In this document: positions 1 through 64,000 of the stretch, piece after piece
How the letters are laid out: every line of letters starts with the position of its first letter
Numbering within the stretch: the stretch's first letter is position 1
NCBI RefSeq assembly: GCF_024137025.1
Contig: NZ_JAMYJR010000039.1
Coordinates: 124,001 to 188,000, forward strand
Origin: Paractinoplanes aksuensis
GTDB lineage: Bacteria > Actinomycetota > Actinomycetes > Mycobacteriales > Micromonosporaceae
Direction: 5' to 3'
DNA: 64,000 bases
Made by a program: the position numbers and the translations under genes
The notes under the pieces: model-generated
What the model was told of the DNA's origin: nothing
Databases searched by the model: none
What the model saw: the letters and a program-made list of their open reading frames with translations, nothing else

Positions 1-1
1 C

Positions 2-2312
<2,311 letters not shown>

Positions 2313-2395
2313 GTTACGGTTTCCTCGCCTACGCGCTCAACAGCGGGGGTCGATTCTTAAAATCCCGCTTAGATATTTATACGGAGAGTGTCTGT

Positions 2396-3145
2396 TCAGG
2401 CCATCAAAAGATCATGGAGAAGCGCGCTGCTGCGCGCCACCTCGTCGGAGTGCGCCGTCCGCCCCAGGGTGCGCGGGCGGGGGATCTGCACCTCGACGAT
2501 CTCGCGGACCCGGCCCGGTCGCGGGCTGAGCACGACGACCCGGTCGGCCAGCAGCACCGCCTCGTCGATCGAATGGGTGACGAAGACCGTGGTCGCTTCC
2601 TGCTCCATGTGGATGCGCTGCAGCTCGATCGAGAGCTCTTCCCGGATCAGCGGGTCGAGGGCCGAGAACGGCTCGTCCATCAGCATCACCTGAGGCTTGC
2701 CGATCAACGCGCGGCACAGCGCCACCCGCTGCTGCATGCCGCCCGAGAGCTCGTGCGGCAGCCGCTTCTCGAAGCCGGTCAGGCCGGTCAGGGCGAGCAG
2801 CTCGTGGGCGCGGTCGCGGTACTGCGCCTTGCGCCAGCCGAAGATCTGCACCGGCAGCAGCACGTTGTCGAGCACCGTGCGCCACGGCAGCAGGGCCGGG
2901 CGCTGGAACATCATGGACACGTCGCGCCGCGGCTTGATCACTTGCTCGCCACCCACGTCGACGCGGCCCGCGGTCGGCGGCAGCAGACCCGCGATCAGGC
3001 GCAGCAGCGTCGACTTGCCGCAGCCGGAGCGGCCGACCACGGCCACGAACTCGCCGTTGCCGACCTCGAGGCTGACGTCGCGCAGCGCCTCGACCGTGCC
3101 CGAGCGCCCGGTGAAGGTGCGCGAGACCTGGTTGATCCGGATCAT
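2396..3145 (-). CDS. ABC transporter ATP-binding protein, SsuB/TauB/NitT type
   Basis: This 249-residue nucleotide-binding subunit resembles importers of nitrate, sulfonate, taurine or thiamin precursors. It has Walker A GRSGCGKST (about residues 38-46), the Q-loop in MMFQRPALLPW (a subfamily hallmark), signature LSGGMQQR, Walker B VMLMDEPFSALD, and the switch histidine in VTHSID. All catalytic residues are intact. Its ATG overlaps the stop of the upstream binding-protein gene by 4 bases (ATGA), so the two are translationally coupled. No permease lies next to either gene, and the binding protein belongs to a different transporter family. The complete transporter must therefore use a permease encoded elsewhere, or the pair does something else. 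Confidence 0.9.
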   Translation of the reverse strand: MIRINQVSRTFTGRSGTVEALRDVSLEVGNGEFVAVVGRSGCGKSTLLRLIAGLLPPTAGRVDVGGEQVIKPRRDVSMMFQRPALLPWRTVLDNVLLPVQIFGWRKAQYRDRAHELLALTGLTGFEKRLPHELSGGMQQRVALCRALIGKPQVMLMDEPFSALDPLIREELSIELQRIHMEQEATTVFVTHSIDEAVLLADRVVVLSPRPGRVREIVEVQIPRPRTLGRTAHSDEVARSSALLHDLLMA

Positions 3146-4305
3146 GACGCCAGCCGCCAGCGACCGCTACGCGCGACCAGCAGGGTCAGGGCCTGCGGCA
3201 TCAGCCCGGAGTGGTTGTCGGGCGTGAGGCGGATCGGACCGGACAGCCCGTCGACCTGGGAGGTCTCGATGATCTCGCGGATCCGCGGGCGGTCGGCGCC
3301 GACCCGGGCCACCGCGTCGGCGATCAGGTCGGCCGCGTCGGCTGCGAACGAGGCCACGCCCGAGTAGCTGCCGTACCGGGACGTGTAGTCGCGGAACCAC
3401 TGCTTGCGCGAGGACTTGGCCGGGGTCGTCGCGATCACGTCGTCGATCGCCAGGATCTGGGTGAACACCATCGTCGCGTTGGCTGTCGCGCTTGCGGCGC
3501 CGCGCGGGATGAACAGGTCGCTCGCCGCGGCCGAGTCGAAGTACATGCGCCCGCGGAAGTCCGCGGCCCGGGCGTCGATGGCGGCCTGCTGAGCCAGGTC
3601 GGGCGGGGTGAGCACGACCAGGGCGTCGGGCTCGGTGTCGGTCAGGGTGCCGACCGACTGGGCGATGTCGCTGGCGGCCGGCTTGACCGCGCGGGTCGCC
3701 GTGACCGCGATGGTTCCGCCCTGCAACGCGTCGGTCAGGGCGGCGCTGGCGCCCCGGCCGTAGAGGTCGTTGGTGTGCAGCACCGCGATTTTTTTGTAGC
3801 GGGCCCGGTTGAACTCAGTGACCAGCGCGGCGGCGCTGTCGGCCGAGTTGGGCCCGAGTTTGAAGACGTACTGCCGCTCGGTGACCGGGTTGGTGACCTC
3901 GTCCGAGGCGGCCAGCGCGATCGTCGGGATCGTCTTGTCGTTGATCGTCTTGGCCGCGCCGACCACGCACTGGTCGCAGGTGCCGGTGACGACGGCGGCG
4001 ACCCGCGGGTCGTCGGCGAACGTGCTGATGTTGCGCAGCGACGACGTCGGGTCGTTCCGGTTGTCCTGGGTGCGCAGTTCCAGTTTGCGCTCGCCCAGCT
4101 GGCCCGAGGCGTTGATCTGCTCGATCCGCAACTGCAGGGCGCGGGCGTACGCGGTGTCGACCGCCGACGAGTTGTTGAGGTCGGCCGCGATCACCACGGT
4201 GTCGCTGCCACCGTCGGCGCTGTCGTCGTCGGACGTGCAGCCGGCCGCGCCGGCGAGAAGCATCGATGCCACGGCAGTGGCCGCCGTGATGCGGGGGAGC
4301 CGCAC
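3142..4305 (-). CDS. Branched-chain-type ABC substrate-binding lipoprotein (Peripla_BP_6 fold)
   Basis: A 387-residue exported solute-binding protein. The N-terminus has a short basic stretch, a hydrophobic core (AVASMLLAGAAG) and a cysteine at about residue 23 in AAGC, consistent with a lipoprotein, though the lipobox lacks the usual Leu at -3. The mature part looks like the LivJ/amide-type periplasmic fold, with IEQINASGQLGERKLEL near the N-terminus and alternating Rossmann-like strands (KIAVLHTNDLYGRGA, DALVVLTPPDL). A CDQC pair at about residue 120 is unusual. It heads a two-gene unit with the ATPase and overlaps it by 4 bases. The ligand is unknown. Pairing with a TauB/SsuB-type ATPase is atypical, because LivJ-type proteins normally go with LivF/LivG ATPases. 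Confidence 0.8.
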   Translation of the reverse strand: MRLPRITAATAVASMLLAGAAGCTSDDDSADGGSDTVVIAADLNNSSAVDTAYARALQLRIEQINASGQLGERKLELRTQDNRNDPTSSLRNISTFADDPRVAAVVTGTCDQCVVGAAKTINDKTIPTIALAASDEVTNPVTERQYVFKLGPNSADSAAALVTEFNRARYKKIAVLHTNDLYGRGASAALTDALQGGTIAVTATRAVKPAASDIAQSVGTLTDTEPDALVVLTPPDLAQQAAIDARAADFRGRMYFDSAAASDLFIPRGAASATANATMVFTQILAIDDVIATTPAKSSRKQWFRDYTSRYGSYSGVASFAADAADLIADAVARVGADRPRIREIIETSQVDGLSGPIRLTPDNHSGLMPQALTLLVARSGRWRLAS

Positions 4306-4722
4306 GGGAGGTGCCTCCTAGAGGGGCGGGAAGGCGAAGGGGACGGCAGCATCGTGGTCCGGCGGCGGGCACGCCGACACGGACAGCGTGTCCGTTCGAT
4401 CGCGCCAAACCTTGCCAACGTGAAGGCCCCTGGTCAAGCGGCGCCCCATCGATGGAGCGAGACGCTTGTCTCACATACTGGTAGAAAAATGGGGGATAAG
4501 CGGTGACCAGGTCGTCACTTAATGTCGCGGTCGATATATTCGTGCACGTCAAAGCGCTAATCGTGTCGAAAGTAGAACGCGCGAGTTTCCTTGCAGTCGG
4601 ACACGAAGTTCGTTTCCGGGTGTTTCCAGACTTCCCAAAGGGATGTCCGTTCTGATGAAATTCCCGGGCCGCGCGAGGTTCTGCGGGCGAAGAGCCATGG
4701 GGAAGACCACGGAGGAGAAGTC
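4306..4722. promoter_or_regulatory. Divergent intergenic region between binding protein and conservon
   Basis: This 417-base region without a gene is AT-richer than its surroundings. A candidate forward promoter is TCGTCA (4512-4517), 17 bases, TATATT (4535-4540), which would give the conservon an untranslated leader of about 175 nt. A short dyad GAGAC/GTCTC lies near 4459-4473. The last part holds the ribosome-binding site GGAGGAG at 4711-4717. I see no convincing riboswitch. Confidence 0.35.
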
Positions 4723-7662
4723 TTGAGCACCGGATCCTCGACCCAGGTGGCGCGTCGTGGTGTCTTTCCTCGTCTGAGAGACGCCCGGATCCGCGCCAAG
4801 CTGGCTCTGATCCTGGTCGTTCCCCTCGTCGCCGTCGTCGCACTGGCCACCACCCGGTTGGTCGACGTCGGACAGCGCGCCGCCGAGGCGGGCACGGTCG
4901 AGGAACTGACCAAACTCGAGACCGACATCTCGGGTCTCACCCAGCTGCTGCACGTCGAGCGCATGGCGGCCGCCGCCTATGTCGGCAACCCCCGCAGCGG
5001 GGCCGACGCCTACCAGACGGCCGTCCGCAACAGCGACGCGCAGATCCAGGTCTACCGGGCCAACCGGGCCGGCATCGACGATCCGCCGGGCGCCGTCCGC
5101 GACCGCCTGGCCCGCATCGACGACCACCTGAACACGATGGACGCCACCCGCACGGCGGTCGGCGACCGGAACGGCATCGCCGTCGCCGAGGCCGTGTCCC
5201 GCTACAGCGTGGTCATCACCGACCTCGTCGCGTACGGCGAGGCGGTCAGTCAGTACGCCGGTGACGGCGAGGTGGCCGACCGGCTGCGCGCCATCGCCGC
5301 GTTCGCCCGGGCCAAGGCCGGCACGGCCGATCAGGAGGCGGTGTCGTACGCCGCCCGGATCACCAACGACCTCAGCGCCGAGCAGCGCACCGCGTTCATC
5401 GCCAGCCAGACCAGCCAGCAGGAGGCGCTGCTGGCCTTCTCGCTGGTTGCCGACCCGGCCCAGCGCTCCCTGGTCGACAACGTGGTCAGCGGCGACGCCG
5501 TCAACCTGGTCGACAACGTGGCCACCCGGCTCGCCCGGGCCGGCGCCGGCGGCTCGGTCACGGCGCTCGAGATCACCGAGTCCTTCGGCGCGGTGGTCGA
5601 CCTGATGCGCTGGGCCGAGCAGGAGCTCGAGTCCGACGTGGTCGAGCAGGCCTCGGCCGACCGCGACAGCGTCGTCCGCCAGGCCGCGATCGAGTCGGCC
5701 CTGGTCGTGCTCGTGCTGATCATCGCCATCGTGCTCGCCGTCATCCTGGCCCGCTCGCTCAACCTGTCGCTGCGCCGGCTGCGGGAGGGCGCGCTGGCCG
5801 TGGCCAACCGCGACCTGCCCGACGCCGTGGCCAAGCTGCGCGACGCCCGCAACCTCGGTGAGGGCGGCGCCGACGACATCGTGCGCCAGGTCCGCGACCC
5901 CATCAAGCTGCCCAACCGCGACGAGATCGGCCAGGTCGCCCAGGCCTTCAACGTGGTCCACCGCGAGGCCGTCCGCATCGCGGCCGAGCAGGCCGCCCTG
6001 CGCACCAGCGTCTCGACGATGTTCCTCAACCTGGCCCGCCGGTCGCAGTCGCTGGTCGACCGGATGATCGGCGAGCTCGACCAGATCGAGCGCACCGAGG
6101 AAGACCCGAAGCGGCTCGCGCAGCTCTTCGAGCTCGACCACCTGGCCACCCGGATGCGCCGCAACGACGAGAACCTGCTGGTGCTGGCGGGCGCCGACTC
6201 CAGCGCCCCCCGACGCGAGGACGCGCTGCTGGTCGACGCGCTGCGGGCCTCCCAGTCCGAGGTCGAGCTCTACAACCGCATCGAGTTCGGCACGGTCGAC
6301 ACCGACATCTCGATCGCCGCCCTCGCCGTCAACGACGTGGTGCGCCTGGTCGCCGAGCTGCTCGACAACGCCACCCGGTTCTCCCCGCCCAACACGATCG
6401 TGGTCGCCGACGGCCGGCGCATCCGCGACTACGTGGTGATCCAGGTGGAGGACCGCGGTCTCGGCATGTCCGAGGAGCAGATGGACCAGCTCAACCGCCG
6501 CCTGGCCGAGCCGCCCAGCGTCGACGTGGCCGCGTTCCGCCTGATGGGTCTGGCCGTGGTCGGCCGGCTCGCCTCGCGCTACGGCATCCGGGTCGAGCTG
6601 CGGGCCAACATCGAGGGCGGCACGGTCGCCCAGGTCACGCTGCCGAGCAGCATCGTCGTGCTGCCGTCGCGGCGCCTCGACCCGCCGGCCCGGCCGCAAG
6701 AGCTGGGCAGCACCCCGTACTCCGGTGGCAGCTGGGACTCTCAGGTGGGCCGGGCCGCCACCGCGACGCTGCCGACGATCGCGGCCGAGCCGTGGCGCGA
6801 GCCGACCCCGCAGCCGCACAACGCGCACCCGCAGCTGCCGATGTTCCCGTCCCAGCGCCCGCCGTCCGACCCCGAGGTGCAGCCGACGCCGAACCGGCCC
6901 CCGCTGCCGACCCGGATCTCCAAGACCGTCGACGCCACGGCGAGCTCGACGACGATGAACGGCTTCGCCGCCGCGACCGCGGCCACCCCGGTCATCCCGG
7001 CCCCGGCCCCGGTCGTGCCCGAGCCGGTGTCCCCGCCGGCCCCGCCGACCGGCAGCTCCTGGGGCGCCGCGCTGGCCGCGATGCCGCCGGTGCCCGCGCC
7101 ACCGCTCACCCCGACGCCGGACGAGCGCAACGACGCTCCGATCTTCGTGAAGATGCAGCAGAGCTGGTTCCGCGATCACGAGGCGGCGAGCCAGGAGGAG
7201 TGGGGCATGCCGACCGCCGGCTACGCCCCGCCCCCGAACAGCCCGCCGGCTCAGGCGAACCCGGTCCCGGAGGCCCCGGCCCCCGCGCCGGTCTCACCGC
7301 CGCCCGCTCCGCCCGCCCCAGCGGCCCCGGCGGCCGCCCCGGCGAGCACCGGGCACAATGGACCGTCCGTGCCGAAGCCGCGCCCCGCGGCCGAGGACAG
7401 GTGGCGGACAACGGCCGACGAGGGGTGGCAGAAGGCAATGGCAGCGGCGGAACCCGTCGACGCCGGCACCACGCGGTCCGGCCTCCCCAAACGAGTCCCC
7501 CAAGCGCAGCTGGTGCCCGGCGGCGTACAGCCCGGGCCGCGCAACCAGAACAGGCGCAGTCCCGACGAGGTCCGCGGACTCCTCTCCGCGTACCACCGGG
7601 GTGTGCAACGTGGACGGACGGACGGCTCCGCCGAGTCCGCCACCCAGGCTAAGGAGAACTAA
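4723..7662 (+). CDS. cvnA: Conservon sensor kinase-like protein CvnA with nitrate/nitrite-sensing (NIT) domain
   Basis: A 979-residue membrane sensor that opens a conservon. The frame extends upstream to an ATG at 4591, but TTG at 4723 follows GGAGGAG with 7-nt spacing and is the better start. Order: membrane segment (about residues 30-50, LALILVVPLVAVVALA), extracytoplasmic helical NIT-like domain (about 60-300), second membrane segment (about 325-345, VVLVLIIAIVLAVILA), HAMP linker, dimerisation helices around FLNLARRSQSLVDRMI, then a HATPase domain with N-box LVAELLDNATRFSPP (about 542) and G-box EDRGLGMS (about 576). The phospho-acceptor helix has no canonical H-box, as in other CvnA proteins. 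The last 330 residues are Pro/Ala-rich and probably disordered. It probably signals to the CvnBCD proteins encoded immediately downstream. Confidence 0.88.
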   Translation: MSTGSSTQVARRGVFPRLRDARIRAKLALILVVPLVAVVALATTRLVDVGQRAAEAGTVEELTKLETDISGLTQLLHVERMAAAAYVGNPRSGADAYQTAVRNSDAQIQVYRANRAGIDDPPGAVRDRLARIDDHLNTMDATRTAVGDRNGIAVAEAVSRYSVVITDLVAYGEAVSQYAGDGEVADRLRAIAAFARAKAGTADQEAVSYAARITNDLSAEQRTAFIASQTSQQEALLAFSLVADPAQRSLVDNVVSGDAVNLVDNVATRLARAGAGGSVTALEITESFGAVVDLMRWAEQELESDVVEQASADRDSVVRQAAIESALVVLVLIIAIVLAVILARSLNLSLRRLREGALAVANRDLPDAVAKLRDARNLGEGGADDIVRQVRDPIKLPNRDEIGQVAQAFNVVHREAVRIAAEQAALRTSVSTMFLNLARRSQSLVDRMIGELDQIERTEEDPKRLAQLFELDHLATRMRRNDENLLVLAGADSSAPRREDALLVDALRASQSEVELYNRIEFGTVDTDISIAALAVNDVVRLVAELLDNATRFSPPNTIVVADGRRIRDYVVIQVEDRGLGMSEEQMDQLNRRLAEPPSVDVAAFRLMGLAVVGRLASRYGIRVELRANIEGGTVAQVTLPSSIVVLPSRRLDPPARPQELGSTPYSGGSWDSQVGRAATATLPTIAAEPWREPTPQPHNAHPQLPMFPSQRPPSDPEVQPTPNRPPLPTRISKTVDATASSTTMNGFAAATAATPVIPAPAPVVPEPVSPPAPPTGSSWGAALAAMPPVPAPPLTPTPDERNDAPIFVKMQQSWFRDHEAASQEEWGMPTAGYAPPPNSPPAQANPVPEAPAPAPVSPPPAPPAPAAPAAAPASTGHNGPSVPKPRPAAEDRWRTTADEGWQKAMAAAEPVDAGTTRSGLPKRVPQAQLVPGGVQPGPRNQNRRSPDEVRGLLSAYHRGVQRGRTDGSAESATQAKEN

Positions 7663-7664
7663 CG

Positions 7665-8072
7665 GTGACCAGGCCCCCCACCATGCAGGACATGGGCTGG
7701 CTGCTCAACAACTTCGCCAACAGCGTCGCCGGCATCGCTCACGTCGTGGCGGTGTCCGCCGACGGTCTGCTGCTGGCGGCGTCGCGCGACCTGCCGGCCG
7801 ACCGCGCCGACCAGCTCGCCGCGATCACCTCCGGCGTGGTCAGCCTGACCGACGGCGCCTCCCGCATGTTCAGCGCGGGCGCGGTCAACCAGACGATCAT
7901 CGAGATGGACAGCGGTTACCTGTTCCTCATGTCGATCAGCGACGGCTCCTCGATGGCCGTGCTGGCCGCCCGCAGCTGCGACGTGGGCCAGGTCGGCTAC
8001 GAGATGGCCCTGCTGGTCGAGCGGGTCGGCGCCTCGTTGTCGCCGGCGGCACGCGAAGCAGTCAGTCATTAG
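7665..8072 (+). CDS. cvnB: Roadblock/LC7-domain protein CvnB
   Basis: A 135-residue roadblock/LC7 protein, the usual second member of a conservon. Members bind small GTPases and may act as regulators or GTPase-activating partners. The sequence begins with NNFANSVAGIAHVVAVSADGLLLAASRDL, the helix and strands typical of the fold, and ends in a helix with VERVGASLSPAA. GTG at 7665 is 2 bases after the cvnA stop, with AAGGAG upstream; an ATG at 7683 is an alternative. It is presumably cytoplasmic and associates with CvnA and CvnD. Confidence 0.9.
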   Translation: MTRPPTMQDMGWLLNNFANSVAGIAHVVAVSADGLLLAASRDLPADRADQLAAITSGVVSLTDGASRMFSAGAVNQTIIEMDSGYLFLMSISDGSSMAVLAARSCDVGQVGYEMALLVERVGASLSPAAREAVSH

Positions 8073-8103
8073 TCGCCGGCTCGACGGAAGGGGGTGAACG
8101 CGC

Positions 8104-8466
8104 GTGGGCCAGCCACAGGACCCGAGAGGCAACCTGGTACGCCCGTACGCGGTCACCCGCGGACGCACGGAGCCGCGTCGGGACATCCCGATCGAGGCGG
8201 TCCTGGTCGCCAGCCAGGCCGGTCTGCAAGAGGCCCGGTTCGCCGGGCATGACAAATACCGCATCGCCGTGCTGTGCGAGGCGAAGGCGCAATCGTTGGC
8301 CGAGCTCGCAGCGCTCTCCCGGCTTCCGCTGGGTGTGGCGCGAGTGCTCGTCGCGGACATGGTGGCCGACGGGCTGCTGTCGTTGCACAGCGCCGCTCCC
8401 AAAACTGGGTTCACGGAGCGGATGGATCTGCTGGAAAGGGTGTTGAGTGGACTTCGCAAGCTCTGA
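8104..8466 (+). CDS. cvnC: DUF742 protein CvnC
   Basis: A 120-residue DUF742 protein, the third conservon component. The family has a winged-helix-like core, seen here in SLAELAALSRLPLGVARVLVADMVADGLL, preceded by the conserved LVRPYAVTRGRTEP segment. GTG at 8104 follows a GGAAGGGGG ribosome-binding site. Its 3' end overlaps the cvnD start by 20 bases. In other conservons this protein joins CvnA, CvnB and CvnD in a membrane complex; its biochemical role is not settled. Confidence 0.9.
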   Translation: MGQPQDPRGNLVRPYAVTRGRTEPRRDIPIEAVLVASQAGLQEARFAGHDKYRIAVLCEAKAQSLAELAALSRLPLGVARVLVADMVADGLLSLHSAAPKTGFTERMDLLERVLSGLRKL

Positions 8467-9067
8467 GCGGGCGGGGGCGCAACCCAAAGAGATCACCTCG
8501 GCGAAGATCGTCGTCGCCGGTGGTTTCGGTGTGGGCAAGACGACGCTGGTCGGAGCGGTCTCCGAGATCGAGCCGCTGACCACCGAGGCCGTGATGACCT
8601 CGGCCGGGCAGGGGATCGACGACGCGTCCAAGGTGCCCGGCAAGGGGACCACCACGGTGGCGATGGACTTCGGCCGCATCACGATGGCCGACGACCTGAT
8701 CCTCTACCTTTTCGGCACCCCCGGGCAGACCCGGTTCTGGTTCATGTGGGACGAGCTGATCCGCGGTGCGGTCGGCGCGGCCGTGCTGGTCGACACACGG
8801 CGCATCGCCGACGCGTTCGCCCCGCTCGACTACTTCGAGAACCGGCATCTGCCGTACCTGGTCGCGTTGAACTGCTTCGACGGCGCGCCCCGGTACGAGC
8901 CGGACGAGGTGCGGGAAGCCCTGGCCATTCCGGCCCACGTGCCGCTGGTCATGTGCGACGCCCGCCACCGCGACTCGGTCAAGCAGGTTTTGGTCGGGGT
9001 TGTGGAACATGCGATGGCGACACTGGTCGCTGAGCAGAGTGGTGGGTATCCGGCGACCGTCGGATAA
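8447..9067 (+). CDS. cvnD: Conservon small GTPase CvnD (ATP/GTP-binding protein)
   Basis: A 206-residue P-loop GTPase of the MglA/Rop-like family found in conservons. It has the P-loop GGFGVGKTTL at about residues 24-33, the G2-region threonines in GKGTTTVAMDFG, and a G3-like segment TPGQTRFWFMW. GTG at 8447 overlaps cvnC by 20 bases. It is the last gene of the unit, and its TAA stop is the first codon of a 50-bp tandem repeat. By analogy with other conservons it would switch between GDP- and GTP-bound states under CvnA/CvnB control; the effector is unknown. Confidence 0.92.
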   Translation: MDFASSERAGAQPKEITSAKIVVAGGFGVGKTTLVGAVSEIEPLTTEAVMTSAGQGIDDASKVPGKGTTTVAMDFGRITMADDLILYLFGTPGQTRFWFMWDELIRGAVGAAVLVDTRRIADAFAPLDYFENRHLPYLVALNCFDGAPRYEPDEVREALAIPAHVPLVMCDARHRDSVKQVLVGVVEHAMATLVAEQSGGYPATVG

Positions 9068-9153
9068 ATCAAACGCAGATGTCGTAGCGGGGCGGTGGGT
9101 GACGCCGCTCCTGCTAAGTCAAAATCGTATGTCGTGGCGGGGCGGTGGGTGAC
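9065..9153. repeat. Imperfect 50-bp tandem duplication after cvnD
   Basis: Copies at 9065-9103 and 9115-9153 are offset by exactly 50 bases. Each begins TAARTCAAA, has five variable bases, then shares 25 bases with one mismatch (ATGTCGTRGCGGGGCGGTGG, then GTGAC). The first copy starts on the cvnD stop codon. The sequence following each copy is also similar. No open frame runs through it. Confidence 0.75.
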
Positions 9154-9182
9154 AGGCCGCTGCTCCCGCCGAGGGCCGCGGC

Positions 9183-9222
9183 GGGGTGAGCTGGGCGCTG
9201 GCGCGCCCAGAACGCTCACCCC
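9183..9222. terminator. Strong hairpin between convergent cvnD and uroporphyrinogen synthase genes
   Basis: An outer stem GGGGTGAG/CTCACCCC (9183-9190 with 9215-9222) continues into CTGGGCG/CGCCCAG (9191-9197 with 9204-9210), with a 6-base loop and a 4-base bulge. It lacks a long T-tract. It could end transcription from both sides. Confidence 0.6.
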
Positions 9223-9279
9223 ACCACGGCGACGTGCGTGAATGGTTGCGCCCAAAGGCAAAGGTCAAAGACGGCAGCG

Positions 9280-10395
9280 TCAGACCGGCAGGCGGTAGCC
9301 GCGCTTGACCACGGTTTGCACGACCCCGGGGACGCTCAGGCCCGCGCGTAGGCGGGCCACAGCCATTTCCACGGCGTGTTCGTCGGCGCCGCGCGGAAGC
9401 GCGTGCAGCAGGGCCGCTCGGGACAGCACCCGGCCCGGCACCGCGGCCAGCGCGCGCAGCACCGCCATCGGGGCCGGCGCCAGTGGCCGAAGCTCGCCGT
9501 CGACTATGGCCGCGTGGCCCCGCAGGATCAGGGCGTGACCGGCCACTTCGAGCGACAGCGCCCGTTTCGGCAGCTCGTCGGCGATCGTGCGGACCAGCGA
9601 GCTCAACCGGGCCCGGGTCGGCGTGACCACCGGAACGTCGTGGCGGCGCAGGGGAGCGGCCGTCACCGGCCCCACGCAGGCGGCCAGCACATCACCCCGC
9701 AGGGCGGCCAGCACGGCGTCCGAGCTCGGGCCGGCCGTGCGCAGCAGTGCCTGGACCGCCGGCGCGGCGGTGAACGTGACCGCGTCGACCAGGCGGGCCG
9801 TGATCAGGTCGACCAGGCGGTGCAGCGGCGCGGGGTCGGTGGGCGCGGCCCAGCGGTACACCGGCACCTCGATCACCCGGGCCCCGGCCTGTTCCAGGGC
9901 CTCGGTGTACTCGGGCTGGCTCTCGCCGTGCAGCTGCATCGCCACGGTCAGACCGTCGAGGCCGCGGGCCCGCAGATGATCGGCGACCTCTTCGTAGCTC
10001 TCGCCCTCGGGCGACCACTGCTCGTGCAGGCCGGCCGCGCGCACCGCGGCCCGCGCCTTCGGCCCGCGGGCGACCAGGTAGGCCTGGGCGAGCACGGCCC
10101 GCAAGGGCTCGGCCAGGCCCCAGCCCTCGGCCGCCTCGAGCCAGCCCCGCATGCCGATGCCGGTGTTGACCAGCACGATGTCGGGCGGGGTGTCGAGACA
10201 GGCGCGGGTGGCCGCCCGCAGTTCGGCGTCGTCGGCGATCGGGACGATCCGCAGGGCCGGGGCGAGCACCACCCGGGCGCCGCGGCTCTCGAGCAGGTGG
10301 GCCAGCTCGTCCCGCCGGCGGTCGGCGGTGACCCCCACCGTGAACCCGGAGAGAGACGCGGCCGGCTCGGCCAGGGCGGCGGCCGGGATGATCAT
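9280..10395 (-). CDS. Uroporphyrinogen-III synthase fused to a winged-helix DNA-binding domain
   Basis: About 371 residues. The N-terminal 250 residues look like uroporphyrinogen-III synthase (HemD fold), which closes hydroxymethylbilane to uroporphyrinogen III for haem, sirohaem and cobalamin; note FTVGVTADRRRDELAHLLESRGA and VDAVTFTAAPAVQALL. The last 90-100 residues form an OmpR/PhoB-type winged helix (LAPAPMAVLRALAAVPGRVLSRAALL, then VEMAVARLRAGL and VVKRGYRLPV). This architecture is known in actinobacteria (Rv0260c type), often near nitrite-assimilation genes. The frame extends to a GTG at 10455. ATG at 10395 is preferred because the first 20 residues of the longer form look unconserved; neither has a strong ribosome-binding site. 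The gene is convergent with the conservon. Confidence 0.85.
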   Translation of the reverse strand: MIIPAAALAEPAASLSGFTVGVTADRRRDELAHLLESRGARVVLAPALRIVPIADDAELRAATRACLDTPPDIVLVNTGIGMRGWLEAAEGWGLAEPLRAVLAQAYLVARGPKARAAVRAAGLHEQWSPEGESYEEVADHLRARGLDGLTVAMQLHGESQPEYTEALEQAGARVIEVPVYRWAAPTDPAPLHRLVDLITARLVDAVTFTAAPAVQALLRTAGPSSDAVLAALRGDVLAACVGPVTAAPLRRHDVPVVTPTRARLSSLVRTIADELPKRALSLEVAGHALILRGHAAIVDGELRPLAPAPMAVLRALAAVPGRVLSRAALLHALPRGADEHAVEMAVARLRAGLSVPGVVQTVVKRGYRLPV

Positions 10396-10577
10396 CCGGG
10401 CTCTTTTTTCGTCATCAGAAGTCGTGGCGGGGCCGTCCGGTCCACCGAAGGGCACGCTCGGATCCCGCCGTCCTCAGCGTCGACCCGCTCCCATGTCACG
10501 CCTGCGGTCTCCGCCGTACCTCCGGCCGGCCCGCGCCACGACTCCTCTTCGCCGGACCGGGAAGCCGGTCCAGCGGT

Positions 10578-10609
10578 CACCGTCAGGTCCGTCCTCAACC
10601 CTGACGGTG
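10578..10609. repeat. 10-bp perfect inverted repeat upstream of the synthase-regulator gene
   Basis: CACCGTCAGG at 10578-10587 pairs with CCTGACGGTG at 10600-10609 across a 12-base spacer. A TATAGT hexamer follows at 10617-10622. It lies about 180 bases upstream of the uroporphyrinogen synthase/winged-helix start and could be an operator or a hairpin. Confidence 0.4.
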
Positions 10610-10903
10610 GCCTATCTATAGTGCGTCCCCGGCGCACGCCTGGGCCACGCTGGGCCCGCGTCGTCGAGGTGTCCGCACCATTGGCCATGCCGGAAGCGTG
10701 CCGGTGAGGAATTTCGCCCTTGCGTCCCGTTTGTTTCAAGCCTGCTAAGACGCACCGACCTGTGACCTACGTGACGCCCGATCCCGGTGTCGGGCGCGTC
10801 TCCGAGGGCGGGTATGCTTGGCAACGGTTATTCTTGGAGGTCGCGTCCGTACCCATCTGGGGTCCGTGGGCGGGGCCACCGATCGTGTTGCTCCTCGCAC
10901 GTT

Positions 10904-10933
10904 TTGACCACGCGCCGCGCAGGCGGGTATTGT
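10904..10933 (+). promoter_or_regulatory. Vegetative promoter of rplM-rpsI
   Basis: TTGACC (10904-10909), 18-base spacer, TATTGT (10928-10933). Transcription would begin near 10940, leaving a leader of about 100 nt before rplM, long enough for ribosomal-protein autoregulation, though no known leader motif was recognised. Confidence 0.6.
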
Positions 10934-11043
10934 TGCCTGCTGTTGTGCGACAGCTGCGAGTCCGCCTTCACAGGTAGGCTTGACGCTCGCGTTCGCCGCG
11001 ACCAGCGCGCGACCCCAGACCGACGACAAGACAAGGTAATTCT

Positions 11044-11487
11044 GTGCGTACGTACAGCCCGAAGCCGGGTGAGATCGAGCGTCAGTGGCACATTATCGAC
11101 GCTTCTGACGTCGTTCTGGGTCGCCTGGCCACCCACACCGCCACTCTCCTGCGCGGCAAGCACAAGCCCACCTTCGCCCCGCACGTCGACACCGGCGACT
11201 TCGTGGTGATCATCAACGCGGGCAAGGTCGCTCTGACCGGCAACAAGCGGCAGACCAAGGTCGCCTACCGCCACTCGGGTTACCCGGGCGGCCTCAAGCA
11301 GGTCGGCTACGAGGAGCTGCTGAGCAAGCGCCCCGAGAAGGCGATCGAGCTGGCCGTCAAGGGCATGCTCCCGCACAACAAGCTCGCGCGGCAGATCATC
11401 AAGAAGCTGAAGGTCTACCCGGGCGCTGAGCACCCGCACGCCGCGCAGCAGCCCCAGCCGTTCGAGATCACCCAGATCGCGCAGTGA
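11044..11487 (+). CDS. rplM: 50S ribosomal protein L13
   Basis: L13 is an early-assembling protein of the large subunit. The 147-residue length is normal. Family landmarks include [16 protein letters not shown] near the N-terminus, [18 protein letters not shown], and GMLPHNKL before the C-terminus. The GTG start at 11044 has AAGGTAATTCT upstream. The stop overlaps an upstream GTG of rpsI, so the pair is a classical rplM-rpsI operon. Confidence 0.98.
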
Positions 11488-11507
11488 GCGCGGGAGAAGG
11501 CAGCAGC

Positions 11508-12035
11508 ATGTCCGACAGCACCGAGCCCGAGGTCGTCGAGACCGTCGAAGAGCCCGCTGAGGCGGCCGTCGTCGTCGAAGAGCCCGCCGAGACCGTCGTC
11601 GTGGTCGAGACGCCCGCGCCGGCTGCGGTCCGCGCCCCGCGTCCCGGTGGTCGTCCGATCCAGACCGTCGGCCGCCGCAAGGAGGCCATCGTCCGGGTGC
11701 GCCTCGTCCCCGGCACCGGCAAGATCACCTGCAACAACCGCGACCTCGAGGCCTACTTCCCCAGCAAGGTGCACCAGCAGCTCATCCGTGAGCCGCTCGT
11801 CACCGCGGAGAAGGAAGAGCAGTTCGACGTCATCGCGAACCTGCGGGGCGGCGGCATCACCGGCCAGGCCGGCGCGCTGCGCCTCGGCATCGCCCGGGCT
11901 CTGATCACCAACGAGCCCGACGACCGTCCCGCTCTCAAGAAGGCCGGCTTCCTCACCCGTGACGCCCGCGTCAAGGAGAGCAAGAAGTACGGTCTCAAGA
12001 AGGCCCGTAAGGCTCCGCAGTACTCGAAGCGCTGA
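11508..12035 (+). CDS. rpsI: 30S ribosomal protein S9
   Basis: S9 is a small-subunit head protein whose C-terminal SKR tail reaches the P-site tRNA; that tail is present (QYSKR). The core begins at [21 protein letters not shown] and includes [21 protein letters not shown]. An acidic, Glu/Val/Pro-rich N-terminal extension of about 40 residues is typical of actinobacteria. ATG at 11508 has GGGAGAAGG 7 nt upstream and is preferred to the GTG at 11484 that overlaps the rplM stop. Length is 175 residues. Confidence 0.97.
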
Positions 12036-12053
12036 TTTTGCGCCGAGTCTGAC

Positions 12054-12105
12054 ACGGCCGGGTTGCGCCCCCTGGTGTTCTTCAGGAGGCCGGCCCGGCC
12101 GTTTT
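12054..12105 (+). terminator. Rho-independent-type terminator after rpsI
   Basis: ACGGCCGGG (12054-12062) pairs with CCCGGCCGT (12094-12102). The loop contains a small CCTG/CAGG stem, and the right arm runs into TTTT. Confidence 0.75.
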
Positions 12106-12176
12106 GCGTTCCCACCCCTTCTCAGCGCACCCGGCGCGCCTCCCCTCAGGGGTGAATCCGGGGAAAGGAAGCCGCC

Positions 12177-13529
12177 ATGGGGCGTCTGTTCGGCACCGAC
12201 GGCGTACGCGGGCTCGCGAACGGCGAGCTTCTCACCCCGGAACTGGCCCTCAGCGTCGCCGTCGCGGCCGCGCGGGTGCTGGTCGAGAGCGACAGCAGCC
12301 ACCAGCCGCTGGCGATCGTCGGGCGTGATCCGCGGGCCAGCGGCGAGATGCTCGAGGCGGCCGTGGTCGCCGGGCTGACCAGTGCCGGGGCCAACGTCGT
12401 GCGGGTCGGCGTGCTGCCCACCCCGGCCGTGGCCTTCCTGGTCGGCCAGACCAACGCCGACCTCGGCGTGATGCTGTCGGCCTCGCACAACCCGATGCCC
12501 GACAACGGGATCAAGCTCTTCGCCGCCGGTGGCACCAAGCTGCCGGACGAGCTGGAGGAGCGGATCGAGCAGGCCGTCGCGGACGGGCACGGGCTGATCG
12601 GCCGCCCGACCGGCGCCGGCATCGGACGGGTGCACGACCTGCTGGACGGGGCCGAGCACTACGTGAAGCACCTGGTCGGCTCGACCCCGCACAGCCTGGC
12701 CGGCGTCAAGGTCGTGGTCGACTGCGCGAACGGCGCGGCCAGCGAGGTCGCGCCGGTCGCCTACGAGGAGGCGGGCGCCGAGGTCATCGCGATCCATGCC
12801 GACCCCGACGGCCTGAACATCAACGACGAGTGCGGCTCGACCCACCTCGACCAGGTCCGCGAGGCCGTGCTGGCCGAAGGGGCCGACCTGGGCCTGGCCC
12901 ACGACGGCGACGCCGACCGTTGCCTGGCCGTGACGGCTTCGGGCGACGTCGTCGACGGCGACCAGATCATGGCCATCCTGGCCCTGGCCATGCGCGACGC
13001 CGGCACGCTGACCGACGACACCCTGGTCGCGACCGTGATGAGCAACCTCGGGCTGCGGATCGCCATGAAGCAGTCCGGCATCAAGCTGATCGAGACCAAG
13101 GTCGGCGACCGCTACGTGCTCGAGGAACTGGGAGCCCGGGGCCTGGCCCTGGGCGGCGAGCAGAGCGGGCACATCGTCATGCCGGCCTACGCCACCACCG
13201 GCGACGGCGTGCTGACCGGCCTGCACCTGATGGCCCAGCTGGCGTCGACCGGCAAGTCGCTGGCCGACCTGGCCGCGGTCGTGCACCCGCTGCCGCAGGT
13301 GCTGATCAACGTCCGCGTCGGCGACCGGGACGCGGGCGCCTCGGCCCCCGCCGTGCAGGCCGCCGTGGCGCTGGCCGAGAACGAGCTGGGCGAGACCGGC
13401 CGGGTGCTGCTGCGCCCGTCGGGCACCGAGCCCCTCGTCCGGGTGATGGTCGAGGCCGCCACCGAGGAGCAGGCCCGCGATGTGGCCGAGCGGATCGCCG
13501 AAGAAGTCCGGGCGGCGTCCCCCGCCTGA
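12177..13529 (+). CDS. glmM: Phosphoglucosamine mutase
   Basis: GlmM converts glucosamine-6-phosphate to glucosamine-1-phosphate, the step after GlmS on the route to UDP-GlcNAc and peptidoglycan. At 450 residues it is full length. It begins [14 protein letters not shown], carries the phosphoserine loop SASHNP with catalytic Ser103, the metal-binding loop DGDADR, the sugar-specificity loop GGEQSGHI, and the phosphate-binding [12 protein letters not shown] near the C-terminus. ATG at 12177 follows AAAGGAAG. It lies downstream of rplM-rpsI, the usual actinobacterial order, but past a terminator, so it probably has its own promoter. Confidence 0.98.
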
Positions 13530-13545
13530 TCGACAGACGACGAGC

Positions 13546-13575
13546 ACGGGCCGGTCCTTTCGAGGGCCGGCCCGT
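13546..13575. terminator. Bidirectional terminator between glmM and the aminotransferase gene
   Basis: A 12-bp stem, ACGGGCCGGTCC (13546-13557) with GGGCCGGCCCGT (13564-13575), has a 6-base loop and one G-T pair. It sits between two convergent genes. Confidence 0.85.
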
Positions 13576-13578
13576 TCG

Positions 13579-14760
13579 CTATCCCCGGCCCAGCTTGGCC
13601 AGCCGCTGGGCCGCCTCGTCGATCACGGATTCGCGCTTGCAGAAGGCGAACCGGATCAGATGGCGGCCGGCGGCCCGGTCGTCGTAGAACACCTGGGTCG
13701 GCACAGCCACGACGCCGCACCGCTCGGGCAGCCCGCGGCAGAACTCGATGCCGTCCGTCCCGCCCAGCGGCCGGATGTCGGCCGTCACGAAGTACGTGCC
13801 GTCCGACGGCTGTACCGCGAACCCGGCCTCGGTCAGCCCCGCCGTCAGGTGGTCGCGCCGGGCCTGGAGCTCGTCGCGGAAGCCGGTGAAGTAGTCGTCG
13901 CCGAGCCCCAGCGCCACGGCCACGGCCGGCTGCAGCGGGCCGGCGTTGACGAAGGTCAGGAACTGCTTGACCCGCGTCAGGGCGGACACGAGGCGGGCCG
14001 GACCGGTCGCCCAGCCCACCTTCCAGCCCGTGCACGAGAAGGTCTTGCCGGCCGACGAGATGCGCAGCGTGCGCTCGTGCATGCCGGGCCGGCCGGCCAG
14101 CGGCATGTGCGGCTCGGCGGCGTCGGTGAAGACCAGATGCTCGTACACCTCGTCGGTGACGGCGTAGGTGTCGTGCTGCCGGCAGAGCGCGGCTATCAGG
14201 TCGAGCTCGGCCCGGGTGAAGACCTTGCCGGTCGGGTTGTGGGGCGAGTTGAGCAGCACCAGCCGGGTGCGCGGCCCGAACGCGGCCCGCAGCTCGGCCT
14301 CGTCGAACTCGTAGCGCCCACCGGCCCCCGGCCGCAGCGTCACCGGCCGCCGGACGGCTCCGGCCAGCGTGATCGAGGCGGCGTAGGAGTCGTAGTACGG
14401 CTCGAACGTGACGACCTCGTCGCCGGGCTCGCAGAGCGACAGGATCGCGGCCGCGACGGCCTCGGTGGCGCCGGCGGTGACGACCACCTCGGTGCCGGGG
14501 TCGCGGGGCAGGGCCCAGAAGCGCCGCTCGTGCTCGGCGATCGCCTCGCGCAGGGCGGGGATGCCGGGCAGGGGCGGGTACTGGTTGGCGCCCTGCTGAA
14601 GGGCCCGCGCGGCCGCGGCCAGCATCTCGGGCGGGCCGTCGGTGTCCGGGAAGCCCTGGCCCAGGTTGATCGACCCGGTGCGGGTGGCCAGGGCCGACAT
14701 CTCGGTGAAGATGGTGGTGCCGAACGGCCGCATCCGTTCGACCAGCGGGTCGCTCGTCAC
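13579..14760 (-). CDS. PLP-dependent class I/II aminotransferase (DapC/kynurenine aminotransferase-like)
   Basis: A 393-residue fold-type I aminotransferase. It has INLGQGFPDTDGP near the N-terminus, GATEAVAAAIL (phosphate anchor region), NSPHNPTGKVF, the DEVYEHL aspartate-tyrosine motif, SSAGKTFSCTGWKVGW with the PLP lysine, and the C-terminal substrate-binding arginine in HLIRFAFCK. GTG at 14760 has AGGAGG 9 nt upstream; the open frame upstream of it is spurious. Family members act as N-succinyldiaminopimelate (DapC, as in mycobacterial Rv0858c), kynurenine or methionine aminotransferases. DapC would fit the cell-wall neighbourhood, but the substrate cannot be fixed from sequence. Confidence 0.88.
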   Translation of the reverse strand: MTSDPLVERMRPFGTTIFTEMSALATRTGSINLGQGFPDTDGPPEMLAAAARALQQGANQYPPLPGIPALREAIAEHERRFWALPRDPGTEVVVTAGATEAVAAAILSLCEPGDEVVTFEPYYDSYAASITLAGAVRRPVTLRPGAGGRYEFDEAELRAAFGPRTRLVLLNSPHNPTGKVFTRAELDLIAALCRQHDTYAVTDEVYEHLVFTDAAEPHMPLAGRPGMHERTLRISSAGKTFSCTGWKVGWATGPARLVSALTRVKQFLTFVNAGPLQPAVAVALGLGDDYFTGFRDELQARRDHLTAGLTEAGFAVQPSDGTYFVTADIRPLGGTDGIEFCRGLPERCGVVAVPTQVFYDDRAAGRHLIRFAFCKRESVIDEAAQRLAKLGRG

Positions 14761-14828
14761 GTGTGGTCGCCTCCTGCTCAGCAGTTCCCGCTCAGTCTTC
14801 CAGTCGCCCGCGTGGCCGGGTTCCGCGC

Positions 14829-15644
14829 TCAGTCGATCGCGAAGTGCGTGCACGAAGCCGTGGCCACGGTGCTCGCGCTCGACGTGCGCTGTTTGACCTC
14901 GGCCCCGTCGACCACGGCCCGGCAACTGATCGTGCCCTCCGACGTGCCGATCCGCATCGCGACCACCGAGACCAGCGTCGGCGTCTCCATCTTGGTGGTG
15001 AACTTCCACGGCAGATCGACGTTCTCGAGCCGCTTCGGGCTGCCGCCCAGCTTCTCGACGTACAGGATCTGCGACGCCTGGCCCTCGCCGGTCACCTCGT
15101 AGGTCACCGAGATCTGCCGGCTGTCGAGACCGGGGGCGGCGGGCAGGCTGGGTAGTTCGGTCGGCAGGTCGGGGATCTGCGGCGCTTCGGTGGGGAATTC
15201 CGGGAGCTGGGGCACGGCCGACGGCAGGGAGTCGACCGCCTTCTCAGCCCGGTCGGCCACGTTGCGCGCGATGAGCACGCCCGCGGTGGCCACGCCGCCG
15301 CAGAGCAGCAAGGTGATCGCCACGAGGACGGCGACGATCGGCAGCTTGCTCTTGCGCGGCGGGCGGCCGGGCGGGCCCGGATAGGGCGGCTGCGGCGGGT
15401 AACCGGGCTGGGCGTAACCCGGCGGCGGACCGTAACCGGGCGGCGGGCCGTACCCCGGTGGTGGGCCGTACGCCTGCGGCGGGAACTGGTCCGTCGGGGT
15501 GGCCGGGAACTCCGACGTCGGCGGGTAGTCGGGATTCGGCGGCTGGGGCAGCGGCGCCGACCCGGGCCGGAACGACGGCGGGCGAGGCGAAGCCGGCTCA
15601 GAAGTGCCGTCTGGCTGCCGATTGTCGGGCTGATTGCTCAACAT
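14829..15644 (-). CDS. MmpS-like membrane-anchored protein
   Basis: About 271 residues: a Pro/Gly/Tyr-rich cytoplasmic N-terminus with GPPPGY repeats (residues 40-100), one transmembrane helix (LPIVAVLVAITLLLCGGVATAG), a Pro-rich spacer with PTE/PEFP repeats, then an extracytoplasmic beta domain. That domain (ISVTYEVTGEGQASQILYV to a final Cys-containing strand) resembles the MmpS family, whose mycobacterial members partner MmpL lipid exporters. No MmpL gene is nearby. The start is ambiguous: ATG at 15644 is only 2 nt from GGGAG, while the next codon, TTG at 15641, is 5 nt from it. It is divergent from glmS. Confidence 0.75.
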   Translation of the reverse strand: MLSNQPDNRQPDGTSEPASPRPPSFRPGSAPLPQPPNPDYPPTSEFPATPTDQFPPQAYGPPPGYGPPPGYGPPPGYAQPGYPPQPPYPGPPGRPPRKSKLPIVAVLVAITLLLCGGVATAGVLIARNVADRAEKAVDSLPSAVPQLPEFPTEAPQIPDLPTELPSLPAAPGLDSRQISVTYEVTGEGQASQILYVEKLGGSPKRLENVDLPWKFTTKMETPTLVSVVAMRIGTSEGTISCRAVVDGAEVKQRTSSASTVATASCTHFAID

Positions 15645-15776
15645 GTCTCCCGAAGCGAGCGCGCAGTTGTGGCGCGGTAGCCGACGGTACGCCAACGACG
15701 CCAGCCGTCCGAGGGCGCCGTCGGCCTTTCGGTCTGTTCTGCGCAGACCGTGTGCTCGAAAGGGTGCTTCTCGCGC

Positions 15777-15805
15777 ATGACGGGTGAGCATTCGTCGGCT
15801 AGAGT
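15777..15805 (+). promoter_or_regulatory. Promoter of glmS, probably leaderless
   Basis: ATGACG (15777-15782), 17-base spacer, TAGAGT (15800-15805). The ATG of glmS lies 7 bases further on, at the expected transcription start, and no ribosome-binding site is present. Confidence 0.65.
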
Positions 15806-15812
15806 CGCGGCC

Positions 15813-17696
15813 ATGTGTGGCATCGTGGGGTACGTCGGCGGTCGTCCGGCGCTCAGCATCGTTATTGACGGACTGCGCAGGCTGGAATACCGCGGGTACG
15901 ACTCCGCCGGTGTCGCCGTGGTGGACGACGGCGCCCTGTTGACCGAGAAGAAGGCAGGCAAGCTCGCCAACCTCGAGAAGGCGCTGGCCGAGGCGGCCGA
16001 GCCCGGCATCGCGGCCGGTCACATCGGCATCGGGCACACCCGGTGGGCGACGCACGGCGGCCCGACCGACCGCAACGCCCATCCGCACGTCTCGCAGGAC
16101 GGCCGGGTCGCGGTCATCCACAACGGCATCATCGAGAACTTCGCCCGGCTGCGGGCCGAGCTCGAGGCGACCGGCGTCGAGTTCACGAGCGACACCGACA
16201 CCGAGTGCGCCGCCCACCTGCTCGCGGCCGAGATGCGCGCGCTGCGCGAGTCGGGTCAGGCCGAGGGACCGCAGCTGCTGGCCGAGGGCATGCGCCGCAC
16301 CGTGCGCCGGCTCGAGGGCGCCTTCACCCTGCTCGCCATCGACGTCGAGGTGCCCGACGCGGTCGTCGCCGCCCGGCGCAACTCGCCGCTCGTGGTGGGC
16401 CGCGGCGATGGCGAGAACTTCCTGGCCAGCGACGTGTCGGCCTTCATCGAGCACACCCGTGAGGCGATCGAGCTCGGCCAGGACCAGGTGGTGCTGATCA
16501 CGCCGGCCGGCATCGAGATCACCGGCTTCGACGGCTCGCCCCAGGACGGCAAGGAGTTTCACGTCGACTGGGACGCGGCCGCCGCCGAGAAGGGCGGCTA
16601 CGACTACTTCATGCTCAAAGAGATCGCCGAGCAGCCCCAGGCGATCGCCGACACGCTGCTGGGCCGGCTCTCCGACCGCGGCGAGATCGTGCTCGACGAG
16701 GTGCGCCTGACCGACCAGGACCTGCGCGACGTCGACAAGATCTTCATCATCGCCTGCGGCACCTCGTACAACGCGGGCATGGTGGCCAAGTACGCGATCG
16801 AGCACTGGGTGCGGCTGCCCTGCGAGGTCGAGCTGGCCAGCGAGTTCCGCTACCGCGACCCGATCCTCGACCGCTCGACGCTGGTCATCGTGATCAGCCA
16901 GTCCGGCGAGACGATGGACACGCTGATGGCGCTGCGCCACGCCAAGGAACAGAAGGCCCGCGTGCTGGCCATCTGCAACACCAACGGCTCGACCATCCCG
17001 CGCGAGTCGGACGCGGTGCTCTACACGCACGGCGGCCCCGAGATCGCGGTCGCCTCGACCAAGGCCTTCCTGACCCAGCTGGCCGCCTGCTACCTGATCG
17101 GCCTGCACCTGGCCCAGATCCGCGGCGTCATGTACGCCGACGAGGTCGCCGCCGTGGTCGAAAAGCTGCAGAGCACCCCGGACAGCCTGCGCCGGCTGCT
17201 GGGCTCGATGGAGGACGTGCGCGCGCTCGGCCGCGACCTCAAGACCGCCTCGACCGTGCTCTTCATCGGCCGGCATGTCGGCTACCCGGTGGCCCTGGAG
17301 GGCGCGCTCAAGCTCAAGGAGCTCGCCTACATGCACGCCGAGGGCTTCGCCGCCGGTGAGCTCAAGCACGGGCCGATCGCGCTGATCGACGAGGGCACGC
17401 CGGTGGTCTGCGTGGTGCCGTCGCCGGCCGGCCGCGGCGTCATGCGGGACAAGGTCGTCTCGAACATTCAGGAGGTCCGGGCCCGTGGCGCCCGCACGAT
17501 CGTGATCGCCGAGGAGGGCGACGACAGCGTGGCCGCGTACGCCGACCACCTGATCCCCGTGCCGGCCACGCCGACCCTGCTGGCCCCGCTGATGACCACC
17601 GTGCCGCTGCAGATCCTGGCCTGCGAGATCGCCTCGGCCCGCGGCCACGACGTCGACCAGCCCCGCAACCTGGCGAAGTCGGTCACCGTCGAGTAG
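15813..17696 (+). CDS. glmS: Glutamine--fructose-6-phosphate aminotransferase (isomerizing)
   Basis: GlmS makes glucosamine-6-phosphate from fructose-6-phosphate and glutamine, the entry to UDP-GlcNAc. The 627-residue protein starts MCGIVGYVG, so the N-terminal nucleophile is Cys2; the upstream extension of the frame is not used. The glutaminase domain covers about residues 1-240 (RLEYRGYDSAGV, GHTRWATHG, HNGIIENF). Two SIS isomerase domains follow (IIACGTSYNAG, SQSGETMDTL, EGFAAGELKHGPIAL), ending LAKSVTVE. No glmS ribozyme is seen, as expected outside Firmicutes. glmM lies 3.6 kb upstream in the same orientation. Confidence 0.98.
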   Translation: MCGIVGYVGGRPALSIVIDGLRRLEYRGYDSAGVAVVDDGALLTEKKAGKLANLEKALAEAAEPGIAAGHIGIGHTRWATHGGPTDRNAHPHVSQDGRVAVIHNGIIENFARLRAELEATGVEFTSDTDTECAAHLLAAEMRALRESGQAEGPQLLAEGMRRTVRRLEGAFTLLAIDVEVPDAVVAARRNSPLVVGRGDGENFLASDVSAFIEHTREAIELGQDQVVLITPAGIEITGFDGSPQDGKEFHVDWDAAAAEKGGYDYFMLKEIAEQPQAIADTLLGRLSDRGEIVLDEVRLTDQDLRDVDKIFIIACGTSYNAGMVAKYAIEHWVRLPCEVELASEFRYRDPILDRSTLVIVISQSGETMDTLMALRHAKEQKARVLAICNTNGSTIPRESDAVLYTHGGPEIAVASTKAFLTQLAACYLIGLHLAQIRGVMYADEVAAVVEKLQSTPDSLRRLLGSMEDVRALGRDLKTASTVLFIGRHVGYPVALEGALKLKELAYMHAEGFAAGELKHGPIALIDEGTPVVCVVPSPAGRGVMRDKVVSNIQEVRARGARTIVIAEEGDDSVAAYADHLIPVPATPTLLAPLMTTVPLQILACEIASARGHDVDQPRNLAKSVTVE

Positions 17697-17719
17697 TCCA
17701 CCGCCGCGCCTCATGGCCG

Positions 17720-19183
17720 TCATCGCGCTGTGCCCAGCGTGATGGCGGCCATCGTGTCGAGCGAGGGCGTGCCGCGGTCCCAGTAGCCGGCGTGGCCGCT
17801 GCCGGGGGCGCTCGCGAACACCCGGGCCCCGAATTCCGGGTCGCTGGGGTTGGGGCCGAACCACAGGTCGTGCTCGGGCCGCCCGAAGGCCAGCCACGGG
17901 CCGGTCACCGGCACCGCCGCCGCCACCGCCAGATCGCGGACGAACCCGCCGGGCGCGACCGCCGCGTACTGGATGACGTCGCTGCGCGAGGTGGTCGACC
18001 AGACCTCGCCGGTGGGCATGCGCAGCTCCCGGGCCGAGTCGGACCCGACGCCGGGCGAACCGACGAAAACGACGCCGTCGGCCGCGAACCCGCCCGCGGC
18101 CGCCGCCTGACCGACCACCAGCGAGCCGTAGCTGTGGCCGAGCACCACCTGGCGGGCCGGCGGGCCCTCGTGCGCGGCCCGCAACCCCTCCTGGAAGTGG
18201 CGCAGCACGGGCCCGGCGGCCTCGGCCCGGCGCGCGCTCGCGGCCTCGTCGACGAAATCGGGGGCGTCGTAGCCGAGCCAGAGCACCGCGCTGGTCGAAG
18301 CCTGCGGGCTGAGCTCGGCGGCCCGCCCGGCCACCCGCTCGGCCCGGGCCAGCTCACCGCCGAACGAGGCCAGGTCGGCCGTCATCCCCGGCACGTGGGT
18401 CAGCACGTTGGTGGCCCGGTCGGGGTCGCCGAGCGCCACCACCGCCTGCCCCTCCTCACCGATGTCGAGACGTAGCAGGTAGGCCCGCGGGCCGGTCTCG
18501 TCGGCCAGCCGGTCGCTCAGGGCGGCCAGCCCGTCGCGCACCGCGCGCAGCCGGTCGCGGTCGCGCCCGGTGGCGCCGGCGATCGCCCGGTCGAGCTCGG
18601 CCCGGAGGTCGTCGAGCCGCAGGCGGTTGGCGATGTCCCGGTCGGCGGCGGGCAGGCCGTCGAGCCCGGCCAGCCAGGCCGCCTCGGTGGCCAGCAGCCA
18701 GTTGCGCTCCTCGGTGGCCAGCCCGGACCACCAGCGGTGGACCTCGGCCGGCGAGGTGGTGCAGTCGGGCCGGCCGGACCCGGGTGGCGGCTGCGGCGGG
18801 GTGCGCAGGGCCATGGTCAGCTGCCCGAGCCGGTCGGCGGCCTCGTGGTCGGCCCGGTCGGCCAGCGCGAGGGCGGCCGCCCGGTCGTGGCCGAGCAGCG
18901 CCCGGGCCCGGCTCAGGGCGGCCGCGAACTCGCTGGCCACCTGGTCGGCGAGCCAGCAGTGCAGCCGGAACAGGGTGAGCCGGCGCCGCAGGTCGTCGAG
19001 CCGGCGGGCCGCGGCGGCCGACGCGGCGCCCCGCCACCCGGCGCCGACCGCGACCACCCGGGGTCCGAACTCGGCGGCCAGCCGGCCGGCGAGAGCGGCC
19101 CAGCGTCGCCAGGAGAGCGCGAGGGCCTGCCAGCGCGCCGGGTCGGTGACGCGCAGGCGCAGGTGCACGGCCTCGGTGGTCAT
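17720..19183 (-). CDS. Alpha/beta hydrolase of the DUF1023 type
   Basis: A 487-residue protein. Residues 1-230 are Ala/Arg-rich helices resembling WXG/PPE-like helical bundles. Residues 240-470 form an alpha/beta-hydrolase fold with nucleophile motif VLGHSYGS (Ser351), an acidic residue probably in SRSDVIQY, and a histidine in GSGHAGYWD. The DUF1023 family is widespread in actinobacteria and often encoded next to small WXG100/EspC-like proteins, as here: its ATG overlaps the stop of the upstream 95-residue gene by 4 bases. The substrate is unknown. No signal peptide is visible; if exported it would probably use a type VII-like route. Confidence 0.8.
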   Translation of the reverse strand: MTTEAVHLRLRVTDPARWQALALSWRRWAALAGRLAAEFGPRVVAVGAGWRGAASAAAARRLDDLRRRLTLFRLHCWLADQVASEFAAALSRARALLGHDRAAALALADRADHEAADRLGQLTMALRTPPQPPPGSGRPDCTTSPAEVHRWWSGLATEERNWLLATEAAWLAGLDGLPAADRDIANRLRLDDLRAELDRAIAGATGRDRDRLRAVRDGLAALSDRLADETGPRAYLLRLDIGEEGQAVVALGDPDRATNVLTHVPGMTADLASFGGELARAERVAGRAAELSPQASTSAVLWLGYDAPDFVDEAASARRAEAAGPVLRHFQEGLRAAHEGPPARQVVLGHSYGSLVVGQAAAAGGFAADGVVFVGSPGVGSDSARELRMPTGEVWSTTSRSDVIQYAAVAPGGFVRDLAVAAAVPVTGPWLAFGRPEHDLWFGPNPSDPEFGARVFASAPGSGHAGYWDRGTPSLDTMAAITLGTAR

Positions 19184-19467
19184 CGGGCGAGCCGCAGGCG
19201 GGAGGCGGCCCGGTCGTCGGCCCGTTCGTAGGCCGCGGCCGACTCGGCGAGTCGGCGGGCCGTCTCGGCGACCTCGGCGCCGAGCAGCGCCAGTTGTCCC
19301 CGGGCGGCCTCGGCGGCCTGCTGAGCCGCGTCGGCGGCGCCCCAGCGCGGGACGGCCGGGGTCGCCGGTTCGGCCGCCGTCGCCGCGGTGACCCGGTCAC
19401 CGGTGGTGGCCAGGCCGGCCGCCGCGCGTCGCAGCGCTTCAAGGTCGACTTCGAGCTCGGGGTTCAT
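19180..19467 (-). CDS. EspC/WXG100-like small helical protein
   Basis: A 95-residue, almost entirely helical, Ala-rich protein. It reads as helix (residues 5-30), a turn with RWGAAD at about residue 42 in the position of the WXG turn, and helix (45-90). The motif is WGA rather than WxG, so it belongs to the looser EspC-like or type VII-related group. ATG at 19467 has AGGGAGG upstream. It overlaps the DUF1023 hydrolase gene by 4 bases, suggesting a stable pair made together. No ESX core gene is within the window. Confidence 0.7.
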   Translation of the reverse strand: MNPELEVDLEALRRAAAGLATTGDRVTAATAAEPATPAVPRWGAADAAQQAAEAARGQLALLGAEVAETARRLAESAAAYERADDRAASRLRLAR

Positions 19468-19530
19468 CGGGGGCCTCCCTGGATCCGGCTTGGGGATGCG
19501 CCGACGTTAGGGGCCGCGGGGCGGGCGTGG

Positions 19531-19572
19531 GACGGCCTGTGGACGACGGCCACCGGTTGTCCACAGGCCGTC
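19531..19572. promoter_or_regulatory. Inverted pair of DnaA-box-like sequences in a divergent promoter region
   Basis: A 14-bp perfect inverted repeat, GACGGCCTGTGGAC (19531-19544) and GTCCACAGGCCGTC (19559-19572), contains TTGTCCACA on the plus strand (19557-19565) and TCGTCCACA on the minus strand (19538-19546). TTGTCCACA matches the DnaA box preferred by streptomycete DnaA. A second, mutually exclusive pairing exists between 19541-19550 and 19567-19576. The site lies between divergent starts at 19467 and 19624. Confidence 0.55.
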
Positions 19573-19610
19573 GTCCGCGGCTCGGCCCCGTGCTAGAGGG
19601 CGGCGACCGC

Positions 19611-19616
19611 TAGGGT
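19611..19616 (+). promoter_or_regulatory. -10 element TAGGGT of leaderless acpS
   Basis: TAGGGT followed by 7 bases and the GTG at 19624; no ribosome-binding site and no clear -35. Confidence 0.45.
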
Positions 19617-19623
19617 TGTGGCC

Positions 19624-19992
19624 GTGATCGTGGCTGTCGGCATCGATGTGGTCCTGGTGGAACGCTTCGCGCGGGCCCTCGACCGGACGCCCTCGCTCGC
19701 GGTGCGGCTGTTCACCGAGGGCGAGCGACTGAGCGGGTCCGGCAACCCGAGGTCGGCCGAGTCGCTGGCCGCCCGGTTCGCGGCCAAAGAGGCGGTGGCC
19801 AAGGCACTCGGCGCGCCCGCGGGCATGCTGTGGCACGACTGCGAGATCGTGGCCGACCCCGACGGGCGGCCCTGGCTGACCGTCTCCGGCACCGTGGCCG
19901 CGGTGGCCGTCGAGCGTGGCATCAACCGGTGGCACCTCTCGCTGTCGCACGACGGCGGAATCGCCTCGGCCATGGTCGTCGCGGAATCCTGA
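19624..19992 (+). CDS. acpS: Holo-[acyl-carrier-protein] synthase
   Basis: AcpS transfers the 4'-phosphopantetheine arm of CoA to the serine of apo-ACP, activating fatty-acid synthesis. The 122-residue product begins [15 protein letters not shown], with the conserved metal-binding Asp in GID, and contains [14 protein letters not shown] with the second metal ligand Glu and the lysine, and LSLSHDGG near the end. The frame opens two codons earlier (GTG 19618), but the family start and a TAGGGT element 7 nt upstream favour 19624. It is the first gene of the acpS-nnr-alr-hydrolase-tsaE run. Confidence 0.95.
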
Positions 19993-20080
19993 GGCTGTTC
20001 CGGCCGGCGCGGGCGCGAAAATGTCGGTGCCGTGCGCTGGAACAGTCGGCATCGTCTCGTCGGAGAGGGTTGGAGGACAG

Positions 20081-21541
20081 GTGCGGCAGGCATGGCGGGT
20101 CGCGGATGTGCGCGCGGCCGAACGAATCCTGATGGCGGCGCTGCCCGAGGGCACGCTGATGCAGCGGGCCGCGGCCGGGCTGGCGCGGCGGTGCGCGCTG
20201 CTGCTCGAGGCCTCCGGCGGGGTCTACGGCGCCCGCGTGCTGTTGCTGGTGGGCAGCGGCGACAACGGCGGCGACACGCTCTATGCGGGCGCGGCCCTGG
20301 CCCGGCGGGGCGCTCAGGTGCGGGCGCTGCTGCTGCGGCCCGAGCGCGTCCATCTGGCCGGCCTGCAGGCGTTGCGCGCGGCCGGCGGCTTCACCGTGCG
20401 CGAGCTGCCGGAAAACGCCGACCTGGTGCTCGACGGCATCGTCGGCATCGGGGCCAGTGGCGGCCTCCGCGCGCCGGCCGCGGCCCTGGTCAAGCGGCTG
20501 GACGGGTTGCGCGGGCGGTCGGGGGCCCGAGCCGCGGTGGTCGCCGTGGACGTGCCGAGCGGCGTGGCCGTCGACACCGGCGACGTGCCCGGCGAGGCGG
20601 TGACGGCCGACGTCACGGTCACCTTCGGCTGCCTCAAGCCGGCCCACGTGGTCGGCCCGGCCGCGGTCCACTGCGGCCAGGTCGAGCTGGTCGACATCGG
20701 TCTCGGGCCGGCCATGCGGGCCGATCCCGCGCTCTCCGTGCCCGACGCGGCCGACGTCGCGCAGTGGTGGCCGCAGCCCGGTCCGGCCTCCGACAAATAC
20801 ACCCGGGGCGTGGTCGGCATCGCCACCGGTTCCGCCACCTATCCGGGCGCCGCGCTGCTCGGGGTCAGCGGCGCCCTGGCCGGTCCGACGGGCATGGTCC
20901 GTTATGCCGGCAGCGCCCACGAAGAGGTCGTCCGGGCCCATCCGTCGGTGGTTGCCGCGCCCCGTATGGCCGAGGCCGGGCGGGTGCAGGCCTGGGTCTG
21001 CGGCTCCGGCCTGGGCACCGACGACGAGGCGCGCACCACCCTGCGCAGCGTGCTGGCCACGTCGTTGCCGGTGGTGCTCGATGCCGACGCGCTGACCCTG
21101 TTGATCGACGGCAAACACGCCAAAGACCTGCGCCGGGACGCGCCGATGGTGCTCACCCCGCATGACGGCGAGTTCAAGCGCCTGGCCGGCGAGGCGCCCG
21201 GCGCCGACCGGGTCGGGGCGGCCCTCAAGCTGGCCGCCTGGACCAACGCGGTGGTGCTGCTCAAGGGCGACCGCACGATCGTGGCCACCCCGGCCGGCGA
21301 GGCGCTGGTCAACCCGACCGGCTCGGCCGCGCTGGCCACGGCGGGCAGTGGTGACGTGCTGGCCGGGCTGCTGGGGTCGCTGCTGGCGGCCGGGGTGCCG
21401 CCCGAGCGGGCCGCGGCCGCGGCGGCGTACGCCCATGGGCTGGCCGGGCGGCGGGCCGCCGAGGCGGGCCCGGTGACCGCGCCCGACATAGCCGCCGCGC
21501 TGCGCGCGACGGTGGGTGAACTCGCCCTTGAGCAGCCGTAA
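20081..21541 (+). CDS. nnr: Bifunctional NAD(P)H-hydrate repair enzyme (epimerase and dehydratase)
   Basis: Nnr repairs damaged NADHX and NADPHX. The N-terminal YjeF_N epimerase domain (about residues 1-210) interconverts the R and S forms, with the loop [15 protein letters not shown]. The C-terminal ribokinase-like domain (about 220-486) is the ADP-dependent S-NAD(P)H-hydrate dehydratase, with the nucleotide loop [13 protein letters not shown] and [11 protein letters not shown]. Both active-site regions look intact. The frame extends 55 codons upstream over the acpS end, but GTG at 20081 follows GGAGG and gives the expected N-terminus. Length is 486 residues. Its position between acpS and alr is common in actinobacteria. 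Confidence 0.96.
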
Positions 21542-21563
21542 CAGAAACTGTCATACCGATCAG

Positions 21564-21569
21564 TAGGCT
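21564..21569 (+). promoter_or_regulatory. -10 element TAGGCT of leaderless alr
   Basis: TAGGCT followed by 7 bases and the ATG at 21577. GGAAGG lies too close to the start to be a good ribosome-binding site. Confidence 0.45.
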
Positions 21570-21576
21570 GGAAGGC

Positions 21577-22695
21577 ATGTGGCAGGCCGAGGTCCGGGTT
21601 GATCTGGACGCCATCCGGGACAACGTCGCGTTGCTGCGCGCCGGCACCACCGCTGAGGTCATGGCGGTGGTCAAGGGCGACGGCTACGGGCACGGCATGC
21701 TGCCGTCGGCCCGGGCCGCGCTGGCCGGCGGCGCGAGCTGGCTCGGGGTGGCGACCCTCGACGAGGGCCTCGCGCTGCGCCGGGCCGGGTTCGAGGTTCC
21801 GGTGCTGGCCTGGCTGCACTCGCCCGGCCTGCCGCTGCACGAGGGTGTGGCGGCCGGCATCGACCTCAACGCGGGCAGCCTCGAGCTGCTGGGCGAGCTG
21901 GTGACCGCGGCCCGCCGGGCCGCGCGCACGGCTCGGGTCCATCTCAAGCTCGACACCGGCCTGTCCCGGGGCGGCGCGACCGCGGCCGAGTGGCCCGCGC
22001 TGCTCGAGGCGGCGGCCAAGGCCCAGGTCGACGGCGAGATCGAGGTCGTCGGCGTCTGGAGCCACTTCGTCTACGCCGACGTGCCGACCCACGAGACGGT
22101 CGACCACCAGCTGGCCGCGTTCGCCGACGGGCTGGCCGTGGCCGAGCGCTCCGGCATCACCCCGCGCTACCGGCACATCGCCAACTCGGCGGCCACCCTG
22201 ACCCGGCCCGACGCCCACTACGACCTGGTCCGACCGGGCATCGCGGTCTACGGGCTGTCCCCGGTCGAGGGTGAGACGTTCGGGCTGCGCCCCGCCATGA
22301 CCGCCCGGGCCCGGGTTGCCCTGACCAAGCGCGTGCCGGCCGGCCAGGGCGTCTCCTACGGGCACACCTACTTCACCGAGCGCGAGACGACGCTGGCCCT
22401 GGTGCCCCTGGGTTACGCCGACGGCGTGCCCCGGGCGGCCTCCAACACCGGGCCGGTGCAGCTCGGCGGAAAGCGCCGCACTGTCGCCGGTCGTGTGTGC
22501 ATGGACCAGATCGTGCTCGACGTCGGCGACGACCCGGTGGTCGCGGGCGACGTGGCGACACTGTTCGGTCCGGGTGACGACGGCGGCCCGACCGCCGACG
22601 ACTGGGCCGCCGTGACCGGCACGATCAACTACGAGATCGTGACCCGGTTCGGCAGCACCCGGGTCCCGCGGGTCTACGACGGGGGTGCGGCATGA
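21577..22695 (+). CDS. alr: Alanine racemase
   Basis: Alr makes D-alanine for peptidoglycan. The 372-residue protein has the PLP lysine in VVKGDGYGHG (Lys33), the phosphate-binding and barrel region HLKLDTGLSRGG, RPGIAVYG, and the second catalytic residue Tyr261 in GVSYGHTYFT, followed by GYADGVPR and RVCMDQ. The barrel spans about residues 1-240 and the beta domain the rest. The stop overlaps the next gene by 4 bases (ATGA). Confidence 0.97.
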   Translation: MWQAEVRVDLDAIRDNVALLRAGTTAEVMAVVKGDGYGHGMLPSARAALAGGASWLGVATLDEGLALRRAGFEVPVLAWLHSPGLPLHEGVAAGIDLNAGSLELLGELVTAARRAARTARVHLKLDTGLSRGGATAAEWPALLEAAAKAQVDGEIEVVGVWSHFVYADVPTHETVDHQLAAFADGLAVAERSGITPRYRHIANSAATLTRPDAHYDLVRPGIAVYGLSPVEGETFGLRPAMTARARVALTKRVPAGQGVSYGHTYFTERETTLALVPLGYADGVPRAASNTGPVQLGGKRRTVAGRVCMDQIVLDVGDDPVVAGDVATLFGPGDDGGPTADDWAAVTGTINYEIVTRFGSTRVPRVYDGGAA

Positions 22696-23765
22696 GCAAG
22701 GGGCCGTCGAAGCGGGCCAAACAGGTCGGCATCGCCGGCGCCGCCGTCGGCGTGCTCGCGGCCGGCCTGGCCACGGCGTTCGCGGTGGAACGGGTGCTGG
22801 TGCGCCGCTCGGTCAACGCCCCCGGCGACCCGCACGTCGACGAGCCCTTCGGCGACCAGCCGTTCGACAGCGAGATGACCGTCACCGCGGCCGACGGCAC
22901 CGAGCTGCACGTCGAGATCGTCGAGCCGGCCGGGTCCGAGGCCAAGCCGACGATCGTTTTCGTGCACGGCTTCGCGCTCGACATGGGCACCTTCTATTTC
23001 CAGCGCCAGGCGCTGACCGAGCAGGGCGAGCACCGCCTGGTCTTCTACGACCAGCCCGGGCACGGCCGGTCGAGTCGGCTGCAGTCCGGCGAGTACGACA
23101 TCGCCGCGCTGGGCAAGTCGCTGGCCGCGGTGCTCGACGCGGCGGTGCCGGAGGGGCACATCATCCTGGTCGGGCACTCCATGGGCGGCATGACGATCAT
23201 GGCTTTCGCTGAGCAGTACCCGGAATGGTTCGGTAAGCGGGTCACCGGTGTCGTGCTCATGTCCACGTCGGCCGGTCTGATCGACAAGACCAAGCTGGGC
23301 CTGCCGACGCTGGTGGCCCGGGCCAGCGCGCCCTTCTTCCCGCTGTGGGGCAAGGCGGCCAACCTGGGCGGCAGCACGATCGACCGGGCCCGGGTGGTGT
23401 CGTCCGACCTGGCCTGGCTGCTGACCCGGCGCTACGGGTTCGGTGAGCCCAAGCCCAGTCCGTCGTTGGTCACGTTCGTGGAGCACATGAACTCCAAGAC
23501 CTCGGTCGAGACGCTGACGAAATACCTGCACACCCTCTACACCCACAACCGCTTCCCGGCCCTGTCGGCCCTGCGCGGGGTGCCGGTGCTGGTGATCGTC
23601 GGCACCCGGGACTATCTGACCCCGGTGACCCACTCGGAAGAGATCCTGCGGCACCTGCCCGAGGCCGAACTGATCAAGGTGGACAACAGCGGCCACGTGG
23701 TGATGCTCGAGAAGGCCGACGAGGTCAACGCCGCGCTGCTGCCGTTCCTGGAGAAGATCTCGTGA
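22692..23765 (+). CDS. Alpha/beta hydrolase with N-terminal membrane segment
   Basis: A 357-residue hydrolase. After a short basic start, residues 12-32 form a hydrophobic helix (GIAGAAVGVLAAGLATAFAV) that may anchor it to the membrane. The catalytic domain has the oxyanion-hole HGF (VFVHGFALD), nucleophile elbow VGHSMGG, an acidic residue in VIVGTRDYLTP, and a histidine in DNSGHVVMLEK. It is embedded between alr and tsaE with 4-base overlaps on both sides, an arrangement also seen in Streptomyces. The substrate is unknown; an esterase or lipase is likely. Confidence 0.9.
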   Translation: MSKGPSKRAKQVGIAGAAVGVLAAGLATAFAVERVLVRRSVNAPGDPHVDEPFGDQPFDSEMTVTAADGTELHVEIVEPAGSEAKPTIVFVHGFALDMGTFYFQRQALTEQGEHRLVFYDQPGHGRSSRLQSGEYDIAALGKSLAAVLDAAVPEGHIILVGHSMGGMTIMAFAEQYPEWFGKRVTGVVLMSTSAGLIDKTKLGLPTLVARASAPFFPLWGKAANLGGSTIDRARVVSSDLAWLLTRRYGFGEPKPSPSLVTFVEHMNSKTSVETLTKYLHTLYTHNRFPALSALRGVPVLVIVGTRDYLTPVTHSEEILRHLPEAELIKVDNSGHVVMLEKADEVNAALLPFLEKIS

Positions 23766-24217
23766 AGCTGCCCACCGTCGACGACACCCGCGAGTTCGGG
23801 CGGCGCCTGGCCACGATCCTGCACCCGGGCGACCTGGTGCTGCTGACCGGCCCGCTCGGCGCCGGCAAGACCGCGCTGGTGCAGGGCATCGGGGCCGGGC
23901 TCGAGGTGACCGGGCCGATCACGTCGCCCACGTTCGTCATCGCCCGGGTCCATCGGGGCCGCACCCCGCTGGTGCACGCCGACGCGTACCGGTTGGGCGA
24001 CAGCCCCGATCCCCGGGCCGAGATCGACGACCTCGACCTGGACGCCTCGGCCGACGACGCGGTCACCGTGGTCGAGTGGGGCGTGGGCCTGGTCGAGCAG
24101 CTCAACGACGAATACCTGCAGGTGCGGATCGACCGCCTCGACGATGACACCCGCGTGGTCGAGCTGGTGCCGCACGGCGGCGCCTGGGCCACGCGAATCG
24201 CACAATTCACCGAGTGA
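23762..24217 (+). CDS. tsaE: tRNA threonylcarbamoyladenosine biosynthesis ATPase TsaE
   Basis: TsaE is the ATPase that assists TsaB-TsaD in making t6A37 in ANN-decoding tRNAs. The 151-residue product has the P-loop GPLGAGKTAL at about residues 37-46, SPTFVIARVH, the Walker-B-like HADAYRL and EWGVGLVE. GTG at 23762 overlaps the preceding stop by 4 bases. It is separated from tsaB by ung. Confidence 0.95.
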   Translation: MKLPTVDDTREFGRRLATILHPGDLVLLTGPLGAGKTALVQGIGAGLEVTGPITSPTFVIARVHRGRTPLVHADAYRLGDSPDPRAEIDDLDLDASADDAVTVVEWGVGLVEQLNDEYLQVRIDRLDDDTRVVELVPHGGAWATRIAQFTE

Positions 24218-24237
24218 CAAATACAGAAAGGGAGACC

Positions 24238-24915
24238 GTGAATCTGGCGGAGATGCTGCCGGCCCCATGGCGGGCCGAGCTGGCCGGCTTTCTCGACGAG
24301 AAGGCAACGGCCGCGTTGGGCGAATTCGTGGCCGCGGAGTACGCGGAACACACCGTCTATCCGCCGATCGAGGATCTCTTCGCGGCCTACCGGCTGTGCC
24401 CGCCCGAGCAGACCCGGGTGCTGATCCTGGGGCAGGACCCGTATCACGGTCCCGGGCAGGCGCACGGCCTCAGTTTCAGCGTGCGGGAGGGCGTACGCAT
24501 CCCGCCGTCGCTCCGCAACGTGTTCAAGGAGCTGGCAGCCGACGTCGGGGTGGCGCCGCCGAAGGCCGGGGATCTCACCGGCTGGGCCCGCCAGGGTGTG
24601 CTGCTGCTCAACGCGGTACTGACCGTCCGGGCCGGTGCCGCGGGCTCGCACGGCGGCAAAGGCTGGGAGGCCTTCACCGACGCCACCATCCAGGCCCTGA
24701 ACGCCCGCGATGACCGGGTGGTGTTCCTGCTCTGGGGTGGTTACGCCCGCAAGAAGGCGGCGCTGATCACCAACCCGGCCCACGTCGTGCTGGAGGCCGG
24801 CCACCCGAGTCCGCTCAACCGAGTGGGCTTCCTGGACTCCCGTCCCTTCAGCGCGGCCAACAAGGCCCTGGCCGACGGCGGCCGCGAGCTCATCGACTGG
24901 GACCCGCGCGCCTAG
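24238..24915 (+). CDS. ung: Uracil-DNA glycosylase, family 1
   Basis: Ung removes uracil from DNA. About 225 residues. It carries the water-activating loop GQDPYHGPGQAHGLSFS with catalytic Asp, the minor-groove loop PPSLRNVFKE, the uracil-binding Asn in LLLNAVLTV, and the Leu-intercalation loop with catalytic His in GHPSPLN. A GTG at 24214 overlaps the tsaE stop by 4 bases, but GTG at 24238 is preceded by AAAGGGAG and is preferred. Insertion of ung between tsaE and tsaB is not the usual order. Confidence 0.95.
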   Translation: MNLAEMLPAPWRAELAGFLDEKATAALGEFVAAEYAEHTVYPPIEDLFAAYRLCPPEQTRVLILGQDPYHGPGQAHGLSFSVREGVRIPPSLRNVFKELAADVGVAPPKAGDLTGWARQGVLLLNAVLTVRAGAAGSHGGKGWEAFTDATIQALNARDDRVVFLLWGGYARKKAALITNPAHVVLEAGHPSPLNRVGFLDSRPFSAANKALADGGRELIDWDPRA

Positions 24916-24937
24916 CCGTCGCCGTCGCCGTCGCCGT
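24916..24937. repeat. Short GCCGTC microsatellite
   Basis: About three and a half tandem GCCGTC units immediately after the ung stop; probably no function. Confidence 0.5.
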
Positions 24938-24975
24938 GTGGGTGGTTGGTGCGCCGGGCGGGGGTGGCCGCGCGT

Positions 24976-24981
24976 TAGGGT
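24976..24981 (+). promoter_or_regulatory. -10 element TAGGGT of leaderless tsaB
   Basis: TAGGGT followed by 6 bases and the GTG at 24988; no ribosome-binding site. Confidence 0.45.
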
Positions 24982-24987
24982 CGGTGC

Positions 24988-25893
24988 GTGCTTGTGCTGG
25001 CTCTTGACACTGCTACCCCCGCTTCCACCGCCGGCCTGGTCGAGGTGACTGCCGACGGCCTGGTCGGGGTGGCCGAGCGACGGACCGTCGACCCCCGCGC
25101 GCACGGCGAGAAACTGGCTCCCGAGATCGAGGGCACCCTGGCCGAGGCCGGGGTGCGCCCGGCTGATCTCGGCGCCGTCGTCGCCGGGCTCGGGCCGGGA
25201 CCGTTCACCGGGCTGCGCGTCGGCCTGGCCACGGCCGCGAGCATGGCTCAGGCGCTGGGCATCCCGGCGTACGGGGTCTGCTCGCTCGACGGCCTGGGCC
25301 GGGCCGCCGGGCCGGGCCGGGTGCTGATCGCGACCGACGCCCGCCGGCGCGAGGTCTACTGGGCCACCTACCTCGACGGCGTCCGCGTTCTCGGACCCGA
25401 CGTGTCCCGCCCGGCCGACGTGGCGTCCCGGATGGTGCGGGCCGGCACCGCCACCAGCAGCCGCGCCCGCAACCGGGCCGCGACCGAGGCGGCCGCCCTG
25501 GCCCAGTCCGAGATCCTCGAGGCGGCCACCGCGCTGGCCGGCGCCGACGCCGCCCGGGTCGCTGCCGCTCTGGCCCGGGCCGAGGCGGACAACCTGATCG
25601 GCCAGGCCACCGCCCGCGACGACGGCGTGGACGTGACCGGGCGGGAACCGGTGGCACAGCCGTCCAGTGTGCACGCCCTGGTCGACCGGGTGGCGGGGGA
25701 GGGCGGCCTCAAGTACGGCGAGATTCTCGGCGTACCGGTGGAGGAACACCTGCTCTACCCGCCCGCCGCCGCCCTGGTGGCGCTGGCCGCCGACCGGATC
25801 CGCGCCGGCGCGCCCAGCGAGGTGCTCACCCCGCTCTATCTGCGCCGCCCCGACGCGGTCGAGCCGGCCGGGCGCAAATCGGTGCTGACCTGA
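24988..25893 (+). CDS. tsaB: tRNA threonylcarbamoyladenosine biosynthesis protein TsaB
   Basis: TsaB is the inactive ASKHA-fold partner that dimerises with TsaD for t6A synthesis. It begins LVLALDTATPASTAGL and contains GLGPGPFTGLRVGLATA, the conserved family stretch. At 301 residues it is longer than the 220-240 usual in many bacteria. The extra length is an Ala/Arg-rich insert of roughly 60 residues (about 155-215) within the C-terminal half. The stop overlaps the rimI start by 1 base. Confidence 0.93.
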   Translation: MLVLALDTATPASTAGLVEVTADGLVGVAERRTVDPRAHGEKLAPEIEGTLAEAGVRPADLGAVVAGLGPGPFTGLRVGLATAASMAQALGIPAYGVCSLDGLGRAAGPGRVLIATDARRREVYWATYLDGVRVLGPDVSRPADVASRMVRAGTATSSRARNRAATEAAALAQSEILEAATALAGADAARVAAALARAEADNLIGQATARDDGVDVTGREPVAQPSSVHALVDRVAGEGGLKYGEILGVPVEEHLLYPPAAALVALAADRIRAGAPSEVLTPLYLRRPDAVEPAGRKSVLT

Positions 25894-26327
25894 TGATGAT
25901 CGAGCGTTTCCGCTGGTGGCACATTGCCGAGGTGCTGCCGATGGAGGCCGATCTGTTCGGTGACGAGAAGTGGACGGGCGCCATGTTCTGGAACGAGCTG
26001 GCGCAGCACAATTTCTACGTCGTGGCCACCGAGGGTGACGAGCTTCTCGGGTATGCCGGTCTGGCCGCGACCCCGGACGAGGCCTGGGTGCAGAACATCG
26101 CCGTCCGCCGCACCGGTCAGCGTCGCGGCACCGGGCGCGCCCTGCTCGAGTCGCTGTTGGCCGAGGCCGGCCGGCTCGGCATCAAGCAGACGCTGCTCGA
26201 GGTCGCGGTCGACAACGCGCCGGCCCAGCACCTCTACGCCAGGTACGATTTCGAGCCCGTCGGAGTCCGGCGCGGCTACTACCAACCGAGCAACACGGAC
26301 GCCCTGGTGATGATGCGTAATGGCTGA
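25893..26327 (+). CDS. rimI: Ribosomal protein S18 alanine N-acetyltransferase
   Basis: A 144-residue GNAT acetyltransferase. The acetyl-CoA pyrophosphate loop is [14 protein letters not shown] (Q/RxxGxG/A), preceded by the strand AWVQNIAV; the C-terminal catalytic tyrosine region is [17 protein letters not shown]. Its position between tsaB and tsaD is the standard place of rimI. It overlaps tsaB by one base and tsaD by eight. Confidence 0.92.
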
Positions 26328-27372
26328 CGAGCCCCTGGTTCTCGGCATCGAGACCTCCTGCGACGAGACCGGTGTCGGCATCGTGCGCGGGCACACCCTG
26401 CTGGCCGACGCGCTGGCGTCCAGTGTGGATCAGCACGCCCGGTTCGGCGGGGTGGTGCCCGAGGTGGCCAGCCGGGCCCACCTCGAGGCGATCGTGCCGA
26501 CCATGCAGCGGGCGCTGGCCGAGGCCCAGGTCACCCTGGCCGACATCGACGCCATCGCGGTGACCAGCGGGCCCGGTCTCGCGGGGGCGCTGCTGGTCGG
26601 GGTGGCGGCGGCCAAGGGATACGCGCTGGCCGCCGAGAAGCCGATCTATGGCGTCAATCACCTCGCCGCGCACGTGGCCGTGGACACACTTGAGCACGGC
26701 CCGCTGCCCGAGCCGGCCGTCGCGATGCTCGTCTCGGGCGGGCACTCCTCGCTGCTGCTGGTCGACGACCTGACCAACGGCGTCACCCCGCTCGGGGCCA
26801 CGATCGACGACGCCGCCGGTGAGGCGTTCGACAAGGTCGCGCGTCTGCTGGGGCTCGGCTTCCCCGGTGGGCCGGTCATCGACCGTACGGCGAAAGAGGG
26901 TGACCGCAGGTCGATCGCCTTCCCGCGCGGCCTGACCGCGCCGAAAGACCTGGCCGCGCACCGGTTCGACTTCTCGTTCTCGGGACTCAAGACCGCGGTC
27001 GCGCGCTGGGTCGAGGCGCGCGAGCGGGACGGCGAGCCGGTGCCGATCGCCGACGTCTCGGCCTCGTTCCAAGAGGCGGTGTGCGACGTGCTCACGGCCA
27101 AGGCCATCGACGCGTGCCGTTCCCAGGGTGTGCGCACGCTGCTGATCGGTGGTGGCGTCGCGGCCAACTCGCGGCTGCGGGTGCTGGCCGGGGAGAGGGC
27201 GGCCAAGCACGGCATCGAGGTGCGGGTGCCCCGGCCGCAGCTCTGCACCGACAACGGCGCCATGGTCGCCGCCCTCGGGTCGCGTCTGGTCGCGGCCGGG
27301 GTCGCCCCGAGTCGTCTCGATCTGCCCGCCGATTCCGCGATGCCATTGACCGCGGTCAGCGTGGCGGGGTAG
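26320..27372 (+). CDS. tsaD: tRNA N6-adenosine threonylcarbamoyltransferase TsaD
   Basis: TsaD transfers the threonylcarbamoyl group to A37 of tRNA with TsaB and TsaE. The 350-residue protein begins [15 protein letters not shown] and has the metal-binding histidines in NHLAAHV, the nucleotide-binding [23 protein letters not shown], and the C-terminal [11 protein letters not shown] and CTDNGAMVA. It is full length and starts inside the rimI end. Confidence 0.97.
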
Positions 27373-27381
27373 GAACCTCCC

Positions 27382-27636
27382 ATGATCGCTCGGATGTGGG
27401 AGATACGGGCCTCGCTCAACGGCCTCGACGAGTTGCTGGCCTGGGTCTGCGACGTGGCCGTGCCCCGCATCGAGGTCCTGCCGCAGCACGTGTCGAGCGA
27501 CGTCTACTCGTCCACCGACAACCGCATCGTCGTGATCTCGAAGTGGCGCCACAACCCGCAAGACCTGCCGGCCCCACCGGCCAAACTGATCGCCCGCTCG
27601 CCCCATGTATGGGACTTCACACCGGTCGATCGCTAG
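27382..27636 (+). CDS. Small hypothetical protein
   Basis: An 84-residue protein I cannot assign. It starts 9 bases after tsaD with a weak GGTAGGAACC upstream of ATG 27382. The sequence mixes strands and helices (IEVLPQHVSSDVYSSTDNRIVVISKW) in a way that could be a ferredoxin-like ABM/EthD-type fold, but no motif proves this. It has no membrane segment. Confidence 0.6.
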   Translation: MIARMWEIRASLNGLDELLAWVCDVAVPRIEVLPQHVSSDVYSSTDNRIVVISKWRHNPQDLPAPPAKLIARSPHVWDFTPVDR

Positions 27637-27702
27637 GCCGCTCGCGTACGGCGGAAAAGCCGTCGCAAACTGTCGGACCCTTTCCGTAGCGTCGGGGTCA
27701 CG

Positions 27703-29394
27703 ATGCGAAACCTGCCCGACGCCGAGCCCGGCGTCCCCGACGATCGATCAGCCGTCGCCTACCTGCGATGGGTGATCCGCCGCGCCTGGCAACCGGTCTA
27801 CGCTGCGGTCGCGTTCGCCGTGCTCTGGATGTTGTGCCAGGCCCTCGTCCCGGCCCTGGTCGGCCGGGCGATCGACGCCGCCACCGCCCGCGACCGCCGC
27901 GAGCTGCTGATCTGGAGCCTGGTGCTGCTGGCGGCCGGTCTCGGGCAGGCCGCGTTCGGCATCGTCCGGCACCGGTTCGCGGTGGTCAACTTTCTGGGCG
28001 CCATGTTCACGACGGTGCAGGTCACGGTCCGCCACGCCGGGCGGCTCGGGTCGGCGCTCTCCCGCCGCCTCGACACCGGTGAGGTCGTGGCCATCGGCAC
28101 CTCCGACATCCGCCAGATCGGCTCCGCGGTCGACATCACCGCCCGCGGCACGGGCTCGCTCATCGCGGTCGTCACGGTGACGGTCATCCTGCTCACCACC
28201 TCGGTGCCGCTCGGGCTCGTGGTGGTGCTCGGTGTGCCGCTGCTGATGGCGGTGGTCGGCCTGCTGATCCGTCCGCTGCACCGGCGTCAGGCGGCTTCGC
28301 GGGAACAGCAGGGCCTGCTCACCGGCCGGGCCGCCGACCTGGTCGGCGGGCTGCGGGTGCTGCGCGGCATCGGCGGCGAGGCGGTGCTGGGCGAGCGCTA
28401 CCGGCACGAGTCGCAGAAGCTGCGCGTGGCCGGGGTGCGCACGGCCCGGGTCGAGTCGCTGCTCGAGGCGGCCCAGGTGCTGCTGCCGGGCGTCTTCCTG
28501 GTGCTGGTGACCTGGCTCGGGGCCCGGTTCGCGCTGACCGGCCGGATCACCGTCGGTCAGCTGGTCTCCTTCTATGCGTACGCGGCCTTCCTGGTCACTC
28601 CGCTGCGGCAGCTGACCGAGGCGATCGACAAGCTGACCCGTGGTCACGTCTCGGCCCGCCGGGTCGTGGGGCTGCTGGGCTCGGCGACCGACCTGCCCGA
28701 CCCCGCGGTCGCCGTGCCGGCCGAGCGGTTCCGCGGCGAGCTGGCCGACCCGGCGTCCGGGGTGACGGTCCGGCCCGGCGAGATCACCGCGATCGTCGCC
28801 GTGGTGCCGCCCGAGGCCGCCGCGATCGCCGACCGGCTGGGCCGCTACGCCGACGGCGCCACCGTCGACGGTGTGCCGCTGGGCGAGTTCGAGCTGGCCA
28901 CCGTCCGGGCGCGGGTGCTGGTGGCCGACAACGACGCCCGCCTGTTCACCGGGCCGATGCGGGCCGACCTCGATCCGTACGACAGCGGCCGGCTGCCCGC
29001 GGCGCTGCACACCGCGGCCGCCACCGACATCGTCGAGGCGCTGCCCGACGGCCTCGACAGCGAGGTCGCCGAGCGGGGCCGCACCTTCTCGGGCGGCCAG
29101 CAGCAGCGCCTGCGACTGGTGCGGGCGCTGGTCGCCGACCCCGACGTGCTCATCCTGGTCGAGCCGACCAGCGCCGTCGACGCGCACACCGAGGCCCGCA
29201 TCGCCGACCGGCTGATCACCGCCCGGGCCGGTCGCACCACGGTGATCTGCACGTCCAGCCCGCTGGTGCTCGACCGCACCGACCGCGTGCTCTTCGTCGA
29301 GCAGGGCCGGGTGGTGGCCGAGGGCAGCCACCACACCCTGCTGGCCGGCGAACCCGGCTACGCCCGCACCGTGCTGCGCGAGGAGGACCAGTGA
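27703..29394 (+). CDS. ABC exporter subunit with degenerate Walker motifs but intact signature
   Basis: A 563-residue membrane-plus-nucleotide-binding subunit. Six transmembrane helices span about residues 25-320. The ATPase domain has lost its Walker A: where the P-loop should be it reads GEITAIVAVVPPEAAAIADR, with no GxxGxGKS/T. The Walker B aspartate is replaced by valine (LILVEPTSAVD, about residue 482), although the following Glu remains. The signature motif FSGGQQQRL (about 462) and the D-loop are intact. It can therefore complete the ATP site of a partner but not hold its own. Its stop overlaps the partner gene by 4 bases. A TAGCGT hexamer sits 10 bases before the ATG. The substrate is unknown. 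Confidence 0.9.
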   Translation: MRNLPDAEPGVPDDRSAVAYLRWVIRRAWQPVYAAVAFAVLWMLCQALVPALVGRAIDAATARDRRELLIWSLVLLAAGLGQAAFGIVRHRFAVVNFLGAMFTTVQVTVRHAGRLGSALSRRLDTGEVVAIGTSDIRQIGSAVDITARGTGSLIAVVTVTVILLTTSVPLGLVVVLGVPLLMAVVGLLIRPLHRRQAASREQQGLLTGRAADLVGGLRVLRGIGGEAVLGERYRHESQKLRVAGVRTARVESLLEAAQVLLPGVFLVLVTWLGARFALTGRITVGQLVSFYAYAAFLVTPLRQLTEAIDKLTRGHVSARRVVGLLGSATDLPDPAVAVPAERFRGELADPASGVTVRPGEITAIVAVVPPEAAAIADRLGRYADGATVDGVPLGEFELATVRARVLVADNDARLFTGPMRADLDPYDSGRLPAALHTAAATDIVEALPDGLDSEVAERGRTFSGGQQQRLRLVRALVADPDVLILVEPTSAVDAHTEARIADRLITARAGRTTVICTSSPLVLDRTDRVLFVEQGRVVAEGSHHTLLAGEPGYARTVLREEDQ

Positions 29395-31190
29395 CCAACC
29401 TGCTGCCGGTGGCCGACGGCGCCCAAGTGCGGCGATACGCCCGCGACCTGATCCGGCGCTATCCGCGGGCGCTCGGGCTCACCCTCGGGCTGCACGTGCT
29501 GGCCGCGGTGGCCGGGTTGGTCGGGCCGAAACTGCTGGGCGATCTGGTCGAGGCGATCCGGCACGGCCAGGGTGTCGGCGTCGTCGACCGGTTGGCCGCG
29601 GCCATCGCCGGGTTCGTGGTGCTGCAGGCGGTGCTGACCAGGTTCGCCCATCTGGCCTCGGCCCGGCTCGGCGAGCGGGTGCTGGCCCGGCTGCGCGAGG
29701 AATTCGTCGATCGGGTGCTCACCCTGCCGCTCTCTACTGTGGAGCGCGCGGGGTCGGGTGACCTGCTGACCCGGACGACCCGGGACGTCGACGCGCTGTC
29801 GCGGTCGGTGCGCCTGGCCGTGCCCGAGACGATGATCGGCCTGATCACGGTCGTGCTGGTGGTCGCGGCGATGGTGATCACCAGTCCCGTGCTCGCGGTG
29901 CCGTTGCTGATCGCGGTGCCGATCATCGTGGTCGGCACGAGGTGGTACCTGCGCCGGGCGCCCGCGGGGTATCTGCGGCAGAACGCGGTCTACTCGACGG
30001 TGACCGACGGGCTGGCCGAGACGGTCGAGGGGGCGCGCACGGTCGACGCGCTGCGCCGCCAGCGCCAGCGGGTCGAGCGGTCCGATGCCGATCTGCGCCG
30101 GTCGTGGGTGGCCGAGAAATACACCCTGTTCCTGCGTACGGCGTATTTCCCCGTCATCGACATCAGCTATGTGCTGCCGGTGTTCGCCACGCTGTTGGTC
30201 GGCGGGTGGCTCTATCTACGGGGTGCGGTGTCGCTGGGCGAGTTGACGGCCGCGGTGATCTACGTGCAGATGCTGATCGACCCGCTCGACCGGTTGCTCG
30301 GCTGGCTCGACGAGGTGCAGATCGGGGCCGCCTCGCTGGCCCGGCTGCTCGGGGTCGCGGCCGGCGCCGATACCTCCGGCGCGCGGGGCGCCGAGCCGGT
30401 GGGGTCGCGGATCGAGGTACGCGACCTGCGATTCTCCTATGTGGCCGGTCGCGAGGTGCTGCACGGTCTCGACCTGACCCTCGAACCGGGGGAGCGGCTG
30501 GCCGTGGTCGGCCCGTCCGGGGCGGGCAAGTCGACGCTGGGCCGGCTGCTGGCCGGGGTGCACGAGCCGACCAGCGGCACGGTCCGGGTCGGTGGGGTGC
30601 CGTTGCACGACCTGCCGCTCGACAAGCTGCGCACCGAGGTGGCCCTGGTGACGCAGGAGCACCACGTCTTCATCGGCACGGTGCGCGACAACATCGCCAT
30701 GGTGCGTCCCGGTGCGGGCGACGACGAGGTGCGGGCGGCGCTGGCCGCGGTGCACGCGCTGGACTGGGCGCTCGCCCTGCCCGAGGGGCTCGAGACGGTG
30801 GTCGGGGTGGGCGGGCACGCGCTGTCGGCGGCCCAGGCGCAGCAGTTGGCGCTGGCCCGCCTGGTGCTGGCCGACCCGCACACGCTGGTGCTCGACGAGG
30901 CGACGTCGCTGCTCGACCCGCGGGCGGCCCGCGACCTGGAACGTTCGCTGGCCGCTGTGCTGCACGGGCGCACGGTCGTGGCCATCGCCCACCGCCTGTT
31001 CTCGGCCCACGACGCCGACCGCGTCGCCGTCGTCGAGGACGGCCGCATCACCGAGCTGGGCTCCCACCACGACCTGGTCGCGGCCGACGGGCCGTACGCG
31101 GCCCTGTGGCGCTCCTGGCACGGCGAGCGCGTCCCCGACCCGGGCGACTCTTCGGACGAAACCGCTTCGCGGGCCGGGGCCGCCCGCTGA
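29391..31190 (+). CDS. ABC exporter subunit with intact Walker motifs but degenerate signature
   Basis: A 599-residue partner of the preceding gene, again with six transmembrane helices followed by an ATPase domain. Walker A GPSGAGKST (about residue 374), Q-loop VTQEHHVF and Walker B LVLDEATSLLD are intact, as is the switch His in AIAHRL. The signature is LSAAQAQQL instead of LSGGQ (about residue 477). The heterodimer would thus have one competent ATP site (Walker A/B here plus SGGQ of the partner) and one dead site. The C-terminal tail is short and polar. No terminator is obvious before the convergent small gene at 31250. Confidence 0.92.
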   Translation: MTNLLPVADGAQVRRYARDLIRRYPRALGLTLGLHVLAAVAGLVGPKLLGDLVEAIRHGQGVGVVDRLAAAIAGFVVLQAVLTRFAHLASARLGERVLARLREEFVDRVLTLPLSTVERAGSGDLLTRTTRDVDALSRSVRLAVPETMIGLITVVLVVAAMVITSPVLAVPLLIAVPIIVVGTRWYLRRAPAGYLRQNAVYSTVTDGLAETVEGARTVDALRRQRQRVERSDADLRRSWVAEKYTLFLRTAYFPVIDISYVLPVFATLLVGGWLYLRGAVSLGELTAAVIYVQMLIDPLDRLLGWLDEVQIGAASLARLLGVAAGADTSGARGAEPVGSRIEVRDLRFSYVAGREVLHGLDLTLEPGERLAVVGPSGAGKSTLGRLLAGVHEPTSGTVRVGGVPLHDLPLDKLRTEVALVTQEHHVFIGTVRDNIAMVRPGAGDDEVRAALAAVHALDWALALPEGLETVVGVGGHALSAAQAQQLALARLVLADPHTLVLDEATSLLDPRAARDLERSLAAVLHGRTVVAIAHRLFSAHDADRVAVVEDGRITELGSHHDLVAADGPYAALWRSWHGERVPDPGDSSDETASRAGAAR

Positions 31191-31249
31191 CAACCGCTCG
31201 AAGGATCCCGTGTTGCGTGAGGGCACCGCGGGGTGGGGTCGGGTGCGTA

Positions 31250-31534
31250 TCAGGCGCGGATCATGGCGATGAAGACGCCGAGCAGGATCAGGGTCGCGGC
31301 GGCCACGGCGAACAGGATCAACAGTTCGCGGCTGGGTTCGGCGGTCACGGCGGCGCCGGCGGTCTCGGCCGGCAGGTCGCCGGTGATGGCGGCCAGCTCG
31401 TCGAGGGTGCGGGCGTTGTGGGCGACCTGGGCCCGCTCGGCGAACTCGTCCAGCGTCAGGCGGCCGGCGCCGGCGTGCCGCTCCAGGGCGGCCACGGTGC
31501 GCTGCCGGTCGTCGTCGGAAGCCCGGATGTCCAC
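31250..31534 (-). CDS. DUF1707 domain protein with C-terminal membrane helix
   Basis: A 94-residue protein. The N-terminal 55 residues match the DUF1707 pattern of actinobacteria (IRASDDDRQRTVAALERHAGAGRLTLDEFAER), followed by a linker and a transmembrane helix near the C-terminus (ELLILFAVAAATLILLGVF). DUF1707 proteins are small membrane-associated proteins of unknown role. GTG at 31534 is 6 bases after a TAGAGT hexamer (31541-31546, minus strand), so it may be leaderless. Confidence 0.8.
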   Translation of the reverse strand: MDIRASDDDRQRTVAALERHAGAGRLTLDEFAERAQVAHNARTLDELAAITGDLPAETAGAAVTAEPSRELLILFAVAAATLILLGVFIAMIRA

Positions 31535-31540
31535 GGGCGC

Positions 31541-31546
31541 ACTCTA
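31541..31546 (-). promoter_or_regulatory. -10 element TAGAGT of the DUF1707 gene
   Basis: On the minus strand TAGAGT is followed by 6 bases and the GTG start. Confidence 0.45.
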
Positions 31547-31575
31547 CCGCCGCCACGCGAGGCCCGGCACATAAC

Positions 31576-31611
31576 AAAAGGGCGCGCCCCCCGACGGGGG
31601 CGCGCCCTTTT
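31576..31611 (-). terminator. Terminator of groES-groEL
   Basis: A 16-bp perfect stem: AAAAGGGCGCGCCCCC (31576-31591) with its complement (31596-31611) around the loop CGAC. Read on the minus strand it ends in TTTT. It lies 18 bases past the groEL stop. Confidence 0.92.
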
Positions 31612-31628
31612 CTTGGCGTTGCTGTGGG

Positions 31629-33281
<1,653 letters not shown>

Positions 33282-33303
33282 TCAATAGCCCTTCACGCAC
33301 CAC

Positions 33304-33333
33304 CGCCCTGACCCGTGTGCACGGGCCAGGGCG
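33304..33333 (-). repeat. Hairpin in the groES-groEL intergenic spacer
   Basis: CGCCCTG/CAGGGCG (33304-33310 with 33327-33333) extended by CCCGTG/CACGGG (33312-33317 with 33320-33325), one mismatch. There is no T-tract, so it is more likely an mRNA processing or stabilising element than a terminator. Confidence 0.5.
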
Positions 33334-33351
33334 ATTAGCACTGTCAGTAGG

Positions 33352-33660
33352 TCACTTCTCGATGACCGCGAGGACGTCGCGGGCGGAGAGCACCAGGTAC
33401 TCCTCGCCGGCGTACTTGACCTCGGTGCCGCCGTACTTCGAGTAGAGGACCGTCTCGCCGACCTTGACGTCAACCGGGATGCGGTTGCCCTTGTCGTCGA
33501 TGCGGCCGGGGCCGACGGCGAGGACGGTGCCCTCCTGCGGCTTCTCCTTGGCGGTGTCGGGGATCACGATGCCCGACGCCGTGGTCGTCTCAGCCTCGTT
33601 CGCCTGGACCACGATGCGGTCCTCGAGCGGCTTGATCGCAACCTTGGTCGCGGTAGTCAC
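33352..33660 (-). CDS. groS: 10 kDa chaperonin GroES
   Basis: The co-chaperonin lid of GroEL. About 102 residues: [11 protein letters not shown] at the start, the mobile loop around [16 protein letters not shown], then GTVLAVGPG and [25 protein letters not shown]. The frame extends upstream, but GTG at 33660 has AGGAGGG with about 8-nt spacing, while the ATG at 33666 is too close to it. Two HrcA-type operators overlap its promoter. The spacer to groEL is 73 bases. Confidence 0.97.
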
Positions 33661-33789
33661 GGGCATACCCTCCTGGGTATCGTTTCGCCGGCCAGGACTG
33701 GCCGGCAGCTGCCTCATGCCACCGGGCGGGACCGTCGTCGCGGGTGCCGGTCCGCCTGGTGCCCACCGAACACCCGGGACGGGGCTCGG

Positions 33790-33816
33790 CTGGCACCCTC
33801 ATGTTGAGAGTGCTAA
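33790..33816. promoter_or_regulatory. CIRCE operator 1 (HrcA site)
   Basis: CTGGCACCC, 9 bases, GAGTGCTAA. The right half is perfect and the left half matches 6 of 9 to the CIRCE consensus TTAGCACTC-N9-GAGTGCTAA. It covers the expected groES transcription start. Confidence 0.75.
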
Positions 33817-33820
33817 TCGG

Positions 33821-33849
33821 AGATTAGGCCGGAACTAGCACTCCGTCAA
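33821..33849 (-). promoter_or_regulatory. groES promoter
   Basis: On the minus strand TTGACG (33849-33844), 17-base spacer, TAATCT (33826-33821). The -35 lies inside the 9-base spacer of CIRCE 2 and the -10 between the two operators. Confidence 0.85.
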
Positions 33850-33861
33850 CCAGAGTGCCAG
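33835..33861. promoter_or_regulatory. CIRCE operator 2 (HrcA site)
   Basis: CTAGCACTC, 9 bases, GAGTGCCAG: eight of nine and seven of nine matches to the CIRCE half-sites. It overlaps the groES -35 and lies 27 bases before the divergent methyltransferase start. Confidence 0.85.
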
Positions 33862-33888
33862 ACCCGGTGCGCCGTGGAGAATGCCTGC

Positions 33889-35058
33889 GTGACTGCCGAG
33901 TCAACTGCCCGTTTCCGTACGCCCGAAGGGGTGACCGCCCTGGCCCTGGCGGCCGAGTCGGCCGGCCGGGATCCGCTCGCCGCCGCCTCCGCGCTGCGCT
34001 CGGCCGGGGTCGAGCCCGATCTGGCCGCCGCCGCGCTGACGCAGGTCGATCTGCGCCGCCGCGCCGTGGCCAAATTCGGCCCGGACGCCGCCGAGATGTT
34101 CTTCACCCGGGCCGGCCTCGAACAGGCGACCCGCGCGGTGGTGGCCGACCGCCGCGCGGCCCGGCTGGCCGCCGCCGGTGTCAAGACCCTGGCCGATCTC
34201 GGCTGCGGGCTGGGTTCGGATGCGCTCGCCGCGGCCCGGGCCGGCATTTCCGTGTACGCCGTCGACGCCGACCCGGTGACGGCCGAGTTCGCGGCGGCCA
34301 ACGCCCGGGCGCTGGGCCTGGCCGACCGGATCACGGTCGAGTGCGCCGACGCCACAACCGTGCGCGTCGAGGACTACGACGCGGTCTTCGCCGACCCCGC
34401 ACGCCGCAAGGCCGGCCGCGGCCGGGTGTTCGACCCCAAGTCGTACTCGCCGCCCTGGGACTTCATCGCCGGCCTGGCCGAGCGGGTGCCCCGCACAGTG
34501 CTCAAACTCGCCCCCGGCATCGACCACGACCTGCTGCCGGCGGGCGCCGAGGGGGAGTGGACGAGCGTCGGCGGCGACCTGGTCGAGGCCGCCTTCTGGT
34601 GCGGCCCCCTGGCCGAAGTGCCACGCCGAGCCTCGCTGCTGCCGGGCCGCTCCGAGTTGACCGGCAGCGGTGACCGTCTCGCGGAGGTGGGTGGCGTGGG
34701 GGCGTACCTCTATGACCCGGACCCGGCCGTGGTGCGGGCCCATCTGGTGGCCGAGTTCGCCGACACGGTCGGCGGGCGGCTGGCCGACCCGTCGATCGCC
34801 TACGTCTACACCGATGATCCCGTCGACACCCCGTTCGCCCGCCGCCTGACGATCACTGACGTGCTGCCGTTCTCACTCAAGCGCCTGCGGGCCCTGTTGC
34901 GCGAGCGTGGGGTGGGGCGTCTGGAGATCCGCAAGCGCGGTTCCGCCTTGGAGCCGGAGCAGCTGCGCAAGGATCTGCGCCTGGGCGGCCCGAACGCCGC
35001 CTCGTTGGCGCTGACCCGCGTGGCCGGCGCCCCGACCGTGATCCTCTGCGAGGCCTGA
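33889..35058 (+). CDS. Class I SAM methyltransferase with THUMP-like C-terminal domain
   Basis: About 389 residues. A helical N-terminal region precedes a Rossmann methyltransferase core with the SAM-binding motif TLADLGCGLGSDALA (about residue 100), acidic strand-end VDAD, and DPARR in motif IV position, followed by KLAPGID. The last 80 residues (LPFSLKRLRALLRERGVGRLEIRKRG) resemble the THUMP-like domain of proteins presumed to modify RNA. The substrate is unknown. GTG at 33889 is preferred; the frame opens at 33874. It is divergent from groES and starts 27 bases from CIRCE 2, so HrcA could influence it. Confidence 0.85.
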   Translation: MTAESTARFRTPEGVTALALAAESAGRDPLAAASALRSAGVEPDLAAAALTQVDLRRRAVAKFGPDAAEMFFTRAGLEQATRAVVADRRAARLAAAGVKTLADLGCGLGSDALAAARAGISVYAVDADPVTAEFAAANARALGLADRITVECADATTVRVEDYDAVFADPARRKAGRGRVFDPKSYSPPWDFIAGLAERVPRTVLKLAPGIDHDLLPAGAEGEWTSVGGDLVEAAFWCGPLAEVPRRASLLPGRSELTGSGDRLAEVGGVGAYLYDPDPAVVRAHLVAEFADTVGGRLADPSIAYVYTDDPVDTPFARRLTITDVLPFSLKRLRALLRERGVGRLEIRKRGSALEPEQLRKDLRLGGPNAASLALTRVAGAPTVILCEA

Positions 35059-35071
35059 CGGGCGGCGGGAG

Positions 35072-35077
35072 TAGCGT
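35072..35077 (+). promoter_or_regulatory. -10 element TAGCGT of leaderless ybaK
   Basis: TAGCGT followed by 7 bases and ATG 35085; no ribosome-binding site. Confidence 0.45.
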
Positions 35078-35084
35078 GCGCGGC

Positions 35085-35570
35085 ATGGCTAAGAAGGCCG
35101 CCGCCGGGACGCCGGCCACCGCGCTGCTGACCGCGCAGAAGGTCGAGCACACCCTGCATCCGTACGACGTCTCGCCCGACGCCCCCAACTACGGGGCGCT
35201 CGTCGCCGAGGCGCTCGGCGTCGCTCCCGAGCGGGTCTTCAAGACGCTGGTGGCCGAGGTGGACGGCGCGCTCGTGGTCGGGGTGGTGCCGGTGACCGGC
35301 GACCTCGATCTGAAGGCGCTCGCGCACGCCGCCGGGGGCAAACGGGCAGTCCTGGCCGAGCGGGCGGCCGCCGAGCGCAGCAGTGGTTACGTACGCGGGG
35401 GAATCAGCCCACTGGGGCAGCGCAAGAAGCTGTTCACCGTGGTCGACGACTCGGTTCAGGCTCTTGATCTGATGTACGTCTCGGCCGGTCGGCGGGGTCT
35501 GCAGGTCAGCCTGAGGCCGGCCGATCTCATCCACCTCACCGACGCCGTAGCCGCCCCAATCCGGACATAG
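35085..35570 (+). CDS. ybaK: Cys-tRNA(Pro)/Cys-tRNA(Cys) deacylase YbaK
   Basis: YbaK hydrolyses Cys mischarged on tRNA(Pro). The 161-residue product has the family pattern: TPATALLTAQKVEHTLHPYD, the GVAPERVFKTLVAEVDG strand with the key lysine, and a C-terminal GGISPLGQRKK glycine-rich motif. A GTG three codons earlier (35076) is out-competed by ATG 35085, which follows TAGCGT by 7 nt. Confidence 0.93.
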   Translation: MAKKAAAGTPATALLTAQKVEHTLHPYDVSPDAPNYGALVAEALGVAPERVFKTLVAEVDGALVVGVVPVTGDLDLKALAHAAGGKRAVLAERAAAERSSGYVRGGISPLGQRKKLFTVVDDSVQALDLMYVSAGRRGLQVSLRPADLIHLTDAVAAPIRT

Positions 35571-35955
35571 AGTCCGAAACCACAGGATGGCCGCGAGCCG
35601 TTACGACAACGTTACGCGCCGAGAGGATCTTTCTCTCGAGAACGGGGCGAACCGGTCAGAGAGCTGACTTAGCGTCACCTGGTGAGCCACGTCAGCGATC
35701 GACGGAGACGGCGGACCTGCCCTCACCAGGGCCGTTCGGCTCCTATCACCGCCGTGTTGCCGGATTGTTATGCCGGGTTACGAGATCGCCCGCCGACACC
35801 GCTTGTGTAACCGGTACCGACGGGAATACGTTGCCGGACACAACAAACTAGCTCCTGATCACTCTCGATCACTTGGCGTCTCGGGGAGCGACACTCCCGC
35901 AGCGCACACCATCGAATCCGATGTAGGCCCGGATTTACCCGAAAGGACACTAGGA
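35571..35955. promoter_or_regulatory. Long leader/promoter region of the sugar ABC operon
   Basis: 385 bases without a gene. It has several short dyads, including CATCG/CGATG at about 35911-35924 and an AACCGGTA-centred element near 35808-35818, that might bind the ROK or another sugar regulator. No promoter could be picked with confidence. GAAAGGA at 35941-35947 is the ribosome-binding site of the first gene. Confidence 0.35.
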
Positions 35956-37062
35956 ATGCGTAAGGGACTGTTCGCCCTTGCCGCGGTCAGCCTTCTGGCG
36001 ACCGGCAGCATTGCCGCTTGCGGCGACGACAGTGGCAGCGACTCCGGCAGCACCAGTGGCGGCAGCGCCGCCGCGGGCAAGGTCGGCATCATCCTGCCCG
36101 ACACCAAGAGCTCGCAGCGCTGGGGCACCGACGACCCGAAGTTCCTGAAGGCGGCGTTCGACGCGGCCGGCGTTCCGGTTGAGATCCAGAACGCGCAGGG
36201 CGACAAGACCCAGTTCCAGACCATCGCCGACGGCATGATCTCGAGCGGCGTCGCCGTCCTGATGATCGTCAACCTCGACTCCGGCACCGGTAAGGCCGTT
36301 CTCGAGAAGGCCAAGAAGGCCGGTATCGCGACGATCGACTACGACCGTCTGACCCTGAGCGGTGGCGCTGACTACTACGTGTCGTTCGACAACGTGGCGG
36401 TCGGCAAGCTCCAGGGCGAGGGCCTGGTCAAGTGCCTCGAGGAGAAGAAGTACACCAAGCCGGTCGTGGCCGAGCTCAACGGCTCGCCGACCGACAACAA
36501 CGCCACCCTGTTCGCCCAGGGCTACGACGGCGTCCTCGACCCGAAGTACGCGGACGGCACCTTCATCAAGGGCCCGAACCAGGACGTTCCGGACTGGGAC
36601 AACGCGCAGGCCGGCACGATCTTCGAGCAGATGCTGACCTCGAACAAGCAGATCAAGGGCGTTCTCGCCGCGAACGACGGTCTCGGTAACGCGGCCATCT
36701 CGGTGCTGAAGAAGAACAAGCTGAACGGCCAGGTCCCGGTGACCGGCCAGGACGCCACCGTTCAGGGCCTGCAGAACATCCTCGCCGGCGACCAGTGCAT
36801 GACGGTCTACAAGGCGATCAAGAAGGAGGCCGACGCGGCCGCCGAGCTCGCGGTCGCCCTGGCCAAGAAGCAGAAGCCGACCACGGCCACCGGCACCACC
36901 AAGGACCCGGAGTCGAACGCCGACGTCCCCTCGGTGCTGCTCGAGCCGCAGTCGATCACCAAGGAGAACGTCAAGGACGTCATCGCCGACGGCTTCGTGA
37001 CCAAGGACGCGGTCTGCACCGCCGACTTCGCCAAGGCCTGCACCGACGCGGGAATCAGCTGA
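35956..37062 (+). CDS. xylF: Xylose-type sugar ABC substrate-binding lipoprotein
   Basis: A 368-residue exported sugar-binding protein. Signal peptide residues 1-21 end in a lipobox-like SIAAC with Cys22, followed by a Ser/Gly-rich linker. The mature part is a Peripla_BP_4/XylF-like fold: VGIILPDTKSSQRWGTDD, QNAQGDKTQFQTIADGMI, DYDRLTLSGGADYYVSFDN with ligand-contacting residues, and a C-terminal QSITKENVKDVIADGF. ATG at 35956 is preferred; the frame extends upstream without signal-peptide character. It heads the xylFGH-ROK operon. The true ligand (xylose or another pentose) is inferred from family resemblance. Confidence 0.9.
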   Translation: MRKGLFALAAVSLLATGSIAACGDDSGSDSGSTSGGSAAAGKVGIILPDTKSSQRWGTDDPKFLKAAFDAAGVPVEIQNAQGDKTQFQTIADGMISSGVAVLMIVNLDSGTGKAVLEKAKKAGIATIDYDRLTLSGGADYYVSFDNVAVGKLQGEGLVKCLEEKKYTKPVVAELNGSPTDNNATLFAQGYDGVLDPKYADGTFIKGPNQDVPDWDNAQAGTIFEQMLTSNKQIKGVLAANDGLGNAAISVLKKNKLNGQVPVTGQDATVQGLQNILAGDQCMTVYKAIKKEADAAAELAVALAKKQKPTTATGTTKDPESNADVPSVLLEPQSITKENVKDVIADGFVTKDAVCTADFAKACTDAGIS

Positions 37063-37101
37063 ATTTCCTCAACTGATGACGGGCTAGACCCGAACTGACG
37101 A

Positions 37102-37145
37102 CGGCGCCGCTCTCACCTGCCCAAACGGGGTTGGGGGCGGCGCCG
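37102..37145 (+). terminator. Hairpin 1 after xylF, probable attenuator
   Basis: CGGCGCCGC (37102-37110) pairs with GCGGCGCCG (37137-37145), with an inner CCCAA/TTGGG. There is no long T-tract. It lies between xylF and xylG. Confidence 0.6.
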
Positions 37146-37165
37146 GAGTTGGGTTTCCCCCCATC

Positions 37166-37185
37166 TGCCGCCCCTCGGGGCGGCA
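37166..37185 (+). terminator. Hairpin 2 before xylG
   Basis: TGCCGCCCC (37166-37174) pairs with GGGGCGGCA (37177-37185) across a 2-base loop. With hairpin 1 it may raise xylF mRNA relative to downstream genes. Confidence 0.55.
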
Positions 37186-37214
37186 AACCGGTCACTTAGC
37201 GAAGGAGAACCACC

Positions 37215-38030
37215 GTGGCCGCGACACCCCTCTTGGAGCTGAACGGGATCAACAAAGGCTTCGGTCCCGTTCAGGTCCTGCACGACGTCAACTTGAGCGT
37301 TTATCCCGGTGAGGTCACCGCCCTCGTGGGCGACAACGGCGCCGGCAAGTCGACGATGGTCAAGTGCATCAGTGGCATCTACCAGATCGACTCGGGCACG
37401 GTCACCTTCGAAGGTAACCAGGTGGCCATCCACGGCCCGAGCGACGCCTCCGCCCTGGGCATCGAGGTCGTTTACCAGGACCTCGCCCTCTGCGACAACC
37501 TGGACGTCGTCCAGAACATGTTCCTCGGCCGCGAGAAGAAGCGCGGCATCGTGCTGGACGAGCCGACCATGGAACAGATGGCCGGCGATGCCCTCGCCAG
37601 CCTCTCGGTGCGCACCTTGAAGTCGCTGCGGCAGCTCGTCGCCAGCCTTTCCGGTGGGCAGCGACAGACCGTGGCGATCGCCAAGGCCGTGCTGTGGAAC
37701 TCCAAGGTCGTGATCCTGGACGAGCCGACCGCCGCCCTCGGCGTCGCGCAGACCGCGCAGGTGCTCGAACTGGTCCGCCGCCTGGCCGACAACGGTCTCG
37801 GCGTCGTGCTGATCTCGCACAACATGAACGACGTGTTCGCGGTCTCCGACCGCATCGCGGCGCTCTACCTCGGCCGGATGGCGGCCCAGGTCAAGACCAC
37901 CGACGTGACCCACTCCCAGGTGGTCGAGCTCATCACCGGCGGCCGCAGCGGCAACATCGGCCTGCCTCCCGAGAAGCCGGCTGACTTCGGCGGGGACGTC
38001 GTCGACATCACGCCGGGAGGCGACAAGTGA
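37215..38030 (+). CDS. xylG: Sugar ABC transporter ATP-binding protein, single-domain XylG-like
   Basis: A 271-residue ATPase with Walker A GDNGAGKST (about residue 39), Q-loop VYQDLALCDN, signature LSGGQRQ, Walker B VVILDEPTAALG, and switch His in LISHNM. Classical XylG, RbsA and AraG are about 500 residues with two ATPase domains; this one has a single domain and presumably works as a homodimer. The length, clean start (GTG after AAGGAGA) and 4-base overlap with the permease show that it is complete rather than truncated. Confidence 0.92.
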   Translation: MAATPLLELNGINKGFGPVQVLHDVNLSVYPGEVTALVGDNGAGKSTMVKCISGIYQIDSGTVTFEGNQVAIHGPSDASALGIEVVYQDLALCDNLDVVQNMFLGREKKRGIVLDEPTMEQMAGDALASLSVRTLKSLRQLVASLSGGQRQTVAIAKAVLWNSKVVILDEPTAALGVAQTAQVLELVRRLADNGLGVVLISHNMNDVFAVSDRIAALYLGRMAAQVKTTDVTHSQVVELITGGRSGNIGLPPEKPADFGGDVVDITPGGDK

Positions 38031-39280
38031 CCACCACGACCACCACGGCGGGCGGCGTCAAGGTCGTCAAGCCGACCGTCGCCAGTTACATCAACGACTA
38101 CTGGGGCCGGGTTCGCGGCGGTGACCTCGGCACCCTGCCCGCCATCCTCGGCCTGATCGTCCTGAGCCTGATCTTCGGCATCGCGCGGGACACGTTCTTC
38201 AGCGGCCTGAACTTCGCGAACCTGTTCAACCAGAGCGCGCAGGTCGTGTTCATCGCGATGGGCCTGATCTTCGTCCTGCTGCTGGGCGAGATCGACCTCT
38301 CGGCCGGTTTCGCCTCCGGCGTCTGCGGCGCGGTCGTCGCGATCCTGCTGACCAACCACGGCTGGGACTGGTACACCGCCATCCCGGCCGCGCTGGTCAC
38401 CGGTGTCGTCATCGGCTTCGTGCTGGGCCTGCTGGTGGCCAAGCTGGGCATTCCGTCGTTCGTGGTCACCCTGGCCGCGTTCCTCGCCTTCCAGGGCGTT
38501 CTGCTGGTGCTGCTCGGCGGTGGCACCAACATCTCGACCCGCAACGAGTTCTTCAACGCGCTCAACAACAACAACCTGTCGGTGGCGTGGAGCTGGATCC
38601 TCGCGATCGTCGCCATCGTCGGGTATGCCGCGGCGCAGCTCAACGCGATGCGCAGCCGGGCCAAGCGGGGCCTGGTGACCGACCCGATGGGCATCGTGCT
38701 GATGCGCATCGGCGGTCTGGCCGTGCTGATCGTGGTGGCGACCGTGGTCCTCACCCAGGAGCGCGCGATCAACCCCGCGATCAACTCGCTCAAGGGCGTG
38801 CCGATCGTGGTGCCGATCATCGGCTTCTTCCTGGTGCTGTGGACCTTCGTCCTGGGCCGCACCGCCTACGGCCGGCACGTCTACGCGGTCGGTGGCAACA
38901 CCGAGGCGGCCCGTCGCGCCGGTATCCCGGTCGACCGGATCCGCATCTCGGTCTTCGTGATCGGCTCGTTCATGGCCGCGATCGGCGGCATCATGGCGGT
39001 CAGCCGGGCCAGCTCGGTCGACCCGAACACCGGTGGCAGCAACATCCTGCTCTACTCGGTGGGCGCGGCCGTCATCGGCGGCACGAGCCTCTTCGGCGGC
39101 AAGGGCAAGATCATCAACGCCGTCATCGGTGGCGCGGTGATCGCCGTCATCGACAACGGCATGACCCTGATGGGGTTCAACTCCGGAACCAAGTTCATTG
39201 TGACCGGTCTGATCCTGCTGGTCGCCGCGAGCGTCGACGCCCTGGCCCGGCGCAGAGCGGCCGCAACCGGCAACCGATGA
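38027..39280 (+). CDS. xylH: Sugar ABC transporter permease, XylH-like
   Basis: A 417-residue integral membrane permease of the ribose/xylose family. It has about ten hydrophobic segments and conserved features such as MGLIFVLLLGEIDLSAG, FVVTLAAFLAFQGVLL, and the EAA-like loop GGNTEAARRAGIPVDRI. It starts with GTG overlapping xylG by 4 bases and ends in a stop overlapping the ATG of a 12-codon open frame. Length is typical of XylH. Confidence 0.95.
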   Translation: MTTTTTTAGGVKVVKPTVASYINDYWGRVRGGDLGTLPAILGLIVLSLIFGIARDTFFSGLNFANLFNQSAQVVFIAMGLIFVLLLGEIDLSAGFASGVCGAVVAILLTNHGWDWYTAIPAALVTGVVIGFVLGLLVAKLGIPSFVVTLAAFLAFQGVLLVLLGGGTNISTRNEFFNALNNNNLSVAWSWILAIVAIVGYAAAQLNAMRSRAKRGLVTDPMGIVLMRIGGLAVLIVVATVVLTQERAINPAINSLKGVPIVVPIIGFFLVLWTFVLGRTAYGRHVYAVGGNTEAARRAGIPVDRIRISVFVIGSFMAAIGGIMAVSRASSVDPNTGGSNILLYSVGAAVIGGTSLFGGKGKIINAVIGGAVIAVIDNGMTLMGFNSGTKFIVTGLILLVAASVDALARRRAAATGNR

Positions 39281-39315
39281 ACGAGATCCACCTGGTTCTG
39301 GGGACGGCACGCTGA
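39277..39315 (+). CDS. Possible 12-residue coupling peptide between xylH and the ROK gene
   Basis: ATG at 39277 overlaps the xylH stop (ATGA) and the frame MNEIHLVLGTAR ends in a TGA that overlaps the ROK ATG by one base. Ribosomes finishing xylH could re-initiate here and then on the regulator. It may equally be chance. Confidence 0.3.
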   Translation: MNEIHLVLGTAR

Positions 39316-40493
39316 TGCGGGCCGGCCCCAGCCAGGAGGAGGTTCGCCGGCACAACCTCGGGACGCTGCTGCGGTACGTACACGTGCACGGCGCCACCTC
39401 CCGGGCGGAACTCACCAACCGGCTCGGCCTGAACCGAAGCACCATCGGGGCCCTGACCGCCGACCTGACCACCGCTGGGCTGGTCACCGAGGCGGCGCCA
39501 CGAGAGACCGGCCGGGCCGGACGACCGTCGCTGGTCGTCCGGCCCGAGTCGTCCAAGGTGTACGCGTACGCGCTGAGCATCGAGGTCGACCGCCTGCGGG
39601 CGGCCCGGGTCGGGCTGGGCGGCCGCATCCTGGACCGCCGCGAGACCGACCGGCCGCGCGGCATGCAGGTGCTGGACGCGGTGCAGCCGCTGGCCGGGTT
39701 CGTCCACGAGATGCGGGCCGACGTGCCGGGTGACGCCCGCTACGTCGGCACCGGGGTGGCGGTGGCCGGCATGGTGCGCCGGGCGGACGGGATGGTCCGC
39801 CTGGCTCCCACGATCGGCTGGGTCGAGGAACCGGTCGGCGCCGCGCTCCGCGCCGAACTCGGTGACGTGGGGAAGCTGACGCTGGGCAACCACGCCGACG
39901 TCTCCGCGCTGGTCGAACACAGCCGGGGCGCCGCCGCCGGCTGCGACAACGTCATCTACCTGTACGGCGACGTCGGGGTGGGGGCCGGCATCATCGCTGA
40001 CGGCCGCCGGGTGGCCGGGCACGGCGGGTACGGCGGCGAGGTCGGCCACATGGTGGTCAACCCCTACGGCCGCGAGTGCAGTTGCGGCTCGCGGGGCTGC
40101 TGGGAGACCGAGATCGGCGAGTACGCCCTGCTCAAGCACGCCGGCCGGGGCGAGCTGACCGGACGCGAGGCGGTGCTGGGAGTGGTCGAGGCGGCGATGC
40201 GCGGCGACAGCCAGGCCCAGTTCGCGGTGCGCCAGGTCGGCGAGTGGATCGGGTTCGGTGTCGGCAACCTGGTCAACATCTTCAACCCGGAATCGGTGAT
40301 CTTCGGCGGCACCCTCCGCGACGTCTACCTGGTCGCCGCGGCCCAGATCCGCAGCCGGCTCACCGCCATCGCGCTGCCGGCCTGCCGCGAGCACATCCGC
40401 CTGCGTACCCCCGAACTAGGCACCGACGCCGCGCTGATCGGCGCGGCCGAGCTGGCCTTCGAACACCTTCTTGAAGATCCACTGCTCAATTAG
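39315..40493 (+). CDS. ROK-family transcriptional regulator
   Basis: A 392-residue XylR/NagC-like regulator. The N-terminal winged helix (about residues 8-70, LRYVHVHGATSRAELTNRLGLNRSTIGALTADL) binds DNA. The ROK sugar-kinase-like domain follows, with GVAVAGMV, DVGVGAGIIADG, GEVGHMVV and the zinc motif CSCGSRGCWE. It probably senses a sugar and represses its own operon. Being the last gene of a transporter operon rather than divergent from it, it would give feedback control. Confidence 0.93.
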   Translation: MRAGPSQEEVRRHNLGTLLRYVHVHGATSRAELTNRLGLNRSTIGALTADLTTAGLVTEAAPRETGRAGRPSLVVRPESSKVYAYALSIEVDRLRAARVGLGGRILDRRETDRPRGMQVLDAVQPLAGFVHEMRADVPGDARYVGTGVAVAGMVRRADGMVRLAPTIGWVEEPVGAALRAELGDVGKLTLGNHADVSALVEHSRGAAAGCDNVIYLYGDVGVGAGIIADGRRVAGHGGYGGEVGHMVVNPYGRECSCGSRGCWETEIGEYALLKHAGRGELTGREAVLGVVEAAMRGDSQAQFAVRQVGEWIGFGVGNLVNIFNPESVIFGGTLRDVYLVAAAQIRSRLTAIALPACREHIRLRTPELGTDAALIGAAELAFEHLLEDPLLN

Positions 40494-40525
40494 ACGTACG
40501 GGATCCCGGTCGCCCCCGACCGCAC

Positions 40526-40557
40526 CGAGGCCGTTCCGCCGATGCGGAACGGCCTCG
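40526..40557 (+). terminator. Terminator of the sugar ABC operon
   Basis: A 14-bp perfect stem: CGAGGCCGTTCCGC (40526-40539) with its complement (40544-40557), loop CGAT, followed by TCGTTT. Confidence 0.85.
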
Positions 40558-40626
40558 TCGTTTCTCCCGGCCGTCCCCGGCTTCCGGCGGCACCCGGTGG
40601 GCACGCGACGGTTGATCAAGATCGTC

Positions 40627-40632
40627 TATGCT
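40627..40632 (+). promoter_or_regulatory. -10 element TATGCT of the helical-repeat gene
   Basis: TATGCT followed by 7 bases and GTG 40640; no ribosome-binding site. Confidence 0.5.
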
Positions 40633-40639
40633 CCCCGCC

Positions 40640-41584
40640 GTGAATGGGTCAGATAACGTCCTTCTGGATCCCGCGGACGCTTATCCGGAGATAGCCGCCG
40701 TGCGCGCGCGGCTGACCGCGAAGGACTGGACCGGTGTCCGCGCCGTGGTCGACAACCTGTCGCCGTCGGCGCGCACCAAGATCGTCCGGCACGGCGGATC
40801 GGCCGACGGGTCCGAGCAGGTGTTGCGCGAGGTGCTCGACCGCGATCCGGCCGACGGGACGGCCGCGGCCATGCTCGGTCACTGCCTCATCGACATCGGC
40901 TGGAAAGCCCGGTCGTCCTACGGCGCCGAGCACGTGAGCCGGGACCAGTTCAAGGAGTTCCACGCCTGGCTGCGCCAGGCCGAGGCGGTGCTGATCGACG
41001 GGGCCGCCCGCAACCCCCGCGATCCGGCGATCTGGGCCGCCCGCCTGGTGTCGGCCCGCGGCCTCGAGCTGGGCCTGGCCGAGGCCCGGCGCCGCTACGA
41101 CCGGGTCAAGGCGCTCGACCCGCACAACTTGACGGCCCAGTTCCAGATGCTGCAGCAGCTCTGTCCCAAGTGGGGCGGAAGCTGGGAGTTGCTGCATCCC
41201 TGGGCCCGCGCGGAGATGCTGGCGGCGCCGCCCGGCGCCGCGCAGGGCGTGCTGGTCGCCGAGGCCCATATCGAGCACTGGCTCGAGTTGCCGGCCGGCA
41301 CCCGGACGGCGTACCTCAACGGAGCTTCCGTCCGCCGCGAACTCCAGGAGGCGGCCGACAGGTCGGTGCTGCACCCGGACTTCGGCCGCGACAACGGCTG
41401 GGTCGAGGCCACCAGCGCCTTCGCCTTCGTCTTCAGCCTGCTCAACGACCGCCGGTCGGCGGCCCGGCTCTTCGTTCTCTTGGGCGAGCTGGCCACCGAA
41501 TACCCCTGGCAGTACCTCGGCGGCGACACCGCCGAGCAGATTCGCAACCACCGCCGGCGCGCACTGGCCGGAGCGGCCCGATGA
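40640..41584 (+). CDS. TPR/helical-repeat-like hypothetical protein
   Basis: About 314 residues of alpha-helical sequence with TPR-like pairs (EVLDRDPADGTAAAMLGHCLIDIGW, RYDRVKALDPHNLTAQFQMLQQL) and a conserved-looking WGGSWELLHPWAR segment. It resembles DUF4034-type hypothetical proteins, but I cannot be sure. No signal or membrane segment is visible, so it is probably cytoplasmic. The frame opens at ATG 40628, but that ATG lies within a TATGCT -10 element; GTG 40640 is the likely leaderless start. Its stop overlaps the start of the M16-like protease by 4 bases, implying joint function. Confidence 0.75.
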   Translation: MNGSDNVLLDPADAYPEIAAVRARLTAKDWTGVRAVVDNLSPSARTKIVRHGGSADGSEQVLREVLDRDPADGTAAAMLGHCLIDIGWKARSSYGAEHVSRDQFKEFHAWLRQAEAVLIDGAARNPRDPAIWAARLVSARGLELGLAEARRRYDRVKALDPHNLTAQFQMLQQLCPKWGGSWELLHPWARAEMLAAPPGAAQGVLVAEAHIEHWLELPAGTRTAYLNGASVRRELQEAADRSVLHPDFGRDNGWVEATSAFAFVFSLLNDRRSAARLFVLLGELATEYPWQYLGGDTAEQIRNHRRRALAGAAR

Positions 41585-43251
41585 TCAAGCAGATCGAGAT
41601 CGACGGGGTGCCGGCCCTGCTGGCCCCGGCGGCCGGAGCAGGGCATGCCGGCCTGGCCTTCCGGGTCGGATTCGCCGACGAGCCGCTGGCCCGGCGCGGC
41701 ATCACCCACCTGATCGAGCATCTGGCCCTCTTCTCCACGGGAGTGGCCGACTACCACTACAACGGCGCCACCGGGGTCGAGTACACGTTCTTCCACATGC
41801 ACGGTTCGGCCGACGAACTCGGCGAGTTCCTCACGGCGGTCTGCACCTCGCTGCGCGGCCTGCCGATGCACCGGCTCGCCGTCGAGAAGGACCTGCTGCG
41901 GGCCGAGGCGAACGGGCGCAGCTCCGGCCCGGCCGACCCGATGGGGCTGTGGCGGCACGGAGCGCGGGACTACGGCCTGCCCAGCTATCCCGAGTGGGGC
42001 CTGCCCGCGATCACCGAGGACGACCTGCGGGACTGGGTGCAGCGCTACTTCACGCGGGAGAACGCCGTGCTGTGGGTCGCCGGTGACGAAGTGCCGGCCG
42101 GCCTGCGACTGGACCTGCCGACCGGCGTACGCCGGAAGCCGCCGGCGATGTCGTCGGCGCTGCCCGTCACCCCGGCCTGGTTCCCGGGCGGATCAGGAGT
42201 GCTGGTCTGGGACGCCCTGGTGCCCCGGGCGCCCCGCTCGGCCGTCTTCGCCGGGGTGCTCGAGCGGGTGATGTTCCGCGAGCTGCGCCAGGAGGGCGGT
42301 CTGTCGTATGCCGCCCATGCTGCCTACGAGCCGGTCGGCGTGGACCACGCGCAGGTGACCGCTGTCGCCGATGCCCTGCCCGACAAGCAGGGGGCCGTGC
42401 TCGGCGGTTTTGTCGACGTGCTCGCCGGGCTGCGGGTGGGCCGGATCGACGAGGCCGACGTGGCCGCCGTGGTCAAGAAGCAGACCGAGGCGCTGCGGCA
42501 CGCCGACGAGCAGGGCGCGCGGCTGCCCGGCCAGGCGCTCAACCTGCTCTGCGGACGCGAGGTGCTCGAGGCGGACGAGGTGATCGACGGACTGCGTGCG
42601 GTCACTGCGGCCGAAATCGCTCAGGTGGCGGCCGAGGCGTGGGAGGCCGGGCTGTTGATGACCCCGCACACCCGGGCCGACTGGGCCGGCTTCACGGCCG
42701 CGCCCACCCACTCCGAGACTGCCGTGGCCGGTACGAGCTACCGCTCGCGGGACACGCCCGACGAGAAGCTGATCGTCGGGGCCGAGGGCGTCAGCATCGT
42801 CTCGGACACCAACCGTGTGACCGTGCGCTTCGACGACTGCGTCATCATGCGGGCCTGGCCCGACGGCGGTCGTCACCTGGTCGGCGCGGACGGGATCGTG
42901 GTCTTTGTCGAGCCCACTCTGTACAAGGGGGCCCGGGACGCGGTCGAGCGGCTGGACGCCTCGATCCCGGCCGCGGTCCGGGTCGAGCAGCCCGCCCGCG
43001 ACCCCGGCCAGATCCCGCAGCCGGTGCAGCCGGTGCCGGGTACCGCGCCGTCGGCGTCGCCGCGACCGTGGCGCAGGGTGATCGTCCTCGCTCTGGTGGC
43101 TTCGGCCGGGTTGGCCATGACCAGCCGGATCGGCTACGAGCTGGCCCACGACCTGGTCGACGTCCAGACCGGCCTGGTCGGTCTGGCCGCGACGCTGGCC
43201 GTCACCGTGCTGTGCGGGGCCGGCGCCGTCCGCGCCCTCCGCACGCGCTGA
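41581..43251 (+). CDS. M16-like metallopeptidase with PH-like domain and C-terminal membrane anchor
   Basis: About 556 residues. The N-terminal 210 residues match an M16 protease half: the inverted zinc motif HLIEH (His43, Glu46, His47) and a downstream glutamate in LLRAEAN (about 109). The segment between motif and glutamate is shorter than in pitrilysin. A second M16-like half lacking the zinc motif covers about 210-370 (FRELRQEGGLSYAAHAAYEP is the typical substrate-binding region). Residues 385-450 look like a bacterial PH-like domain. Two transmembrane helices close the protein (VIVLALVASAGLAM and LVGLAATLAVTVLC). The active site is predicted to face the cytoplasm. ATG at 41581 overlaps the preceding stop. 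Confidence 0.8.
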   Translation: MIKQIEIDGVPALLAPAAGAGHAGLAFRVGFADEPLARRGITHLIEHLALFSTGVADYHYNGATGVEYTFFHMHGSADELGEFLTAVCTSLRGLPMHRLAVEKDLLRAEANGRSSGPADPMGLWRHGARDYGLPSYPEWGLPAITEDDLRDWVQRYFTRENAVLWVAGDEVPAGLRLDLPTGVRRKPPAMSSALPVTPAWFPGGSGVLVWDALVPRAPRSAVFAGVLERVMFRELRQEGGLSYAAHAAYEPVGVDHAQVTAVADALPDKQGAVLGGFVDVLAGLRVGRIDEADVAAVVKKQTEALRHADEQGARLPGQALNLLCGREVLEADEVIDGLRAVTAAEIAQVAAEAWEAGLLMTPHTRADWAGFTAAPTHSETAVAGTSYRSRDTPDEKLIVGAEGVSIVSDTNRVTVRFDDCVIMRAWPDGGRHLVGADGIVVFVEPTLYKGARDAVERLDASIPAAVRVEQPARDPGQIPQPVQPVPGTAPSASPRPWRRVIVLALVASAGLAMTSRIGYELAHDLVDVQTGLVGLAATLAVTVLCGAGAVRALRTR

Positions 43252-43342
43252 TCGGGAACTTCGCATGTGGCGTTGCTTACGGGTTGCTTACGCGACGGCC
43301 TGAACTGTCGCCGCCGGCCCGCACCGGGAGCACGATGAGAAG

Positions 43343-44923
43343 GTGAAGCTTTCGGTGGGGGCCGGGCTGGCCGGGGTGGCCGCCGCGGCGGTGGCGGTGG
43401 GCACGTCCGAGGTGGTGGCCGTGCTGACCGGGCCCGTGACGGCGCCGCTGCCGGCCGTGGGTGGCGTGGTGATCGACAACGTGCCCGGGCCGGTCAAGGA
43501 CTTCGGCATCAGTGTGTTCGGGGTGCACGACAAGACCGCCTTGATCGTGGGCACGGGGGTGTTGCTCGCCCTCTACGCGTACGCCGTGGGTGTGCTCGCC
43601 CGTCGGTCGTGGCGCCTGGGCCTGGCCGGGATCGGGTTGTTCGCGGCCATCGGCGTGGCCGCCGCACAGACGCGGCACGATGCGAGCGTCTTCGCCTGGC
43701 TGCCGACGGTGGTGGGGGCGGCGCTGGCCGTCCGGGTGCTGCGGCTGCTGCTCGACCGCGTGGGCGAGCCGGTTCCGGCGCCGGCGTCGGTGCTGGTGGG
43801 CGTGGGCGGTCCGGGCCCCGGAGCGGGAGCACCGCCATCGGCTGCGCCCGTCACCGCGTACGTGGAGGATCGTCGGTATTTCCTGAAGGTGCTCGGCATC
43901 GCCTTCGGTTCGGCGGCGGTCGCGGGGTTCGGCGGGCGCTGGCTGGGCTCGCGGCAGGCGGTGAGCGCGGCCCGCAACGACGTCGTGCTGCCGGCGCCCC
44001 GGCAGACCGCGCCGCCGCTGCCGACCGGCGTACAGGTGCCGGGGGTGACGCCGTACATCTCGCCCAACAAGGACTTCTACCGGATCGACACCGCCTTGAT
44101 CCCGCCCCAGGTCGACCCCGCGACCTGGCAGTTGCGCATCCACGGCATGGTGCGCAACCCGATCACCCTGACCTGGGAGCAGCTGCTGCAGCGGCCCATG
44201 ATCGAGCGGTACGTGACGCTGGCCTGTGTGTCCAACGAGGTCGGCGGCGACCTGGTCGGCAACGCGCTGTGGCTGGGCACCCCGATTCGGGAACTGCTGG
44301 CCGAGGCGGATCCGCTGCCCGGCGCCGACCAGGTCGTGCAGCGCTCGGTCGACGGCTGGACCTGCGGCAGCCCGACGTCGGTGCTGATGGACGGGCGGGA
44401 CGCGCTGCTCGCGGTCGGCATGAACGGCGAGCCGCTGCCGGTCGATCACGGTTTCCCGGCCCGCCTGGTGGTGCCCGGCCTGTACGGCTACGTCAGCGCC
44501 TGCAAGTGGATCACCGAGATCGAGCTGAGCCGGTTCAGCGACTTCGACGCCTACTGGGTGCCGCGCGGGTGGGCCCAGCAGGCGCCGATCAAGACGGCCT
44601 CGCGGATCGACACGCCGCGCGACGGCGCCTCGCGTAAACCCGGCAGCGTGGTTGTGGGCGGCGTGGCCTGGGCACAGCACCGCGGCATCGATAAGGTCGA
44701 GGTCCAGGTCGACGACGCGCCCTGGGCCGAGGCCACGCTGGCCGCGACGGTGTCGAGCGACACGTGGCGCGAGTGGAGCTTCGGGTGGCAGGCGACGCCG
44801 GGCCGGCACCGGCTGCGCGTGCGGGCCACCGACGGCTCAGGGGCGACGCAGACGAGCACACCGGCGGCGCCGGCGCCCGACGGGGCCGCGGGCTGGCACT
44901 CCATCGAGGTCGAGGTCGACTGA
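43343..44923 (+). CDS. Membrane-fused molybdopterin-dependent oxidoreductase (sulfite-oxidase fold)
   Basis: A 526-residue protein. The first 145 residues carry about four transmembrane helices (including ALIVGTGVLLALYAYAVGVLA and LAGIGLFAAIGVAAA). A loop with RRYFLKVLGIAFGSAAVAG, resembling a Tat-like signal inside the protein, leads to an extracytoplasmic molybdopterin domain. The molybdenum ligand is Cys295 in TLACVSNEVGG, with GYVSACKWI and a C-terminal Ig-like dimerisation domain ending WHSIEVEVD. The family uses small S- or N-oxide and sulfite-type substrates; the physiological substrate is unknown. The start is GTG 43343. Confidence 0.88.
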   Translation: MKLSVGAGLAGVAAAAVAVGTSEVVAVLTGPVTAPLPAVGGVVIDNVPGPVKDFGISVFGVHDKTALIVGTGVLLALYAYAVGVLARRSWRLGLAGIGLFAAIGVAAAQTRHDASVFAWLPTVVGAALAVRVLRLLLDRVGEPVPAPASVLVGVGGPGPGAGAPPSAAPVTAYVEDRRYFLKVLGIAFGSAAVAGFGGRWLGSRQAVSAARNDVVLPAPRQTAPPLPTGVQVPGVTPYISPNKDFYRIDTALIPPQVDPATWQLRIHGMVRNPITLTWEQLLQRPMIERYVTLACVSNEVGGDLVGNALWLGTPIRELLAEADPLPGADQVVQRSVDGWTCGSPTSVLMDGRDALLAVGMNGEPLPVDHGFPARLVVPGLYGYVSACKWITEIELSRFSDFDAYWVPRGWAQQAPIKTASRIDTPRDGASRKPGSVVVGGVAWAQHRGIDKVEVQVDDAPWAEATLAATVSSDTWREWSFGWQATPGRHRLRVRATDGSGATQTSTPAAPAPDGAAGWHSIEVEVD

Positions 44924-45087
44924 GTGCCGATTAGTTGAAGGCCGCACCAGCGGTCCGTCGTTCGTGTTCAAGTCGCTCATACGGTGGCTTGCATGTCCAC
45001 CAATGCGGTTGATGAAGAGCCGTCTGACAACTCGACCCGGCCCCCGAACGGAGACCGGATCGTCATGGTGATTCGGGGTCGACGGCG

Positions 45088-45477
45088 TCAGGCCGCAGGC
45101 GCCTGTCGTTGTGCCGGCACCGCTGACTTGTGGGGCCGGCCCAGCCGGGCCTCGAGCCGGGCAAGGTCGACACGTCCGTGATGACGGTCGGCGGTGTCCT
45201 CCCAACCGACGGCGAGCAGCCGCAGCCGCTCTGCCTCGGTGAGGCCACCCCAGACTCCGTACGGCTCTCGAACCGCCAGGGCGTGGGCGGCGCACTCGGC
45301 CCGTACCGGGCACGCGCCGCACATGCTCTTGGCTTTGGCCTCGCGGCGGTTGCGGGACGACCCGCGCTCGCCGTCCGGGTGGAAGAACTGCGCACTGTCC
45401 CGTCCTCGGCACAAACCGAGCCGTTGCCAGTCCCAAAGATCGGCGATGGGCCCGGGCAGTCTGCGAACGTTCGACAT
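45088..45477 (-). CDS. whiD: WhiB-family iron-sulfur regulator, WhiD/WhiB3 type
   Basis: A 129-residue Wbl protein. Four cysteines (C23, then CGACPVRAEC as CxxC and C further on) bind a 4Fe-4S cluster sensitive to oxygen or nitric oxide, followed by the family turn GVWGGLTEAE. The N-terminus RRLPGPIADLWDWQ and the FFHPDGERG stretch point to the WhiD (Streptomyces) / WhiB3 (Mycobacterium) branch, which acts through binding sigma factor. GGAGGAGGG lies 6 nt before ATG 45477. It is divergent from the bldM-like gene, and the same pair is adjacent in Streptomyces. Confidence 0.9.
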   Translation of the reverse strand: MSNVRRLPGPIADLWDWQRLGLCRGRDSAQFFHPDGERGSSRNRREAKAKSMCGACPVRAECAAHALAVREPYGVWGGLTEAERLRLLAVGWEDTADRHHGRVDLARLEARLGRPHKSAVPAQRQAPAA

Positions 45478-45708
45478 GGAACACCCTCCTCCCGCGCGGC
45501 ACCGCGGAGTGTCGTCATGAGGGCCCTTGCTCAGGCCTGTCGGCGTGTTACCCCGGTGAATCCCGGCTCACACGCAACTTGTCGATGTCTTCTGAAGTCG
45601 CATGACACCGGCCTGGCAAGTCATACCGATCTTTCCCATTTTTTCCATCTAAAGCGCGTAATGCTGCGGCCCTCGCGTGATCTCCTCTGAGAGAGAAGGA
45701 GGATCACT
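45478..45708. promoter_or_regulatory. Divergent regulatory region between whiD and bldM-like genes
   Basis: 231 bases with relatively AT-rich blocks (45625-45665). It carries the ribosome-binding site AAGGAGG for the bldM-like gene. A TAATGC hexamer at about 45660 could be a -10. No BldM or WhiG consensus was identified with confidence. Confidence 0.35.
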
Positions 45709-46563
45709 GTGCGTACCGTCCTCGTGTGCGTCCGTACCCCGCTGGCGGCCCAGACCGTCGCGTCCACCGCGGCCCGGCTCGGCATGACCGGCGTCGTCCG
45801 GACCGCGGTCAGCGAGACCGAGGCCATGATCCGCCTGGCTGAACGGCCGGCTGAAGTGGTTCTGGCTGACACCGCCGTGACCCGTCCCGACAGCGTCGGC
45901 TTCACCCGGCGCGTCCTGGCCCGCGCGCCACAGGCGCAGTTGGTGCTGTTCGGCGCCGAAGACCCCCGGGTGGCCGCGGCGGCCGTCGCCGCCGGCGCCC
46001 GTGGTGTCATCCGCGGTGTCGAGCACGACCTGGTCAGCGTCGTGGCCAAGGCCCTGCTCCTGCTGCTGCTCCCGGTGCGCCCGCAGGGCATGCCGATCAA
46101 CGGGGCCAACGCCCAGCCGGCCACCGTGGCCGGCGGGGTCCGAAACAACAACTCGACCGCGGCCCGGACCGCTTATCAGAACGGCGGGCTCGGCATGAGC
46201 GCGCCCAACGCGGCCTCGGTCCCGGCGGTGCTCGGGCCCAACGCGCCGATGGTCCCGGCCCAGCGTGGCGACGCCCCGATCGACCCGGCCACCGGCCGGC
46301 CGATGGTGGCCTGGCCCGGCAACGAGACCCAGGTCGGGGTGGCCGACCCGGCGCCCGCGGGACGGCGGCTCACGCTCACCGAGCGCGAGTTGCAGGTGCT
46401 GCGGGGGATGGCCGACGGCAAGAGCAACGCCGAGATCGGCCGGGAGCTCTTCGTCTCGGAGGACACCGTCAAGACCCACGCCCGGCGGCTCTTCCGGAAG
46501 CTGGGGGCCAGAGACCGCGCACACGCGGTGGCCGCGGGCTTCCGAGCCGGACTGGTTGCTTGA
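45709..46563 (+). CDS. bldM: BldM-like LuxR-family response regulator with atypical receiver domain
   Basis: A 284-residue regulator. The C-terminal LuxR-type helix-turn-helix (about residues 219-284, LTERELQVLRGMADGKSNAEIGRELFVSEDTVKTHARRLF in segments) closely resembles Streptomyces BldM. The N-terminal 120 residues have a receiver-like alternation, but the acidic pair after strand 1 is absent (LVCVRTPLA instead of a DD pair). A possible phosphoacceptor Asp remains in VVLADTAV. The conserved Lys appears to be Arg (GVIRG). A Gly/Asn/Pro-rich linker of about 100 residues separates the domains, making it about 80 residues longer than BldM. Synteny with whiD, DUF5319 and guaB supports orthology. 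It probably controls development without phosphorylation. Confidence 0.8.
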   Translation: MRTVLVCVRTPLAAQTVASTAARLGMTGVVRTAVSETEAMIRLAERPAEVVLADTAVTRPDSVGFTRRVLARAPQAQLVLFGAEDPRVAAAAVAAGARGVIRGVEHDLVSVVAKALLLLLLPVRPQGMPINGANAQPATVAGGVRNNNSTAARTAYQNGGLGMSAPNAASVPAVLGPNAPMVPAQRGDAPIDPATGRPMVAWPGNETQVGVADPAPAGRRLTLTERELQVLRGMADGKSNAEIGRELFVSEDTVKTHARRLFRKLGARDRAHAVAAGFRAGLVA

Positions 46564-46565
46564 TT

Positions 46566-46587
46566 CTGAGGGGGCCTTCGGGCCCCC

Positions 46588-46598
<11 letters not shown>
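46566..46598. terminator. Terminator between the bldM-like gene and DUF5319
   Basis: An 11-bp stem CTGAGGGGGCC (46566-46576) and complement (46581-46591), TTCG tetraloop, then CTTTTT. The right arm contains the stop codon of the convergent DUF5319 gene. Confidence 0.93.
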
Positions 46599-48599
<2,001 letters not shown>

Positions 48600-48620
48600 A
48601 TAAATTAGAAGGACTCAGTC

Positions 48621-49739
48621 ATGCGCGACGTAGTGGAGATCGGTCTCGGCAAGACCGCCCAGCGGGGGTACCACCTGGACGAGATCGCCATCGTCCCGAG
48701 CCGGCGCACCCGCGACGTGGACGACGTGTCCACCGAGTGGCGCGTCGACGCGTACCCCTTCAAGATCCCCTGCGTCGCGCACCCGTCCGACGCGACCATG
48801 AGCCCGGAATCGGCGGTCGCCCTGGGCCGGCTCGGCGGCCTGGGCGTGCTCAACGCCGAGGGCCTGTGGACCCGCTACGAGGACCCGAGCAAGATCCTCG
48901 AGGAGCTGGCCTCGCTCGACGAGGACGCCGACGCCACCCGGCGCCTGCAAGAGGTCTACTCGGAGCCGATCCGGCCCGAGCTGATCGCCGAGCGGGTGCG
49001 CGTCATGCGCGAGGGTGGCGTCACCGTCGCGGTCCGGGTGTCGCCGCAGCACACGCTCGCGCTGGCCCCGGTGGTGCTCGACGCGGGCGTCGACCTGCTG
49101 GTCATCCAGGGCACGCTGGTCAGCGCCGAGCACGTGTCCACGACGGACGAGCCGCTGAACCTCAAGGAGTTCATCGCCGACCTCGACCTGCCGGTCATCG
49201 TCGGCGGTTGCACCGACTACAAGACCGCGCTGCACCTCATGCGCACGGGCGCGGCCGGCGTCATTGTCGGCGTCGGCGCCGACGAGTGGTCGACGACCGA
49301 CACCGTGCTCGGCATCCGGGTGCCGATGGCGACCGCGATCGCCGACGCCGCGGCCGCCCGCCGCGACTACCTCGACGAGACCGGTGGCCGCTACGTGCAC
49401 CTGATCGCTGACGGCGGCATCTCGACCTCGGGCGACATCGCCAAGGCGATCGGCTGCGGCGCCGACGCGGTGATGCTCGGCGAGCCGCTGTCGCTGGCCG
49501 AGGGCGCCCCGGCCGGCGGCGCGTGGTGGCACTCGTCGGCCAGCCACCCGCAGCTGCCCCGCGGCGGTTTCTGCATCGCCGGCGAGCCCGACGGCACGCT
49601 CGAGGAGCTGCTGTACGGCCCGGCCGACCGCGCCGACGGCCAGCTCAACCTGTTCGGCGGTCTGCGGCGGGCGATGGCCAAGTGCGGCTACCGCGACGTC
49701 AAAGAGTTCCAGAAGGTCGCGCTGGTCCTCGACCGCTGA
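48621..49739 (+). CDS. guaB3: GuaB3-family IMP dehydrogenase-related protein
   Basis: A 372-residue paralogue of GuaB, 21 bases downstream of it. It has the TIM-barrel core ([59 protein letters not shown]) but no CBS domains. The active-site loop reads VGVGADEWSTTD, with Ser224 at the position of the catalytic Cys of GuaB. Without that cysteine, classical IMP dehydrogenase or GMP reductase chemistry is not expected unless another residue substitutes. The family is conserved beside guaB in actinobacteria. ATG 48621 follows AGAAGGA. Confidence 0.9.
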   Translation: MRDVVEIGLGKTAQRGYHLDEIAIVPSRRTRDVDDVSTEWRVDAYPFKIPCVAHPSDATMSPESAVALGRLGGLGVLNAEGLWTRYEDPSKILEELASLDEDADATRRLQEVYSEPIRPELIAERVRVMREGGVTVAVRVSPQHTLALAPVVLDAGVDLLVIQGTLVSAEHVSTTDEPLNLKEFIADLDLPVIVGGCTDYKTALHLMRTGAAGVIVGVGADEWSTTDTVLGIRVPMATAIADAAAARRDYLDETGGRYVHLIADGGISTSGDIAKAIGCGADAVMLGEPLSLAEGAPAGGAWWHSSASHPQLPRGGFCIAGEPDGTLEELLYGPADRADGQLNLFGGLRRAMAKCGYRDVKEFQKVALVLDR

Positions 49740-49770
49740 GGCCTTTCCCCGTCCTTTCGGGCGGCAGCGC

Positions 49771-49776
49771 TAACCT
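49771..49776 (+). promoter_or_regulatory. -10 element TAACCT of the M1 peptidase gene
   Basis: TAACCT followed by 7 bases and ATG 49784; no ribosome-binding site. Confidence 0.45.
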
Positions 49777-49783
49777 CGCGCCT

Positions 49784-51211
49784 ATGAGGCGTACGGGTGT
49801 TGCTGCAGTTCTTTGTGCCGCGCTGGCGGTGACCGGCTGCTCGGGTGACGAGGAGCCGGTCACCGCGCGGAGCTCGTCGGCGCCCGCGCCCTCGTTCGCG
49901 CCGGGCGCCGAGGGCATCGGCGACCCGTACTTCCCCAAGTACGGCAACGGCGGCTACGACGTGGCCGGCTACGACCTCAAGCTGCGGTTCGACCCGCGGA
50001 CCGACGAGCTCAGCGGCACCGCGACGATCACCGCCACGGCCACCCAGGATCTCTCCCGGTTCAACTTCGATCTGTCCAGATTGGCCGCCAAGAACGTGAC
50101 GGTCGACGGCGTCCGTGCGTCGTCCAAGGCCGAGGGCACCGAACTCGTGATCACCCCGGCCGAGGGAATCGTCACCGGCCGCCCGTTCACCGTGGTCGTC
50201 GAGTACGGGGGCAAGCCGGGTCAGCTCGGCAACGCGGTGCTCGGCGAGGGCGGCTGGCTGCACAACCCGGACGGGGCGGTCGCGCTCGGCCAGCCCGAGT
50301 CGGCCAGCACCTGGTTCCCGGTCAACGACCACCCGGCCGACAAAGCCACCTTCAAGCTCGAGATGACCGTGCCCGAGGGGGTCGAGGCGATCAGCAACGG
50401 GGTGCCCGGCCCGACCCGCACCGCGGCCGGCTGGACGACCTGGAGCTGGTCGGAGGGCGCGCCGATGGCCAGCTACCTGGCCATGGTCGTGATCGGGCAG
50501 TACCGGATGACGACCACCACCCACAACGGCAAGCCGATGGTGGTGGCCGTCGCCGAGTCGCTGCCCGCCGACGGGCCGGCCGCGCGGTCGCTGGCCAAGA
50601 CCGGTGAGATCACCGACTTCCTGGCCACCAAGTTCGGGCCCTACCCGTTCGACGCGAACGGCGGGGTGGCCGTCGACGACCGGAACATCGGCTACGCGCT
50701 CGAGACGCAGAGCCGGCCGGTCTACGGTCCCGCGTTCTTCAACGGCGCCCCGAACGAGTCGGTGGTCGCCCACGAACTCGCCCACCAGTGGTTCGGCGAC
50801 AGCGTGGCCCTCGAGAAGTGGCAGGACATCTGGCTCAACGAGGGCTTCGCGACCTACTCCGAGTGGCTGTGGGACGACCACAAGGGCGTACGCACGCTGG
50901 CCGAGAGCTTCGACCGGGTCTACAACTCGTACCCGTGGGACCAGCCCGGCGGCGAGGCCGGCGACCCCGGCGCCGCGCGGATCTTCGGCTCGGCCGTCTA
51001 TCAGCGCGGTGGCATGACGGTCTACGCGCTGCACCGGACGATCGGCGACGCCGCCTTCGACCAGCTGCTCAAGCGCTGGACCAGCGAGCACAAGGACGGC
51101 AACGCCAGCACCGACGACCTGATCGCGATGGCCGAAGAGGTGTCGGGTAAACAGCTGGACGCCCTCTTCCAGTCCTGGCTGTTCACCACCGGCAAGCCGG
51201 CCAAGCCCTGA
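49784..51211 (+). CDS. M1-family metallopeptidase lipoprotein
   Basis: About 475 residues. Signal peptide with lipobox AVTGC (Cys19), then a Ser/Pro linker. The beta-sandwich N-domain (about 50-220) precedes the zinc protease domain with HELAHQWFGD (His329, Glu330, His333) and the third ligand Glu in WLNEGFA. The classical GAMEN exopeptidase motif reads YALETQ here, a variant also seen in other secreted actinobacterial M1 proteins. The enzyme would act outside the membrane on peptides. The upstream open frame is spurious; ATG 49784 is 7 bases from a TAACCT element. It ends next to the convergent LCP gene with no space for a terminator. Confidence 0.92.
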   Translation: MRRTGVAAVLCAALAVTGCSGDEEPVTARSSSAPAPSFAPGAEGIGDPYFPKYGNGGYDVAGYDLKLRFDPRTDELSGTATITATATQDLSRFNFDLSRLAAKNVTVDGVRASSKAEGTELVITPAEGIVTGRPFTVVVEYGGKPGQLGNAVLGEGGWLHNPDGAVALGQPESASTWFPVNDHPADKATFKLEMTVPEGVEAISNGVPGPTRTAAGWTTWSWSEGAPMASYLAMVVIGQYRMTTTTHNGKPMVVAVAESLPADGPAARSLAKTGEITDFLATKFGPYPFDANGGVAVDDRNIGYALETQSRPVYGPAFFNGAPNESVVAHELAHQWFGDSVALEKWQDIWLNEGFATYSEWLWDDHKGVRTLAESFDRVYNSYPWDQPGGEAGDPGAARIFGSAVYQRGGMTVYALHRTIGDAAFDQLLKRWTSEHKDGNASTDDLIAMAEEVSGKQLDALFQSWLFTTGKPAKP

Positions 51212-52279
51212 TCACTTGTCGATGAGCTTGGGGTGCTTGGCCAGATAAGCGGCGGCCTTACCGTCGGCCACCGCGTCGACGAATCCCTTGCCCTCCGCGG
51301 TCAACTGCTCACCCAGGTAGCCGCCGCCCCGGCCGACACCGCGGCCGGGCAGGCTGACCCGGGTGATCTTGTCGGGGGAGAGGTTGCGCAGGGCGTAGGC
51401 ATACTCGACCGGCTTACGCCCGCCCACGTAGACGAAGGTGTCGCCGAGCGCCTCGATCAGTGGCCCGACCTTGGCCGGGTCGGTGTCGAAGCCCTCGCCG
51501 AGCGCCTTGGTCAGCAGCGCGCCGACGAGCTGGCGCTGGTGCCGCTGCCGGTCGTAGTCGCCGTCGGGCAGCCCGTAGCGCTGCCGGGCGTAGTCGATCG
51601 CCTGCCAGCCCGTCAGGTGCCGGCGCCCGGGCTCGTAGACGGCCTGCGGTCCGACGTAGTCGCCGCCGCGCAGCGGGCGCAACGAGCCGTCCGGCTTGCG
51701 GTGCCGCGACTCGACCCGCTGGTCGACCACCAGGTCGATGCCGCCGAGCTCGTCGGTCAGCTTGTCCAGCCCGCCGAAGTTGAGGATCGCGCCCGCCTGG
51801 AACTGCTTGATCCCCGTGTACGCGGTGAGCGAGCGGGTGAGCAGCTGGTAGCCCTTCTCGGTGCTGGGCTGCTTGCTGCCCTCGACCCGGGAGCCGACGC
51901 TCATGGCCTCGGTGACCTTGCGCGTGCCGTGACCCGGAACCTTCACCCGCAGATCGCGGGGGAGCGAATAGAGGTACGCCTTGTCGAGCCCGCGCTCCAC
52001 ATGCATCAGCATGATCGCGTCGGCGTGCGGCTCCCAGCCCGGGATCGAGACGCGGGTATCGACGCCGATGAGCAATAGGTCGAGCGGCCCCTCGACGTCG
52101 GCGCCGGGCGACGGGGGCGGCGTCGTGGGCTCGGCCGACGGTGCCGGCGGAGCGGCCGACGGTGGCGTTGCTGTAGCTTTGTCCGAACCCGAGCGCACTG
52201 CCCAGGCGATGCCCCCGCCCGCGAGAAGCGCCACGGCGGCCGCGCCGGCCACCGCGATACCGACCCTCTTGTTCCGCAT
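51212..52279 (-). CDS. LytR-CpsA-Psr (LCP) family cell-wall glycopolymer transferase
   Basis: About 355 residues: a short cytoplasmic N-terminus, one transmembrane helix (VGIAVAGAAAVALLAGGGIAWA), a Pro/Ser/Ala linker, then the extracytoplasmic LCP domain. Characteristic features are DLLLIGVDTR, HADAIMLMHV, YLYSLPRDLRVKVPGHG with the Arg contacting pyrophosphate, GGIDLVVDQRV, and WQAIDYARQRYGLPDGDYDRQRHQ with the conserved R/D/RR core. LCP enzymes attach anionic or arabinogalactan-like polymers to peptidoglycan. ATG 52279 is directly downstream of a good promoter and probably leaderless; the upstream open frame is not coding. Confidence 0.92.
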   Translation of the reverse strand: MRNKRVGIAVAGAAAVALLAGGGIAWAVRSGSDKATATPPSAAPPAPSAEPTTPPPSPGADVEGPLDLLLIGVDTRVSIPGWEPHADAIMLMHVERGLDKAYLYSLPRDLRVKVPGHGTRKVTEAMSVGSRVEGSKQPSTEKGYQLLTRSLTAYTGIKQFQAGAILNFGGLDKLTDELGGIDLVVDQRVESRHRKPDGSLRPLRGGDYVGPQAVYEPGRRHLTGWQAIDYARQRYGLPDGDYDRQRHQRQLVGALLTKALGEGFDTDPAKVGPLIEALGDTFVYVGGRKPVEYAYALRNLSPDKITRVSLPGRGVGRGGGYLGEQLTAEGKGFVDAVADGKAAAYLAKHPKLIDK

Positions 52280-52285
52280 GCCGGA

Positions 52286-52314
52286 ACAGTAGGGCAGCGG
52301 GAACGGCAGCTCAA
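52286..52314 (-). promoter_or_regulatory. Promoter of the LCP gene
   Basis: On the minus strand TTGAGC (52314-52309), 17-base spacer, TACTGT (52291-52286), then 6 bases to ATG 52279. A leaderless mRNA is likely. Confidence 0.65.
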
Positions 52315-52410
52315 TGGCCCAAGATCTCGCAATGTGAAACGGGTACTGGCATAACCCCAGTTCACCCGTACGCTGACCGCCGCGAATCAACGGGGGAGGC
52401 AAACGCTTCA

Positions 52411-54204
52411 ATGAAGCTCAACAAGCGACGGGTGACCGTCGGTCTCATCTCCACCGCCGTCGTCGTGTCGATGACGAGCGTGACCACCTGGGCCCTGGCG
52501 GCCGACGAGGCCGGCACGACCGCGGCCGCCGCCAACACGCCCGTCCGACTCATCGTCGGCTACAAGGCCGGCGTGGCCAAGGCGGCCTCGGCGAAGTCGC
52601 TGTCCGCGGCCGGCCTGCGGACCACCGATTCCGCCACCTCACAGTCGACGCTGGCCGAGATCAACGCCTCGCGCGTCACGGTGTCGAGCGGCCGCAGCGC
52701 CTCGGTCATCGCCGCTCTGCGCAGCGACCCGAACGTCGCCTACGTCGAGAAGGACGTGCAGCTCAAAGAGTTCGACACGATCCCGAACGACCCGTCCTTC
52801 CGGGTCCAGAACGAGATGTACGCGGTCAAGGCGCCCGCGGCCTGGGACGTGACCAAGGGGTCCGGCGTGGTCGTGGCCGTCATCGACACCGGCGTCAACC
52901 CCGTCGGTGACCTGGCCGGCGCCACCGTGGCCGGTCACGACTTCGTCAACAACGACAAGTCCCCGGCCGACGACCGCGGTCACGGCACCTCGGTCGCCGC
53001 GCTGATCGCCGCGCGCGGCAACAACGGCAAGGGCATGGCCGGCGTCTGCTGGACCTGCAAGATCATGCCGGTCAAGGTCCTGGACAACCGGGGCTCGGGC
53101 ACGGCCAGCGACGTCGCGCAGGGCATCATCTGGGCCGTCAAGAACGGCGCCCGGATCCTGAACCTGTCGCTCGGCGGTCCCGGCTCCAAGGTCATGCAGG
53201 ACGCGGTGGCCTACGCCAACATCAACAACGCCGTGGTGGTCGCCGCCGCCGGTAACGAGGGCAATTCGATCCCGCAGTACCCGGCCGCCTACCCCGACGT
53301 GGTGACGGTGGCCGCGACCAACCGCTGCGCGAACTTCGCGACCCAGCCGGCCTGCTCCGTCGGCTGGCAGACCCGTACGCCGTACTCGTCCTACAACGCG
53401 TCCGGCGCGACGTGGGTCGACGTGGCCGCGGTGGGCGACGTGATGACGATGGACCGCTACGGCAACTACAACACCGGCACCAGCGGCACGTCGTTCTCGG
53501 CGCCGATCGTCGCCGGTGTGGCCGCCCTGGTGAAGACCAAGAACCCGAGCTACACCGGTTGGTCGATCGCCAGCTCGATCTACAAGGGCGCCTCGGCCCG
53601 CAAGGTGCCCGGCGTGACGTACGGCCTGGTCGACGCCTCGGCGTCGTTCGACATCCCGACCGACACCATCGCGCCGACCGCCACCGGCATCACGCCCAAC
53701 GGCGGCTTCGCCCGGGGCAGCATCGCGGTGCGCCCGGTGAACCTGAAGGACGACCGTTCCGGCATCCAGAAGTCGCTGCTCTACGTGAACGGCGTCTACA
53801 AGAACTACAGCCGCAACGCGCCCTACGGGATCATGTTCAACACGGCCGGCTACTCGGGCAAGACGAACATCGAGCTGCGGATCTTCGACAAGGCCAACAA
53901 CCAGAAGGTCGTCAAGGGTGTCGTCACCGTTGACAACAAGGCCCCGGCCACGAAGATCACCTACGCCCCCAAGAGCGGCACCAAGCTCAAGGGCACGGTG
54001 ACGATCAAGTTCAGCGGCTCCGACGCCAGCGGCATGGGCAAGTGGCTGCTGCTGATCAACGGCAAGGCCACGCAGTCCCGCACCGTCGTCAAGCCGTTCA
54101 CCTTCGCCGCCACCTCGGCGCCGTCGAAGTTCACGGTGCAGGTGCGTGGCTACGACAAGGCCGGCAACTACACCAACTCGGTGAAGCTGAGCTACACCCG
54201 CTAG
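52411..54204 (+). CDS. Secreted subtilisin-like protease with I9 prodomain and C-terminal Ig-like domains
   Basis: A 597-residue S8 protease. Signal peptide (about 1-31), an inhibitor-I9-like prodomain (about 43-120, ending SDPNVAYVEKD), and a catalytic domain (about 140-400) with Asp159 (VIDTGV), His191 (RGHGTS) and Ser361 (GTSFSAP). A GVCWTCK cysteine pair near 212-216 may form a disulfide. Two beta-sandwich domains follow (about 415-510 and 515-597, each with a DKA(N/G)N motif). SD-like GGGAGG lies about 10 nt before the ATG. A terminator follows. It is adjacent to a closely related protease, probably by duplication. Confidence 0.93.
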   Translation: MKLNKRRVTVGLISTAVVVSMTSVTTWALAADEAGTTAAAANTPVRLIVGYKAGVAKAASAKSLSAAGLRTTDSATSQSTLAEINASRVTVSSGRSASVIAALRSDPNVAYVEKDVQLKEFDTIPNDPSFRVQNEMYAVKAPAAWDVTKGSGVVVAVIDTGVNPVGDLAGATVAGHDFVNNDKSPADDRGHGTSVAALIAARGNNGKGMAGVCWTCKIMPVKVLDNRGSGTASDVAQGIIWAVKNGARILNLSLGGPGSKVMQDAVAYANINNAVVVAAAGNEGNSIPQYPAAYPDVVTVAATNRCANFATQPACSVGWQTRTPYSSYNASGATWVDVAAVGDVMTMDRYGNYNTGTSGTSFSAPIVAGVAALVKTKNPSYTGWSIASSIYKGASARKVPGVTYGLVDASASFDIPTDTIAPTATGITPNGGFARGSIAVRPVNLKDDRSGIQKSLLYVNGVYKNYSRNAPYGIMFNTAGYSGKTNIELRIFDKANNQKVVKGVVTVDNKAPATKITYAPKSGTKLKGTVTIKFSGSDASGMGKWLLLINGKATQSRTVVKPFTFAATSAPSKFTVQVRGYDKAGNYTNSVKLSYTR

Positions 54205-54258
54205 CACCCGGACCGCTCCGGGGAACAACCCGGACGGTCACCGTACGGACCGAACGTG

Positions 54259-54292
54259 AAAGAGCCGGCCATCGTGGCCGGCTCTTTTACTT
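54259..54292 (+). terminator. Terminator or attenuator between the two subtilase genes
   Basis: A 13-bp perfect stem AAAGAGCCGGCCA (54259-54271) with complement (54275-54287), 3-base loop, then a T-rich tail. It ends only about 16 bases before the next ATG. Confidence 0.88.
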
Positions 54293-54307
54293 TGTGAGGT
54301 CCTCACC

Positions 54308-55702
54308 ATGCGCAAGCTGGTCGCCGGTCTGCTCGTGGGCGCGTCGATGCTGGTGGCGGCGCCGGCCCAGGCCGCCCCGGTCCGCCCCTCCGACCCCGCT
54401 TTCGCCGGTCAGTGGGGCCTGACCCAGACCCGCGTGGACGAGGCGTGGGCGTCCACCCGCGGCTCGTCCCGGGTGATCGTGGCCGTCGTCGACACCGGTG
54501 TGAGCCCGCTGCCCGACCTGGCCGGCCGTCTGCTGCCCGGCAAGGACTTCGTCAACCACGACAGCAACGCGGCCGACGACAACGGTCACGGCACCATGGC
54601 CGCCACCGTGATCGCCGCGTCCGGCAACAACCGCACCGGGATCGCCGGCGTCTGCTGGTACTGCCGGATCCTGCCGGTGAAGGTGCTCAACGCCAAGGGC
54701 GGCGGCAGCTACACCGACATCGCGCTCGGCATCCGGTGGGCCGCCGACCGCGGCGCCTCGATCATCAGCCTGTCGCTGGGCGGCTCGGACGACAGCCCGC
54801 TGCTGCGCGACGCCGTCGACTACGCCGAGGGCAAGGGCGCGCTGGTCGTCGCCGCGGCCGGCAATCGGGGTGTCTCGTCGGCCCACTTCCCGGCGGCCAT
54901 CCCGTCGGTGCTGGCGGTCGGCGGCATCACCCCGTCCGGCAGCCGCTACGACTGGTCCAACTACGGCAGCTGGGTCGACGTGACCGCGCCCGGCTGCAAC
55001 TCGGCCCAGGGCCCGACCGGGCTGATCGGGCCGTACTGCGGCACCTCGTCGGCCACGCCGTTCGTGGCCGGGGTGGCCGGTCTGCTGGCGGCGACCGACC
55101 CGGCGCCGTCGGCCGCGCAGATCCGGGCCGCGCTGGTGGCCTCGCGGGTGCTGCCGTCGGGCCGGATCGACGTGCCGGCGGCGCTGCGGGCCCTGCCCAT
55201 CGACGGTGACGTCACCCGGCCCGCGGTGGCCTTCGGTGCGCTCGGCGCTCTGGTCCGGGGCCGGGTCGCCATCACCGCCGCCGCGTCCGACCAGCACGGG
55301 GTCTCGCGGGTCGAGCTGTATGCCGGGGGCCGCCTGGTCGCCACCGACACCACCGCGCCGTACTCGTTCGCCTGGCAGTCGGCCCCGAACACGGCCACGG
55401 TGCCGTTGGAGCTGCGCGCCTACGACCGCCGGGGCAACCTCACCGTGGTACGCCGTAACGTGCGCGCCGACAACGCCGGGCCGGCTGTGCAGCTGGCGAA
55501 GACCGGGCGCACCGTGACGGCCCGGGCCGCCGACCCGTCCGGCGTGGCCCGGCTCGAACTGGTCGTCAACGGCCGGGTCACCGTCCGTAAGGCTGGGGCC
55601 TCGGGCCGATTCGCTGTGCCCGCGAAGGCACGCAGCGTACAGGTGCGGGCGTACGACCGGGCCGGGAACCTGCGGGTCACCAACGGTAAACTCGGCGGGT
55701 GA
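54308..55702 (+). CDS. Secreted subtilisin-like protease lacking a prodomain
   Basis: A 464-residue S8 protease related to the preceding one. Signal peptide (about 1-22, ending AQA), then the catalytic domain begins directly ([11 protein letters not shown]). Asp62 (VVDTGV), His94 (NGHGTM) and Ser247 (CGTSSATP) form the triad. [14 protein letters not shown] matches the paralogue's GVCWTCKIMPVKVL. Two Ig-like domains end the protein (YDRRGN and YDRAGN motifs). No I9 prodomain is present, so folding must be assisted otherwise or be prodomain-independent. Only 16 bases separate it from the upstream terminator. Its stop overlaps the guaA start. Confidence 0.93.
55687..55692 (+). promoter_or_regulatory. 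-10 element TAAACT of leaderless guaA
   Basis: TAAACT lies inside the last codons of the protease gene, 6 bases before GTG 55699. Confidence 0.45.
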
Positions 55703-57246
55703 GTACTCCCCGCCCGGTTCTCGTCGTCGACTTCGGCGCTCAATACGCCCAGCTGATCGCCCGCCGCGTCCGTGAGGCGCGGGTCTATTCGGAGATCGTC
55801 CCGCACTCGATGCCCGTGGCCGAGATGCTGGCCAAGAACCCCGCCGCGATCATCCTGTCCGGCGGCCCGTCCAGCGTCTACGAGCCCGGCGCGCCCGTGC
55901 TCGACCCCGGCCTGTTCGACAACGAGGTCCCGGTCTTCGGCATCTGCTACGGCTTCCAGGCCATGGCCCAGGCCCTCGGCGGCACGGTGGCCCACACCGG
56001 CTCGCGTGAGTACGGCCGCACCCACCTGACCGCTCAGGGCGGCACGCTGCTGCGCGAGCTGCCCGACGACCTGCCGGTGTGGATGAGCCACGGCGACAGC
56101 GTCGCGGTCGCGCCCCAGGGCTTCGCGGTCACCGCCTCGACCCCGGGCGCCCCCGTGGCCGCTTTCGAAGACCTGACCGCCAAGCGGGCCGGCGTGCAGT
56201 TCCACCCCGAGGTGGCGCACACCGAGCAGGGCCAGCGCATGCTCGAGCGGTTCCTCTACGACATCGCCGGCCTCGAGCCGACCTGGACCCCGGGCAACAT
56301 CATCGACGACCAGGTGGCCGCGATCCGGGCCCAGGTCGGCGACAAGCAGGTGATCTGCGGATTGTCCGGCGGGGTCGACTCGGCGGTGGCCGCGGCGCTC
56401 GTCCACAAGGCCGTCGGCGACCAGTTGACCTGCATCTTCGTCGACCACGGGCTGCTGCGGTCGGGCGAGGCGGAACAGGTCGAGAAAGACTACGTGGCCG
56501 CCACCGGCATCCGGCTCAAGGTGGTCGACGCGTCCGACGTCTTCCTGGGCCACCTGGCCGGCGTCACCGACCCGGAACAGAAGCGCAAGATCATCGGTCG
56601 CGAGTTCATCCGTACGTTCGAGGCGGCGGCCCGCGAGCTCGACGACGAGCGCCACATCGAGTTCCTCGTGCAGGGCACTCTCTATCCCGACGTGGTCGAG
56701 TCGGGCGGCGGCACGGGCACGGCCAACATCAAGTCCCACCACAACGTGGGCGGCCTCCCCGACGACTTGCAGTTCGCGCTGATCGAGCCGCTGCGCACCC
56801 TGTTCAAGGACGAGGTGCGGGCGCTGGGGGCCGAACTCGGCCTGCCCGAAGAGATGGTGCAGCGGCACCCGTTCCCGGGGCCCGGCCTGGCCATCCGCAT
56901 CATCGGCGCCGTCGACCGCGAGCGGCTCGACCTGCTGCGGGCGGCCGACCTGATCGCCCGCGAGGAGCTGACCGCGGCCGGTCTCGACCGCGACGTCTGG
57001 CAGTTCCCGGTGGTGCTGCTGGCCGACGTGCGCAGCGTCGGCGTGCAGGGCGACGGGCGGACGTACGGCCACCCGGTCGTGCTGCGTCCGGTCTCGAGCG
57101 AGGACGCGATGACCGCCGACTGGTCGCGCCTGCCCTACGAGACGATCGCCAAGATCTCGACCCGGATCACCAACGAGGTGCGCGACATCAACCGGGTCGT
57201 CCTCGACGTCACGAGCAAGCCGCCGGGCACCATCGAGTGGGAGTGA
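55699..57246 (+). CDS. guaA: GMP synthase (glutamine-hydrolysing)
   Basis: GuaA aminates XMP to GMP. The 515-residue protein has an N-terminal class I amidotransferase domain with nucleophile in [11 protein letters not shown] and the His/Glu pair in [11 protein letters not shown], the ATP-pyrophosphatase P-loop [12 protein letters not shown] at about residue 220, and a C-terminal dimerisation domain ending [26 protein letters not shown] (in segments). GTG 55699 overlaps the preceding stop by 4 bases, yet a TAAACT element 6 bases upstream suggests independent leaderless transcription. Confidence 0.97.
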
Positions 57247-57253
57247 CGGCGCG

Positions 57254-57535
57254 TCAGCTGACCGGGCGGCCCCAGGTGGGGTCGCTCGGGTCGCGCCACA
57301 CCGGCGGGGTGGGCGTCGTCTCCTCCGGCATCAGGAACCACATGATCGGGTAGGCGACGAGGGCCAGCCCCGCGGTGATCACGGCGAGCAGCGCGAACGC
57401 CACCCGCACCAGCACCGGGTCGATCTCGAAGTAGCGGCCGACGCCGCTGCAGACGCCCGCGGCGAGACGGTCGTCCAGAGGCCGGCGAAGTTGCTTGTAC
57501 GGCGCCTCGGAGCTGCCGTGGGGGAGCTGTGTCAT
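57254..57535 (-). CDS. Small PspC-domain membrane protein
   Basis: A 93-residue protein whose core KQLRRPLDDRLAAGVCSGVGRYFEIDPVLVRVAFALLAV is the PspC signature, followed by a transmembrane hairpin (TAGLALVAYPIMWFLMP). PspC proteins are envelope-stress sensors or regulators. ATG 57535 is favoured over upstream starts because the upstream stretch looks non-coding. It is convergent with guaA, 7 bases from its stop. Confidence 0.85.
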   Translation of the reverse strand: MTQLPHGSSEAPYKQLRRPLDDRLAAGVCSGVGRYFEIDPVLVRVAFALLAVITAGLALVAYPIMWFLMPEETTPTPPVWRDPSDPTWGRPVS

Positions 57536-57740
57536 GTCCCTATGGTGGCTCCGAGGCATCCCTCGCGACCTCGGTGAGCACCCCGAGAGAGACCCTGATT
57601 TAGCCATTACGCTGTGTGGTGGATCACGAGCGCTTTGTGCAGGGAAGGGCTCTGATCAGCAATTACGCAGCGCTAACCACCTGTCAGGAATCCGACAGAC
57701 GTTTTCTGGAGTTCACATAATCCGGGCAGAATGCCGCCCT

Positions 57741-58691
57741 GTGACCCCCGCACTCGAACCGCTCCGCCGGATCGCCGCCTACGCCGTTGCCACCGACGAC
57801 GACGGCCGCGTGCTGCTCGTCCGCGCCTCCAGTCGTTCCGGCACGCCGGGCGTCTGGTCGTTGCCCGGCGGCGCCGTCGACCACGGCGAAGATCCCAACC
57901 ACACCGTCGTGCGCGAGACGGCCGCCGAGACCGGCCTCTCCGTCGCAGTCACCGGGCTCCGCGATGTGCTGGCCGACATGCGCGCCCTGCCGCACCGTGG
58001 CGTCACCATCCACACCGACCGCCTCATCTACTCGGTCTCGATCCGGGGCGGCAATCTGGTCGACCGGGTCGGCCACCCCACCGACCTGGCCCGCTGGCAC
58101 ACGCTCGAGGAGGCCGGGCGGCTCAAGCTGCGCCAGTTCACGGCGAACGCGCTCGGGCTGGGCAGCGCCTCGGCCGACCTGCGACCCGAGCCGGCGCCCA
58201 CGTTCCCGTCCTTCTACGCCTATCCCGGGCCGGACGGGCTGCATCGGGCCCAGCGGTTCGCGGCGTACGCCATCGCCACCGACCCGCACGACGCCAGTCT
58301 GCTGCTCACCCGCATCGCCCCCGGCTACCCGGGCGAGGGGCGCTGGCACCTGCCCGGCGGCGGCACCGACTACGGCGAGCAGCCCGGCCCGGCGCTGATC
58401 CGTGAGCTCGTCGAGGAGACGGGCCAGGAGGGCCGGCTGGTCGAGCTGCTGGGCGTGGCCAGCCATCGGGACGCGGCTTCGCTCGGGCCCGAGGGCTACC
58501 CGATCGACTGGCACGGCGTCCGCGCCTTCTACCGGGTGATCGTGGACGACCCGACCGAGGTCGACGTCAAGGACGTGGGCGGATCCACCTCCGAGGCCCG
58601 CTGGGTGCCGGTCAAGCAGGTCGCCGACCTGCCCGAGGACGAGCTGACCGAGGTCACCGCCGAAGCACTACGCAAAGCGGGACTAATCTAG
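57741..58691 (+). CDS. Protein with two Nudix domains (first degenerate)
   Basis: About 316 residues with two Nudix hydrolase domains in tandem (about 8-150 and 165-316). The first Nudix box reads GAVDHGE, 7 residues, RETAAETGL: the first of the two metal-binding glutamates is Ala, so this domain is probably impaired. The second reads GGTDYGE, 7 residues, RELVEETGQ and keeps all metal ligands. Such proteins hydrolyse nucleoside diphosphates linked to other moieties; the substrate is unknown. GTG 57741 is preceded by an AGAAT-type hexamer. It lies directly upstream of a paralogue with the same two-domain plan. Confidence 0.85.
   Translation: MTPALEPLRRIAAYAVATDDDGRVLLVRASSRSGTPGVWSLPGGAVDHGEDPNHTVVRETAAETGLSVAVTGLRDVLADMRALPHRGVTIHTDRLIYSVSIRGGNLVDRVGHPTDLARWHTLEEAGRLKLRQFTANALGLGSASADLRPEPAPTFPSFYAYPGPDGLHRAQRFAAYAIATDPHDASLLLTRIAPGYPGEGRWHLPGGGTDYGEQPGPALIRELVEETGQEGRLVELLGVASHRDAASLGPEGYPIDWHGVRAFYRVIVDDPTEVDVKDVGGSTSEARWVPVKQVADLPEDELTEVTAEALRKAGLI
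58684..58689 (+). promoter_or_regulatory. -10 element TAATCT of the second Nudix gene
   Basis: TAATCT overlaps the last codons of the first Nudix gene and is followed by 7 bases and GTG 58697. Confidence 0.45.
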
Positions 58692-58696
58692 GCCTC

Positions 58697-59602
58697 GTGA
58701 AGATCAGGCGCGTCGGCGCGTACGGGATCAGCCGTGACGAGGCCGGGCGGGTGCTGCTCGCCCGGAACTCGTCGCTGAGCAATTTTCCCGGCCTCTGGAC
58801 CCTGCCCGGCGGTGGCGTCGAGCAGGGCGAGCACCCCGATGACACGGTGATGCGGGAGTTCGGCGAGGAGACCGGTCTGTCTGTACGCATCGACGGCCTG
58901 CATTCCGTGACGGCCGACGTCTTCCGGCTGCCGGGCGGCGAGCTCGAACACACCGACCGGGTCATCTACGACGTGCGGGTGACCGGCGGAACCCTGCGCT
59001 TCGAAACCGGGGGCACGACCGAGCATGTCGAGTGGATCGCACAGACCGATCTGTCTGAACTGCCGCTCATGCCCTTCACGGCCGCGGTCCTGGGCGTCGG
59101 CGAGGCCGTCGAGTCGGACAAACCGGATGGCGACGAGGAGTTGCTCCGGCCGGCCCGCGTGCAGCGCTTCGGCGCGTACGCGGCAGCCACCGACCCGGCC
59201 GGTCGCATCCTGCTCACCAAGATCGCCCCGGGGTATCCCGGCGCCGGTCGGTGGCACCTGCCCGGCGGCGGCACCGACCACGGCGAGACCCCCGAATCCG
59301 CGCTGGCCCGCGAGTTGATCGAGGAAACCTCGCAACACGGCCGGGTGACCGGGCTGCTCGGCATGTCGCACCGCCACGACCCGGCAGCGCTCGGGCCGGA
59401 AGGGGTGCCGATCGACTGGCACGTCATCCGTGTCCTGTTCAGGGTTTCGATCGACCTGCCGACGGAACCTGTAGTGACCGAGGAGGCGGGCGGATCGACG
59501 GCCGAGGCGGGGTGGTTCACGCTCGCCCAGGCCAGGAGTCTGAGCCTGACCGAACTGGCCGCCACCGCCGTAGAACGGGTAGGAGCGGAACGCGCGAGGT
59601 AA
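58697..59602 (+). CDS. Protein with two Nudix domains (second box altered)
   Basis: A 301-residue paralogue of the preceding gene. The first domain's box, GGVEQGE, 7 residues, REFGEETGL, is intact. The second, GGTDHGE, 7 residues, RELIEETSQ, keeps both glutamates but has Ser for the conserved Gly. Thus the best-preserved catalytic domain is N-terminal here but C-terminal in the neighbour. Shared stretches such as KIAPGYPGAGRWHLPGGGTD and RIAPGYPGEGRWHLPGGGTD (second domains) show a recent common origin. GTG 58697 is 5 bases after the previous stop. Confidence 0.87.
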   Translation: MKIRRVGAYGISRDEAGRVLLARNSSLSNFPGLWTLPGGGVEQGEHPDDTVMREFGEETGLSVRIDGLHSVTADVFRLPGGELEHTDRVIYDVRVTGGTLRFETGGTTEHVEWIAQTDLSELPLMPFTAAVLGVGEAVESDKPDGDEELLRPARVQRFGAYAAATDPAGRILLTKIAPGYPGAGRWHLPGGGTDHGETPESALARELIEETSQHGRVTGLLGMSHRHDPAALGPEGVPIDWHVIRVLFRVSIDLPTEPVVTEEAGGSTAEAGWFTLAQARSLSLTELAATAVERVGAERAR

Positions 59603-59826
59603 AATCGGCTCAGGGAGAGGTGAGGCAAGTGACCTGTCCCCTTCGTCGTCTCCGATGAGGCGGCGGAGCGAACGGGCCAAAGACCGACGATTCGGCTTCT
59701 CGCCAAGGTCGACTCGCTGTGCGATGGTGTTACCCGCACATTTCCCCGGGCCCCATGTGCGAGGGGCTACCGGGCCGTTGCCCGCCGCAACCACGGTGGG
59801 TCACCTGAATCCCATGGAGGAGACAC

Positions 59827-60786
59827 GTGCCGAGAACCCCTTGGCGCCGGCGTCGCTCGACGGATAGTCCCCGTCCCGCCGGTCGTCGTTGGGCAGGCCG
59901 GTTGCGCCGCAGCGGAACGCTCGCGCGGCAGGCCCTGATGGTGCGCGTGGGGCGCCGGGCCGAGTCCGGCCGCGCCGCCACCGCCACCCGGGCCGAAGTC
60001 ATCTACACCGGTGCCGAGCACGGCCGGTCCACGAGCCTGATCGCCCCGCACCTGGCGATCCCGGCCCCGGTCGAAGAGGCCACCGAGATCTCGTTGCTGC
60101 CCGGTGAGCACACCACGGCCCGCAAGGTCCGTTTCGCCGTCGTCCAGGCCTGCACCCTGGCCAGCCTGGGCCTCGGCCTGTTCGCGATCCTGCTCGCCAT
60201 GCAGGGCGAGGTCCAGCTCGCGGCCGCCTTCCTGGTCGCCTGCGTGGCCTTCGACGGTCTCGACGGCGCGCTGGCCCGCAAGCTGGGCGTCAGCAGCCCG
60301 TTCGGCGCCCAGATGGACTCGCTGGCCGACATGTGCTCGTTCGGCCTGGCCGCGCCCGTGGTCGTCTACGCCTCGCTGGCCCACACGGTGCCCACGCCGG
60401 CCGCCGCGGTGGCCTGCATGCTGGTCGCCGCCTGCGCCGCGATCCGGCTGGCCCGCTTCAACGTCTCGCCCAAGGACGGCAAGTTCTTCTGCGGCGTGCC
60501 GACGACCCTGGTCGCGGCCGTGCTCGCGCTGGCCGTGCTGATCGACCTGCCGCTGCCCGGCGGGGTGCTGCTGGGCGGGGTGGCGCTGCTGGCCTTCGCG
60601 ATGGTCTCGAGCTTCCCGTACGCGAAGCTGGCCCGCCTGGTCCGCCTGCCGGCCTGGCTCTGGCTGGTGCCGGCGGTCGGCGCCCTGGTCGACGCCCGCC
60701 TGACCTTCGTCCTGGTCGTCACGGCCTACCTGCTCAGCGGCCCGCTCCTGTGGCTGCGCACCCGCCGCAAGGTGGAAATCGCCTAG
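59827..60786 (+). CDS. pssA: CDP-diacylglycerol--serine O-phosphatidyltransferase
   Basis: PssA makes phosphatidylserine from CDP-diacylglycerol and serine in the membrane. The CDP-alcohol phosphotransferase motif is perfect: D-G-L-D-G-A-L-A-R from Asp143, then G160, D164 and D168 (D-x2-D-G-x2-A-R-x8-G-x3-D-x3-D). About seven transmembrane segments follow residue 100. The first 98 residues are an Arg-rich, probably cytoplasmic extension absent from minimal PssA. GTG 59827 has GGAGGAG 4 nt upstream. psd, which uses its product, is convergent across a terminator rather than cotranscribed. Confidence 0.93.
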   Translation: MPRTPWRRRRSTDSPRPAGRRWAGRLRRSGTLARQALMVRVGRRAESGRAATATRAEVIYTGAEHGRSTSLIAPHLAIPAPVEEATEISLLPGEHTTARKVRFAVVQACTLASLGLGLFAILLAMQGEVQLAAAFLVACVAFDGLDGALARKLGVSSPFGAQMDSLADMCSFGLAAPVVVYASLAHTVPTPAAAVACMLVAACAAIRLARFNVSPKDGKFFCGVPTTLVAAVLALAVLIDLPLPGGVLLGGVALLAFAMVSSFPYAKLARLVRLPAWLWLVPAVGALVDARLTFVLVVTAYLLSGPLLWLRTRRKVEIA

Positions 60787-60798
60787 TCAGCTCAGCAG

Positions 60799-60829
60799 AA
60801 AGGGCCGCCCCGACCGGGGCGGCCCTTTT
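60799..60829. terminator. Bidirectional terminator between pssA and psd
   Basis: A 13-bp perfect stem AAAGGGCCGCCCC (60799-60811) with complement (60816-60828), GACC loop, flanked by T-runs on each strand. Confidence 0.93.
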
Positions 60830-60837
60830 GCGTTAGC

Positions 60838-62082
60838 TCAGACCCAGCGGGCGATGACGGACGTGCCGCCCAGGACCTTGTCGTTGACGCTGACCAGCGC
60901 CTCGGCCCGGTCGGCGGGCAGGTAGACGTCGGTGCGGGAGCCGAAGCGGATCAGGCCCATGCGCTCGCCCCGGGCGACCAGCGTGCCGACCGGGACGCGC
61001 TGGACGATGCGGCGGGCGATCAGCCCGGTGCGCTGGGCCACCACCACCGGGCCGCGGTCGGTGTCGAGCACCGTGTACGCGGCCACGTTGTGCTCGGCCG
61101 CGGCCGTCATCGCGTTGGCGTAGCCGCCCTCCTCGACGAAGTAGTCGGTCACCCGCCCGGCCACCGGCACGCGGTTGACGTGTACGTCGAGCACCGACAG
61201 GAACACCGCGATGCGCAGGAACTCGCCCGGCCCGAAGCGCTCGTCGGTCATCCGCTCGACCGAGAGCACCCGCCCGTCGGAGGCGGCCACGACCGCGGCC
61301 GGGTCGTCCGGCAGCTCGCGCTCGGGGTCGCGGAAGAACGCCGCGACCGGGGCCGCGGCCAGCGCCGGCAGCAGCCACAGCTTGGACTGGGGCCGGGCCA
61401 CCCGGGCCACGGCGGCCAGACCGAGCGTGATGCCCGCGGCCACCACGCCGTTGGAGTCGATGTGCATGCCCCGGGTGACCGGGACGCTGGAGGGCCGGTA
61501 GGCCGGGGCCAGCGTCGCCGCCACCTTCGTGTCGGCCGGGGTGAAGCGCAGCTTGTGCACCCGCAGCGGCGGCTGGTTGCGCACCACGAGGTCGGAGCCG
61601 ACCCCGAACAGCGCGCCCTGCCGGAACAATTCGGCCGCGGCCCCACCCGTACGGCCCGGGGTGGCCGGGACGGCCAGCGTGACCACGCCGCCCTCGGTGA
61701 CGTGCTTGCCGAGCCGGTCGAGCAGGTCACGAACGTCGCCCGCGGTGCCGCTGAGCGGTTCGCCGACGATCACCACCTCGGCCGGCTGGGCCTCGTCGAG
61801 CGACTCGACGACCTGCACCCGGTCGGCGATCCAGCCGCCGAGGCCGTCGATGTGGTCACGCAGCAGGTCGGCCGTGCTGCGCTCGCCGGCGACCAGCGTG
61901 AGCCGGTCGCCGGGAAGCAGCGCCTCGACCGCGCTGGCCACCACCGGTGAGGCGTGGTCGGCCCCGACCACGATCGCGGACGTGGCCGCGTTGTGCCGGG
62001 CGAACTCGGCGGTCAGGGCTCGGGCGGCCGTGATGCCGACTCCGACGATCGGCGCACGGGACACAACGGGGAACGCAGTCAT
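60838..62082 (-). CDS. psd: Phosphatidylserine decarboxylase fused to a methyltransferase-like domain
   Basis: About 414 residues. The C-terminal 210 residues are a PSD-A-type phosphatidylserine decarboxylase: AAFFRDPERELP, SDGRVLSVERM, FLSVLDVHVNRVPVAG with catalytic His, and IRFGSRTDVYLP, where self-cleavage before Ser382 would create the pyruvoyl group. It converts phosphatidylserine to phosphatidylethanolamine. The first 200 residues look like a class I methyltransferase core (GDRLTLVAGERSTADLL, AEVVIVGEPLSG, GGVVTLAVPATPG), though the Gly-rich SAM loop is not clear. ATG 62082 is preferred: TATGCT (62095-62090) lies 7 nt upstream. An ATG at 62094 is inside that element. Confidence 0.85.
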   Translation of the reverse strand: MTAFPVVSRAPIVGVGITAARALTAEFARHNAATSAIVVGADHASPVVASAVEALLPGDRLTLVAGERSTADLLRDHIDGLGGWIADRVQVVESLDEAQPAEVVIVGEPLSGTAGDVRDLLDRLGKHVTEGGVVTLAVPATPGRTGGAAAELFRQGALFGVGSDLVVRNQPPLRVHKLRFTPADTKVAATLAPAYRPSSVPVTRGMHIDSNGVVAAGITLGLAAVARVARPQSKLWLLPALAAAPVAAFFRDPERELPDDPAAVVAASDGRVLSVERMTDERFGPGEFLRIAVFLSVLDVHVNRVPVAGRVTDYFVEEGGYANAMTAAAEHNVAAYTVLDTDRGPVVVAQRTGLIARRIVQRVPVGTLVARGERMGLIRFGSRTDVYLPADRAEALVSVNDKVLGGTSVIARWV

Positions 62083-62089
62083 GACGACG

Positions 62090-62095
62090 AGCATA
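62090..62095 (-). promoter_or_regulatory. -10 element TATGCT of the psd gene
   Basis: On the minus strand TATGCT is followed by 7 bases and ATG 62082. Confidence 0.5.
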
Positions 62096-62109
62096 TTGCG
62101 CGGCCCGGC

Positions 62110-62463
62110 TCAGTCCTTGCGGGGCTGGTCGGAAGCCAGGTCGGGGTGCTGTTGAGAGAAACGCTCCCCGGGTTCCTCCATGAGTTCCCGGACGATCGAC
62201 GCGTGCACCTCGGGGGACAGGTCGCCCGGCAGTTCGGGCTCGGCCGGCTTCTCGGGCTCCGGTGCCGGGGTAGGCGTCGACCGGGCCGACCGCAGCGCCC
62301 CGAGCAGGCCGATCACGCCGAAGACGATCAGGCCGCCGGCGACCAGCCAGCCCATCGCGGGCAGGTGCAGGGTCACCACCCGCGACGCCGCCCACCAGGC
62401 CACGACCAGCAGGAACAGGATGCCGAAGCTGAGCGAGACGCCATCGGTGCGATGCGGCTTCAT
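62110..62463 (-). CDS. Small membrane protein, unknown function
   Basis: A 117-residue protein with two transmembrane helices (residues about 10-28 and 37-57) and an acidic Pro/Glu-rich tail (EPEKPAEPELPGDL, then an amphipathic EVHASIVRELMEE helix). Its ATG overlaps the stop of the PspC/LiaF-like gene by 4 bases, so the two are coupled. No family was recognised. Presumably it acts with the PspC protein in the membrane. Confidence 0.75.
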   Translation of the reverse strand: MKPHRTDGVSLSFGILFLLVVAWWAASRVVTLHLPAMGWLVAGGLIVFGVIGLLGALRSARSTPTPAPEPEKPAEPELPGDLSPEVHASIVRELMEEPGERFSQQHPDLASDQPRKD

Positions 62464-63992
62464 CGGAGGACCTCCACGTTGCCCGTGTCCATCTGCAGGT
62501 CGAGCTTGAGCGTGCCACCACCGACGCCGTCGGTCCCGAGGTTGGTCACGGTTTGTCCGTCGGCATAGCGGTCGGCGAACTCCTTGTCGAAGATCACGGC
62601 CCGCCCGTTGTCGAGCTGGAGGGTGGTGGTCGTGTCGACCGTCCCGGGCAGCAGCACCCGCACCTGGCCGATCTTCATGGTGACGGTGACCGTCTGGTCC
62701 TGCCCGGTGAAGTCGACCTGGCGCAGGTCGAGCGTGGCGTTGCCGGCCGTGAAGTCGTACCGGTCGGCCACCGAGGCCAGGGTCGCAGGCTGGTAGACGC
62801 TGTTGCCGACCTCGCTGCCCCAGCGCTCGGCGCCGGTCGAGATGAGCAGGCCGACCGAGGCCAGCAGGCCCAGGGCGATCAGCCCGCGGGCCCGGCCGAG
62901 CCAGGCGCCGACGATCAGGCCGGCCGCGACCGTGGCTACCGCGGCGGCGAAGTAGGCCGACACCGCGATGCTCGCGCCCGCCGTGTCGATCGCGGCCAGC
63001 ACGCCGGTCACCATGATCACGGCGAAGAAGGTCAGGCGGCCCAGCTTGGAGCGCTCGCGCCGGGGCTTGGGTGGCTTCGGCGGCTTGACCGCGACCGGCG
63101 GGGCCGGGGGCGCGGGTGGGTAGGTGACCGGAGTGGGCCGGGCGTACGGGCCGTGCGGCGCGAACGGCGGCCGGTAGCCACCGGGCGGCGGGTTGTACGG
63201 AGGCGGCGGGCTGCCGACGGGCTGAGTCACCGGCTCGGTGGGTGCCGCAGCCGGAGGGACGGCACCGAACTCGGCCGTCTTCTCGTACGGAGCCGGCTCG
63301 AACGGACCGGGCGGAGGCGGGGGTGGGGCCGCGGGAAACGCCGCCGGCTGCTGCTGGTGCTGGTTGTTGCCGCTGCGCTTGATGAGCAGGATCGCGCCCA
63401 CGATGACCGCGGAGGCGAGCAGGCTGGCCCGCATGCCGTCCTGCACGATGAAGGCGAACGAGAGCACCGCCGCGCCGCCGAGCAGCACCACCGAGACCGG
63501 CGCCATCCCCGAGCGGCCCTTGCCCAGCAGCGACTCGATCGGCGAGGCGGAGTCACCCTCGGCCGGGGTGGCCAGCCAGCCGATCAGGTAGAGCAGCACA
63601 CCGACCCCGCTGATCACGGCGAGCACGGCGAACAACACGCGCCACAGCACGGGGTCGGTGTTGGTGGCGCGGGCCAGGGCGCCACAGACGCCGGACACGT
63701 ACCGGCCCTGACGGGGGCGCACCAGCTTGTCGCGCGAGAAGGTCGGCCCGGTGTCGCCGGACGCGGCCGCGAACCAGGGCGGCGGGTTGAACCCACCGCT
63801 CGGCCCGGGTTCCGTGCGCGAGCCAGGCTCATCGGCGGGGCCGGGTTCGGTGGCCGGGCCGGGCTCGGGGGCCGGGCCGGGCTCGGGGGCCGGCGCCGAA
63901 GTCGCCGACGGGGTGGTGGGGTCGGCGGCGGACGCCGGCACGTCCTGCGACGGACCGGCGGGACCCCGCGCTGCGGCAGCTTCGTCGTTCAT
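62460..63992 (-). CDS. PspC-domain membrane protein with LiaF-like C-terminal domain
   Basis: A 510-residue protein. The N-terminal 65 residues carry EPGP(A/T)-type repeats. A PspC domain (about 88-145, LVRPRQGRYVSGVCGALARATNTDPVLWRVLFAVLAV) has a membrane hairpin. Two further helices follow, then a long Pro-rich loop (about 210-330) and a second membrane cluster (about 340-405). A C-terminal beta domain of repeated strands (LDLRQVDFTGQDQTVTVTMKIGQVRVLLPG, LKLDLQMDTGNVEVLR) resembles the DUF2154/LiaF-type adhesin-like fold used in envelope-stress sensing. ATG 63992 is 8 bases from the window end, so a partner regulator may lie just outside. Confidence 0.83.
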   Translation of the reverse strand: MNDEAAAARGPAGPSQDVPASAADPTTPSATSAPAPEPGPAPEPGPATEPGPADEPGSRTEPGPSGGFNPPPWFAAASGDTGPTFSRDKLVRPRQGRYVSGVCGALARATNTDPVLWRVLFAVLAVISGVGVLLYLIGWLATPAEGDSASPIESLLGKGRSGMAPVSVVLLGGAAVLSFAFIVQDGMRASLLASAVIVGAILLIKRSGNNQHQQQPAAFPAAPPPPPPGPFEPAPYEKTAEFGAVPPAAAPTEPVTQPVGSPPPPYNPPPGGYRPPFAPHGPYARPTPVTYPPAPPAPPVAVKPPKPPKPRRERSKLGRLTFFAVIMVTGVLAAIDTAGASIAVSAYFAAAVATVAAGLIVGAWLGRARGLIALGLLASVGLLISTGAERWGSEVGNSVYQPATLASVADRYDFTAGNATLDLRQVDFTGQDQTVTVTMKIGQVRVLLPGTVDTTTTLQLDNGRAVIFDKEFADRYADGQTVTNLGTDGVGGGTLKLDLQMDTGNVEVLR

Positions 63993-64000
63993 GACATCGA

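Follow-up and report, generated by a model that had tools for sequence, protein, structure and literature searches.

A two-gene unit within the window, the 64,000-nucleotide stretch of DNA from the soil bacterium Paractinoplanes aksuensis analysed here, encodes a tetratricopeptide repeat (TPR) superhelix protein and, directly downstream, an M16B peptidase extended by a domain PH-like in predicted topology and by two predicted C-terminal membrane helices. The component parts are of known kinds, but their combination appears, as far as the open-access literature extends, to be without a description. The chances seem even that the pair constitutes a membrane-tethered M16B peptidase for short peptides which faces the cytosol and is served by the TPR protein as an adaptor for substrate or control. 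Sequences and models show an M16B clamshell subunit whose single chain holds zinc site and R/Y pair alike and ends in a helical hairpin; the gene of the co-evolving TPR protein lies just upstream. The peptidase would work as a homodimer, as BHP (3hdi) does, presenting a chamber at the cytosolic face of the membrane, where it might cut peptides that are short and unfolded and originate at the membrane or in its vicinity. The TPR protein would bind the peptidase, its peptides, or both, thereby selecting substrates or controlling activity.

A 2025 review attributes the difficulty of classifying prokaryotic M16B enzymes to the mostly non-physiological substrates with which they were tested (PMC12731061). 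The search for M16B function is narrowed here by a membrane anchor and by a partner that is both conserved and dedicated, and since some close relatives lack the two-gene unit it lends itself to a clean genetic test. Should the TPR protein deliver peptides, receptor and peptidase would together form a simple module.

The M16B peptidase

The downstream gene (41581..43251, forward strand) encodes 556 residues, in which Pfam recognises PF05193 at 2e-6, above its cut-off, and PF00675 at 0.048, below it. The sole NCBIfam match, YfmF_fam (E 0.32), lies far under the cut-off, and a literature search on YfmF and YfmH gave papers on EF-P, and among those listed neither name occurs. The AlphaFold2 model (pLDDT 93.9, pTM 0.84) has M16B enzymes as its top solved folds: 3hdi aligns with residues 2-370 at Z 33.8, with an rmsd of 2.6 over 361 aligned residues, and 7v4y is tied with it at Z 33.6. 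A Foldseek search of the model agrees with the M16B fold, and a profile built from 48 homologues matches 4nnz at 2.4e-14.

The zinc-binding and catalytic motif, HLIEH, occupies codons 43-47 (41707..41721, forward strand), as seen in the sequence and the homologue alignment. Glu codon 109 (41905..41907, forward strand) corresponds by alignment to E126 of 3hdi, the third zinc ligand (PMC12731061). The zinc site, comprising H43, E46, H47 and E109, is intact. In the second domain the stretch RQEGGLSY (codons 236-243; 42286..42309, forward strand) aligns with the R...Y stretch of 3hdi through R236 and Y243, a pair by which most M16 enzymes complete their active site (PMC12731061). The protein shows these sequence and fold features of M16B enzymes: HxxEH with a distal Glu, an M16 fold built of two domains and some 400 residues, and, in the second of these domains, the R/Y pair. 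The M16 HxxEH half proposed when the DNA was read from its sequence alone is borne out by these results. The second, non-catalytic half which that reading also noticed is present in the fold, but it is nothing special, since M16B enzymes ordinarily combine an active with an inactive half in a single chain. What is unusual here is the membrane anchor, along with the additional domain and the partnership with a TPR protein.

The same genome holds another five M16_C domain matches (G000 contigs C8, C10 and C89; L001-L005), which the profile of this M16 family matches only weakly, at 13.9 to 49 bits.

The predicted PH-like domain and membrane hairpin

Codons 385-461 (42733..42963, forward strand) are modelled by AlphaFold2 as seven strands and a helix. 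The order of these elements fits a PH domain, in which a C-terminal helix closes a barrel of seven strands, as far as the model goes. Sequence-library searches returned no PH match and only chance-level hits, the best being CPAP at E 0.12; the structural search rows for the 556-residue model covered the M16 part only, so that a missing PH match there is uninformative. Of the domain proposed by the sequence-only reading, the predicted strands and helix thus stand, but no sequence library recognises them, and the label 'PH-like' would denote predicted topology only.

Two C-terminal membrane helices joined by a short acidic loop span codons 496-555 (43066..43245, forward strand) on the evidence of the model and of charge analysis. 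The model places them at residues 496-522 and 528-555, in agreement with the two transmembrane helices suggested earlier. Two segments could be scored in 45 members, that of the window among them, and every one of the 45 has an inter-helix loop with less positive charge than the stretches around it; the mean net charge is +1.4 ahead of the helices, -2.1 in the loop and +3.4 behind them. This pattern of flanking charges upholds the earlier proposal of a cytoplasm-facing enzyme, and places the M16 domain, by prediction, on the cytosolic side of the membrane. At least one membrane segment is predicted in the tails of 47 of 65 core homologues and none in the other 18. In one homologue (L078:8894-10582, reverse strand) the hairpin is replaced by an acidic, Cys-rich tail with 20 Cys within the last 82 residues.

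The TPR partner

The upstream gene (40640..41584, forward strand) encodes 314 residues, identified as a TPR-superhelix protein from the open reading frame, Pfam, an AlphaFold2 model and fold searches. The model (pLDDT 95.5) is nearly all helix and its closest folds are TPR superhelices, the best at Z 15.3 with an rmsd of 5.1 over 236 residues, which confirms the TPR-like character suspected earlier. Most TPR rows in the fold search fall below Z 13, a range in which helical repeats may match by common arrangement, and the Foldseek scores are weak, with one match under E 0.001. Pfam TPR_19 scores 24.5 bits on the window protein, just under its cut-off of 25. PF13226 (DUF4034) matches three of 35 TPR homologues, at best with 9.5e-5; the window protein shares the TPR fold with DUF4034/TPR proteins but itself has no DUF4034 match in Pfam. 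The open-access literature search found no mention of DUF4034.

More distant TPR relatives occur elsewhere without the peptidase. In three loci of another family of the same class (L167, L169 and L170, family f18) a solo TPR relative lies directly upstream of an HSP90-like gene, identified in L169 by PF00183 at 1.5e-8 and judged alike in L167 and L170 by its first residues. The same three loci contain a gene for 978-1000 residues, which is TPR-containing in L169.

Gene organisation and upstream signals

The two reading frames share four bases (ATGA, 41581-41584). The GTG at 40640 is probably the true start of the TPR gene, because the ATG at 40628 falls within TATGCT (40627..40632, forward strand), a -10-like element ending seven bases 5' of the GTG, and many homologous TPR genes have a similar hexamer at about the same distance upstream of an ATG or GTG start. 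TATGCT is probably the element of a leaderless promoter. A two-hexamer promoter scan of the region of the pair found no sigma-70-type promoter. A whole-genome scan with the 22-base promoter motif returned one exact match, the TPR gene's own, and one with three mismatches, and a regulon with a common promoter motif was rejected on these grounds.

Neighbouring genes are called here ROK, oxidoreductase, LuxR, guaB, groEL and WhiB; the names were assigned on reading the sequences and are to be taken as presumptive. An intrinsic-terminator-like hairpin with a 14-pair stem and a T-rich tail lies 3' of the upstream ROK-type gene (40526..40557, forward strand). It is by far the longest among four terminator-like sites in the 3-kb region, where shuffled sequences give an expectation of 0.8, and it sets the pair apart from the ROK-type gene. 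Downstream of the oxidoreductase gene a reverse-strand gene at 45088-45477 of the window, which we take to encode a WhiB-like regulator, is also called at the same place in several related loci.

Linkage and distribution

The source genome comprises 10.0 Mb in 99 contigs, and the named relatives retrieved with the M16 protein as query were three Paractinoplanes and two Actinoplanes records. Among 100 related genomes, M16 matches of at least 300 bits, assembled by hand from M16 and TPR searches, number 72. A TPR gene lies immediately upstream on the same strand in 55 of these and is missing from that position in 17. The 72 matches fall in 46 genomes, 41 of which hold at least one linked pair. 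Frequent separation of the two genes, which the sequence-only reading had named as a result that would count against it, was not observed.

The fetched loci give a similar picture. Genes there were called by a custom script which missed some, and two core sets, which differ, are used: one of 64 members (over 580 bits) and one of 65 (over 550 bits, without L042). The M16 protein of L042 (1128 aa), whose start the caller has probably misplaced, is left out of alignments and motif counts and included in the 64. Loci L041 and L048, re-fetched copies of L037 and L040, were dropped. Alignment A2 is without L064 (48 of 49 rows), A3 without L060 and L070 (35 of 37), and A4 without 19 of 65 segments. 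In the set of 64, 51 members are linked to a TPR gene, and the four-base overlap recurs in 40 of these 51, in keeping with the translational coupling proposed for the window. The 13 unlinked members are three second M16 copies in a row, eight from a soluble clade (B1, below) and two others; one of the latter (L074) has a TPR match 29 bases upstream which the gene caller missed, and is counted as unlinked in the set of 64 and as linked among the 72.

The unit is accessory, since 16 of 60 same-genus genomes (own genome included among the 60) lack a strong M16 match; two of the 16 (G041 and G043) have shorter M16 pieces next to a TPR gene. In many genomes the pair sits in a slot between the ROK-type gene and a gene for a molybdopterin-type oxidoreductase; in others it is found outside this slot, still together. 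Tandem copies of the pair, or of the M16 gene, occur in some loci. Fourteen of the 16 genomes were inspected upstream of the oxidoreductase gene: one has the ROK gene immediately before it (122 bases), one groEL (233 bases), and nine an unrelated gene of ~203-217 residues. In L175 the pair is absent and the flanking genes adjoin each other. In L179, L180, L181, L182, L187 and L188, where the pair is likewise absent, the gene of 203-217 residues lies between groEL and the oxidoreductase gene; it had no match among the proteins fetched earlier.

Outside the genus, linked pairs occur in family f13 and, in another order of the same class, in family f18, where seven of the eight genomes with an M16 match are linked and the eighth (G573) has a partial match only. 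Of 296 genomes sampled across the class and searched at E 1e-15, 17 match the M16 protein and 34 the TPR protein. Eight of the M16-positive genomes belong neither to f18 nor to the genus of the window, and these have no TPR gene beside the M16 gene where the neighbourhood is readable. Among distant M16 relatives, those of L063 and L067 and that of L064, which is without its N-terminal part, have a degenerate HxxEH and share a common slot in another family; they have no TPR partner and retain predicted C-terminal membrane helices.

Relation to known M16B systems

The heterodimeric pairs Sph2681/Sph2682, TTHA1264/1265 and PA0371/PA0372 are soluble and have the M16B fold in common with the window protein. 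In Sph2681/2682 the zinc site and the R/Y pair lie on separate chains (PMC8960859), whereas the window protein has both in one; the split recalls some tandem paralogues of the present family. In chain organisation the window protein resembles BHP of Bacillus halodurans (BH2405, 3hdi), a homodimeric M16B peptidase (PMC12731061) with the same two-domain fold (Z 33.8) and a single chain that holds zinc site and R/Y region. By the account of the review, BHP has 413 residues, too few for the PH-like domain and hairpin of the window protein, and the spacing from HxxEH to Glu is 76 (H50-E126), compared with 62 (H47-E109) in the latter (PMC12731061). The mitochondrial processing peptidase (MPP) and the bc1 core proteins also share the fold and include active and inactive homologues (PMC11266112, PMC12731061). 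They lack the R/Y pair according to the review (PMC12731061), whereas the window protein keeps it and, unlike them, has a membrane hairpin as part of the same chain.

The class III lanthipeptide proteases Bcn-gP1/gP2 and PttP1/PttP2 are M16B peptidases of bacteria too, with genes that lie within their product clusters or apart from them (PMC8960859); in what is reported of them they are heteromeric with split motifs, whereas the window protein carries both motifs in one chain. They provide a precedent (PMC8960859; PMC10885120) for supposing that the present enzyme removes the leader from a ribosomally made natural product, a role to which we would give only a slim chance. The gaps beside the pair in the slot loci, 11-201 bases upstream and 13-175 downstream, leave little room for a precursor gene, nor was a dedicated peptide-substrate gene noticed beside it. 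Furthermore, of the 36 same-genus genomes among the 60 searched, 26 hold a strong M16 match and ten do not; a class III synthetase scores above cut-off in seven of the 26 and in seven of the ten, and the window's own genome has none above cut-off. A class III lanthipeptide link was rejected, the co-occurrence showing no positive association in these 36 genomes.

The sequence-only reading had named no described system with such an architecture, and in the open-access literature, as judged by titles and abstract openings, we found no paper on an M16-TPR pair or on this domain order. The nearest paper found (PMC13118837) names, in its text, conserved clusters of Streptomyces, those of M16 proteins lying close to gyrA and to pnp, those of TPR proteins close to rpsA and to rpoE/def; M16 and TPR stand there in separate clusters. 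In the main text of the 2025 review the words 'transmembrane', 'pleckstrin' and 'tetratricopeptide' do not occur (PMC12731061).

Divergence and co-variation

Mean pairwise identity across 20 slot loci is 55% for the M16 protein and 55% for the TPR protein (present in 19). The 12 other slot genes compared, each present in 13-20 loci, give 71-97%; genes found in fewer than 12 slot loci are excluded from this comparison. Both proteins diverge faster than these 12. Such rapid paired evolution, together with the patchy distribution and the duplications, would be explained by genetic conflict, whether in defence or in the handling of self and non-self peptides, and the adjoining of the flanking genes in at least one genome without the pair, as well as the tandem copies, are consistent with it. 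Against this, no PADLOC model matches, the M16 protein has no match in the plasmid and phage collections, and the pair often occupies a stable slot amid conserved genes; a role in conflict is in our view very unlikely. The narrower candidates of a defence system and of mobile-element cargo were rejected, the first for want of a PADLOC match and the second on the plasmid and phage result. The TPR query retrieved six plasmid records, all below 60% identity.

The distance matrices of the M16 and TPR proteins correlate across 50 pairs with r 0.70, the highest of 2000 permutations giving 0.26. With the ROK neighbour removed as a proxy for ancestry, the partial r for 30 pairs is 0.63, the highest permutation giving 0.28. 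The two proteins co-vary beyond shared ancestry. Four loci hold two pairs apiece, and there the M16 protein's own TPR protein is its best fit in six of eight cases; among all 50 pairs it is within the best three for 30.

These results bear on the suggestion that the two genes are merely neighbours with independent functions. Each gene is also found without the other, TPR relatives occurring without the peptidase and distant M16 relatives without the TPR gene, so that neither strictly needs its companion, a point which counts against joint function generally. The repeated same-strand overlap, the co-duplication, the divergence correlated beyond ancestry and the persistence of the pair outside its main slot all speak the other way, and the likelihood that the genes are mere neighbours is the slightest that we would assign to any reading.

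Paralogues and the question of catalysis

Among the 65 core members the zinc site and the R/Y pair are both present in 42, the zinc site alone in nine, the R/Y pair alone in four and neither in ten. The full H43/E46/H47/E109 set is kept in 51, including all seven of family f18. A tree from a quick search, which leaves 18 of 62 inner branches open, places 17 rows in one fully supported clade, and this divides into B1 and B2 with supports of 93 and 90. The B1 proteins (eight rows) are soluble, have no TPR gene upstream and keep the zinc site, but their R/Y pair is not intact. The B2 proteins (nine rows) all carry H43R; the TPR gene lies directly upstream in nine of nine, and membrane segments are predicted in seven of nine.

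Some copies lacking part of the catalytic set stand alone. Five genomes (G013, G021, G038, G042 and G046) have a single strong M16 copy each, from which part of the set is missing, and proteolysis may therefore not be the whole function of a unit in which the sequence-only reading saw a possible agent of membrane quality control or peptide processing. This invites the reading that the unit is mainly non-catalytic, a membrane M16 scaffold assembled with the TPR protein in the manner of alpha-MPP or the bc1 core proteins, in which catalysis is dispensable. The incomplete copies in these five genomes and the H43R shared throughout B2 favour it, as does the constraint on B2: three M16 pairs with H43R have dN/dS of 0.32-0.47, within the range of seven fully intact pairs (0.26-0.56, also the range overall), and so are not decaying freely. 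The estimates are rough, being simple Nei-Gojobori values on GC-rich genes, and they indicate continuing selection on the M16 copies, those with H43R included. A mere scaffold, however, need not keep the catalytic set, and its retention in 51 of 65 members and throughout f18 makes a mainly structural role unlikely.

A membrane-tethered peptidase with a TPR adaptor, which remains the reading we prefer, would in some lineages have undergone duplication, after which one copy lost either the R/Y pair together with its tail and partner, or the zinc site. The duplicated lineages with zinc-only or zinc-less copies suggest, from sequence comparison, heterodimers or regulatory pseudo-enzymes. In an extended form of this proposal, an anchored M16B enzyme at the cytosolic face would have its own fast co-evolving TPR receptor, and duplication in one lineage would have split the work between chains to give asymmetric clamshells, the second chain being either soluble and zinc-only or anchored and without a zinc site. 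The extended proposal, with the nature of the second chain included, is decidedly unlikely. If true, it would represent the bacterial analogue of a processing peptidase that is bound to the membrane and fed by a receptor. Within a single genus the paralogues range from active through zinc-only to dead, and they provide in any case a natural set in which to study the origin of M16 heterodimers.

Genomes with only B1, only B2 or other incomplete copies count against the heterodimer reading: B1 is the sole copy in L080, L133 and L138, B2 is the sole copy in L132, L135 and L136, and L076 and L077 have only other incomplete copies. In 11 fetched genomes, by contrast, one B copy is accompanied by one copy of the other branch (A), a pattern which fits heterodimers. 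Ten of these 11 have an A copy complete in all motifs, and at least one of the two copies is anchored in all 11. In L059 and L131 the anchor survives on the zinc-less copy and has been lost from the intact one.
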